From the NCBI GenBank assembly GCA_002691385.1, contig NZHT01000129.1:1-38493 (forward strand): a DNA stretch of 38,493 nt, read 5' to 3'. Under the pieces are notes generated by a model, which saw only the letters and a list, made by a program, of their open reading frames with translations, was not told the origin of the DNA and did not search any database. The translations under genes and the position numbers were made by a program. This DNA is from Flammeovirgaceae bacterium (GTDB taxonomy: Bacteria > Bacteroidota > Bacteroidia > Cytophagales > Cyclobacteriaceae). Positions 1-38,493 of the stretch are shown here, in pieces (the stretch's first letter is position 1; each line of letters begins with the position of its first letter).

Positions 1-506
1 TCAGTAAGTATTTCACCTTCTTGAACAGCCGTGGCATAAAACCCATAAAAGAAATCGTCAATACCAACAGTTCTTCTTCCATTTAGTCCAGCAATTTCAA
101 CACTAGCATTTAGAGCAAGCATCACGGCAGGCTGATCATTGGCGGCATCTCCATGTGCCAAATTACCTCCCAAGGTACCAAAATTTCTCACTTGAGGATC
201 GGCAATTAGCTTAGCCACATCCGCAAAAATGGGGAAGTGCTTCGCTACATCAGCAGACTCCTCCGTTTCCACTTCACGGGTCATAGCCCCTATTTTGAGC
301 ATACCACCTTCAATTTTGAGATATGATAATTCTGGAACGTTATTAAGATCTATTAAATGTTCTGGTTCAGCGAACCTTAACTTCATCATTGGTATTAGTG
401 AGTGACCACCAGCAAGTATTTTGGCGTCATCTCCCAAATCCTGAAGAAGCTTAAGTGCTTCATCTAAATTGGATGGAGCAGTATAATCAAACGATGATGG
501 AATCAT
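1..506 (-). CDS. FAD-binding subunit of a molybdenum hydroxylase (CoxM/XdhB family), partial
   Basis: About 168 N-terminal residues are visible; the gene runs off the left edge and has no stop in the window. The ATG at 506 opens MIPSSFDYTAPSNLDEALKL. Next come the FAD-pyrophosphate-binding motifs of the PCMH-type fold: an AGGHSLIPMMKLR loop near residue 38 and TLGGNLAHGDAANDQPA near residue 112. In this family the medium subunit carries FAD and passes electrons from the [2Fe-2S] subunit to an acceptor. The small Fe-S and large Mo subunits should lie just outside the window. The Moco biosynthesis and XdhC genes that follow fit a molybdenum hydroxylase as the client enzyme. The substrate (CO, purine, aldehyde or other) cannot be told from this fragment. 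Confidence 0.9.
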   Translation of the reverse strand, partial: MIPSSFDYTAPSNLDEALKLLQDLGDDAKILAGGHSLIPMMKLRFAEPEHLIDLNNVPELSYLKIEGGMLKIGAMTREVETEESADVAKHFPIFADVAKLIADPQVRNFGTLGGNLAHGDAANDQPAVMLALNASVEIAGLNGRRTVGIDDFFYGFYATAVQEGEILT

Positions 507-647
507 TTTTATGAGGGGTTAATGTGAATAAAACAATACACTCACTTTTCTTACAAAAAGTTTCAAAAAAAGCGTTATTTGAATGAGCTTTTTGAAAAAG
601 TTGTAATGAAAAGAAATTTTAAGATAAACTGCTTTAAGCTATAAAAC

Positions 648-677
648 AAAAAAATTAAATAAATTAATTTTATTTAA
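648..677 (-). terminator. Candidate intrinsic terminator of the BNR/MoaD-like operon
   Basis: A perfect 9-bp inverted repeat (655-663 against 669-677, 5-nt loop) overlaps the stop codon of the minus-strand BNR gene. On that strand it is followed by seven T residues (654-648). The stem contains only A and T, so it would be weak; the position and T-tract are the main support. Confidence 0.4.
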
Positions 678-1750
678 ATGATTTCAATTGCATTCACCTT
701 AGTTAAATGGGAAGAGATAAGTTGCCAGTACGGATCTTCATCTAAATTATAAAACAAATTTCCATTGGTAGTTCCGAAAATCATAAAGTTTTCTTTACGC
801 TTAAAACTTTTTCTCAGTACAATGTCAAAAGTATTTGTAGTTGGCAAACCCTTGCTAACACTTTTCCATGACTGCCCAAAATCCGAGGTCTCAAAAACTT
901 CCAATTTCAGATTAGGTGCTACTCGGCGCTGGTCACTTTCAACTGGAATGAACCAACTTCTGCCTGGATTTTTTTCATCTATAGCTAACGAAAAACCATA
1001 ACTCGATCTTCCTTTTTTTAAAAAAACTTCCTTCCACAATTGTCCTCCATTTTTGGTAAAATAAATTCCACAATGATTTTGCTGCCAAAGTACATTGGGT
1101 GATTTAGGGTGTATCAATAACTGATGAGGATCCTGACCAACCTCTACCTGAGGATTGGGCAAGTAAGTTGCCAATAACCCTTCATTCTTAGGCTGCCAAG
1201 AAGCCCCATTATCCAACGATTCAAAAATACCTGCACAACTAATAGCAACATATAAATGATTAGAATTATGCGGATTTACCACTATGGAATGAATAAACGG
1301 AAAATCACTGCCTGCTCCAAACCATTGACCTTTTTTTTGCCTACTAGCATGGTACCATAGGGGTTCATTTAGCTCAAATGTTACCCCGCCGTCAGTACTT
1401 GAAAACAAGCCTCCTGGCTCTGTTCCAAGCCAAAGTTTTACTGGATCAGCACCTGCACACTCCATACTCCAAATCTCCTTAAGCTTTGCAGGAGTTCCAT
1501 TAATCATTTTAAATCCCTGATATGAAGGTAATCTTGCCTCTACCCAAGAAAGCCCTTGATCATCCGAGTAATGAAGTTTTTGCCCCCAATGGCGATGCAC
1601 GATTCCCACCCACCATCTATCTGTGTGTACATCCACAAAAATCATACTTACTGAAAATCCTAAAAAATGAATAGCCAATTCCTTCGGTGCCATATTTGGC
1701 AGAATTTCATAAACTATTAAACCCTTCGAAGTTCCTATCAATACTTGCAT
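674..1750 (-). CDS. BNR/Asp-box repeat (sialidase-like beta-propeller) protein
   Basis: This is a 358-residue protein with at least five Asp-box turns of the S/T-x-D-x-G-x-x-W type: YSDDQGLSW, SSTDGGVTF, ESLDNGASW, FTKNGGQLW and ETSDFGQSW. They imply a beta-propeller of the WD40/YVTN/BNR-like superfamily, often auto-named exo-alpha-sialidase. I see no signal peptide and none of the arginine-triad context of true sialidases, so an enzymatic role is not supported. The ATG at 1750 is preferred to the TTG one codon upstream because it overlaps the stop of the MoaD-like gene (TGATG). Translational coupling to that gene, and through it to the 4-TM protein, suggests one functional unit. The function is unknown; a scaffold or a target of the ubiquitin-like protein are both guesses. 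Confidence 0.8.
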   Translation of the reverse strand: MQVLIGTSKGLIVYEILPNMAPKELAIHFLGFSVSMIFVDVHTDRWWVGIVHRHWGQKLHYSDDQGLSWVEARLPSYQGFKMINGTPAKLKEIWSMECAGADPVKLWLGTEPGGLFSSTDGGVTFELNEPLWYHASRQKKGQWFGAGSDFPFIHSIVVNPHNSNHLYVAISCAGIFESLDNGASWQPKNEGLLATYLPNPQVEVGQDPHQLLIHPKSPNVLWQQNHCGIYFTKNGGQLWKEVFLKKGRSSYGFSLAIDEKNPGRSWFIPVESDQRRVAPNLKLEVFETSDFGQSWKSVSKGLPTTNTFDIVLRKSFKRKENFMIFGTTNGNLFYNLDEDPYWQLISSHLTKVNAIEII

Positions 1751-2022
1751 CAACCACCTGACAAAGCCTGAAAAATCAATACCTCATCTCCCTCATTCAA
1801 GGTATCTGATAAGGTTTTACGATCTACCATCATTTCATCTCGCACAAAAATATTTACATGTTTTCTCAAACTCCCATCCTCTTCTAACAAATAATCTTGC
1901 ATGCCCGGGTAAATAGATTCGATTGAGGTGATGATCTCTTTTATGGAAGCCCCCTCTAATTCCTGTGCTATTAAATCAGGAAAAAATTGCTTCAATGCAG
2001 ATGTGAATTTTACTTTTATCAA
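1750..2022 (-). CDS. MoaD/ThiS-family ubiquitin-like small protein
   Basis: This 90-residue beta-grasp protein ends in ALSGG, the free C-terminal Gly-Gly that MoeB/ThiF enzymes adenylate and thiocarboxylate. The central LRKHVNIFVRDEMMV stretch resembles the MoaD/SAMP-like small-modifier branch more than classical MoaD, whose usual tail is PPVSGG. A second, more canonical MoaD lies at 10307-10549, next to MoaE, so this copy probably serves another purpose: sulfur carrier for a different product, or protein modifier. The start is TTG at 2022, overlapping the stop of the upstream 4-TM gene (TTGA); no suitable in-frame ATG exists. It sits in a three-gene operon with the 4-TM and BNR proteins. Family membership is secure, the role is inference. 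Confidence 0.85.
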   Translation of the reverse strand: MIKVKFTSALKQFFPDLIAQELEGASIKEIITSIESIYPGMQDYLLEEDGSLRKHVNIFVRDEMMVDRKTLSDTLNEGDEVLIFQALSGG

Positions 2023-2456
2023 TTTAAAATATCAGGATTTAGCGTTTTCCTTATTTTATTTAAAATTGAGATTAAACTGCCATTTAACCAAATACCTAAT
2101 AATAATAAAACTGCACCTAAATTGTAAAAACCAGATGATAATATAAGTTGATGGGTCAGCAATAAAAAGGTAAATCCAATCATAGCAACTATGAGCGCTT
2201 TTACAGTACGCTCACCTCTCCAATTTAATAATAGCATTAAATTGATAAATAATGCCAAAACAAGAGGGACGTAAGAAACCCAATTATTCGACGTAAGATA
2301 CATATCAGGGCCTCCACAAATCGTAATCGCACTGGAATAGGCCATAACACAAAAAGGACATTTAGGCAAAATAATCAATAAAAAAGTGCTCACCACCGAA
2401 GCGCTGCTTGCTTTATTGATCTTCTTTGAGGAATAACAGTTGCAATTACTTAACAT
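2019..2456 (-). CDS. Small cysteine-rich 4-TM membrane protein, MerC-like in outline
   Basis: The 145-residue protein begins with a short polar segment carrying two cysteines (MLSNCNCYSSKK). A first membrane helix follows, ending in a CPFC pair (LPKCPFCVMAYSS) and a further Cys in TICGG. Three more hydrophobic segments lie at roughly residues 60-80, 88-105 and 113-130. The early CxxC pair beside a helix, the four-helix length and the lack of other domains recall MerC-type metal carriers. I cannot show homology, and a thiol-redox or metal-handling role is only a suggestion. It is first in the operon with the MoaD-like and BNR genes. The ATG at 2456 faces xdhC across 61 bp, so the two genes probably have divergent promoters. 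Confidence 0.65.
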   Translation of the reverse strand: MLSNCNCYSSKKINKASSASVVSTFLLIILPKCPFCVMAYSSAITICGGPDMYLTSNNWVSYVPLVLALFINLMLLLNWRGERTVKALIVAMIGFTFLLLTHQLILSSGFYNLGAVLLLLGIWLNGSLISILNKIRKTLNPDILN

Positions 2457-2517
2457 ATGCTTATTTTTAAAGTTAAGGAATAAAAAAACTTAAAACCTAA
2501 TTGGCTTTAGATTAATT

Positions 2518-3531
2518 ATGAAAGACTTAAACGAAATCATTAGTGACTGGAGCCAAAATGGTGCGGTCTTGGTCCTTGCCCGTGTTGTGAAAACATGGGG
2601 CTCCTCTCCTCGCCCCATCGGTTCCATGATGATTATTAATGAAGAACAAAAAATGTCAGGTTCCGTAAGCGGTGGTTGTGTAGAAGGTGCGATAGTCAAA
2701 AAATCGCAAACTCTTTTTACCCAACACAAAGCAGAAAAACTTTCTTTTGGAGTCAGCGATGAAGAAGCCTGGTCTGTTGGATTGTCTTGTGGAGGGAATA
2801 TTGAAGTTTATTTGCAGACGGTTGACTTTTCATCAAATGAAGTTTGGCACTCTTTTTTAAAAACTAGGCTCTCAAATCAATCATGTATTTTAGTTTCTAA
2901 TTTAAATAAAAATGAAAATTGGTTAATTGAAGAAAATGGTGCTGTCACAGGCACGTCGCTTTCCCCCGTACTCATCAAGGAGGCACAAAATGCTTTTAAT
3001 GAAAGGGTCCATAAAACCCTCAACTTTGAAGGGCAAAACTATTTTATTCAAGTATTTCCTAGAAAACCTACCCTACTCATCATTGGAGTTGCACATATTG
3101 CAGTTGACTTAGTTACTATGGCACATATGCATGAGTTCGAGACTACAATAGTAGATCCTAGAGGTTATTTTACTAAAAATACATATTTTAATACCGAACC
3201 TTCTCAAATTTTTGAGGCTTACCCATCCGAAGTGCTTAATCAGTTAACATTAGATCCTTATACTTTTTGTGCCATTCTTTCCCATGACCCCAAAATAGAT
3301 GACAATGCTTTAGAAATTTTACTCCCCTCTAAAGTCGCCTATATTGGTGCTTTAGGCAGTAAAAAAACCCATCAAAAAAGAATAAAGCGACTGATTAACA
3401 AGGGGATTTCTCAAGATTTAATTTCGAAAATTCAAGCACCGATAGGTATACATATTCATGCCAAATCAGCTAAGGAAATTGCCTTAGCTATCATGAGTGA
3501 AATTATTAAATTCAAGAATCAGTATCAGTAA
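2518..3531 (+). CDS. xdhC: XdhC/CoxI-family molybdenum cofactor insertion protein
   Basis: The 337-residue protein has the two XdhC domains. The N-terminal XdhC/CoxI domain shows GSSPRPIGSMM near residue 28, SGGCVEGA near 52 and GLSCGG near 88. The C-terminal Rossmann-like domain starts around residue 184 (TLLIIGVAHIAVDL) and continues with VDPRGYF and IGALGSKKTH. XdhC proteins bind mature Moco, help its sulfuration together with a NifS-type cysteine desulfurase, and deliver it to xanthine-dehydrogenase-type apoenzymes. That agrees with the FAD subunit at the left edge and the cysteine desulfurase at 8.7 kb. The gene ends at 3531 and abuts the convergent moeB gene with no intervening base, so any terminator must lie inside moeB. 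Confidence 0.92.
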   Translation: MKDLNEIISDWSQNGAVLVLARVVKTWGSSPRPIGSMMIINEEQKMSGSVSGGCVEGAIVKKSQTLFTQHKAEKLSFGVSDEEAWSVGLSCGGNIEVYLQTVDFSSNEVWHSFLKTRLSNQSCILVSNLNKNENWLIEENGAVTGTSLSPVLIKEAQNAFNERVHKTLNFEGQNYFIQVFPRKPTLLIIGVAHIAVDLVTMAHMHEFETTIVDPRGYFTKNTYFNTEPSQIFEAYPSEVLNQLTLDPYTFCAILSHDPKIDDNALEILLPSKVAYIGALGSKKTHQKRIKRLINKGISQDLISKIQAPIGIHIHAKSAKEIALAIMSEIIKFKNQYQ

Positions 3532-4680
3532 TTATATCAAAAATAAATCGGCATCAACTTCTTCCCTCCAAGCCAATAAACCTCCTTTAAGGTGTCTTAA
3601 ATTGGAATAGCTAGCCCAGAGGGTAGCTATGTTTTCTACAGCTTGTGCACTTCTTTTTCCTGATTTACATAAGAAAACAATTGGCCTATTTTTATCAATC
3701 AAGTTCACAGATGCCGTTAATTTTTTCAAGGGAATCAATTCCCCACCAATATTCCCCCCATCAAACTCATAGGCTTCCCTGACATCAATTAATTGAAAAT
3801 CGTGATCTTCTCGAAGCCATCGAGCGAGTTCCATTGGTGAAAGATCAATCAAGTCATTCGAATCATTAGTAATCCCACAAAAAGAATCATAATCAATCAA
3901 TGCCTTAATTGTGGGGTTTTTACCATTCAGTGGGTTTTTTGGATCTCTTTTGATATTCAGCATACGATTAGAGAAGTCCAGAACATCTATTAGGAACAGT
4001 CTTCCAGATAAAGAGACTCCCATATTCGTAATTACCTTAATCACCTCAGAAGCTTGAATGGATCCTATAATCCCAGGCAATACACCCAAAACTCCTCCTT
4101 CGGCACAGTTAGGGATCATTCCTGGAGGAGGAGGCGTTGGGAATAAGTCCCTATAATTGGGCCCCAAAACACCTTCCTTACTCGTCCAATTAAAGACACT
4201 GACCTGCCCTTCAAACCGATATATAGAAGCATAAACATTGGGTTTGCCCATTAAAACACATGCATCATTTACTAGATAACGAGTAGGAAAATTATCTGTA
4301 CCATCGGCTACCACATCGTAATTACTTATAATCTCCAAGGCGTTAGACGCATCCAATTTTAAATTATGCTCAATGAAATGAACGAACGGATTTTGCGTTT
4401 GTAATTTGGTTATCGCAACCGTCGTTTTAGATTTACCTATATCTTCCATTCCGAAAAGTACTTGCCGCTGCAAATTACTCTCATCAATGATGTCAAAATC
4501 AACCACACCAATAGTCCCTACACCCACAGCCGTCAAATATTGCAGCAGGGGTGCGCCTAATCCTCCCGTACCCACTACCAGTACTTTTGCATTTTTTAAT
4601 TTTTCTTGCATAGCTATGCCAAAGTCTGGCAAATTCAAATGCCGACTATAGCGAAGTTTTTCTTGATTTGATAATGCCAC
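3532..4680 (-). CDS. moeB: MoeB/ThiF-type E1-like adenylyltransferase fused to a rhodanese domain
   Basis: This 382-residue protein starts with GTG at 4680. Residues 1 to about 250 are the E1-like domain: GTGGLGAPLLQYL nucleotide loop, DFDIIDESNLQRQ, DGTDNFPTRYLVND and PNCAEGGVLGVLPG. Residues from about 280 form a rhodanese domain with active-site loop CKSGKR. Such fusions adenylate the C-terminal glycine of MoaD/ThiS-type proteins and deliver persulfide sulfur to make the thiocarboxylate. The zinc-site cysteines of E. coli MoeB are absent: the GPCYRC segment reads GPNYRD here, and the CEVC segment has no cysteines. I believe this is common in Bacteroidota homologues. Two MoaD-type partners occur in the window. 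The gene is divergent from moaC with an 80-bp gap. Confidence 0.93.
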   Translation of the reverse strand: MALSNQEKLRYSRHLNLPDFGIAMQEKLKNAKVLVVGTGGLGAPLLQYLTAVGVGTIGVVDFDIIDESNLQRQVLFGMEDIGKSKTTVAITKLQTQNPFVHFIEHNLKLDASNALEIISNYDVVADGTDNFPTRYLVNDACVLMGKPNVYASIYRFEGQVSVFNWTSKEGVLGPNYRDLFPTPPPPGMIPNCAEGGVLGVLPGIIGSIQASEVIKVITNMGVSLSGRLFLIDVLDFSNRMLNIKRDPKNPLNGKNPTIKALIDYDSFCGITNDSNDLIDLSPMELARWLREDHDFQLIDVREAYEFDGGNIGGELIPLKKLTASVNLIDKNRPIVFLCKSGKRSAQAVENIATLWASYSNLRHLKGGLLAWREEVDADLFLI

Positions 4681-4760
4681 CTTAAAGTACTATTCTTCCT
4701 GACTAAAAACTTGAAATGGTTTTGTATCTTACCATTAATTTAGTGACAAAAAACATAAAG

Positions 4761-5240
4761 ATGAAAAAAAAATTTTCGCATCTCACCAAAAATGGCGAAC
4801 CCACCATGGTAGATGTTTCAGGAAAGGGCCTATCCCATCGCATAGCCACCGCGCGCTCAATAATTGTTTTGGCACCTGAAATTTTGGAACAATTTAAAAA
4901 GAAGGAAATTCATACAAAGAAGGGTCCTGTATTTCAAACCGCCATATTGGCTGGGATCATGGCTTCTAAAAAAACCAGTGACCTGATTCCCTTGTGTCAC
5001 CCCCTTGCTCTAGACAGCTGTACAGTTTCGATTGATCTTAATAGTAAAGAAGAAGTAGAAATTATCTGTAAGGTTAAAACCTCTGGAAAAACGGGCGTAG
5101 AAATGGAAGCCCTGACTGGTGCCTCAGTTGCTGCACTTACTATTTATGATATGTGCAAAGGCTTCTCTAATCACATCCTTATCAAAGAAACACGATTGCT
5201 CGAAAAAACAGGTGGAAAAAATGACTTCAAAATCACATAA
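4761..5240 (+). CDS. moaC: Cyclic pyranopterin monophosphate synthase MoaC
   Basis: MoaC converts the MoaA product (3',8-cH2GTP) to cyclic pyranopterin monophosphate. The 159-residue length is typical. The conserved active-site segments are present: MVDVSGK near the N-terminus, LIPLCHPL near residue 75, KTGVEMEALTGAS near 112 and IYDMCKG. The ATG at 4761 (MKKKFSHL) gives the usual N-terminus; the reading frame stays open further upstream, but that extension does not resemble MoaC. The last bases overlap the ATG of the MobB-MobA fusion, so the two form an operon. The gene is divergent from moeB. Confidence 0.96.
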   Translation: MKKKFSHLTKNGEPTMVDVSGKGLSHRIATARSIIVLAPEILEQFKKKEIHTKKGPVFQTAILAGIMASKKTSDLIPLCHPLALDSCTVSIDLNSKEEVEIICKVKTSGKTGVEMEALTGASVAALTIYDMCKGFSNHILIKETRLLEKTGGKNDFKIT

Positions 5241-6339
5241 AAAACATGCTCTTTTAACCAAGCCAAAGGGTGGTTCATTCAGTCAGCAGGAACTCGCACT
5301 TATAGGCGCACCTTGCAATATCATCGAAAATTTATGCTCCCAATTAGCGACTCAATTGAAAACCGAATACGCTATAGGGTATGCCGATGCCTCTCATCAA
5401 AATGAAACTGCACCTTCAGCATTTAGGACCTCCTATACAGATCTGATAGGCCAACATGGTGTGCACTTTAAGCACGACTACATAACTACTCATTTTCGAG
5501 CATTATTCAATGATTGCGATCTAGTACTTATCAATGGCAACCATTTCTTGGCCAAAAGCCAAATAGTAATTATCAACGAACAAAAAAAAACCTCGCTTGA
5601 AAAAAAATTAGATCGCCTTTCTGATGTAAAACTCTTTATCCTAGATGATGGAGTTGAAGATCTATTCCCCTTTCTTAAAATACACATCAAAAAATATAAA
5701 GAAATACCCCTACTTTCAATCAAAGATGTGGACGGCATAGGAAAGATGATTAAAAAAATCATGGATTCCTATTCGATACCTCTCAAGGGACTGGTTTTAG
5801 CTGGAGGTAATAGTACCCGAATGGGACATGATAAAGGTGCCATCAACTATCAAGGTAAAGCACATCGGGAGTATCTGGCGGACCTTTTGAACGATTTTTG
5901 TAAACATACTTATCTATCGATTCAAAACAAATCGATAGATTTCCAGACGCAATATTCAACTATTCCTGATGCTTTTTTAAATTTAGGCCCTTACGGCGGC
6001 ATTCTTTCGGCGTTCAAGAAAGATCCCAATAGTGCTTGGCTCGTAGTGGCTACGGATCTCCCCTTTTTAGACGCAAATACAATAACCCTCTTGATAAAAG
6101 GGCGAGATAGATCCAAAATGGCTACTTGTTTCCATAATCCAGAAACAGCCTTTCCAGAACCCTTATTAACCTTATGGGAACCAAGAGCCTATCCAATCCT
6201 TTTGCAATTTCTAGCGTATGGTTATTCATGCCCTAGAAAAGTATTAATCAACAGTGATATCAAGGAATTACCAATACACAATGTGGACACCCTACGCAAT
6301 GTCAACACTCCCGAAGAATTAAAAGTTGTCAAGAGCTAA
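5221..6339 (+). CDS. mobA: MobB-like/MobA fusion: molybdenum cofactor nucleotidyltransferase
   Basis: The protein has 372 residues when started at the ATG inside the end of moaC. Residues about 188-372 are MobA: LAGGNSTRMGHDKG (nucleotide-binding signature), NLGPYGGILSAF and VVATDLPFLD (metal-binding Asp). MobA attaches GMP to Moco; relatives such as MocA attach CMP for molybdenum hydroxylases, and that would fit this locus better. Residues about 9-182 resemble MobB: DLVLINGNHF with IVIIN matches DLILVEGFKH, and IPLLSIKDVDGIGKMI matches the MobB C-terminus. Where MobB has its Walker A loop (GTGKTT), this protein reads LIGAPCNIIENL, so the P-loop is lost. The N-terminal domain probably keeps a structural or cofactor-handling role without GTP hydrolysis. 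The gene converges on moeA across 46 bp. Confidence 0.9.
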   Translation: MTSKSHKKHALLTKPKGGSFSQQELALIGAPCNIIENLCSQLATQLKTEYAIGYADASHQNETAPSAFRTSYTDLIGQHGVHFKHDYITTHFRALFNDCDLVLINGNHFLAKSQIVIINEQKKTSLEKKLDRLSDVKLFILDDGVEDLFPFLKIHIKKYKEIPLLSIKDVDGIGKMIKKIMDSYSIPLKGLVLAGGNSTRMGHDKGAINYQGKAHREYLADLLNDFCKHTYLSIQNKSIDFQTQYSTIPDAFLNLGPYGGILSAFKKDPNSAWLVVATDLPFLDANTITLLIKGRDRSKMATCFHNPETAFPEPLLTLWEPRAYPILLQFLAYGYSCPRKVLINSDIKELPIHNVDTLRNVNTPEELKVVKS

Positions 6340-6385
6340 AAAATGTTGACGACTGAATCAATCCAATTCTTTAATGAATTCTATC

Positions 6386-7594
6386 TTAACCGTGAATTAA
6401 ATTTCTATAGGCAATAAAGGGGAAAACTTCCCCCTTACGAAAGTCATTGCGATCAGAGGGCAATTGAATAAAAGCATCGGCATCAACCAAATTAGCCAAG
6501 TCTCCAGATCCATTACCCTTGACGGGATATGCTTTTATTTTTCCAGAAGGATGAAATATAATTTTGACTTCCAAAAAATAAGTGAGGTCTGGTTTGAAAT
6601 GAACATCTTCGACCAGTTCAGCCCAAGGTAATTCCGTTTTTGATGACTGCAAGGAACGATCCAACCAAGGTTTAAAGTATTGCTGGGCGCACATAAAACT
6701 AGAAACTGGATTTCCAGGAAAGGCAAAGATCAGTTTGTTATCTTTTTTTCCAAACCAAAAAGGTTTTCCCGGGCGCTGTTTCACTTTGTGGAAGAGTTTT
6801 TCTACACCTATGGCAGACAGTGCCTCAGGTAAATAATCAAACTTCCCAGCAGATACCCCTCCACTGAGCAAAATCAGATCATAATCAGTGATCTCGCTTT
6901 CTAATCTTTTGACAATTTCGTTGAAATCATCATTCAAGTGCATGACCGATGGCTGAATTTTATAACTTTCCAAAACGGTAGCAATTCTGTAAACATTACT
7001 TCGCCTTATTTGATGAGATAAAGGGGTTTGATCAATATCTACCAATTCATCTCCACTAGAAACAATCAAAGTTTTAGGTAAACGACTCACCGATATTTTA
7101 TTTTTACCTACAGTAGCGCAAACGCCAACCTCACTTGCAGAAATACATTTACCTGATGAAAGAATAACTATTCCTTGATGACGATCACTACCTTTAAAAT
7201 GAATGTTTTGATTACGGTAAAGATTGGATAACAAGACCGTTGCCTTGCCCTCTTCGATCTCAAGGTCTTCATAACGAACCACTACATCTACCCCTGTCGG
7301 AACTATGGCTCCCGTCATCACTTCTAAACAAGATGAAGGATCCTGCAACTCCTTTTGTAGGCCTCCTGCAGGTGCCTCTCCTTTGATTTCAAAAACTCTC
7401 TGACCCCTCTCAAATTGATCAAAATTTAAGCCAATGCCATCCATAGTCACTCGATTGAAGGGTGGAAAATCTCGATCAGCCACAATTTCTTCTTGTAGGA
7501 TTCTCCCTAATGACTGATCTAAAGAAATTTCTTCTGTCCCCCAATGACCCAAATGGGCAAATACAATTTTCAAAGCATCTTCAACAGCAATCAT
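6386..7594 (-). CDS. moeA: Molybdopterin molybdenumtransferase MoeA
   Basis: MoeA inserts molybdate into adenylated molybdopterin to give Moco. The 402-residue protein has the MoeA layout: an N-terminal segment with FPPFNRVTMDGIGL (PPFxxSxMDGYA in relatives), a linker domain with EVMTGAIVPTGVDVVVRYED, and a MogA-like domain with LLSGGVSAGKFDYLPEAL. After that come KQRPGKPFWFG and FAFPGNPVSS, which form the molybdate and pterin pocket. The C-terminal domain IV ends around VFPFIAYRN. It lies 2 bp downstream of moaA and is surely cotranscribed with it. No separate MoaB/MogA adenylating protein is visible in the window, so that step must be encoded elsewhere. Confidence 0.96.
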   Translation of the reverse strand: MIAVEDALKIVFAHLGHWGTEEISLDQSLGRILQEEIVADRDFPPFNRVTMDGIGLNFDQFERGQRVFEIKGEAPAGGLQKELQDPSSCLEVMTGAIVPTGVDVVVRYEDLEIEEGKATVLLSNLYRNQNIHFKGSDRHQGIVILSSGKCISASEVGVCATVGKNKISVSRLPKTLIVSSGDELVDIDQTPLSHQIRRSNVYRIATVLESYKIQPSVMHLNDDFNEIVKRLESEITDYDLILLSGGVSAGKFDYLPEALSAIGVEKLFHKVKQRPGKPFWFGKKDNKLIFAFPGNPVSSFMCAQQYFKPWLDRSLQSSKTELPWAELVEDVHFKPDLTYFLEVKIIFHPSGKIKAYPVKGNGSGDLANLVDADAFIQLPSDRNDFRKGEVFPFIAYRNLIHG

Positions 7595-7596
7595 AA

Positions 7597-8583
7597 TTAA
7601 CCTCCTATAGTGGCCATAGATTCCGATGCAGAGATGGTTGCAGACCTACTTTTTTCAGCTTCAAAACCGTCTTTAGCTCGTTTGCCAACCACCTTAATTA
7701 AATGATCTCCCAAAATTTCATCTGTCACACCTCCTCTGACCAAATCTCTAAAATTTACTTGCCCTTCTCCATAAAGACAGGTCCTAAGCGTTCCCTGCGG
7801 TGTGAGGCGAATTCGATTACAAGAACCACAAAAAGTTCGAGTATAGGCCGGGATGATTCCAAAAGAACCAACATAACCGGGTATTTTATAATTTGAAGAA
7901 GTAGAAGCAGGGAGATCGACCATTTTTTTATAACTGTATTTCTTTTCTATGTAAGACATTATTTTTTTGGCTGGCCAAATAGTGGCATTACCCTGACCCT
8001 CAGTCCCATTAAAGGGCATTTCTTCAATAAACCGTACCGATACATCATCATACTTAGTCAACTCTAGCATCGGATAGATATCTTCAATATTTCGGCCATC
8101 CATGACTACCATATTCGTTTTAACCTTTATTTTTGAGTCCACTAATTTTCGATAAGTCGACATCACCTGATCAAACAAATCTCTTCGAGTTATTTCAAAA
8201 AATCGCCGACTGTTCAAACTGTCTAAGCTAAGGTTTACACTTTTAATACTCATTTTTTCCAATGCCGATATTTCATCCAAAATAAAAGTCCCGTTCGTAG
8301 TAATATTAATCTCTGTGATAGTTTTTAATTCCGATATCCCTTTCAAAAAAGACATAATCCCCTTCCTCACAAATGGCTCTCCACCAGTGATCCTGATTTT
8401 GGAAATTCCCAAATCTCCAAAAACGCGAATCAATCGAGTCATCTCCTCAAAACTCAAGAGATCCTTCCTATTCATGTATTTGATCCCATTTTCGGGCATA
8501 CAATAAAAGCATCTCAAATTACAGCGATCCGTGATGGCTAGTCTGAGATAATTTATTATCCTTCCATGATTATCAATGAGCAT
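7597..8583 (-). CDS. moaA: GTP 3',8-cyclase MoaA (radical SAM)
   Basis: MoaA starts Moco synthesis by a radical rearrangement of GTP using two [4Fe-4S] clusters. The radical-SAM cysteines are C21, C25 and C28 (CNLRCFYC). The C-terminal cluster that binds GTP is formed by C252, C255 and C269 (FCGSCNRIRLTPQGTLRTC). GGEP near residue 67 binds SAM. The protein (328 residues) ends in MATIGG, the conserved Gly-Gly tail needed for activity in this family. It is the first gene of the moaA-moeA operon. The upstream region (8584-8736) is shared with the divergent cysteine desulfurase gene and contains a 10-bp inverted repeat. Since MoaA needs two clusters, the nearby SufS-SufU pair might also help to supply them. 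Confidence 0.97.
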   Translation of the reverse strand: MLIDNHGRIINYLRLAITDRCNLRCFYCMPENGIKYMNRKDLLSFEEMTRLIRVFGDLGISKIRITGGEPFVRKGIMSFLKGISELKTITEINITTNGTFILDEISALEKMSIKSVNLSLDSLNSRRFFEITRRDLFDQVMSTYRKLVDSKIKVKTNMVVMDGRNIEDIYPMLELTKYDDVSVRFIEEMPFNGTEGQGNATIWPAKKIMSYIEKKYSYKKMVDLPASTSSNYKIPGYVGSFGIIPAYTRTFCGSCNRIRLTPQGTLRTCLYGEGQVNFRDLVRGGVTDEILGDHLIKVVGKRAKDGFEAEKSRSATISASESMATIGG

Positions 8584-8621
8584 ATAGTCTTTATTAAAGT
8601 TTTACTGGGAACTATTAAGCT

Positions 8622-8659
8622 AAAATACTAGTTTGATTTTATTGAAAATCTAGTATTTT
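8622..8659. repeat. Perfect 10-bp inverted repeat in the moaA / cysteine desulfurase divergent region
   Basis: AAAATACTAG at 8622-8631 is repeated as CTAGTATTTT at 8650-8659 with an 18-nt spacer. It lies between two divergent Moco operons, where a shared operator would be expected. On the minus strand, TAGATTTT inside the right part of the repeat resembles a -7 box, with a TTTG 17 nt upstream. In DNA this AT-rich a few such repeats are expected by chance, so only the location makes it notable. Confidence 0.4.
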
Positions 8660-8736
8660 TAAAGTTAAACAAAAATTCAATCAAAAAGGTCCGAAGCCAT
8701 TTTCCTATTTTTGAGGCACATCCAAATTTAGTATAT

Positions 8737-9879
8737 TTGGATAACGCTGCCACTACGCAGCGGGCTAAATCCGTGGTCGCCGCACAATCTCAATTTGATC
8801 TTTATGAAAATGCTAATATTCATAGGGGTATCTATGATTTATCTAATCAAGCCACACAAAAATTTGAAAATACTCGAACTAAAATAGCTCAATTTTTAAG
8901 TTCGAATAATGCCAATACCGTCGCTTTTACCCAAGGTACTACTGCATCCATCAATATCGTGGCTCAATCTTTTTTAGCCCCAAAATTAAAATTTGGTGAT
9001 AATATAGTCACTACAATTATGGAGCATCATGCCAATTTCATTCCATGGCAAATGCTCGCTCAAAAGTATCAGATTGAATTAAGAATAGTCCCAATGGATA
9101 AAAATGGTGATCTTGACTTGATTCAATTGAAAAGCTTAATTGATCGGAAAACTCAACTTTTAGCAGTTTCTCATATCTCCAACACTTTAGGCACTATCCA
9201 TCCAATCGATGAAATCATTGGAATTGCTAAAAGTAGTGAAATCCCTGTCTTGGTTGATGCAGCACAAAGCGCCTGCCATTTTGAAATCGGTGTTGACCCA
9301 TTAAATTGTGATTTTTTAACTTTTTCAGGACATAAAATGTTTGGCCCTTTTGGCGTAGGAATCCTACAAGTTTCAGAAAAATACGTTGAAGACATGATCC
9401 CTTATAATTTTGGTGGTGGAATCATTGAAAATGTCCAGATTAAAAAAACAAATTTTCGTAATTTTCCACACAATCTTGATGCAGGTACGCCCAATGTCTC
9501 TGGAGTAATAGGTTTAGCCGCTGCCTTGAAATTTATTTCTGAGATCGGTAAATCCAATATGGAAAGTCATATAAATAAATTAACCCTTTTGGCTCTGGAT
9601 CAATTGTCGCAAGTTTCGGGTATTGAAATTATTGGTAATCCTAAAAAGAGGATCGGTATTATTTCATTTAATTTGAAAAATATACACCCCCATGATGTAG
9701 CCTCTTTTTTAAACAAAGATGGTATCGCCCTTCGGGCAGGTACGCACTGTACCCAGCCTCTTCTTAGTGCTATGGGATTACATGCTACGGCCAGGGTTTC
9801 GTTTTCAATTTATAATAATGAAGAAGACATTAATACTCTTATTGTGTCTCTAAAGGAATTAATGAAATTTTGGTCATGA
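8737..9879 (+). CDS. sufS: SufS-type (group II) PLP-dependent cysteine desulfurase
   Basis: This family takes sulfur from cysteine and holds it as a persulfide. Counted from the TTG at 8737 (380 residues), the PLP lysine is K200 in FSGHKMFGP and the persulfide cysteine is C338 in RAGTHCTQPL. H319 in HPHDV is spaced exactly 19 residues before C338, like His342 of Bacillus subtilis SufS, which swaps for a zinc ligand of SufU. The TTG is the only standard start codon in frame, but family similarity extends upstream: SHFPIFEAHPNLVYLDNAATT reads through from about 8680, back to a stop at 8629, with no ATG/GTG/TTG in frame. The true start may be ATT or ATC (8641, 8680 or 8707). The gene overlaps sufU and is followed by moaD and moaE, so a sulfur supply for molybdopterin is likely. 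Confidence 0.9.
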   Translation: MDNAATTQRAKSVVAAQSQFDLYENANIHRGIYDLSNQATQKFENTRTKIAQFLSSNNANTVAFTQGTTASINIVAQSFLAPKLKFGDNIVTTIMEHHANFIPWQMLAQKYQIELRIVPMDKNGDLDLIQLKSLIDRKTQLLAVSHISNTLGTIHPIDEIIGIAKSSEIPVLVDAAQSACHFEIGVDPLNCDFLTFSGHKMFGPFGVGILQVSEKYVEDMIPYNFGGGIIENVQIKKTNFRNFPHNLDAGTPNVSGVIGLAAALKFISEIGKSNMESHINKLTLLALDQLSQVSGIEIIGNPKKRIGIISFNLKNIHPHDVASFLNKDGIALRAGTHCTQPLLSAMGLHATARVSFSIYNNEEDINTLIVSLKELMKFWS

Positions 9880-10310
9880 CAAAACAAGAACTTCAACAAT
9901 TGTTTAAAAGTGAAATCTTACCTGAAAATGACAATCCATATCATTTTCAGGAACCTCAAAAAGCCTCCTTTTCAATTGAAGCAAATAATACCATGTGTGG
10001 AGATAAATACACCCTTTATTTTGATATAAACGAAGGTCAAATCACCTCTGTTTATTTTTATGGTATCGGTTGTGCATTATCAAAAGCTTCAATCTCTATA
10101 ATGTGCAAAAATATAGAAGATTTGAGTGCAAAAAATATAATGGCCTTGAGCAACAAATTTATCGATGGAATGAAGCAAAATCATTCAATTGAGCATAGTG
10201 ATAAAAAAATTCAAATGCTCCATCAGTTAAAACATTTTGATGGCCGAGTCGATTGTATCAAATTAGGTTGGGAAGCTGTGAAAAATCATTTTGAAAATAC
10301 TGAATTATGA
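9876..10310 (+). CDS. sufU: SufU-type Fe-S scaffold / zinc-dependent sulfurtransferase
   Basis: This 144-residue protein aligns along its length with B. subtilis SufU. The metal ligands are visible: MCGD (Cys and Asp) near residue 40, GIGCALSKASISIM near 65 and RVDCIKLGWEAV near 125. Between the second and third ligand it has the SufU-specific insertion (SNKFIDGMKQN and so on), which separates it from IscU. In Firmicutes, SufU accepts persulfide from SufS at a zinc site. The ATG at 9876 overlaps the desulfurase stop (ATGA), and the gene's own stop overlaps the moaD ATG (ATGA). This four-gene coupling suggests that sulfur flows to MoaD, to MoeB-rhodanese or to the Fe-S clusters of MoaA. Which of these is right cannot be told from sequence. 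Confidence 0.88.
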   Translation: MTKQELQQLFKSEILPENDNPYHFQEPQKASFSIEANNTMCGDKYTLYFDINEGQITSVYFYGIGCALSKASISIMCKNIEDLSAKNIMALSNKFIDGMKQNHSIEHSDKKIQMLHQLKHFDGRVDCIKLGWEAVKNHFENTEL

Positions 10311-10549
10311 AAATAAAGCTGGTTACTTTTGGTATCGCTAAAGAAATAATAGGAGCTCCTGAATGTAATTTGGAAGTGAAAGTTCCCTGTAACATTGGTG
10401 ATTTAAAACAAATATTAATGACACAATACCAGGAATTCAAAAAGCTTCAAAGTATCAAATTCGCTATTAATGAAAATTATCAAGAAGATCACTTTCTACT
10501 CCATGAAGGAGATGAAGTCGTCATTATACCACCTGTCAGTGGAGGTTAA
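10307..10549 (+). CDS. moaD: Molybdopterin synthase sulfur carrier subunit MoaD
   Basis: MoaD is the small subunit of molybdopterin synthase; its C-terminal glycine is thiocarboxylated and provides the dithiolene sulfur. The 80-residue protein has the beta-grasp pattern (KIKLVTFGIAKEIIGAP at the N-terminus, GDEVVIIPPVSGG at the C-terminus). The PPVSGG tail is canonical. It is coupled to sufU upstream (ATGA) and to moaE downstream, whose ATG follows the stop directly. Being beside moaE, it is the main MoaD; the MoaD-like protein at 1750-2022 is the second, divergent copy. Confidence 0.95.
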   Translation: MKIKLVTFGIAKEIIGAPECNLEVKVPCNIGDLKQILMTQYQEFKKLQSIKFAINENYQEDHFLLHEGDEVVIIPPVSGG

Positions 10550-10966
10550 ATGAGAGATATTCAAATTCTAGAAACTCCTTTGAATACACAGTCATGTCAT
10601 GACGCAGTGGCAGATCCTGCTGCTGGGGGCATTGTAGTTTTTGTGGGCGTAGTAAGGAATCAAACAAAAAGTCGAAAAGTTGTACAACTAGTGTTTGAAT
10701 CTTATGTCCCCATGGCCCTCAAGGAAATAGATAAAATTGCAGATACACTGTACCAAAAATGGGGCATTTTACATGTGTCCATCCATCATCGGATTGGTGT
10801 ATTGGAAATTGGGGAAATTCCAGTCATCATTGCTGTATCTACACCTCATAGACAAGCAGCTTTTGAGGCTTGTCAATATGCCATTGACACTTTAAAAAAA
10901 ACGGTCCCAATTTGGAAAAAAGAAATTTTTGAAAATGGTACAGTTTGGGTTTCTGCTCATCCCTAA
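10550..10966 (+). CDS. moaE: Molybdopterin synthase catalytic subunit MoaE
   Basis: MoaE is the large subunit that transfers two sulfurs from MoaD thiocarboxylate to cyclic pyranopterin monophosphate. The 138-residue protein shows GGIVVFVGVVRNQT near residue 25, LVFESYVPMALKE near 50, HHRIGVLEIGE near 80 and STPHRQAAFEAC near 99. The catalytic lysine segment LKKTVPIWKKE lies near residue 117. Its ATG begins one base after the moaD stop; GGAGG at the moaD C-terminus can act as a strong ribosome-binding site, which is unusual for this genome. It ends the recognisable part of the operon. Confidence 0.96.
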   Translation: MRDIQILETPLNTQSCHDAVADPAAGGIVVFVGVVRNQTKSRKVVQLVFESYVPMALKEIDKIADTLYQKWGILHVSIHHRIGVLEIGEIPVIIAVSTPHRQAAFEACQYAIDTLKKTVPIWKKEIFENGTVWVSAHP

Positions 10967-11189
10967 GTCCTCTTTGGACGTTGATTGTTTTATCCCCTGT
11001 TTTAATTTATCTCCAACGGAAAAGTCGACTTTCTCATCCTCGATTGTCTTGTTCAGCAGCTCGCAAAAAAAATTAATATCTGTCTTGATTCTTTGTGATC
11101 ATCCAAAGGATGCTGACTATTTATTATCAGAATTGATATTAAATGAAATCTACCTCACAGGGCCATTAGATAAAACCATAAATGAGTAA
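10935..11189 (+). CDS. Possible small protein downstream of moaE, unknown function
   Basis: An open frame runs across the end of moaE (different frame) to a stop at 11189. Starts could be TTG 10929, ATG 10935, or TTG 10974, which lies 7 bp after the moaE stop and would give 71 residues. The part beyond moaE has a mixed alpha/beta look (SSIVLFSSSQ, KLISVLILCDHP, ADYLLSELILNEIYLTG) rather than random composition. I recognise no family. It could be a genuine last gene of the moa operon, the remnant of a longer gene, or a chance frame. Confidence 0.3.
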   Translation: MVQFGFLLIPKSSLDVDCFIPCFNLSPTEKSTFSSSIVLFSSSQKKLISVLILCDHPKDADYLLSELILNEIYLTGPLDKTINE

Positions 11190-11332
11190 TGATCACATAC
11201 TCATGAATAAAATAATTCCATTCCCAAAGGATAAAAAAGTATGGCCGTTAAGATCGGACATCAGTGTAAGATAAACTAACCAAAGAATTGCACCAATTTT
11301 GAAACTTATTCTTCCTGTTTTTAACCAGTTAA

Positions 11333-11806
11333 TCAGAATTCCCTGACCGAACGAACCGAATAGGTTGAAGCTCTTGGGGGTGCTTTCTCCTGGAAGCCAC
11401 TATTGAAATCTTGCCAATAAGCCTCATCAGTATTATTTTCACCAGTACTCCAATAATAATTTTTGACAAATCCTCCAATCATGCGTTTTTGCGAATATAT
11501 TTTATGCTGCTCCTCATTAGTAGGCAATCTCCAATCCGTAAACTTTGCACCTTCAATTGAGTGATTTAAACTATCTGAAATAACTTCCTTGGCAGCAAGC
11601 CAACTAGTTTTTCCTTGATCCTGCATTTCGACTACACAACCATGGGCCCCTCCCTCTGATATTTTAAATACGTACCCCCCAAGTTCAGGCCAAAAACCTA
11701 TGGTATATTTTTTCTCCGTTCTCTGGTTTTTAAGATTTTGCGCAAAAGATACTTGGCAGAATAAAAACAGCAGAATAAAAAGTAACGAATGATTCAAATA
11801 TTTCAT
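11333..11806 (-). CDS. Secreted DUF1566 (Lcl C-terminal-like) domain protein
   Basis: This 157-residue protein begins with a signal peptide (KYLNHSLLFILLFLFCQVSFAQ, cleavage after AQ around residue 22). The rest matches the DUF1566/Lcl C-terminal pattern: GWxA-like segment SWLAAKEV, FTDWRLPTNEE near residue 95, YYWSTGEN near 118 and the closing YSVRSVREF. Such domains are common in exported Bacteroidota proteins and are thought to be surface or adhesion modules related to C-type-lectin-like folds; no enzymatic role is known to me. Flanking genes face away or are unrelated, so it looks monocistronic. Confidence 0.85.
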   Translation of the reverse strand: MKYLNHSLLFILLFLFCQVSFAQNLKNQRTEKKYTIGFWPELGGYVFKISEGGAHGCVVEMQDQGKTSWLAAKEVISDSLNHSIEGAKFTDWRLPTNEEQHKIYSQKRMIGGFVKNYYWSTGENNTDEAYWQDFNSGFQEKAPPRASTYSVRSVREF

Positions 11807-12365
11807 AAGATGAATATCTAGATTCCAATTTAAAATACAAAATATTTTACGATTTTAAGAAGTATTATTATTTGCTTCTGACATAGAATTCTGAAAAACT
11901 GGTGTTTGATACTACTATCAAAAGTTCGTATTTTGGGTTAATTGATTCTGCTATCACTATGCCTAGACACTTCAAGCTATTTATTTAGAGGATCAGCTGC
12001 AAAAACATTTATTTCAGCAAATTTTGCCATTTTATTGATCCCTTAAAGAATACATTAAACATTTTAAAAGATTAAGAAGTACCTATGATAAAGACTAAAA
12101 ATTATAAACTCTCACCAATGTATCAGGATTTTTTAAAGAATATTGATTCCAAATGAAGGCGATCATCTTTTTACTATTTTGAGTTTAATTCTCTTTTCTT
12201 TTCTAGAAATCAGACTCCTAAACCCAAAAGGCAATAATCATTATCTTTAACCTAATTGTTTCAAAAAATTAAGTTGATAAAACCACACAATATATTCTAA
12301 AAAGATAGTCAGTTTTGATTAATAATATATTTATACTTTGATACATTGACCAAGTGCTCCACCTA
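11807..12365. other. Intergenic stretch without a supportable gene
   Basis: This 559-bp AT-rich gap separates two minus-strand genes. It must hold the promoter of the DUF1566 gene (starting at 11806) and the 3' end of the symporter transcript. The plus strand has a 23-codon ORF (12084-12155) and another stretch of open frame without a start; neither resembles a family I know. I found no RNA gene, clear terminator or insertion element. Confidence 0.5.
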
Positions 12366-13847
12366 TCACTTAATCTTTAAATCAAGAGGAAAGCTAAGAA
12401 GATCAATACCCCAAATCATAGGTAATAGAAAATAAACAAAAATGGTAATGACAAGTATGGATATCACATTGAGTACAAATCCAACACGCACCATATCCTT
12501 CACCTTTAAATAACCTGAACCAAATACTACAGCATTAGGTGCAGTAGCCACTGGCAACATAAATGCACAAGAAGATGCGATACATGCCCCTATCATCAGA
12601 CCATAAGGATGTACATCAAGGACTCCAGACAACGCTGCCAAAATAGGCATCATAAGTGTACAGGTTGCAATATTTTGAGTGATCTCTGTTAAAAAATTAA
12701 CTACGGATACAACAATCAATAATACAACCCAAAACGGAATATCACTTAATCCCCCCAATTGTGCTCCAATCCACAAAGTCAATTTAGAGCTCTCAAAACT
12801 TTGAGCCACTGCAAAAGCCCCACCAAAAAGTAAAATTACGCCCCAAGGCAATTTAACAGCAGACTTCCAATCCATTATTTGACTCCCTTTTTTATTCTTT
12901 GATGGAATCAAGAATAGAGAGACCGCACCAATCATGACAATGATGGTGTCGTTAACGTTCGGATAAAAAGGTGCAATGAGATACCTTCTAGTAATCCATG
13001 CCACAGCTACAATTAAAAAAATGGTTAGTACCCATTTTTCTTCGTAAGACATCTTACCTAATTTTTTCAATTCATCCTTGATTATATTGGCACTCCCTTC
13101 AACTTTCTCGTTCCTTAAGGAGAATGCGAAATAGGATAAAATCAACCAACAGGTAACCAAAATAGTCAAGCTGATGGGCAATCCGATTCCAATCCATTGA
13201 TCAAAGGGCATCACAATCCCAAAGAATTTTTCAATGGCATCTGAAAAAATTAAATTGGTTGGCGTCCCCACCAAGGTAGCTATTCCACCAATCGAAGATG
13301 CATAAGCAATGGCTAAAATCAATGCTTTCCCAAAACTTTCTGTATTTTTTTTGGTCAAACTACTAGCTACATTAAACTCCTTAAATTGAGTAATGATAGA
13401 TAGAGCTATAGGCAGCATCATTACAGTAGTTGCAGTATTTGAAATCCACATAGAAAGAAAGGCCGAAGCTAAAATAAAGCCCAAGATGATTTGTCTCATG
13501 TTGGTACCGGTAATCGAAATAATACTCAGGGAAATACGCTTGTGTAGATCCCATTTCTGCATAGCTAAGGCCAAAATAAAACCCCCAACAAAAATATAAA
13601 TGATGGGATTAGCATAAGATGGAGCAATCACCTTTAGCGAAACGGCATTGGTCATCGGATATAAAATCATAGGCAAAAAAGAGGTGACTGGAATTGGGAT
13701 CGCTTCTGTCATCCACCAAATGGCAATCCAGATCGTTGCTGCCATGACCTTAAAAGCTGGTTCTGACATCTCCGAAGGAGGTCCAATCCACAGCATTATA
13801 AAGAATACGGAAGGCCCTAGTATTTGAAAAAATATTTTATGCCTCAT
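12366..13847 (-). CDS. SLC13/DASS-family sodium:anion (dicarboxylate-type) symporter
   Basis: The 493-residue membrane protein has about a dozen hydrophobic segments and the two-fold pseudo-repeat of the DASS family. Recognisable motifs are WWMTEAIPIPVTS near residue 44, the first SNT motif at 136-138 (ISNTATTVMMLP), GTPTNLIFSD near 194 and the C-terminal ATAPNAVVFGSGY. Relatives import succinate, malate, citrate or sulfate with sodium. The second SNT motif, expected in TEITSNTAT, reads TEITQNIAT here (391-393), so substrate or ion binding may differ. The substrate cannot be predicted. The gene has no co-transcribed partner; 192 bp separate it from the secreted-protein gene upstream. Confidence 0.93.
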   Translation of the reverse strand: MRHKIFFQILGPSVFFIMLWIGPPSEMSEPAFKVMAATIWIAIWWMTEAIPIPVTSFLPMILYPMTNAVSLKVIAPSYANPIIYIFVGGFILALAMQKWDLHKRISLSIISITGTNMRQIILGFILASAFLSMWISNTATTVMMLPIALSIITQFKEFNVASSLTKKNTESFGKALILAIAYASSIGGIATLVGTPTNLIFSDAIEKFFGIVMPFDQWIGIGLPISLTILVTCWLILSYFAFSLRNEKVEGSANIIKDELKKLGKMSYEEKWVLTIFLIVAVAWITRRYLIAPFYPNVNDTIIVMIGAVSLFLIPSKNKKGSQIMDWKSAVKLPWGVILLFGGAFAVAQSFESSKLTLWIGAQLGGLSDIPFWVVLLIVVSVVNFLTEITQNIATCTLMMPILAALSGVLDVHPYGLMIGACIASSCAFMLPVATAPNAVVFGSGYLKVKDMVRVGFVLNVISILVITIFVYFLLPMIWGIDLLSFPLDLKIK

Positions 13848-13965
13848 TTTTGGAGTTCACCCACTTTTTTTCAATTTACTTAGAAACAAAGAATATTGCA
13901 TGAACTACTCCTTAAAAAAGGTGATGGCATTAGAAGTTTTACTCTAAAATAAACAATATTGGAAG

Positions 13966-14023
13966 CAGTAGTTTATTGAGTTAAAAGTCATTAAACCTTA
14001 ACTACGTTAATAAAAAACTACTG
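13966..14023. repeat. 9-bp inverted repeat with 40-nt loop between two minus-strand genes
   Basis: CAGTAGTTT (13966-13974) and AAACTACTG (14015-14023) are perfect inverted copies. On the minus strand they begin 17 nt after the stop of the secreted-protein gene and lie upstream of the symporter gene. The loop holds a smaller GTTAA/TTAAC pair. This could be a 3'-UTR stem, a regulatory site for the symporter, or chance. Confidence 0.3.
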
Positions 14024-14039
14024 AGTTCAGATTATTAAT

Positions 14040-14738
14040 TTAATTACAAGCAGTTTCGTATTCAAAAACATGTCCTGCGAAATTATCCCACTGCAAGTCT
14101 TTTTTTATTCCCTCAACCAAACTTGGACAATCTTGAAAAATAGTACTATAACTTTTCTTATATTTCGACTTTTCAACAAATATTGAATAGCCACCCTCTC
14201 CTTTTGAAACATAAAATGATTTAGCCAAGCCTCCTACCAATCCCATAGTAAGTCCTGCACCAGCCGTTGATTTTGATTTTGGATCATTATATACCTTCAT
14301 TTTTGTATCCCATCCCGGATTCAAAATTTGTAGCATTCTCGGTTTCCCTTTTTTGTCTGCAACTCGATAAAACACATAATAATCTAGCTTCATCATATTT
14401 TTAAAGTCTGTGTTCATTGCAGCCTTGACCGATCCCGCCCCTTGGCCAATAGTATTCAAAAACCCCGAAATTGCATTATTTTTAAATCCAATTTCCTTCA
14501 TGTCCGCAACCTTATATTTGGTTTTTACGCCTGTAAGTGTGTCTATTGCATTGATCCACATTAATCCACTCGTACCAAACAATCCCGTTTTAAATTTAAC
14601 ACCTATTTTTTCTCCGTTATTTTTTACTAAATATCCTTTTCCAGCAAAGCCTTGAGAATATGGAGACATAAACTTTTGAGCAAATAAATGATTTGAGAAA
14701 ATTCCAAGTACTAGTAAAAATATAAAAAAATTCTTCAT
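14040..14738 (-). CDS. Secreted protein of unknown function
   Basis: The 232-residue product starts with a clear signal peptide (MKNFFIFLLVLGIFSNHLFAQ, cut after about residue 21). The mature part is basic and rich in Gly and Lys, with segments such as GKGYLVKNNGEKIGVKFKTG, a Gly-rich stretch AGAGLTMGLVGGLAKSFYV near residue 163 that could be a short amphipathic or membrane-associating helix, and two C-terminal cysteines (DCPSLVEG, YETACN). I recognise no family. Similar Bacteroidota secreted proteins carry a CPxL motif near the C-terminus, but their role is not known to me. Neighbours give no clue. Confidence 0.7.
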   Translation of the reverse strand: MKNFFIFLLVLGIFSNHLFAQKFMSPYSQGFAGKGYLVKNNGEKIGVKFKTGLFGTSGLMWINAIDTLTGVKTKYKVADMKEIGFKNNAISGFLNTIGQGAGSVKAAMNTDFKNMMKLDYYVFYRVADKKGKPRMLQILNPGWDTKMKVYNDPKSKSTAGAGLTMGLVGGLAKSFYVSKGEGGYSIFVEKSKYKKSYSTIFQDCPSLVEGIKKDLQWDNFAGHVFEYETACN

Positions 14739-14802
14739 GTTTTTAATGTCTATTTAATCACTATTTATCATGAAGATAATTGTTTTTCTATGTAAAAAAT
14801 AA

Positions 14803-16428
<1,626 letters not shown>

Positions 16429-16641
16429 TTAAGTGCGCAAAATTAGCCCAATTCTTTTTTGAAAAAAAAAGGTCGCACATTTAATCCCCAAAACGAATGA
16501 ATTACTCATATTTCATCTGTTCGGTTACAGCAACTAAATTTACTAGGATCAAACAAAATAATAGCCGACTGTAAAATATATATCAATGTCCACAGTATTT
16601 TTTACTACATTGAGATTTCATTTAAACTTTATAAATACTCT

Positions 16642-18063
16642 ATGCTTCGCGTAACGAACGTCATCCTCAGCTTGTTTGCCGCTATTTCCTTAAGCGGGCA
16701 GCAACAAAAAATCATAGATGAACTTGAATCTCAAAAATCTACATATGAGAAAATCGCATTCAAAATATGGAAATGGGCGGAAGTAGGTTATCAAGAAAAA
16801 AAAAGCTCCTCTTTACTCAAAAAAACATTAAGTGATGCAGGATTTTCCATTCAAACTGGTGTCGCTGAAATTCCAACTGCTTTTACCGCTGAATATGGAT
16901 CCGGTAAGCCGATCATTGCCATATTAGCAGAATATGATGCATTACCTGGTGTTTCTCAAAAAGCAATTCCCACTCGAGATCCAGTGATTAAAGGGGGAGC
17001 GGGTCATGCCTGTGGACATCATCTTTTTGGCACGGCATCGATCGCTGCAGGCATTGCAATAAAAAACTGGATAAAAAACAATAAAATAAAAGGTACCTTA
17101 AGGATATATGGTACACCTGCTGAGGAAGGGGGAGCGGGGAAAGTTTACATGGTAAGAGCTGGGTTGTTCAATGATGTAGATGCAGTTTTACATTGGCACC
17201 CAAGCAATAATAATAATGCAAATCCCGGATCTTCACTAGCTAACAAATCTGCTAAATTCAGATTTTATGGAGAATCTTCACATGCTGCAGCTTCTCCTGA
17301 TCGAGGTCGCTCTGCACTTGATGGTGTAGAATCCATGAATCATATGGTGAATATGCTGCGAGAGCATATACCCCAAGAAACAAGGATACACTATGTAATT
17401 ACTAGCGGAGGTGAAGCTCCTAATGTAGTACCAGCCTTTGCAGAGGTTTTTTATTACGTTAGAAACCCAGAAGTTGCCAATGTTAAAACCATTTTTGAAA
17501 GAGTAGTTAAGGCAGCACAAGGCGCGGCCATAGGTACTGAAACCACTATGGATTATGAAATCATTCATGGCCTCTATAATCTACTACCCAATGAAACTCT
17601 TTCAGCTGTTATGTATAAAAACCTTCTAAAAGTTGGGGGAATGAGATACAACGATGCAGAAATTAAATTTGCTCAACAAATACTTGATACCTATCAAGGT
17701 AATTTTCAAATAGAATCAGTAGAAAAAATCATGCCTTATTCCTTGGCGAAAAGAACGGGTGCTGGGTCCACGGATGTGGGTGATGTCAGTTGGAAAGTAC
17801 CGACAGCAGGAATGAGTGCTGCCACTTGGGTACCTGGTACTTCTGCCCATACTTGGCAAGCGGTTGCCACAGGCGGGACAAGTATCGGCATCAAAGGCAT
17901 GTTGATAGCTGCTAAAACCATAGCCTTAACGGCCCAAGATGTTTTCACTGATCCTGATCTGATAATCCGTGCAAATAAGGAATTAGAAGAACGTATTGGA
18001 AAAAATGATCCCTATAAGGCCCTCATTGGTGATCGTGATCCACCTTTAGATTACAGAAATTAA
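16642..18063 (+). CDS. Exported M20D-family amidohydrolase (AbgB-like)
   Basis: This 473-residue protein carries a signal peptide (RVTNVILSLFAAISLSGQ) and the M20D fold. The metal-binding residues are visible: HACGHH (122-127, including C124 and H126), the acidic pair in GTPAEEGGAGK (E161, E162), H186 in HWHPS, and a C-terminal His in GTSAHTWQAVATGG. The lid domain contains GESSHAAASPDRGRSALDG. It most resembles AbgB, the p-aminobenzoyl-glutamate hydrolase subunit, and related aminoacylases. The export signal means it acts in the periplasm, unlike cytoplasmic AbgB, and no AbgA partner is adjacent. Together with the next gene it suggests periplasmic scavenging of acylated amino acids or peptides; that is inference. 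Confidence 0.88.
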   Translation: MLRVTNVILSLFAAISLSGQQQKIIDELESQKSTYEKIAFKIWKWAEVGYQEKKSSSLLKKTLSDAGFSIQTGVAEIPTAFTAEYGSGKPIIAILAEYDALPGVSQKAIPTRDPVIKGGAGHACGHHLFGTASIAAGIAIKNWIKNNKIKGTLRIYGTPAEEGGAGKVYMVRAGLFNDVDAVLHWHPSNNNNANPGSSLANKSAKFRFYGESSHAAASPDRGRSALDGVESMNHMVNMLREHIPQETRIHYVITSGGEAPNVVPAFAEVFYYVRNPEVANVKTIFERVVKAAQGAAIGTETTMDYEIIHGLYNLLPNETLSAVMYKNLLKVGGMRYNDAEIKFAQQILDTYQGNFQIESVEKIMPYSLAKRTGAGSTDVGDVSWKVPTAGMSAATWVPGTSAHTWQAVATGGTSIGIKGMLIAAKTIALTAQDVFTDPDLIIRANKELEERIGKNDPYKALIGDRDPPLDYRN

Positions 18064-18112
18064 TCTGCAGGTCCGCTCTCGACAATGCTTTTTTTGGACA
18101 CAATTTTAAAAT

Positions 18113-18142
18113 ATTTCATCTTAAAATGATGAAATTATTTTT
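18113..18142 (+). terminator. Candidate intrinsic terminator after the amidohydrolase gene
   Basis: ATTTCATC (18113-18120) and GATGAAAT (18128-18135) form a perfect 8-bp stem with a 7-nt loop, followed by a T-rich run (TATTTTT). It lies 50 bp after the amidohydrolase stop and 135 bp before the next gene, a suitable place for a terminator. Confidence 0.5.
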
Positions 18143-18269
18143 AAATTCGTTTTCACTTTTGATAATTTAAAAATTACTCTAAAAGCTATACCAAATCTCA
18201 ATAAATGATTTTGTTTTGAGATAGTAAGACATAAATATGTTAAAATAAACCCTTCAAACAATATCAGTA

Positions 18270-19958
18270 ATGAAAAATTATTTTACTGCCTTCTTTTTTT
18301 TAGTTAACTCCCTTACAATTTGTGCTCAGGATCGAATTACGGGCAAAGGTTTTGCCACTAGATCTGAGATAATTGCTCAAAATGGAATGGTGGCTACGAG
18401 TCATCCTCTTGCCACACAAATAGGCCTTGATATCCTCAAAAAAGGAGGTACTGCCATTGATGCTGCAATTGCAGCTAATGCTGCTTTAGGCCTTATGGAA
18501 CCTACTGGCTCGGGAATTGGAGGAGATCTTTTCGCTATTATTTGGGACGGAAAAACAAAAACAATACATGGCTTGAATGCCAGTGGTCGTTCACCAAAAT
18601 CTCTGACTTTAGAATATTTTCAATCACAAAATTTAACCAAAATTCCTTCTTTTGGTCCGTTGCCTGTAAGTGTTCCAGGGGCTGTGGATGGATGGTTTGA
18701 ACTTCATGAAAAATTTGGATCACTTCCCATGACGGATATTTTATCTCCGGCAATCCATTATGCCGAAAATGGATTTCCAGTTACCGAATTGATTGCATAC
18801 TATATGGCAGTTGGAGCTTCAAGGTATGAATCTTTCAACTTTCAAAATTTCAAGAATACTTACATGATCAATGGCAAGACACCGAGTAAAGGTCAAATTT
18901 TCAAAAATCCAGATTTAGCGATGACCTATAATATCTTAGTTGAAAAAGGTAGAGCAGGTTTTTACAAAGGCAAAATAGCTAAAACCATAGCTGATTATGT
19001 TCAGGAAAAAGGGGGCTTTTTATCAAAGTCAGATTTGGCAGAACATCATTCAGAATGGGTCACACCGGTCTCTGTAAATTACAGGGGTTACGACGTATGG
19101 GAATTGCCTCCAAATGGCCAAGGAATTACTGCCCTTCAAATGTTGAATATATTGGAAGGCTATGACTTTGATAAGATTCCTTATGGAAGCGCAGAACACA
19201 TTCACCTATTTACTGAAGCCAAAAAAATTGCTTTTGAAGATCGTGCAAAATACTATGCAGATATGGATTTCTATAATGCTCCAGTGCAACAATTGCTTTC
19301 AAAAGATTATGCAAACGAACGACGAAATGAAATCGGATCTAAGGCCGGAGTGTATAAATCCGGATCAATCAGTAATGGAGAAACGGTATATCTAACCGTC
19401 GCTGATAAGAATGGCACTATGATTTCTTTAATTCAAAGTAACTATCGTGGTATGGGCTCGGGGTTGGTCCCCACCAATTTGGGTTTTATGCTTCAAGATC
19501 GTGGAGAGCTTTTTTCTCTGAAAGAAGGACAAGCCAACACCTATGCTCCTGGAAAAAGGCCTTTTCATACTATTATACCGGCATTTATTACTAAAAATGG
19601 TAATCCACTAATGAGTTTTGGAGTAATGGGTGGTGACTTTCAACCCATGGGACATGTACAAATTGTAATGAATGTGGTAGATTTTGGAATGAGCTTGCAA
19701 GAAGCAGGAGACGCTCCCAGGATAGATCACGTGGGGAATTCTACCCCAACAGGCTTTGATGTAATCAATTCAGGGGAGATTAGACTAGAATCGGGCTTTG
19801 ATTATGAAGCCATTCGAACACTTATGAACAAAGGACATAACATAGGGTATGCCTTAGGTATCTATGGAGGTTATCAGGCCATTTTATGGGATGATAATAA
19901 TAAGGTCTACTTGGGTGCTTCAGAATCGCGTAAAGATGGTCAAGCAGCTGGTTACTAA
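18270..19958 (+). CDS. ggt: Gamma-glutamyltransferase / glutathione hydrolase-type Ntn hydrolase
   Basis: This 562-residue precursor has a signal peptide (to about residue 19, CAQ) and the GGT fold. The large-subunit start is GMVATSHPLATQIGLDIL, followed by GGTAIDAAIAANAALGL and GSGIGGDLFAI. The likely autocatalytic nucleophile is T372 in NGETVYLTVADKNG. The usual TTH triplet is TVY here, as in the YwrD-like branch of the family. MGSGLVPTNLGFMLQDRGELF and FGVMGGDFQPMGHVQ complete the small subunit. The enzyme hydrolyses or transfers gamma-glutamyl groups in the periplasm after self-cleavage. It follows the exported M20 hydrolase on the same strand, but a candidate terminator lies between them. 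Confidence 0.93.
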   Translation: MKNYFTAFFFLVNSLTICAQDRITGKGFATRSEIIAQNGMVATSHPLATQIGLDILKKGGTAIDAAIAANAALGLMEPTGSGIGGDLFAIIWDGKTKTIHGLNASGRSPKSLTLEYFQSQNLTKIPSFGPLPVSVPGAVDGWFELHEKFGSLPMTDILSPAIHYAENGFPVTELIAYYMAVGASRYESFNFQNFKNTYMINGKTPSKGQIFKNPDLAMTYNILVEKGRAGFYKGKIAKTIADYVQEKGGFLSKSDLAEHHSEWVTPVSVNYRGYDVWELPPNGQGITALQMLNILEGYDFDKIPYGSAEHIHLFTEAKKIAFEDRAKYYADMDFYNAPVQQLLSKDYANERRNEIGSKAGVYKSGSISNGETVYLTVADKNGTMISLIQSNYRGMGSGLVPTNLGFMLQDRGELFSLKEGQANTYAPGKRPFHTIIPAFITKNGNPLMSFGVMGGDFQPMGHVQIVMNVVDFGMSLQEAGDAPRIDHVGNSTPTGFDVINSGEIRLESGFDYEAIRTLMNKGHNIGYALGIYGGYQAILWDDNNKVYLGASESRKDGQAAGY

Positions 19959-20023
19959 TCTATTTCAAAACTAAATGTTTATTTAAAGATCTATCCCTAT
20001 TTGAACCTGTTCATACAACTAAT

Positions 20024-20716
20024 TTGAAGTATCAAGATATAAGAGTAATTATTCCAGCCTTTAATGAACAAAATGCAATTGGTCGTGTCGTTAAAGAAAT
20101 TCCAAAAGATTGGGTTACAGAAATTATCGTGGTTGACAATGGATCCTTGGACCAAACTTACGCAATTGCTAAAAAACTGGGAGTCGTAACCTTGAAAGAA
20201 ACCAAACGTGGTTATGGGTGGGCCTGTTTGAAAGGTATAGATCATTTATCTAAGAGCAATCCCACACCTGATATCGTTGTCTTTCTTGATGGAGACTACA
20301 GTGACTACCCGGCCGAACTCGTAAAATTAGTTGATCCCATTATAAATGGAGTGGCTGATATGGTCATTGGCAGCCGTAAGTTGGGCATTAGAGAACCTGG
20401 TTCTATGATGCCACAGCAAATATTTGGAAATTGGCTTGCCACCACTTTGATAAGTTATCTTTACAATACAGATTATACAGACTTAGGACCTTTTAGAGCA
20501 ATTAAATATGACGCCTTGATGCAACTTAAAATGGAAGATAAAACCTATGGTTGGACAGTCGAAATGCAGATAAAAGCCATAAAAAATAAATTGAATATCC
20601 AAGAAATTCCTGTAAATTATCGGAAAAGAATAGGAATATCAAAGGTCTCTGGTACTTTTAAAGGTTCAGTTTTAGCTGGTTATAAAATCATCAGAACTAT
20701 TGTTAAATCGCTCTAA
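20024..20716 (+). CDS. Family 2 glycosyltransferase, DPM/DPG-synthase-like
   Basis: The 230-residue protein is a GT-A fold transferase without membrane helices. VIIPAFNEQNAIG is the N-terminal nucleotide-binding strand, VVDNGSLDQT the first Asp motif, KRGYGWACLKGI a typical polyprenyl-phosphate glycosyltransferase segment, and FLDGDYSDYP the DxD motif near residue 88. YRKRIGISKVSGT near the end is also usual for dolichyl/polyprenyl-phosphate hexose synthases. It likely charges a lipid carrier with a sugar at the inner membrane. The start is TTG at 20024; no in-frame ATG lies between it and the previous gene. It opens a five-gene operon: the next ATG follows its stop directly. Confidence 0.88.
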   Translation: MKYQDIRVIIPAFNEQNAIGRVVKEIPKDWVTEIIVVDNGSLDQTYAIAKKLGVVTLKETKRGYGWACLKGIDHLSKSNPTPDIVVFLDGDYSDYPAELVKLVDPIINGVADMVIGSRKLGIREPGSMMPQQIFGNWLATTLISYLYNTDYTDLGPFRAIKYDALMQLKMEDKTYGWTVEMQIKAIKNKLNIQEIPVNYRKRIGISKVSGTFKGSVLAGYKIIRTIVKSL

Positions 20717-22174
20717 ATGGAATGGTTTTTATTAATACTTTATGGTTTTTCCATGTCCATAGTCTGCTTATTCAGTCTAGCTCAATTGAACCTGACTTGG
20801 CATTATACTAGAAAAGTGGATGCTCCTCTTTTAAATTATGAAGCCTCATATCTCCCTTTTGTAACCCTTCAACTACCTCTATATAATGAGAAATATGTTA
20901 TAAATCGGCTATTAGACGCCGTTACTTCCTTAGATTACCCTTACACACATCTCGAAATTCAACTTCTTGACGACTCTGATGACGAAACGGTCGCTATGAT
21001 TGATGCTCGCCTAAACTCAATTAAAAATAAGGGTATTGACATTGTTCATCTAAGAAGACAAGATAGGTTAGGCTATAAGGCAGGTGCTTTACAATATGGA
21101 TTAACTCTGGCCAAAGGTGAATTCATCGCTATATTTGATGCTGATTTTATACCTCAAAAAGATTTTTTAAAAACTGTTATACCTTATTTTAAAGATGATC
21201 AAATAGCAATGTTACAAACACGCTGGAGTCATCTGAATGAAACTTTCAACTTACTCACTCAAATGCAGGCCTTTGGTCTCAATGCCCATTTTACCATTGA
21301 ACAGTCCGGAAGAAGAAAAGCGGATAGCTTTTTTAATTTTAACGGAACCGCAGGTATCTGGAGAAAAAAAAGTATCCTAGACGTTGGCGGTTGGCAACAT
21401 GATACTCTCACAGAAGATCTTGACCTAAGCTATCGCGCGCAGTTAAATGGATGGAAATTTGAATATCTTGAATCCGTAGAAAGTCCAGCTGAACTCCCCG
21501 TTACTTTGCAAGCAGTAAAAACCCAACAATTCAGGTGGAATAAGGGAACTGCTGAAACAATCAGAAAAAACTTAGGAAAAGTAATCCAATCAGATTTGAA
21601 GCTTAACCATAAACTAAGAGCCATATTCCATCTTTTAAATAGTACAGTTTTTTTATTTATTTTTTTAGCTGCCCTCATCTCTGTACCCCTTGTTTTTATA
21701 AAAAATGAATATCCTCATCTTAAAACAATTTATGATTTAGGTTCAGTTTTTTTGGTCGGTTTTATCTCTATCGGAATTTTCTACTGGTTTGCCGCTCGAA
21801 CATCTCACGAAGATCCTTTAATTTATTTTTGTAAATATTTCCCTTTGTATCTTACCTTTTCACTCAGTCTATCACTTCACAACTCACTGGCCCTGTTAGA
21901 AGGATTTCTTAATATAAAAACAGGTTTTGTCAGAACTCCAAAATTTGGTATCCAGAAGAATACAGATGATTGGAAGGGCAATAGTTACATTAAACATAAG
22001 ATCAGCTTACTCAATTTTGTAGAAGGACTTTGTATGCTCTATTTCGCTTGGGGTTTAAACCTAGGTGTTACATTTGAACATTACGGATTTTTACCTTTCC
22101 ATGCGATGCTGACCCTAGGTTTTGGCTATCTTTTTTTTAATGCAATCACAAATAGTTTAAAAAATGCCTCTTAA
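20717..22174 (+). CDS. Membrane family 2 glycosyltransferase, cellulose-synthase-like
   Basis: The 485-residue protein has an N-terminal helix, a cytoplasmic GT-A domain and four or more C-terminal helices. Catalytic motifs are LDDSDDETV near residue 84, FDADFIPQKDF near 141, TEDLDLSYRAQLNGW near 233 and QQFRWNKGTAET, the QxxRW signature of processive beta-glycosyltransferases. Relatives make glucan or mannan chains or glucosylate lipids. Its position between a polyprenyl-phosphate-type GT2 and a GT-C-like protein argues for synthesis of a cell-surface glycoconjugate rather than a free polymer, but the product cannot be predicted. It overlaps the following gene by 11 bp. Confidence 0.9.
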   Translation: MEWFLLILYGFSMSIVCLFSLAQLNLTWHYTRKVDAPLLNYEASYLPFVTLQLPLYNEKYVINRLLDAVTSLDYPYTHLEIQLLDDSDDETVAMIDARLNSIKNKGIDIVHLRRQDRLGYKAGALQYGLTLAKGEFIAIFDADFIPQKDFLKTVIPYFKDDQIAMLQTRWSHLNETFNLLTQMQAFGLNAHFTIEQSGRRKADSFFNFNGTAGIWRKKSILDVGGWQHDTLTEDLDLSYRAQLNGWKFEYLESVESPAELPVTLQAVKTQQFRWNKGTAETIRKNLGKVIQSDLKLNHKLRAIFHLLNSTVFLFIFLAALISVPLVFIKNEYPHLKTIYDLGSVFLVGFISIGIFYWFAARTSHEDPLIYFCKYFPLYLTFSLSLSLHNSLALLEGFLNIKTGFVRTPKFGIQKNTDDWKGNSYIKHKISLLNFVEGLCMLYFAWGLNLGVTFEHYGFLPFHAMLTLGFGYLFFNAITNSLKNAS

Positions 22175-23453
22175 GAAAATTTTTAGACTTACTACCGTTA
22201 TATATTTCGTTTTTGTTATTTCTATTTTCATTCTATCAACAGTCTTGAAGAGATCAGATACGATTGGCTTATTCATCTGCTTCAGCATGTCTTTTTTTGC
22301 TTATTTCTGGATTTGTAAATTTAAATATTCATTCAAATCAATATGGATCTTAGGCATAATTGTACGTTGCCTAATTTTTTATGATTTACCTAATTTATCT
22401 GATGACTTCTATCGATTTATTTGGGATGGATCCTTAATTCACGAGGGCATCAACCCTTATTCTTTATTACCGATCCAAGTAACTGAACTAGATCTCCCAA
22501 AATTTTCTCTAGCGGCAATGGAAAAATTAAATTCCAGTATGTACGCTACCGTTTATCCACCCTTTAATCAGTTCTTCTTTTGGCTCTCTACTTTTCCAGT
22601 TCAGCCTATTTGGTCCGTAGGAATCTTGAGAATTTTCCTATTTTTAACAGACATCGCCTCAACCTTCTTAATCCATAAATTAAGACCTAAAACAGCTCTT
22701 TCAAGCTGGTTCTTTTTAAATCCTTTGCTTATTTTTGAAGGTGTTGGGAACGTACATTTTGAATCTATGATGATTTTCTTCCTTCTGCTAACCTTATATT
22801 TTATTTCGGTAAATAAATTTGCAAAGGCTGGATTCGCTTGGGGTTTAGCCATCGCTACAAAACTTATCCCACTACTCTTTTTACCGGCCTTAATGTGGTA
22901 TTATAAGTGGAAACGTAGCTGGGTATTAATCAGCATTGCTCTTTTAGTATTGAGTCTAACCCTCATGCCAATGTTAAGCACTCAAATCTGGCAAGGGACA
23001 TCGACTAGTTTAAAACTCTACTTCCAGCATTTTGAATTTAATGCCAGCATCTACTTCATTTTCAGAGCCTTCGGTTTTTGGTTTAAAGGATACAACATTA
23101 TTGGAACCTTAGGTCCCATTATGGGATTCACTACTTTGCTTTTAATCTCCTTTGGGGCTATTTTTCTATATTATTACAAATACTCACTAGAAAACGTCTT
23201 ACTTTATTCACTAACACTTTACCTAATCATGAGCACGACCATTCATCCCTGGTATGTATTAACTTTGATACCACTAGGATTACTTAGTGGTCACTGGTAT
23301 CCTATTATTTGGAGCTTCACCGTATTTTGGAGCTATTTTGGATATGATCGTATAGGATATAATGTACCAACCTGGTGGATATTAAGTGAATATATCATCT
23401 TATTTGGTGCTATAGGAATAGAATTAAAAAAGAAATATGCGGTCCCTATTTAG
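22164..23453 (+). CDS. Polytopic GT-C-like mannosyltransferase family membrane protein
   Basis: The 429-residue protein consists of about ten to twelve hydrophobic helices. Loop motifs resemble GT-C (GT87/DUF2029-type) transferases: SDDFYRFIWDGSLIHEGINPY near residue 77 carries the acidic pair expected in the first extracytoplasmic loop, followed by YPPFNQFFFW near 130 and ATTIHPWYVL-like residues (STTIHPWYVLTLIP) near 358. Such enzymes use polyprenyl-phosphate sugars as donors, which fits the DPM-like GT2 two genes upstream. The short overlaps at both ends show that it belongs to the operon. Confidence 0.82.
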   Translation: MPLKKIFRLTTVIYFVFVISIFILSTVLKRSDTIGLFICFSMSFFAYFWICKFKYSFKSIWILGIIVRCLIFYDLPNLSDDFYRFIWDGSLIHEGINPYSLLPIQVTELDLPKFSLAAMEKLNSSMYATVYPPFNQFFFWLSTFPVQPIWSVGILRIFLFLTDIASTFLIHKLRPKTALSSWFFLNPLLIFEGVGNVHFESMMIFFLLLTLYFISVNKFAKAGFAWGLAIATKLIPLLFLPALMWYYKWKRSWVLISIALLVLSLTLMPMLSTQIWQGTSTSLKLYFQHFEFNASIYFIFRAFGFWFKGYNIIGTLGPIMGFTTLLLISFGAIFLYYYKYSLENVLLYSLTLYLIMSTTIHPWYVLTLIPLGLLSGHWYPIIWSFTVFWSYFGYDRIGYNVPTWWILSEYIILFGAIGIELKKKYAVPI

Positions 23454-23931
23454 TATTTTGTTTTGTTTTTTTATAACTTTTGGGTGTCAAATCAAAACAT
23501 TTAACGACTCTATTTCCCTCCTTTACAAAAACACAGTCCCCCTGCTTAAGACCGAGGAAGTTGTGCAGAAAATGCAATATGAAACCCCCATATTAATAGA
23601 TACTCGCACCCGTAGCGAATTTACAGTAAGTCACCTCCCTGGTGCTCAGCTTATTGAATATGACAATTTCAACCCGTCAGATATGGCCCATATTTCTAAA
23701 AATGAAGAAATCATCCTGTATTGTTCGGTAGGTTATCGAAGTGAGCGTATAGGCGAAAAACTCCTTGAAATGGGATATACTAATGTCTACAACTTATACG
23801 GAGGAATCTTTGATTGGAAAAATCAATCACAGATTGTTGTAAATCATTTAAATTTACCCACGGATAGCGTTCATGTTTATAGCAAAATATGGTCTGTATG
23901 GTTAAATAATGGAATTAAGGTTTATGAGTAA
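23437..23931 (+). CDS. Rhodanese-domain lipoprotein
   Basis: The 164-residue protein begins with a lipoprotein signal (SILFCFFITFGCQIK; lipidated Cys near residue 17), then a single rhodanese domain: PILIDTRTRSEFTVSHLPGA near residue 50 and the active-site loop YCSVGYRSERI near 97, followed by GYTNVYNLYGGIFDWKN. The catalytic cysteine is retained, so it could carry a persulfide or act as a thiol enzyme outside the inner membrane. It overlaps the GT-C gene by 17 bp and the next gene by a few bases. A periplasmic rhodanese within a glycan operon is odd, and its link to glycan assembly is unknown. Confidence 0.88.
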   Translation: MRSLFSILFCFFITFGCQIKTFNDSISLLYKNTVPLLKTEEVVQKMQYETPILIDTRTRSEFTVSHLPGAQLIEYDNFNPSDMAHISKNEEIILYCSVGYRSERIGEKLLEMGYTNVYNLYGGIFDWKNQSQIVVNHLNLPTDSVHVYSKIWSVWLNNGIKVYE

Positions 23932-24577
23932 AGAAGTATTGTCCATTTTTGTTAAGAATTTAATCCCAGGAACAGTTAAAACAAGATTAGCCAAAGATTT
24001 GGGTATGGACTTGGCAATGGAAATCTACAAAGAACTGGTGGGAATTACTGCAAAAGCCATTGATGTCTTAAAAATTGATAAATGCGTTTATTATTCTGAT
24101 TACATAGAGTCAAATGACCAATTTGATGATTTGAAATACCAAAAACATATCCAAGAGGGTAAAGATTTAGGTCAACGAATGCAAAATTGCTTTTATGATG
24201 CATTTGAATTGGAATTTGATAAAATGATTCTGATTGGTAGTGACACACCCGACATCACTGATGAGATAATATCGCAAGGATTTGCGGAATTGGATAAACA
24301 TGATATAGTTATTGGTCCTGCTCAGGATGGGGGCTTTTATCTGATTGGTATGAAAGAACCTCATGAAAATTTACTCAATAAACAAGCTTATGGTCATGAT
24401 GAAGTTTTGAATGAGCTCTTGGATGAAATTGAGAATCTGAATCTTTCCGTATTCAAATTACCCACCCTTATCGATATTGATGTAAAAGATGATTTAAAAA
24501 AAGCAGGAATTGAAATCGTTTTTGAGGAAGAAGATGACTTCAAGGAAAATACTGGCAAAAAAAATAAGCCTACGTAA
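23924..24577 (+). CDS. TIGR04282/DUF2064 family glycosyltransferase-like protein
   Basis: This 217-residue GT-A-like protein opens with SIFVKNLIPGTVKTRLAKDLG, matching the KxPxPGxxKTRL signature of the family. LIGSDTPDITDEII near residue 105 and GPAQDGGFYLIGMK near 136 complete the nucleotide-sugar site. The family is named for arsenosugar biosynthesis, but no ArsS-like radical SAM protein or ArsM is near. Here it sits with lipid-carrier glycosyltransferases, so a role as a sugar-nucleotide or sugar-transfer partner in surface glycan synthesis seems more likely. The ATG at 23924 overlaps the rhodanese stop and follows an AAGG-like ribosome site; an ATG 15 bp upstream is less likely. Confidence 0.87.
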   Translation: MSKEVLSIFVKNLIPGTVKTRLAKDLGMDLAMEIYKELVGITAKAIDVLKIDKCVYYSDYIESNDQFDDLKYQKHIQEGKDLGQRMQNCFYDAFELEFDKMILIGSDTPDITDEIISQGFAELDKHDIVIGPAQDGGFYLIGMKEPHENLLNKQAYGHDEVLNELLDEIENLNLSVFKLPTLIDIDVKDDLKKAGIEIVFEEEDDFKENTGKKNKPT

Positions 24578-24642
24578 CCCTTTAATTTCCCGTTGAGTCA
24601 ATATTCCTTGGACATGACGTTGTTTACTTTAACTAATTCAGA

Positions 24643-25176
24643 ATGGATTATTTATCTATCAAGGCATTACATATCATATTTGTTATCACCTGGTTTGCTG
24701 GACTATTTTACATCCCTCGGATATTTATTTACCAGACCGAAGCCTTGTCGAAACCTGAACCTGAAAAGTCTATTCTACAAGCCCAACTGGCCCTTATGGG
24801 CAAACGTTTATGGTACATCATCACGTGGCCCTCTGCCCTCATTACTGCAGTTATTGCTGGCACATTACTTTATCTCCAACCCCAATGGCTTAATCTGCCA
24901 TTTATGTGGATAAAATTACTTCTGGTGGGTTTACTTTACGGTTATCACCTTAGTCTACATCATATTTTTAAACTTTTGCAAGCAGGAGTGGTTAAATACA
25001 GTTCAATGCAATTACGTATTTGGAATGAAGTATCCACTCTTATTTTAATCTCAGTGGTTTTTCTTATTGTTAAGAAAGATGAATTAACCTGGATAAGTGG
25101 CGTTTTAGGAATCTTTATTATGGTTATATTGCTAATGAGTGGTGTCAAATTTTATAAATATATTCGCACAAAATGA
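24643..25176 (+). CDS. hemJ: Protoporphyrinogen IX oxidase HemJ
   Basis: HemJ oxidises protoporphyrinogen IX to protoporphyrin IX at the membrane, the penultimate step of heme synthesis. The 177-residue protein has four to five helices and the family N-terminus IKALHIIFVITWFAGLFYIPR, with the conserved His near residue 10. RLWYIITWPSALITAV, MWIKLLLVGLLYGYHL and RIWNEVSTLILI follow in the family order. Its stop overlaps the SCO1 start (ATGATGA region), so hemJ, SCO1 and cytochrome c form one operon joining heme supply to respiratory-chain assembly. Confidence 0.93.
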   Translation: MDYLSIKALHIIFVITWFAGLFYIPRIFIYQTEALSKPEPEKSILQAQLALMGKRLWYIITWPSALITAVIAGTLLYLQPQWLNLPFMWIKLLLVGLLYGYHLSLHHIFKLLQAGVVKYSSMQLRIWNEVSTLILISVVFLIVKKDELTWISGVLGIFIMVILLMSGVKFYKYIRTK

Positions 25177-25820
25177 TGAAAAAACATATCAAAATAGGCT
25201 GTTTATTTCTGCTACTTGGATCCTGCCAAGAAATCAAATCCAATTTTGAATTACCCATTTTAGGACGTTCGAAAATCGTCACAAAAGAGGTGAATGGATT
25301 AATTACTAAAGATACGATACCCCATCGCATTGCTGACTTTAAGTTTGTAAACCAAGACAGCACCATAGTAACCAATGCTTCTTTTAAAAATAAAATCTAT
25401 GTCGCTGATTTTTTCTTCATCAATTGTCCTTCCATTTGTCCTGAAATGAGTAAGCAAATGTATCGGGTTTATGAAAAGTTCTTGGAAAATGAACATGTTA
25501 GCTTACTTTCACATACTATTGATCCCAGCTACGATACGGTAGCTGCACTGGCGAATTATGCGCGCTTGCTGGGGGTTAATAGTACAAAATGGCAATTTGT
25601 AACAGGGGATAAGGAACAGATTTACGATATCGGTGAGACCAGCTATATGGTTGTCGCTAATGAAGATGAAAATGCTCCAGGAGGTTTCATCCATAGCAGT
25701 GCATTTTTATTGATCGATAAGGAGCGCCAGGTACGTGGGGTCTATGATGGCACTATCGCGAATCAAGTTGATTTACTTATGAAAGATATTGATAAGTTGT
25801 TAACAAGCTATGAGCAATAA
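25173..25820 (+). CDS. SCO1/SenC family copper-binding lipoprotein
   Basis: The 215-residue protein has a lipoprotein signal (IGCLFLLLGSCQEIKS, Cys near residue 18) and a thioredoxin-like SCO domain. The copper ligands are the cysteine pair in NCPSICPEM near residue 85 and the His in GGFIHSSAFLLID near 174. SCO proteins deliver copper to the CuA site of cytochrome c oxidase or act as thiol reductases. DPSYDTVAALANYARLLG is also typical of the fold. Overlap with hemJ upstream and the cytochrome c gene downstream supports cooperation in oxidase maturation. Confidence 0.94.
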   Translation: MMKKHIKIGCLFLLLGSCQEIKSNFELPILGRSKIVTKEVNGLITKDTIPHRIADFKFVNQDSTIVTNASFKNKIYVADFFFINCPSICPEMSKQMYRVYEKFLENEHVSLLSHTIDPSYDTVAALANYARLLGVNSTKWQFVTGDKEQIYDIGETSYMVVANEDENAPGGFIHSSAFLLIDKERQVRGVYDGTIANQVDLLMKDIDKLLTSYEQ

Positions 25821-26268
25821 TTATTTATTCCTCTTTTCCCTCTTTATTTTGATACTAAGTTGTAATTCCTATCAAAAACCCTCAGAAAGCTGCCTACCTG
25901 AAAACCTGGACAAAGCATCCAAAATGAAGTTTACCCAGTATCTCATACAAGGTAAGATTTTGTACAATAACAACTGTACCCATTGTCATCAAAATTCAGG
26001 AAAGGGGTTTAGGAAATTATATCCCTCACTGATTAGTTCAACCGCTTTGATGGATAACATTGGACCGGCAGCTTGTCTTGTGAAATATGGTACAATACAC
26101 AGTCAAAAAAATTCAAATATTAGTATTCCAATGCCCGCCAAAACTGAATTAAATAACTTAGAAATAGCTGAAATTCTTACCTATATTGGAAATAGTTGGG
26201 GTAACCGTACGGGATTTATTTCAGTCAAAAAGGTGGCAACATCTTTAGTCAATTGCACTACCCATTAA
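25810..26268 (+). CDS. Monoheme class I cytochrome c lipoprotein
   Basis: The 152-residue product has a short lipoprotein signal (FLFSLFILILSCNSYQ, Cys near residue 18). A single heme site CTHCH lies near residue 57. The likely axial Met is in NISIPMPAKTELNN near residue 105, followed by the C-terminal helix EIAEILTYIGNSWGN, the usual arrangement of a small membrane-anchored electron carrier. It overlaps the SCO1 gene by 11 bp. Its 3' end overlaps the convergent lipoprotein gene by 24 bp. Confidence 0.92.
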   Translation: MSNNYLFLFSLFILILSCNSYQKPSESCLPENLDKASKMKFTQYLIQGKILYNNNCTHCHQNSGKGFRKLYPSLISSTALMDNIGPAACLVKYGTIHSQKNSNISIPMPAKTELNNLEIAEILTYIGNSWGNRTGFISVKKVATSLVNCTTH

Positions 26269-26646
26269 CTCCTCACTTTTTAGGATGCTTGAATTCATTA
26301 GCTCTTTGACTTGATATACTTGCATTTTCTGGTCCAATAGATATTCCTTTTTTTCTTCATTACTTCCTTGAAAATCATTATTAAAATTACGCATCCAACT
26401 CATCATGGCCTCATTAGCACTTGCCAAATTCTTGGCTTGCCTACTTAATTCTGTAGAGTCAGGAAAAGTCAGTGCAGCAGATTTTAATTGCTTTTCTAAA
26501 TTACGAATCTTTCCCATTTTAGGCATGACCTCATCATGAGCGTCCATGATCTCTTGAAACAAAAGATCTGTCTCACTTTTTGATTCCCCTAAACAACCCC
26601 AAATAAATATCCATAACAAAAAATAACTCCGCCTTAATAATTTCAT
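26245..26646 (-). CDS. Small helical lipoprotein, often named viral A-type inclusion protein in Bacteroidota
   Basis: The 133-residue protein has a lipoprotein signal (SYFLLWIFIWGCLGES, Cys near residue 18). The mature part is almost entirely helical with heptad-like spacing: FQEIMDAHDEVMPKMGKIRNLEKQLKSA, a second helix around NEAMMSWMRNFNND, and a third from EKKEYLLDQKMQVYQVKELM. MDAHDEVMPKM and MMSWMRNF are recurrent in Bacteroidota relatives given that automatic name; there is no real link to a viral protein. Its function is unknown. It ends inside the cytochrome c gene on the opposite strand. Confidence 0.8.
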   Translation of the reverse strand: MKLLRRSYFLLWIFIWGCLGESKSETDLLFQEIMDAHDEVMPKMGKIRNLEKQLKSAALTFPDSTELSRQAKNLASANEAMMSWMRNFNNDFQGSNEEKKEYLLDQKMQVYQVKELMNSSILKSEELMGSAID

Positions 26647-27027
26647 TTTAACAATACTTATATTATTTGCAATAATAAGATTTCATCAATAGGGTAACTA
26701 TTTTTACTGAAAAAAAATTCAATTTGATTTTAAATTATAATGGTCAATTTAAATTACTAAAGTAGTAAGTTATGCGCTAAATTAAGTGTTCAATTGAAAA
26801 TTGATCCCATTAAAAAATAAAGAAATGATTTAAATATTATAATAATTCCCTTTTTTAGTAGCTTAGAGTAAAAAATGTTCACTTTTAATGTTCATTTCGC
26901 AGTTATCTAGATTATATTTCAGCTTCAAATAGATTCGTTACATAGTTAAAATAGTAATATTTACAAAATGATGACCTTAAATAATGAAGAGAAAAAATAA
27001 ACTGTTTCTGACTCTAACCTTCCTTAA
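26647..27027. other. Divergent intergenic region without a supportable gene
   Basis: These 381 bp lie between the minus-strand lipoprotein gene and the plus-strand antiporter and should hold both promoters. The sequence is strongly AT-rich. I find no good TTTG/TAnnTTTG promoter pair, no RNA gene and no ORF of meaning; a short direct repeat (AATGTTCA, 26874-26898) is the only pattern seen. Confidence 0.5.
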
Positions 27028-28281
27028 ATGAACGTATTTGATATTATTGCCTTGTTTATTTTTCTTGCTGGCCTTTTTATATTTTTGAATATATACGTTC
27101 TAAAATTGCCTTCAACCATTGGTTTAATGATATTGGCATTATTTCTTTCTTTATGCATACTCAGTGCAGGATATCTGATCCCATCATTAAAAATAAATGC
27201 CATTCATATCGAAGAATACCAATACAGTGACATTATTTACCAGATTGTATTGAGTTTCCTCCTTTTCTCAAGTGCATTAAATATGGACTTTAAAAGGCTT
27301 TCCAAGCATAAATCAGCAGTTTTAATTTTGGCAACTCTGGGTGTAGTCATTTCTACGCTAATCGTCGGAACCTCAGTCTATTTTATGCTGAGCTGGATCG
27401 GCGTAGAATTAAATTTTTTATATTGTTTAGTGTTTGGTGCATTAATCTCCCCGACTGACCCCATTGCCATCACCGAATACATTCGCCGTTTTAAACTTTC
27501 AAGTAACGTTGAAATGAAAATTGAAGGTGAGTCACTTTTTAATGATGGCATAGCCGTTGTTTTAGCTCTGACTTTGCTTGACTTAGCTGGAGGACAAGCA
27601 GATCACCAACTTGGTTTTTTTGAAGTCATTTATGTGTTTCTAGCAGATGTTGGAGGAGGTGTATTTATTGGCTTACTTATGGGATATCTTGGGTATCGCT
27701 TGTTAAAATATATTGATAATGATGAATTTCATGTAGAAATACTAATCACGATCACCATTGTCCTTTTTGGGACTACAATGGCAGACTTTATGCATGTTTC
27801 CTCAAAGCAGGCGGCAGTGATCATGGGTTTGGTAATTGGTAATGAAGGTCGTTCAACGGAGGTAACTGGAATCGCAGGCGATTATGTTTTTAAATTTTGG
27901 AATCTGATTCAAGATTCTTTTGCTACCATGCTTTTTGTACTTATCGGGCTTGAAATGTTGGTCATACCTTTACGTTTTGATTATTTTGCTGCAGGTTTTT
28001 TTGCAGTCAATCTCGTGTTACTCGGCAGGTGGATGAGTGTCTTTATACCGATCAAAATCATGTCTGTTAATAAAAAATTCGAGCCGCATACCATTTCGAT
28101 CATGTCATGGGGTACTTTAAGAGGGGGTATTCCTATTGCCTTATCTTTAACCCTTCCTGAATTCAGTGGTAAGGATGTTATTGTCACCATGACATACGTA
28201 GTTGTGGTTTGGACCATCATTTACCAAGGATTAACATTACCGGTTCTTATAAAAAGCATTATACCTCCCAATAAAAATTAA
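27028..28281 (+). CDS. CPA1-type sodium:proton antiporter (NhaP-like)
   Basis: The 417-residue protein has twelve or more membrane helices and no long cytoplasmic tail. The core motifs of CPA1 exchangers are present: LISPTDPIAITEYIRR near residue 145 (the TD unwound helix) and EGESLFNDGIAVVLALT near 170 (ND ion-binding motif). Later SWGTLRGGIPIALSL near 365 carries the conserved Arg. It likely exchanges Na+ or K+ for protons at the inner membrane. The stop codon lies inside a 24-bp perfect palindrome, and the following gene starts 56 bp further on. Confidence 0.93.
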   Translation: MNVFDIIALFIFLAGLFIFLNIYVLKLPSTIGLMILALFLSLCILSAGYLIPSLKINAIHIEEYQYSDIIYQIVLSFLLFSSALNMDFKRLSKHKSAVLILATLGVVISTLIVGTSVYFMLSWIGVELNFLYCLVFGALISPTDPIAITEYIRRFKLSSNVEMKIEGESLFNDGIAVVLALTLLDLAGGQADHQLGFFEVIYVFLADVGGGVFIGLLMGYLGYRLLKYIDNDEFHVEILITITIVLFGTTMADFMHVSSKQAAVIMGLVIGNEGRSTEVTGIAGDYVFKFWNLIQDSFATMLFVLIGLEMLVIPLRFDYFAAGFFAVNLVLLGRWMSVFIPIKIMSVNKKFEPHTISIMSWGTLRGGIPIALSLTLPEFSGKDVIVTMTYVVVVWTIIYQGLTLPVLIKSIIPPNKN

Positions 28282-28303
28282 TTTTGATTTTAAAATCAAA
28301 ATT
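28280..28303. repeat. 24-bp perfect palindrome overlapping the antiporter stop codon
   Basis: AATTTTGATTTT followed at once by its reverse complement AAAATCAAAATT. Twelve-base arms without a loop are unlikely by chance in a window of this size, even in AT-rich DNA. It may act as a transcription-ending or mRNA-protecting hairpin after the antiporter, or as a protein-binding site upstream of the cyclotransferase gene. No T-tract follows. Confidence 0.55.
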
Positions 28304-28337
28304 CCCAATCATCTAAAATCATATTAATATTCTTGAT

Positions 28338-29432
28338 ATGACAAAGGTAGACATCAAAAATTTCTCTTTAATAAATCTAAGTTTTTGTTTTTTTCTCCTG
28401 TGCTTGATCGTAGGTTGTTTACCCAAGGAAATAAAAACAGTTAAAATAAAAAAATCTCCCAGAATAAGAAAAGAAATTAATCTAATTACGCCCAAATTGG
28501 GAAGTAATTTCCCTCTAGATACAATTGTTCTATTTACATTAAAGCATAAAAAGGATCACCCCATCGACTCTATCAGATTGGAGGGTGATGGAAAGTATAA
28601 AATCTTTAAAGGAAATCGTTTTGAATGGCAGTCTGAGCGTTTGCGTACCGGCAATACTAAAATTTCACTTACGGCTTACTTTAATGGTAAAAAAGAAAAA
28701 ATCTATCCAAAAATAAAATTCTTTTCAAATATCAATCCTACTCGATACACTTACGAGTTGGTCAAGTCGTATCCGCACAATGAGAAATCATATACCCAGG
28801 GACTTTTTTTTGCAAATGACTACCTGTATGAAAGTACAGGTCATAGAGGATCCTCATCGATTGGAAAATATGATTTGGCAACAGGTGAGATCATACAAGT
28901 AGTTAATTTAGATAATAACTATTTTGGTGAAGGTGCTACTTCTTGGGAAAAAACAATTTTTCAAATTACTTGGGAATCGCAAATCGCTTTTGCTTATGAT
29001 AAAGAACTTAATCGTACTAGAACGTTTAATTACTCAGGAGAAGGATGGGGTTTAGCTACGTGGGGAGATACTTTAGTAATGAGTGATGGCTCAGAAAATA
29101 TTTATTTGCTCAATCCAAAGGACTTTTCTCAAATAGATCAACTTCAGGTCTACCATCAAACTGATAAAATCAATCTTTTAAATGAATTGGAAGTGATAGG
29201 TAATGACCTTTATGCCAATGTATACACGACGAAATCCGATGAAATCATAATTATAGATTTGTTAACAGGTCGTGTCAAAGGAATCATTGATTTGAAGGGT
29301 TTGATTGATAGGTCAAAATACCCAGGTATCGATCATGTACTCAATGGTATAGCCAGCGATCAAAACAAGCTCTTCGTGACAGCTAAATGGCACCCTTACC
29401 TCTATGAAATAGATCTGATAAAAGTCCAGTAA
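28338..29432 (+). CDS. Glutaminyl-peptide cyclotransferase (plant/bacterial beta-propeller type), lipoprotein
   Basis: This 364-residue protein has a lipoprotein signal (CFFLLCLIVGCLPKEIK, Cys near residue 27), then about 80 residues of probable Ig-like fold, then a glutamine cyclotransferase domain from about residue 135. Family motifs include YPHNEKSYTQGLFF, YESTGHRGSSSIGKYDL, GWGLATWGDTLVMSDGS, LNELEVIGNDLYANVY, and HVLNGIASD with FVTAKWHPYLYEI at the end. These enzymes form N-terminal pyroglutamate on proteins. The lipid anchor and N-terminal domain put it in the periplasm or on the outer membrane, as in other Bacteroidota. It is the last gene before a convergent ettA. Confidence 0.9.
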   Translation: MTKVDIKNFSLINLSFCFFLLCLIVGCLPKEIKTVKIKKSPRIRKEINLITPKLGSNFPLDTIVLFTLKHKKDHPIDSIRLEGDGKYKIFKGNRFEWQSERLRTGNTKISLTAYFNGKKEKIYPKIKFFSNINPTRYTYELVKSYPHNEKSYTQGLFFANDYLYESTGHRGSSSIGKYDLATGEIIQVVNLDNNYFGEGATSWEKTIFQITWESQIAFAYDKELNRTRTFNYSGEGWGLATWGDTLVMSDGSENIYLLNPKDFSQIDQLQVYHQTDKINLLNELEVIGNDLYANVYTTKSDEIIIIDLLTGRVKGIIDLKGLIDRSKYPGIDHVLNGIASDQNKLFVTAKWHPYLYEIDLIKVQ

Positions 29433-29471
29433 CACCTCTTATTCGTTTAGAATTTTAGGAAAATCTTGTAA

Positions 29472-29579
29472 AAAAATTATCTATTATCATTCCCAATCTT
29501 CCTTGGTCTTTTTAACTCCTGCAACCATAAAAGTCCGATTATATCACTCAAGGATACTACTCTCGAACTTATTGGATAA
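29472..29579 (+). pseudogene. Possible remnant of a lipoprotein gene (META/HslJ-like start)
   Basis: In the gap between the cyclotransferase gene and ettA, one frame reads KNYLLSFPIFLGLFNSCNH and goes on to SLKDTTLELIG before a stop. It has a signal-like hydrophobic run followed by Cys, and an ending that recalls the first strand of META/HslJ domains (xLxxTxWxLxxxxG). There is no start codon in frame; a TTG lies upstream across an in-frame TAA. It is too short for a gene and could be chance. Confidence 0.22.
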
Positions 29580-29622
29580 TAAAAGGCAACATATATAAGT
29601 ACCTAAAAGCCTAAACCTTATA

Positions 29623-31302
29623 TTATTTCAATTTTTTAAATTTAATTCGTTTCGGTTCCAAATCTCCCAATCTTTTCTTTCTATTTTCCTCATAATCAGA
29701 AAAATTCCCTTCAAACCATGATACCTTTGAATCTCCTTCAAAAGCCAATATATGGGTAGCTATTCGATCAAGAAACCATCGGTCGTGAGAAATCACGACA
29801 GCACATCCTCCAAAGTTTTCAAGCCCTTCCTCTAATGCTCTTAAGGTATTAATGTCCAAATCATTAGTAGGTTCATCCAATAAAATTAAATTGGCTCCTT
29901 GCTTAAGAGTCATGGCCAAATGGACCCTGTTACGCTCTCCTCCAGATAAATCACCTACTTTTTTCTGTTGATCAGTCCCACTAAAATTAAATCTACTGGT
30001 GTAAGCCCTCGCATTCATTTCTTTCCCTCCCAGATTAATAAATTCATTACCTCCAGAAATGGCATCAAATACCGTTTCTTCAGACTTTAATTGATCGTGT
30101 TCCTGATCAACATAGGCCAAAACCACTGTAGACCCCACTTTAAAAGTGCCCACATCTGGGGTTTCTTTTCCTGTAATTAACTTAAAAAGTGTTGATTTTC
30201 CCGCTCCATTGGGACCTATCACACCCACAATTCCCCCTTGCGGTAAACTAAAATCGAGATTGTCAAAAAGTAGCTTGTCACCATATGATTTGGACACACC
30301 TTCCACTTCAATCACATTACTCCCCAATCTCGGACCAGGAGGTATAAAAAGTTCTAGTATCGCTTCTTTTTGGTTTACTTCCTCACCCAACAGTTTCTCA
30401 TAGGCATTCAATCTGGCTTTAGATTTGGCCTGCCGTGCTTTAGGTGCCATTTTGACCCATTCTAATTCACGCTCCAAAGTTTTCTGCCTTTTAGATGCAG
30501 ATTTATCTTCCTGAGCTAGTCTTTTTTGTTTTTGATCCAACCAACTGGAATAATTTCCTTTCCAAGGAATCCCCTCTCCTCTATCAAGTTCTAGAATCCA
30601 GCCAGCCACATTATCCAAAAAATATCTATCATGGGTTACTGCAATAACTGTACCCTTGTACTGCTGCAAGTAATGCTCCAACCAAAGCACTGATTCCGCA
30701 TCTAAATGATTTGTTGGTTCATCTAACAACAAGACGTCAGGTTCTTGCAATAACAACCGACATAAAGCTACTCTCCTCTTTTCACCTCCTGATAAGTTCT
30801 TAATCAACAAACCCTCTGGGGGTGTTCTTAAGGCATCCATAGCCCGTTCGAGCTTATTGTCTAATTCCCATGCACCTACCTGATCAAGTTGCTCTTGTAC
30901 CTTCCCTTGCTGCTCAATCAATTGCTCCATTTTGTCCGGATTATCTAAAATATCAGATTCTCCGAACTTTAAATTAATCTGATCATATTCCTCTAGTAAA
31001 TCAGTGAGATCCTTAACACCTTCCTTAATTACATCAATCACCCTCAATTCAGGATCCATATTAGGCTCCTGATCTAGCATTCCTACCGAATAGCCTGGAG
31101 AAAATACCACTTCCCCTTGAAATTGATCATCGAGACCGGCTATAATTTTTAGTAAAGAAGATTTACCGGATCCGTTAAGTCCCAAAACACCGATTTTAGC
31201 TCCATAAAAAAAGGATAGATAAATGTTCTTTAAAACTTTTTTCTGAGGTGGGTAAACTTTACTCAGCCCAGCCATTGAGAATATAATTTTATCTTCAGAC
31301 AT
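29623..31302 (-). CDS. ettA: Energy-dependent translational throttle protein EttA (ABC-F)
   Basis: The 559-residue protein matches EttA along its full length. ABC1 contains GLNGSGKSSL and LSGGEKRRVALCRLL with [14 protein letters not shown]2 contains GPNGAGKSTLFKLI and LSGGERNRVHLAM with [10 protein letters not shown]. Both sites are complete, unlike the YbiT-like protein at 14.8 kb. The arm insertion in ABC1 (residues about 93-135) and the linker with ELEWVKMAPKARQAKSKARL are characteristic of EttA, which binds the ribosomal E site and gates the first elongation step according to ADP/ATP level. The ATG at 31302 is preferred to an in-frame TTG three codons upstream. Confidence 0.96.
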   Translation of the reverse strand: MSEDKIIFSMAGLSKVYPPQKKVLKNIYLSFFYGAKIGVLGLNGSGKSSLLKIIAGLDDQFQGEVVFSPGYSVGMLDQEPNMDPELRVIDVIKEGVKDLTDLLEEYDQINLKFGESDILDNPDKMEQLIEQQGKVQEQLDQVGAWELDNKLERAMDALRTPPEGLLIKNLSGGEKRRVALCRLLLQEPDVLLLDEPTNHLDAESVLWLEHYLQQYKGTVIAVTHDRYFLDNVAGWILELDRGEGIPWKGNYSSWLDQKQKRLAQEDKSASKRQKTLERELEWVKMAPKARQAKSKARLNAYEKLLGEEVNQKEAILELFIPPGPRLGSNVIEVEGVSKSYGDKLLFDNLDFSLPQGGIVGVIGPNGAGKSTLFKLITGKETPDVGTFKVGSTVVLAYVDQEHDQLKSEETVFDAISGGNEFINLGGKEMNARAYTSRFNFSGTDQQKKVGDLSGGERNRVHLAMTLKQGANLILLDEPTNDLDINTLRALEEGLENFGGCAVVISHDRWFLDRIATHILAFEGDSKVSWFEGNFSDYEENRKKRLGDLEPKRIKFKKLK

Positions 31303-31434
31303 ACTTTTCAAATAATTTAAAAATTGTAATTTCAGAAAAAAGAAGTTTTTAGTAAATTATAACCTCGAAAGATTTTGAGAATACAAAAATTCTTTTTTTT
31401 TTAGCCAAAATAATTTAAATAAAGGTAATTTAAG

Positions 31435-31464
31435 TTTGATAAGTACTTTTTAGTTATATTTTTG
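31435..31464 (+). promoter_or_regulatory. Bacteroidota-type promoter of the DUF2795 gene
   Basis: TTTG at 31435-31438 and TATTTTTG at 31457-31464 are separated by 18 nt, close to the Bacteroidota housekeeping consensus TTTG-N19-TAnnTTTG. Transcription would begin near 31471, about 17 nt before the ATG at 31488. This is the best promoter match I found in the window. Confidence 0.6.
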
Positions 31465-31487
31465 CGCGAATATTAAATATTACTACT

Positions 31488-31709
31488 ATGTATTGGACAC
31501 TAGAATTGGCTTCATATCTTGAAGATGCACCTTGGCCAGCTACTAAAGATGAGCTGATAGACTTTTCGATTCGTTCTGGGACACCTTTAGAAGTTGTAGA
31601 AAATCTCCAGGAATTGGAAGATGATGGAAATCCCTATGAAAATATAGATGAGATTTGGCCTGATTATCCAACCAAAGAGGACTTTTTTTTCAATGAAGAT
31701 GAATATTAG
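31488..31709 (+). CDS. DUF2795 domain protein
   Basis: The 73-residue acidic protein (MYWTLELASYLEDAPWPATK at the N-terminus, WPDYPTKEDFFFNEDEY at the C-terminus) matches from memory a very conserved short Bacteroidota family annotated DUF2795. The central part KDELIDFSIRSGTPLEVVENLQELEDDG is predicted helical. The related domain in Actinobacteria has a similar PASKDELI motif. Its function is unknown. It has its own promoter just upstream and ends one base before the convergent ispD gene. The strong conservation and strong promoter suggest an abundant basic-cell-function protein. Confidence 0.9.
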   Translation: MYWTLELASYLEDAPWPATKDELIDFSIRSGTPLEVVENLQELEDDGNPYENIDEIWPDYPTKEDFFFNEDEY

Positions 31710-31710
31710 G

Positions 31711-32385
31711 CTAGATTTTAGATAAAAAGAGTCGAGCTAAATCGAGATCTCCATCTGTAGTAATCTTAATATTTTCATAACACCCTTCGATCAAATGCAC
31801 CTCGTGACCATCAGAAGTAACTACTGAAGCATCATCGGTAAAACTGAGATCATAAGGCGTTGAATAAGCCTTTTTTAATAAATCGATATCAAAAGTTTGA
31901 GGTGTTTGAATAAGATAATAGTTTGATCTATCTCTAGAAGTCGTTATACTTCCTGATTTTTCTCTAATCGAATCCTTGAGTGCAACAGCAGCTACGGCAG
32001 ATTTATGTGCCTCGGCGGCCTCATAACCTGAATTGATTAATTGAGTACTTACACAAGGTCTGGCCGCATCATGAATGGCCACAATACCTGGACCATCTAC
32101 ACATTTCAATCCGTTTCTCACGGAATGAAAACGGCTATCTCCCCCCTCAACTATTTGTATGGAATGTTTAGGTAACCATTTTTCTTTGACACTTTCCCAT
32201 CGTTCGAAGTACTTTTTAGCCATTACTAGAATCAAAACATCAACCTCAGCCCTAAAAAATGATTCTAGAGAATAAACTAAGACAGGTTTCCCTGATATTT
32301 CAATAAACTGTTTAGGAACATCATTTTGCATTCGTGTACCCTGTCCTCCTGCCACAACAATTGCAAAACGACGACCTCTCTTCAT
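31711..32385 (-). CDS. ispD: 2-C-methyl-D-erythritol 4-phosphate cytidylyltransferase IspD
   Basis: IspD makes CDP-methylerythritol in the non-mevalonate isoprenoid pathway. The 224-residue protein has the CTP-binding loop VVAGGQGTRMQNDVPKQF near the N-terminus, IHDAARPCVS near residue 104, LKDSIREK near 137, QTPQTFDIDLL near 158 and FTDDASVV near 181, all family hallmarks. It lies 1 bp after queA and is probably cotranscribed with it. It converges on the DUF2795 gene. Confidence 0.96.
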   Translation of the reverse strand: MKRGRRFAIVVAGGQGTRMQNDVPKQFIEISGKPVLVYSLESFFRAEVDVLILVMAKKYFERWESVKEKWLPKHSIQIVEGGDSRFHSVRNGLKCVDGPGIVAIHDAARPCVSTQLINSGYEAAEAHKSAVAAVALKDSIREKSGSITTSRDRSNYYLIQTPQTFDIDLLKKAYSTPYDLSFTDDASVVTSDGHEVHLIEGCYENIKITTDGDLDLARLFLSKI

Positions 32386-32386
32386 G

Positions 32387-33433
32387 TCATATTATCAACA
32401 TGGCATCGCCAAATGTGAAAAATCGATACTTTTCTTTGATCGCCAACTGGTAAGCTTCCATGATCAGATCATAGCCTCCGAAAGCTGAAGCCATCATTAA
32501 TAAGGTTGATTCTGGCAAATGGAAATTAGTAACCAACGCATTACATATTTTAAAATCATAAGGTGGAAAGATAAATTTATCTGTCCAGCCAGTGCTTTCT
32601 TTCAATCGTCCACCTGCCGAAACAGAAGACTCTATTGATCGCATTACGGTGGTACCAATAGCACAAACTCTTTGCTTAGCATCCAATGCCTGATTTACCC
32701 TCTGTGCTGTTTTATGCAACACTTCATAATTTTCACTATCCATTTTATGTTTGGTCAAGTCTTCGACATCGACAGGCCTGAAAGTGCCTAAACCAACATG
32801 TAATGTGACAGTTTCTATGTCAACACCCGTGATCTCAAGCCTTTTAAGCAGTTGTTTCGTAAAATGTAATCCGGCTGTAGGTGCTGCCACAGCGCCTATT
32901 TTGTCAGCATAAATGGTTTGAAAACGTTCCTTATCTGAAGCCTCTGCAACTCGATTCAACATCTTGGGAAGTGGTGTTTCTCCCAAATTATCTATCAATT
33001 TATAAAAGTCATGCTGCTCACCATCGAAAAGAAATCTAATCGTTCTACCTCTAGATGTGGTATTATCTATAACCTCAGCCACTAGTTCTCCATCACCGAA
33101 ATACAACTTATTTCCTACCCTTATTTTTCTTGCAGGATCGACCAATACATCCCAAAGATGCATTTCCTTATTGAGCTCTCTAAGTAAAAAAACTTCTATT
33201 TTCGCACCCGTCTTTTCTTTATTTCCATACAATCTAGCAGGAAATACTTTGGTATCATTAATCACCATGACATCGTCCTCACTAAAATAATTAACGAGAT
33301 CTTTGAAGATCTTGTGCTCAAACTTTCCTGTATCCTTGTGAATCACCATTAAACGTGATTCATCTCTATTTTCCAAAGGGTGTGAAGCAATGATGCTTGA
33401 CGGAATATCGAATTTGAATGCTGATAGCTTCAT
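32387..33433 (-). CDS. queA: S-adenosylmethionine:tRNA ribosyltransferase-isomerase QueA
   Basis: QueA transfers and rearranges the ribosyl group of SAM onto 7-aminomethyl-deazaguanine in tRNA, making epoxyqueuosine. The 348-residue protein starts [20 protein letters not shown], as in relatives; an upstream in-frame extension is not conserved. Typical segments are [14 protein letters not shown] near residue 55, [14 protein letters not shown] near 168, [11 protein letters not shown] near 198 and [14 protein letters not shown] near 302. It heads a two-gene operon with ispD and diverges from the MacB-like permease. Confidence 0.96.
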
Positions 33434-33533
33434 AAATAAAATTATAGGATCACAAAAATTTGAGGCAAAATTAAACAAATGTTTTATATAAAATTAAATT
33501 TTCTGTTTATAGCCGATTATCTTGCCCATAGAT

Positions 33534-34790
33534 ATGAAAATAGTGACAAAACTTATCCTTGAAAGCTTTCGATTTGCGTGGAGTGCATTGAAAATGAATA
33601 TGCTGCGAACCACACTTTCATTATTAGGGGTAACTATCGGTATTTTTGCGATCATTTCTGTCTTTACACTCGTTGATTCCTTAGAACGAAGCCTCAAGGA
33701 AAGTTTTAATTTTCTTGGTTCTAACACAATAATTTTAAGTAAATGGCCCTGGGGATTGGGGGGAGATGAACCTTACCCTTGGTGGAAATATTTAAAACGA
33801 CCATATCCCACTTGGGAAGAATACGAATTTTTAGAGGAAAATGTAAATAATGCCTTGAGTTTGTGTATTTCAGCCAATAAGGATAATATTGTTTCAAAAT
33901 TTAGAAACAATAGTAGCAATGAAGGAATCCTAACAGGTGTCTCCCATACCTACAAAGAAGTTTACGAATTAAATATCGAAGAAGGTCGATATTTTACTAA
34001 GCAAGAATCGATTGGGGGTAGACCGGTAGCTATCATAGGACATAGAATTGCTAAGGATTTATTTGCCGACCTAAATCCTATAGGTCAAACTTTCAAAATT
34101 AAAGGAATATCTTATTATGTCATTGGAAAGTTAAAAGAAGAAGGAGAAGGATTTCTTGAGATGGAATCTAAAGATGATCAAATTTTAATTCCCTACCATT
34201 CCTTCACAAAACTTTATTATGTAGGTAAAGGAGGTTTGGAAGCTGGCATCACTTTAAAAGGATATGAATCAGATTTAGGGCTTATTGAGCTTGAATCTGA
34301 AGTGAAAGGCCTAATGAGGTCTAAAAGAGGATTAAAACCCAGAGAAGAAGAAAATTTTGCCATAAACCATCCCGAGGCTATTGCTGAATTCATCGGTGCG
34401 ACATTCGATGTCATCGGCATTGCAGGTTGGGTCATTGGGTCGTTTTCAATTCTAGTAGGAGGATTTGGGATCGCAAATATTATGTTTGTTTCTGTTCGAG
34501 AACGCACCAACATCATAGGCATCCAAAAATCACTTGGAGCAAAAAACTATTTCATCTTATTTCAATTTTTATTCGAATCCGTATTTCTTTCTTTGATAGG
34601 TGGAGGATTCGGGATTCTGCTAGTTTACTTGTTGAGTTTTGCTAACCTGGGAACTTTGGATCTTAAACTAAGTTTTTACAATGTGTTCCTTGGTTTAGGT
34701 GTTTCTGTGATCATCGGTGTTGTATCCGGAATCGTTCCAGCAGTCCTAGCCGCAAGAATGGATCCCGTAATAGCCATCAGAACAAACTAA
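33534..34790 (+). CDS. MacB/FtsX-type ABC transporter permease
   Basis: This 418-residue protein has the FtsX-like layout. One N-terminal helix (MLRTTLSLLGVTIGIFAIIS) precedes a long periplasmic MacB-core domain (residues about 60-280). Three helices follow in the C-terminal part: IGSFSILVGGFGIANIMFVSV with the RTNIIGIQKSLGAK coupling loop, FLFESVFLSLIGGGFGILLVY and GVSVIIGVVSGIVPAVLAAR. Such permeases pump lipoproteins, peptides or antibiotics or transmit force, and need a cytoplasmic ATPase, which is not adjacent. The ATG at 33534 (MKIVTKLILES) is preferred to a TTG 12 bp upstream. Confidence 0.9.
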   Translation: MKIVTKLILESFRFAWSALKMNMLRTTLSLLGVTIGIFAIISVFTLVDSLERSLKESFNFLGSNTIILSKWPWGLGGDEPYPWWKYLKRPYPTWEEYEFLEENVNNALSLCISANKDNIVSKFRNNSSNEGILTGVSHTYKEVYELNIEEGRYFTKQESIGGRPVAIIGHRIAKDLFADLNPIGQTFKIKGISYYVIGKLKEEGEGFLEMESKDDQILIPYHSFTKLYYVGKGGLEAGITLKGYESDLGLIELESEVKGLMRSKRGLKPREEENFAINHPEAIAEFIGATFDVIGIAGWVIGSFSILVGGFGIANIMFVSVRERTNIIGIQKSLGAKNYFILFQFLFESVFLSLIGGGFGILLVYLLSFANLGTLDLKLSFYNVFLGLGVSVIIGVVSGIVPAVLAARMDPVIAIRTN

Positions 34791-34817
34791 ATTAAGGTTA
34801 AGTTAATACATAAATTG

Positions 34818-34833
34818 ATTTTTGATCAAAAAT
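34818..34833. terminator. Possible bidirectional terminator between the permease and recA
   Basis: The 16-bp perfect palindrome ATTTTTGATCAAAAAT sits in the 55-bp convergent gap between the permease and recA genes, where both transcripts must end. Its stem is AT-rich and can supply T-runs in both directions. One such palindrome is expected by chance in a window this size, so the support is the position. Confidence 0.4.
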
Positions 34834-34845
34834 GCATTGTCAATA

Positions 34846-35847
34846 TCAACCATGAATTTTTTCCTTTATCAAACGTTCTAATTCATCCATGAGCTCTGAA
34901 TTATCCTCAAGAAGTATCTTAACTGCATCTCTTCCTTGACCCAACTTATTCCCATCATAGGAAAACCAAGAGCCGGATTTTTGAATAATTTCTAATTCAA
35001 CACCCAAATCTAGAATTTCTCCAGATTTACTAATCCCCTTACCATACATGATATCAAATTCTATCACTTTAAATGGAGGAGCTATTTTATTTTTAACAAC
35101 TTTCACCTTGGTTCGGTTTCCCAATATATTATCTGCACTCTCTTTAATTTGACCTATACGACGAATGTCTAATCTTACCGATGAATAAAACTTGAGTGCA
35201 TTTCCGCCCGTAGTTGTCTCTGGATTACCAAACATGACACCGATTTTCTCTCGAAGCTGATTGATGAAAATACATGCGCAGCCAGATTTACTAATTGCTC
35301 CTGTTAATTTTCTCAATGCCTGAGACATCAATCTCGCTTGCAATCCCATTTTACTATCCCCCATCTCTCCTTCAAGCTCAGCTCTTGGCACCAAGGCCGC
35401 TACAGAATCAATCACGATAATATCAATGGCACCGGACCTAATAAGATGTTCGGTAATTTCTAATGCCTGTTCTCCATTGTCTGGCTGGGATATGAGTAAA
35501 TTTTCAGTATCAATTCCCAATTTTTCAGCATAACTCTTATCAAAAGCATGTTCAGCATCAACAAAAGCTGCCAACCCTCCTTTTTTTTGTGCCTCCGCAA
35601 TACAGTGCATAGACAAAGTAGTTTTTCCCGAGGACTCAGGACCATATACTTCTATCACCCTACCCTTTGGAATACCGCCAACTCCTAAGGCAAGATCTAA
35701 TCCAATAGAACCCGTAGAAATAAAGGGTACATCCATCACATTTTCATCACTCAATTTCATAATGGACCCCTTACCGTAGGTCTTTTCTAGCTTATCAATA
35801 GTTAGCTGAAGTGCCTTATGTTTTTGTTCTTTTTCTTTGTCTTCCAT
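34846..35847 (-). CDS. recA: Recombinase RecA
   Basis: RecA forms filaments on single-stranded DNA and drives strand exchange and SOS activation. The 333-residue protein carries Walker [10 protein letters not shown] (69-77), [28 protein letters not shown] (Walker B and loop L1 region), [12 protein letters not shown] and [21 protein letters not shown] (loop L2), in the normal order. It lacks a long acidic tail; the C-terminus is short ([13 protein letters not shown]). No LexA-like box is evident upstream, in keeping with the scarcity of canonical LexA boxes in many Bacteroidota. Confidence 0.98.
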
Positions 35848-35937
35848 TGTTATTTAAAATTACTTTTACTAAAATTATTAGCTAAAATAAAGAATTATTA
35901 GCAATTTATAACATGTTTAGCTAAATATTTTAGTTTT

Positions 35938-36585
35938 ATGTTGTATAAAATTCTAAAATTTGCTTTTACTCTTTATGTTCTAAGTTATAAAACTAGTCCC
36001 TTCAAATTACGGAATTAAAGTTATTTCCCCATTCTTATATCTTATATAATTATTTAAAATGTTTAAACTTAATTTGTTTCAAATGAATAAGAAGGAAGCT
36101 CTATTTAATAAAGCCTGAATAGAAAGTGAACTACTTGAAAAAGAGGGATGTGATACTGGAATTAGAAATGTCAAGATTTGGTCAATCCTGGCTTGATTTA
36201 AGAACCCTATTTTATCCAATATGCTGAACAACTCTGAAACCAAAATGGCAAAACCCTGTTTAATGAATTAGCGCATAGCCCTTTTTTTAAATAGTCGGTT
36301 ACAATTCAATCAAAATTTAGCTGCCTTCACAGGTAAAAAAGCAAGTATAGATTATTTCAATTTCTATTATGACCCGGATGACGATCGATTGACTGATTAT
36401 TTATCCGACCTTTAATATTCAGAAAAGTTTAAGCAAAACATTTTGAGAGGTAATCACAGTTTAAACATCTCATATAAAGTTTTAGCCCAATCTATAACTT
36501 CACTCTATAAAGTAAATAAAAAATTAAAGTTATCTGTAGTATTGATAATCATCTGAATAACATTGCATTCAAAATATTTAATTAG
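35938..36585 (+). pseudogene. Decayed COG4324-type predicted aminopeptidase gene
   Basis: Successive frames read as parts of the predicted zinc aminopeptidase family (PF10023/COG4324). From ATG 36083 one frame gives LLEKEGCDTGIRNVKIWS, then FKNPILSNMLNNSET, interrupted by TGA at 36116 and 36194. A shift near 36253 gives TLFNELAHSPFFK, ended by TAG at 36292. A second shift near 36296 gives RLQFNQNLAAFTGKKASIDY and, after TAA at 36413, KFKQNILRGNHSLNISYK. Relatives have HELAH where this reads NELAH, so the catalytic His is lost too. An ORF at 35938 (MLYKILKFAFTLYVLSY) may be the old N-terminal anchor. Family length is about 350 residues, so part is deleted. The family assignment is from memory. 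Confidence 0.75.
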
Positions 36586-36844
36586 CACATATTTATAATT
36601 CATTATCGAACAATACTTATTTCATATTCTGCAACCAATATTTCACTAGGAAGCACAATTTTAATTCTATTTTTAGCCATTATGAGAAGGATTTTAAAAA
36701 TTTATACCTCACCTCAAACAAGTTTCACACATTAATGAATTGTAAAGCAATTCATGCCAATTTCATTTTCAAATGGTATTACATTTGTAATTTAAATTAC
36801 TGATTTAACTTGATAAGTAGTCTAGGCTCATTTAAATTATTGAA
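36586..36844. other. Intergenic region before the response regulator
   Basis: AT-rich DNA between the pseudogene and the regulator gene. TACATTTG at 36780-36787 fits the Bacteroidota -7 box TAnnTTTG, but no TTTG lies at the usual upstream distance (nearest is TTTC at 36761). A start near 36793 would give a leader of about 50 nt. No other gene or RNA is visible. Confidence 0.4.
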
Positions 36845-37531
36845 ATGGATAAAAAAAGGTATAAAATTTTGGTCGTAGATGATGACCCTGATATTGTCGA
36901 ATTACTAAAATACAATCTATCATCTGAAGGCTACAAAATTAAAAGCGCATCCAATGGTCTTCAAGCTGTGGCTTTAGCTAAAGAATTTATGCCCGATCTA
37001 ACTATATTAGACATCATGATGCCTAAAATGGATGGTGTAGAAACTTGCCGTCAAATTCGAACTATTCCTGAATTGAAGAACAAGTTTATTATCTTTCTAA
37101 CGGCAAGATCAGAAGAATACTCAGAAATCGCGGCGTTCGAAATAGGTGCAGATGATTACATTACCAAACCTATCAAACCAAGAGCAATGATCAGTAGAAT
37201 CAATGCGTTGTTCAGAAGAGAACTCAAAAAGAACTCGAGGAATTCTATAATTAGTACTAGAAATTTAGAGATTGACCGTTCCTCCTATACCGTAAAAATC
37301 AATAGTAAAAAGATAAGCTTACCGAAAAAAGAATTTGAATTGTTATTTTTTTTAGCTCAAAATCCTAATCAAGTTTTTAGCAGAGATGATTTATTGAAAA
37401 ATATTTGGGGATCAGATGTATACGTTTTAGCCCGAACCGTGGATGTCCATATCAGAAAGGTCAGAGAAAAAATTGGTGACGGTTTCATCATAACTATTAA
37501 AGGAGTTGGCTATAAGTTTTCGGGTGATTAA
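36845..37531 (+). CDS. OmpR/PhoB-family response regulator
   Basis: The 228-residue protein has a receiver domain with the acidic pocket VVDDDPD, phospho-acceptor D56 in LDIMMPKMDG, the conserved Thr in FLTARSEE and Lys in YITKPIKP. From about residue 133 a winged-helix domain follows, ending with VFSRDDLLKNIWG, LARTVDVHIRKVREKIG and IKGVGYKF, typical of the PhoB/OmpR family. It is paired with the histidine kinase 9 bp downstream, and the pair resembles the PhoB/PhoR-type systems of Bacteroidota. The signal and targets are unknown; no phosphate genes are in the window. Confidence 0.95.
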   Translation: MDKKRYKILVVDDDPDIVELLKYNLSSEGYKIKSASNGLQAVALAKEFMPDLTILDIMMPKMDGVETCRQIRTIPELKNKFIIFLTARSEEYSEIAAFEIGADDYITKPIKPRAMISRINALFRRELKKNSRNSIISTRNLEIDRSSYTVKINSKKISLPKKEFELLFFLAQNPNQVFSRDDLLKNIWGSDVYVLARTVDVHIRKVREKIGDGFIITIKGVGYKFSGD

Positions 37532-37540
37532 ATTAATGTT

Positions 37541-38493
37541 ATGACACTCAACTCAAAGGGTCTTGCACTTATTCTCGCGATGATAATAGCCGTTATTACC
37601 ACCGCTGCCCTTTATTTGACTCCAAACGTCCCTGATCAAGCTATTTTTTTAACTTTTATTTTATCTTTTACTTCTGGGTTCAGTATCATTCGAGTCATGG
37701 CCGAATTATTATTTTTTAAAGAAATCAATAACATTTACAAAGCCCTAGAAAATGTCCAAGATGAAAAATTAACTTCCATTTCCCGATCAAAAAAGTCCTA
37801 TTTTAATCCGCTCAAAAAAATAAATAAAGAAATTTCTACATACGCTAATAGAAAACAAAATGAAATCGATGAACTAAAGAAAATGGCCGCTTTCAGAAGA
37901 GAATTCATTGCCGATGTTTCTCATGAACTTAAAACTCCAATATTTTCAGCTCAAGGATTTGTTCACACACTCTTAGACGGGGCTATTGACAATAAATCTG
38001 TCAGAGAGAATTTTCTTAAAAAAGCGGCGAAGAGTCTAGATCGACTTGATCTCCTAGTTCAAGATTTAATGACGATTACTCAAATCGAAAAAGGAGAGAT
38101 TAATATGCATTTTGAATCCTTTGATTTAGTTGAACTCAGTATTGAAGCCATGGATCAGCTCGAAAAAAAGGCTCATCAAAAAAAGGTAAAATTACAATTA
38201 CTTGATTCAACAGGTCAACCTGTTTATGTCAGTGCTGATTATCTGAGAATCTATCAAGTAATTCTTAATTTACTTTCTAATGCAATTAATTATGCCGGTT
38301 CTGGGGCTCAAGCAGTCATCAAAATCACTCCTTTAGGAAAAAAGGTTGTTTTTGAGCTGAGTGATAATGGTATCGGGATTCCAGAAAGTGATCTCTCCCG
38401 AATTTTTGAACGCTTTTATCGGGTAGATAAAAGTCGCTCTAAAAAAACAGGGGGCTCTGGATTGGGTTTATCCATAGTAAAGCATATCATTGA
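37541..38493 (+). CDS. Sensor histidine kinase (PhoR-like), partial
   Basis: The gene runs off the right edge; 317 codons are visible. Two close N-terminal helices (GLALILAMIIAVITTAALYL and AIFLTFILSFTSGFSII) leave almost no periplasmic loop, so sensing is probably within the membrane or through a partner. The phospho-accepting His is in FIADVSHELKTPIF near residue 128. The catalytic domain shows the N box LNLLSNAINYA, G1 ELSDNGIGIPESD, F box FERFYRVDKSRS and G2 GGSGLGLSIVKHI. It forms a two-gene operon with the response regulator upstream. Only the last part of the ATPase domain is missing. Confidence 0.95.
   Translation, partial: MTLNSKGLALILAMIIAVITTAALYLTPNVPDQAIFLTFILSFTSGFSIIRVMAELLFFKEINNIYKALENVQDEKLTSISRSKKSYFNPLKKINKEISTYANRKQNEIDELKKMAAFRREFIADVSHELKTPIFSAQGFVHTLLDGAIDNKSVRENFLKKAAKSLDRLDLLVQDLMTITQIEKGEINMHFESFDLVELSIEAMDQLEKKAHQKKVKLQLLDSTGQPVYVSADYLRIYQVILNLLSNAINYAGSGAQAVIKITPLGKKVVFELSDNGIGIPESDLSRIFERFYRVDKSRSKKTGGSGLGLSIVKHII

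Follow-up and report, generated by a model that had tools for sequence, protein, structure and literature searches.

Across a wide group of Bacteroidota, a SufS-SufU pair, of a kind that usually provides sulfur for Fe-S clusters, appears to be dedicated to molybdenum enzymes. The copy described here lies in a window of 38,493 nucleotides (the whole stretch of DNA that was analysed). It is a second pair, apart from the SUF system of the same genome; on balance, we favour its dedication to molybdenum enzymes, with the molybdenum cofactor (Moco) bound to XdhC as the likeliest target. The evidence consists of gene order, conserved residues, a predicted fold, a separate SUF operon, a distinct SufU clade, co-occurrence with one XdhC subfamily and the absence of the pair from relatives that keep moaD and moaE.

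The four-gene unit and the molybdenum cluster

Four plus-strand frames encode the cysteine desulfurase SufS2, SufU, MoaD and MoaE, and they overlap or abut, as a sequence-only reading of the window had reported. The sufS stop codon (TGA, 9877–9879) and the sufU start (ATG, 9876) share an ATGA overlap, a second ATGA joins the end of sufU to moaD, and moaE starts with an ATG that abuts moaD. In the ORF list, the mechanical start of sufU is a TTG at 9870 instead of the ATG at 9876.

8737..9879, plus strand: sufS2, group II cysteine desulfurase (TIGR01979, 485.6 bits; Cys338/His319)
9876..10310, plus strand: sufU, predicted zinc-type sulfur relay (PF01592; conserved ligands; fold like 6jzv)
10307..10549, plus strand: moaD, molybdopterin synthase small subunit (ThiS, 44.0 bits; C-terminus PPVSGG, thus a C-terminal GG)
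10550..10966, plus strand: moaE, molybdopterin synthase large subunit (PF02391, 134.2 bits)

SufS2 scores above the TIGR01979 cut-off of 475.1 bits, its nearest solved structures are SufS structures, and it is 42% identical to the SufS of the genome's own SUF operon. It carries the persulfide Cys338, the PLP lysine and, 19 residues ahead of the cysteine as previously noticed, the SufU-exchanging His319 (numbering from 8737). The annotated start was corrected: the true N-terminus lies about 19 codons upstream of 8737, where the conserved N-terminal sequence (...KVRSHFPIFEAHPN) can be read from about 8680, and no in-frame ATG, GTG or TTG was found for this extension. In the SufS tree, deep branches are weak and the Mo-linked SufS do not form one clade.

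The metal ligands of SufU are all present (C41, D43, C66 and C127, the last corresponding to C128 in Bacillus subtilis SufU), as is R124; all 106 distinct sequences of the SufU clade have the same five residues. Residues 6–137 align nearly gap-free with B. subtilis SufU (1xjs/5xt5) and the SufU insertion is therefore present, so that both features first claimed for this protein are borne out. Its AlphaFold model (pLDDT 91.6) has B. subtilis SufU 6jzv as top PDB match (TM 0.83). Against TIGR01994, SufU reaches 86.6 bits, just below the cut-off of 92.5, and we therefore do not claim the Fe-S function named by that model; by sequence, the protein is a divergent member of the SufU family. The Pfam cut-offs were exceeded by NifU_N (41.4 bits), ThiS/MoaD and MoaE, and the MoaD product stays below the TIGR01682 cut-off (59.0 bits for 66.15). 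PF01592 was found once in the genome, SufU thus being single copy there, and MoaE also gave one match. In a tree, the SufU clade (128 rows, SH-aLRT 99) is separate from 28 SufUs of SUF operons. When a 70% rule is applied, alignment positions 36, 73 and 76 alone distinguish Mo-linked SufUs from those of SUF operons.

Upstream of the unit, the window holds further molybdenum genes:

7597..8583, minus strand: moaA, divergent from sufS2 (Mob_synth_C and Radical_SAM)
6386..7594, minus strand: moeA (PF03453/PF00994/PF03454)
5119..6339, plus strand: mobA-like protein, start uncertain, frame overlapping moaC (NTP_transf_3, 85.7 bits)
4716..5240, plus strand: moaC (PF01967, 171.9 bits)
3532..4680, minus strand: moeB-rhodanese, active-site loop CKSGKR (ThiF and Rhodanese)
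2518..3531, plus strand: xdhC, belonging to the subfamily found together with the window's SufU (XdhC_C and XdhC_CoxI)
2019..2456, minus strand: small membrane-like protein without Pfam match, adjoining xdhC in relatives too
1750..2022, minus strand: second MoaD-like protein with C-terminal GG (ThiS, 34.3 bits; SAMP1-like)
674..1753, minus strand: BNR-repeat protein, found repeatedly next to SufS-SufU and XdhC
3..506, minus strand: coxM, FAD subunit of a Mo hydroxylase, truncated by the contig end (PF00941)

In relatives, the window-type cluster continues into a form I CO dehydrogenase operon, with coxMSL, coxG, coxD, coxE and an XdhC/YHS protein adjoining it. CoxL of the relative G003 scores 1217.7 bits against TIGR02416, above the cut-off of 991.15, and CoxL of L156 contains the AYRCSFR motif, which we take to be the mark of form I CoxL. 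Over 168 residues, the window's coxM shares 93% identity with its counterpart in the CO dehydrogenase operon of L156.

SUF machinery and gene neighbourhoods

In the same genome, a separate sufB-C-D-S-E-T operon supplies a second SUF desulfurase (SufS) together with a SufE, and there is also an IscS-like desulfurase. This removes the worry attached to the first reading, namely that the genome might hold no other SUF desulfurase. The accompanying statement, that SUF systems of Bacteroidota rely on SufE, fits the window's genome but does not hold across the phylum: besides the window, 27 of the 29 best-scoring SufU loci in a phylum sample are ordinary SUF operons carrying SufU.

A group II desulfurase accompanied by a complete SufU could also be a housekeeping pair or general sulfur hub, placed beside moa genes by chance. 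The separate SufS/SufE operon contradicts this, and the IscS-like desulfurase speaks against it too. Moreover, SufU was not found in 237 of the 295 family genomes, the gene order is the same in all ten genomes of the genus examined, where the linkage had been in question, and the molybdenum links recur in other lineages. We give this explanation almost no credence.

SufS adjoins SufU (<60 bp) in 56 of the 58 family genomes in which SufU was found. Within 8 kb of SufU, molybdenum genes (moa/moe/mob/xdhC/cox) occur in 42 of these 58 genomes, MoaD or MoaE in 34 and XdhC in only 25; none of the 58 has sufB, sufC, sufD, sufE or sufT at that distance. G243 and G160, with more than one SufU match each, enter this count with one copy each. 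The other SufU copy of G243 (L267) adjoins xdhC, moaD and coxM.

These neighbourhoods bear on the possibility that the pair is a local Fe-S system for the pathway's own clusters (MoaA, CoxS). The moaA gene is a divergent neighbour at many SufS-SufU loci, and the B. subtilis pair is itself an Fe-S system according to the available text of PMC8300815. However, no suf gene accompanies the pair, the genome already has a full SUF operon, and SufU-negative relatives retain moaA without the pair. MoaA also leaves the link to one XdhC subfamily unexplained. A local Fe-S role thus appears distinctly improbable.

The genome scan took in 80 of 99 relatives, including nine from the window's genus (L073–L081), and 79 of the 80 were classed; in L101, no frame passed the frame rules. 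The MobA labels next to SufU in L102, L104 and L112 are weak evidence. Where SufU lacks a molybdenum linkage, its unlabelled neighbours (chlorophyllase-like, GcpE, GPP34, epimerase) pointed to none either. A plasmid location of SufU was also considered and set aside, the one annotated region examined (L299, Azospirillum) being an ordinary SUF operon.

Co-occurrence with XdhC, MoaE and CoxL

Across the 295 family genomes, SufU and window-type XdhC were both present in 55, discordant in three each way and both absent in 234 (phi 0.94, kinship ignored). For SufU and MoaE, the same 295 genomes gave 55 with both, three with SufU only, 203 with MoaE only and 34 with neither (phi 0.11, kinship again ignored). 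The idea of a dedicated molybdopterin route therefore stands in part: the evidence places the pair in the molybdenum pathway, but supports MoaD less well as its target. Among the three targets first proposed, XdhC-bound Moco is now favoured, and MoeB-rhodanese/MoaD and the MoaA clusters become rivals.

In the main rival explanation, SufS-SufU would charge the rhodanese cysteine of MoeB, and the sulfur would pass through the MoaD thiocarboxylate to the two dithiolene sulfurs of molybdopterin. The overlapping sufS-sufU-moaD-moaE operon, the C-terminal GG of MoaD and the frequency of MoaD or MoaE near SufU all speak for it. MoaD lies immediately 3' of SufU (same strand, <100 bp) in 20 of 60 SufU frames counted, the rhodanese loop is retained in the MoeB sequences examined, and genus g88, where 12 of 16 SufU-bearing genomes have the order moeB-moaD-moaE-sufS-sufU, favours MoaD as the target. 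Yet SufU is missing from 203 of the 258 MoaE-bearing genomes, and SufU-negative genomes of the same genus retain a divergent moaA beside moaD and moaE, without sufS-sufU. At L234, L238, L245 and L254, the pair is tied to Mo-hydroxylase or xdhC-coxDE genes, with moaD and moaE absent within 8 kb. The rhodanese domain of MoeB was rejected as a discriminator, its loop being kept both with SufU and in the SufU-negative L275 and L298. We consider MoaD unlikely as the target that explains the pair, which may nevertheless feed MoaD in addition to XdhC-bound Moco.

The association with XdhC extends beyond adjacency. In the 55 genomes with both genes, SufU and XdhC are at most 20 kb apart in 27, separated by 55 kb to 1.9 Mb on the same contig in six and on different contigs in 22. 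In six genera polymorphic for SufU (g16, g18, g37, g48, g85 and g96), nine species have both genes, none has only one and at least 43 have neither. The positives in these genera are mostly many-contig drafts; G321, with just 2 contigs, and Fulvivirga sp. M361 (L083/G282) are the firmest. Like the cultured Fulvivirga sp. M361, the cultured Agaribacillus aureus (L136/G136) carries both the pair and this XdhC, and in the cultured Portibacter marinus (L124) the pair adjoins moaD and moaE. A seventh varying genus, g111, was left out of the comparison; G201 (58% complete) has neither gene. Co-transfer of one cluster may account for part of the co-occurrence.

The discordant genomes fall outside the six polymorphic genera. 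Window-type XdhC occurs without SufU in G017 and G115 (81–83% complete) and in G020 (97%), and SufU without this XdhC in G118 (99% complete), G189 and G211. We looked for a persulfide cysteine peculiar to the XdhC that accompanies SufU, and none sets the subfamily apart (32 vs 14 sequences); the two conserved cysteines (positions 54 and 91 of the window's XdhC) are common to other XdhC.

CoxL was rejected as an obligate partner of SufU, since CoxL at 80% identity or more was found in only 20 of the 58 SufU genomes, a count that may be low because at most three candidates were scored per genome. CO dehydrogenase is present in eight of ten genomes of the window's genus. CoxL gave no match in G006 (99% complete, same genus, with SufU and window-type XdhC), nor in the window's own assembly, which is 90% complete and whose contig ends inside coxM.

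A possible sulfur route and its known counterparts

In the route that we propose, SufS would move sulfur from cysteine to its own Cys338. SufU would dock through zinc-ligand exchange with His319 and take the persulfide off SufS on a zinc-ligand cysteine. Moco on the window's XdhC would then receive the terminal sulfur required by enzymes of the xanthine-oxidase family, before or during entry of the cofactor into the Mo hydroxylase. We infer the relay of persulfide by analogy with B. subtilis SufS-SufU, and its target from NifS4-XdhC of Rhodobacter capsulatus.

The first of these systems transfers sulfur in a zinc-dependent way, and the available text of PMC8300815 describes its role in Fe-S cluster assembly. 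The B. subtilis pair (5xt5, 6jzv) and the window's share families, fold, zinc ligands, persulfide cysteine and exchanged histidine. In contrast to that Fe-S pair, the window's type has no SUF gene within 8 kb (58 of 58), exists beside a separate SufE operon, belongs to its own clade and scores below the NCBIfam cut-off.

For the second, R. capsulatus NifS4 is described in the available text of PMC2997495 as sulfurating Moco bound to XdhC, a desulfurase and XdhC thus providing the terminal sulfur of xanthine dehydrogenase, which is the function proposed here. A desulfurase is likewise tied genetically to XdhC in the present case, through a SufU that is SufS-adjacent in 56 of 58 genomes and follows XdhC with the phi given above. 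The same text has NifS4 act directly on XdhC-bound Moco and mentions no SufU, whereas SufU is present here; it also presents NifS4 as apparently essential for viability, whereas the window's SufS-SufU is an extra pair.

A bolder proposal, which we hold tentatively and as slightly more likely wrong than right, is that a whole SufU clade within the class Bacteroidia left Fe-S assembly and became a zinc-based persulfide carrier, loaded by SufS, for Moco sulfuration through one XdhC subfamily, including the Mo-Cu bridging sulfur of CO dehydrogenase. If true, a SufU clade serving molybdenum enzymes would represent a change of job inside a well-studied Fe-S family. The XdhC subfamily would be a marker for Mo-dedicated SufU, with many genomes available for study. 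Bacteroidia sufS-sufU genes should not be called Fe-S genes before their neighbours are checked. A literature search for SufU in Bacteroidetes returned matches chiefly on the food sufu and on the gut.

SufS-SufU is also a candidate sulfur donor to molybdenum in XdhC-dependent hydroxylases and CO dehydrogenase; the sulfur source in CO dehydrogenase maturation of Oligotropha carboxidovorans is called unknown in the available text of PMC4240915. Potential CO oxidizers are reported to include marine Bacteroidota (PMC13203968, in the part available), so the pair may also matter for producing enzymes of this type in foreign hosts. The cox genes and XdhC/YHS protein that adjoin the cluster in relatives recall the CoxD/CoxE/CoxF maturation of O. 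carboxidovorans, for which, however, the available text of PMC4240915 names no SufS-SufU pair. Arabidopsis ABA3 is a desulfurase devoted to sulfurating Moco (PMC2997495, available text), but it is a single fusion of desulfurase and MOSC domain. If MoaD were the target after all, the equivalent step would be sulfur transfer from Escherichia coli IscS to MoeB/MoaD (PMC8300815, available text), a route that relies on a general desulfurase, unlike the window's pair. E. coli SufS is restricted to Fe-S, judging by the title of Buhning 2017 as cited in PMC11446229.

The sufS-sufU-moaD-moaE unit and a separate SUF operon

Four open frames make up the unit, with two ATGA overlaps and one abutment at their joins. 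This agrees with the overlapping or abutting frames described from sequence alone, and the family models concur.

8737-9879, plus strand, sufS, open frame with family model
9876-10310, plus strand, sufU, open frame with family model
10307-10549, plus strand, moaD, open frame with family model
10550-10966, plus strand, moaE, open frame with family model

SufU (86.6 vs 92.5 bits) and MoaD score slightly below the NCBIfam cut-offs. The predicted fold of SufU (AlphaFold pLDDT 91.6) aligns with B. subtilis SufU 6jzv at a TM of 0.83. The insertion and all the ligands claimed for this protein were found, as were His319 and Cys338 of SufS, 19 residues apart. Zinc-ligand swapping is named in the title of one paper cited by PMC11446229. 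The true N-terminus of SufS lies in frame upstream of 8737. The in-frame stretch coding for it (8632-8737) holds no ATG, GTG or TTG and the conserved N-terminus precedes the first in-frame TTG; an ATT/ATC-type start codon or another mechanism may be used.

The window's own genome (2.96 Mb in 129 contigs, 90% complete) carries sufB-sufC-sufD-sufS-sufE-sufT on contig C45 and an IscS-like desulfurase on contig C54. The separate SUF operon with its own SufS and SufE, for which the sequence-only reading had proposed a search, is thus present, and we rejected the possibility that the window pair is the housekeeping SufS-SufU. The two SufS proteins are 42% identical, and the window SufU is the only NifU_N family match in the genome.

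Conservation and neighbourhood of sufS-sufU

Searching 98 genomes with the SufU protein gave 17 matches: the own genome, 9/9 others of the genus, 7/50 others of the family and 0/38 labelled as the same order. The order moeA< moaA< sufS> sufU> moaD> moaE> is kept in 10/10 genus genomes, and the linkage is therefore conserved among close relatives. In a wider family draw, SufU occurs in 58/295 genomes and 20/84 genera, many of these genomes being MAGs.

Neighbours of SufU in all 58 genomes were labelled by BLAST and by HMMs that were trained on genes of the window and on the sequences matching them; some contigs are short, which makes the counts lower bounds. SufS lies within less than 60 bp of SufU in 56/58 genomes, the exceptions being G118, where the gap is wider, and G098, whose contig begins at SufU. 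Within 8 kb of SufU, we found SUF genes in 0/58 genomes, moa/moe/mob genes in 38/58, XdhC in 25/58 and cox genes in 8/58. Any of the last three groups is present in 42/58, and a Mo gene or the BNR gene in 50/58. The BNR gene occurs in 8 of the 16 SufU genomes without a Mo gene. Seven genomes have no Mo gene despite at least 7.9 kb on both sides (G117, G163, G170, G174, G214, G285, G301), and the BNR gene is present in two of them, G170 and G174.

The BNR/sortilin-like protein (674-1753), found within 8 kb of SufU in 25/58 genomes, recurs beside SufS-SufU or XdhC and may be a Mo-hydroxylase assembly factor. Its gene adjoins that of a second MoaD-like protein (1750-2022), which ends in GG, is nearer the SAMP1/moaD_arch models and may act as a sulfur carrier in its own right or modify proteins.

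A contig scan, with 80 of 99 relatives kept, returned 77/80 titles from Bacteroidota (Cyclobacteriaceae, Flammeovirgaceae, Saprospiraceae and others, mostly MAGs), among them Fulvivirga sp. M361, Portibacter marinus, Agaribacillus aureus and Roseivirga. The closest relatives of the window carry the titles Flammeovirgaceae bacterium UBA4465 and uncultured Cyclobacteriaceae. The remaining titles were two Roseobacteraceae, which we read as misbinned MAGs, and one Clostridiales. Among 79 classed loci, 60 lay beside Mo or BNR genes, 17 had neither within the available DNA, one had both Mo and SUF labels and one, Clostridiales-titled, was a SUF locus.

A draw of 395 genomes across the phylum gave 184 genomes with a match to SufU, 72 of them at E <= 1.6e-25 (4 in the window's class); the other 112 (best E 2.9e-8) are IscU relatives in our reading. 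The 29 best-scoring loci besides the window were 27 SUF operons, with sufD or sufT beside sufU, and two Mo-linked loci (L166, L173). In a quick IQ-TREE tree of 159 rows, the 28 SUF-operon SufU rows form one group (SH-aLRT 84) and 128 rows form a second (SH-aLRT 99, branch 0.52), of which 102 are Mo-linked, 25 have no labelled neighbours and one has both labels. The SufS tree is less clear. Outside the 128-row group stands locus L146, which scores as an ordinary SufU and owes its Mo label to an adjoining XdhC. This SUF-type SufU beside an XdhC-like gene, without labelled SUF genes, may represent an independent recruitment, or the two genes may be neighbours by chance.

Which sulfur step the pair would serve

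PMC8300815 and PMC8931425 describe group II desulfurases such as SufS as working with a specific acceptor protein, which in B. subtilis is SufU. A dedicated route to molybdopterin through MoaD, as first proposed, would lead SufU to follow MoaE. MoaE is present in 258/295 family genomes, and the two hardly covary (both 55, SufU only 3, MoaE only 203, neither 34; phi 0.11). The proposal holds for an extra pair separate from SUF and loses ground on its target. That SufS-SufU supplies MoaD is suggested by MoaD or MoaE within 8 kb of SufU in 34/58 genomes, by MoaD directly downstream at 20/60 SufU frames, and by moeB-moaD-moaE-sufS-sufU in 12/16 g88 genomes, where XdhC is often far off. However, same-genus genomes negative for SufU retain moaD-moaE without the pair, so this locus exists independently of it: moaA< moaD> moaE> in G291, G153 and G045 (genus g37; G045 with one other frame inside the locus), G111 and G216 (g96) and G226 (g18), and moaD-moaE in G207 (g16) and G100 (g85). 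In these genomes, some other sulfur donor presumably serves molybdopterin synthesis. We consider supply to MoaD rather unlikely.

SufU follows the XdhC subfamily of the window (2518-3531, plus strand). Searching the 295 genomes with this XdhC gave 58 at >=187 bits, the next scoring 133 bits. Both proteins occur in 55 genomes, SufU alone in 3 (G118, G189, G211), this XdhC alone in 3 (G017, G020, G115) and neither in 234 (phi 0.94); for any XdhC_C domain the counts are 57/1/185/52 (phi 0.21). These statistics ignore kinship, and Fisher p-values were not relied on. Within the SufU-polymorphic genera g16, g18, g37, g48, g85 and g96, all 9 SufU species have window-type XdhC, and none of the SufU-less species, at least 43, has it. 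Five XdhC copies from four of these same-genus SufU-negative genomes are all 23-25% identical to the window XdhC. Four, of 392-398 aa, exceed it in length, and three of the four have IorAB-like genes as neighbours; the fifth, a 319-aa copy in G291, adjoins coxM/coxL-like genes. Across the 55 genomes, SufU and XdhC lie within 20 kb in 27, 55 kb-1.9 Mb apart on one contig in 6 and on different contigs in 22, some of the latter only from broken drafts. Physical linkage accounts for part of the association, not all.

We therefore lean, on genomic data, towards a path in which SufS would hand sulfur to SufU, and SufU to the Moco bound by XdhC. One pair feeding both this step and MoaD would fit everything. 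E. coli SufS is said, in the title of a paper cited by PMC11446229, to be restricted to Fe-S work. NifS4 of R. capsulatus binds to XdhC, where it sulfurates the bound Moco (PMC2997495). PMC2276186 describes a desulfurase-like protein, found near selenium-dependent Mo hydroxylases, as probably a selenocysteine lyase; this protein belongs to a different family, TIGR01977. In the accessible portions of the open-licence literature, we found no SufU-Moco link.

Molybdenum enzymes of the window's genome and its relatives

The window's contig breaks within coxM. In G003, G002 and G007, the cluster runs on into coxM-coxS-coxL-coxG-coxD-coxE and XdhC. CoxL of G003 scores above the aerobic CO dehydrogenase cut-off (1217.7 vs 991.15 bits) and bears AYRCSFR; the cox-operon XdhC of G003, the one tested among the three, has a YHS domain. 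CoxL at >=80% identity occurs in 20/58 SufU genomes vs 3/237 others, and in 8/10 genus genomes. G006 (99% complete) has SufU and window-type XdhC with no CoxL match, and the pair is therefore expected to act for other hydroxylases as well.

At the CO dehydrogenase locus L156, the XdhC-type protein after coxE (5840-6808), with a C-terminal YHS domain, may correspond to CoxF, the protein credited with copper delivery during CO dehydrogenase maturation in PMC4240915. A distinct Mo-hydroxylase arrangement is seen at L234, L238, L243 and L245, where SufS-SufU stands with a divergent BNR gene that is itself followed by coxS-coxL. In G155, G164 and G189, CoxL of this arrangement is 41-42% identical to the CO dehydrogenase CoxL.

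The window's own genome has two Mo-hydroxylase large subunits (contigs C106 and C29) and one molybdopterin oxidoreductase, FdhF/YdeP-like in our reading. On C106, the Mo hydroxylase (locus L161) adjoins ABC transporter genes; this contig appears foreign and may be assembly contamination.
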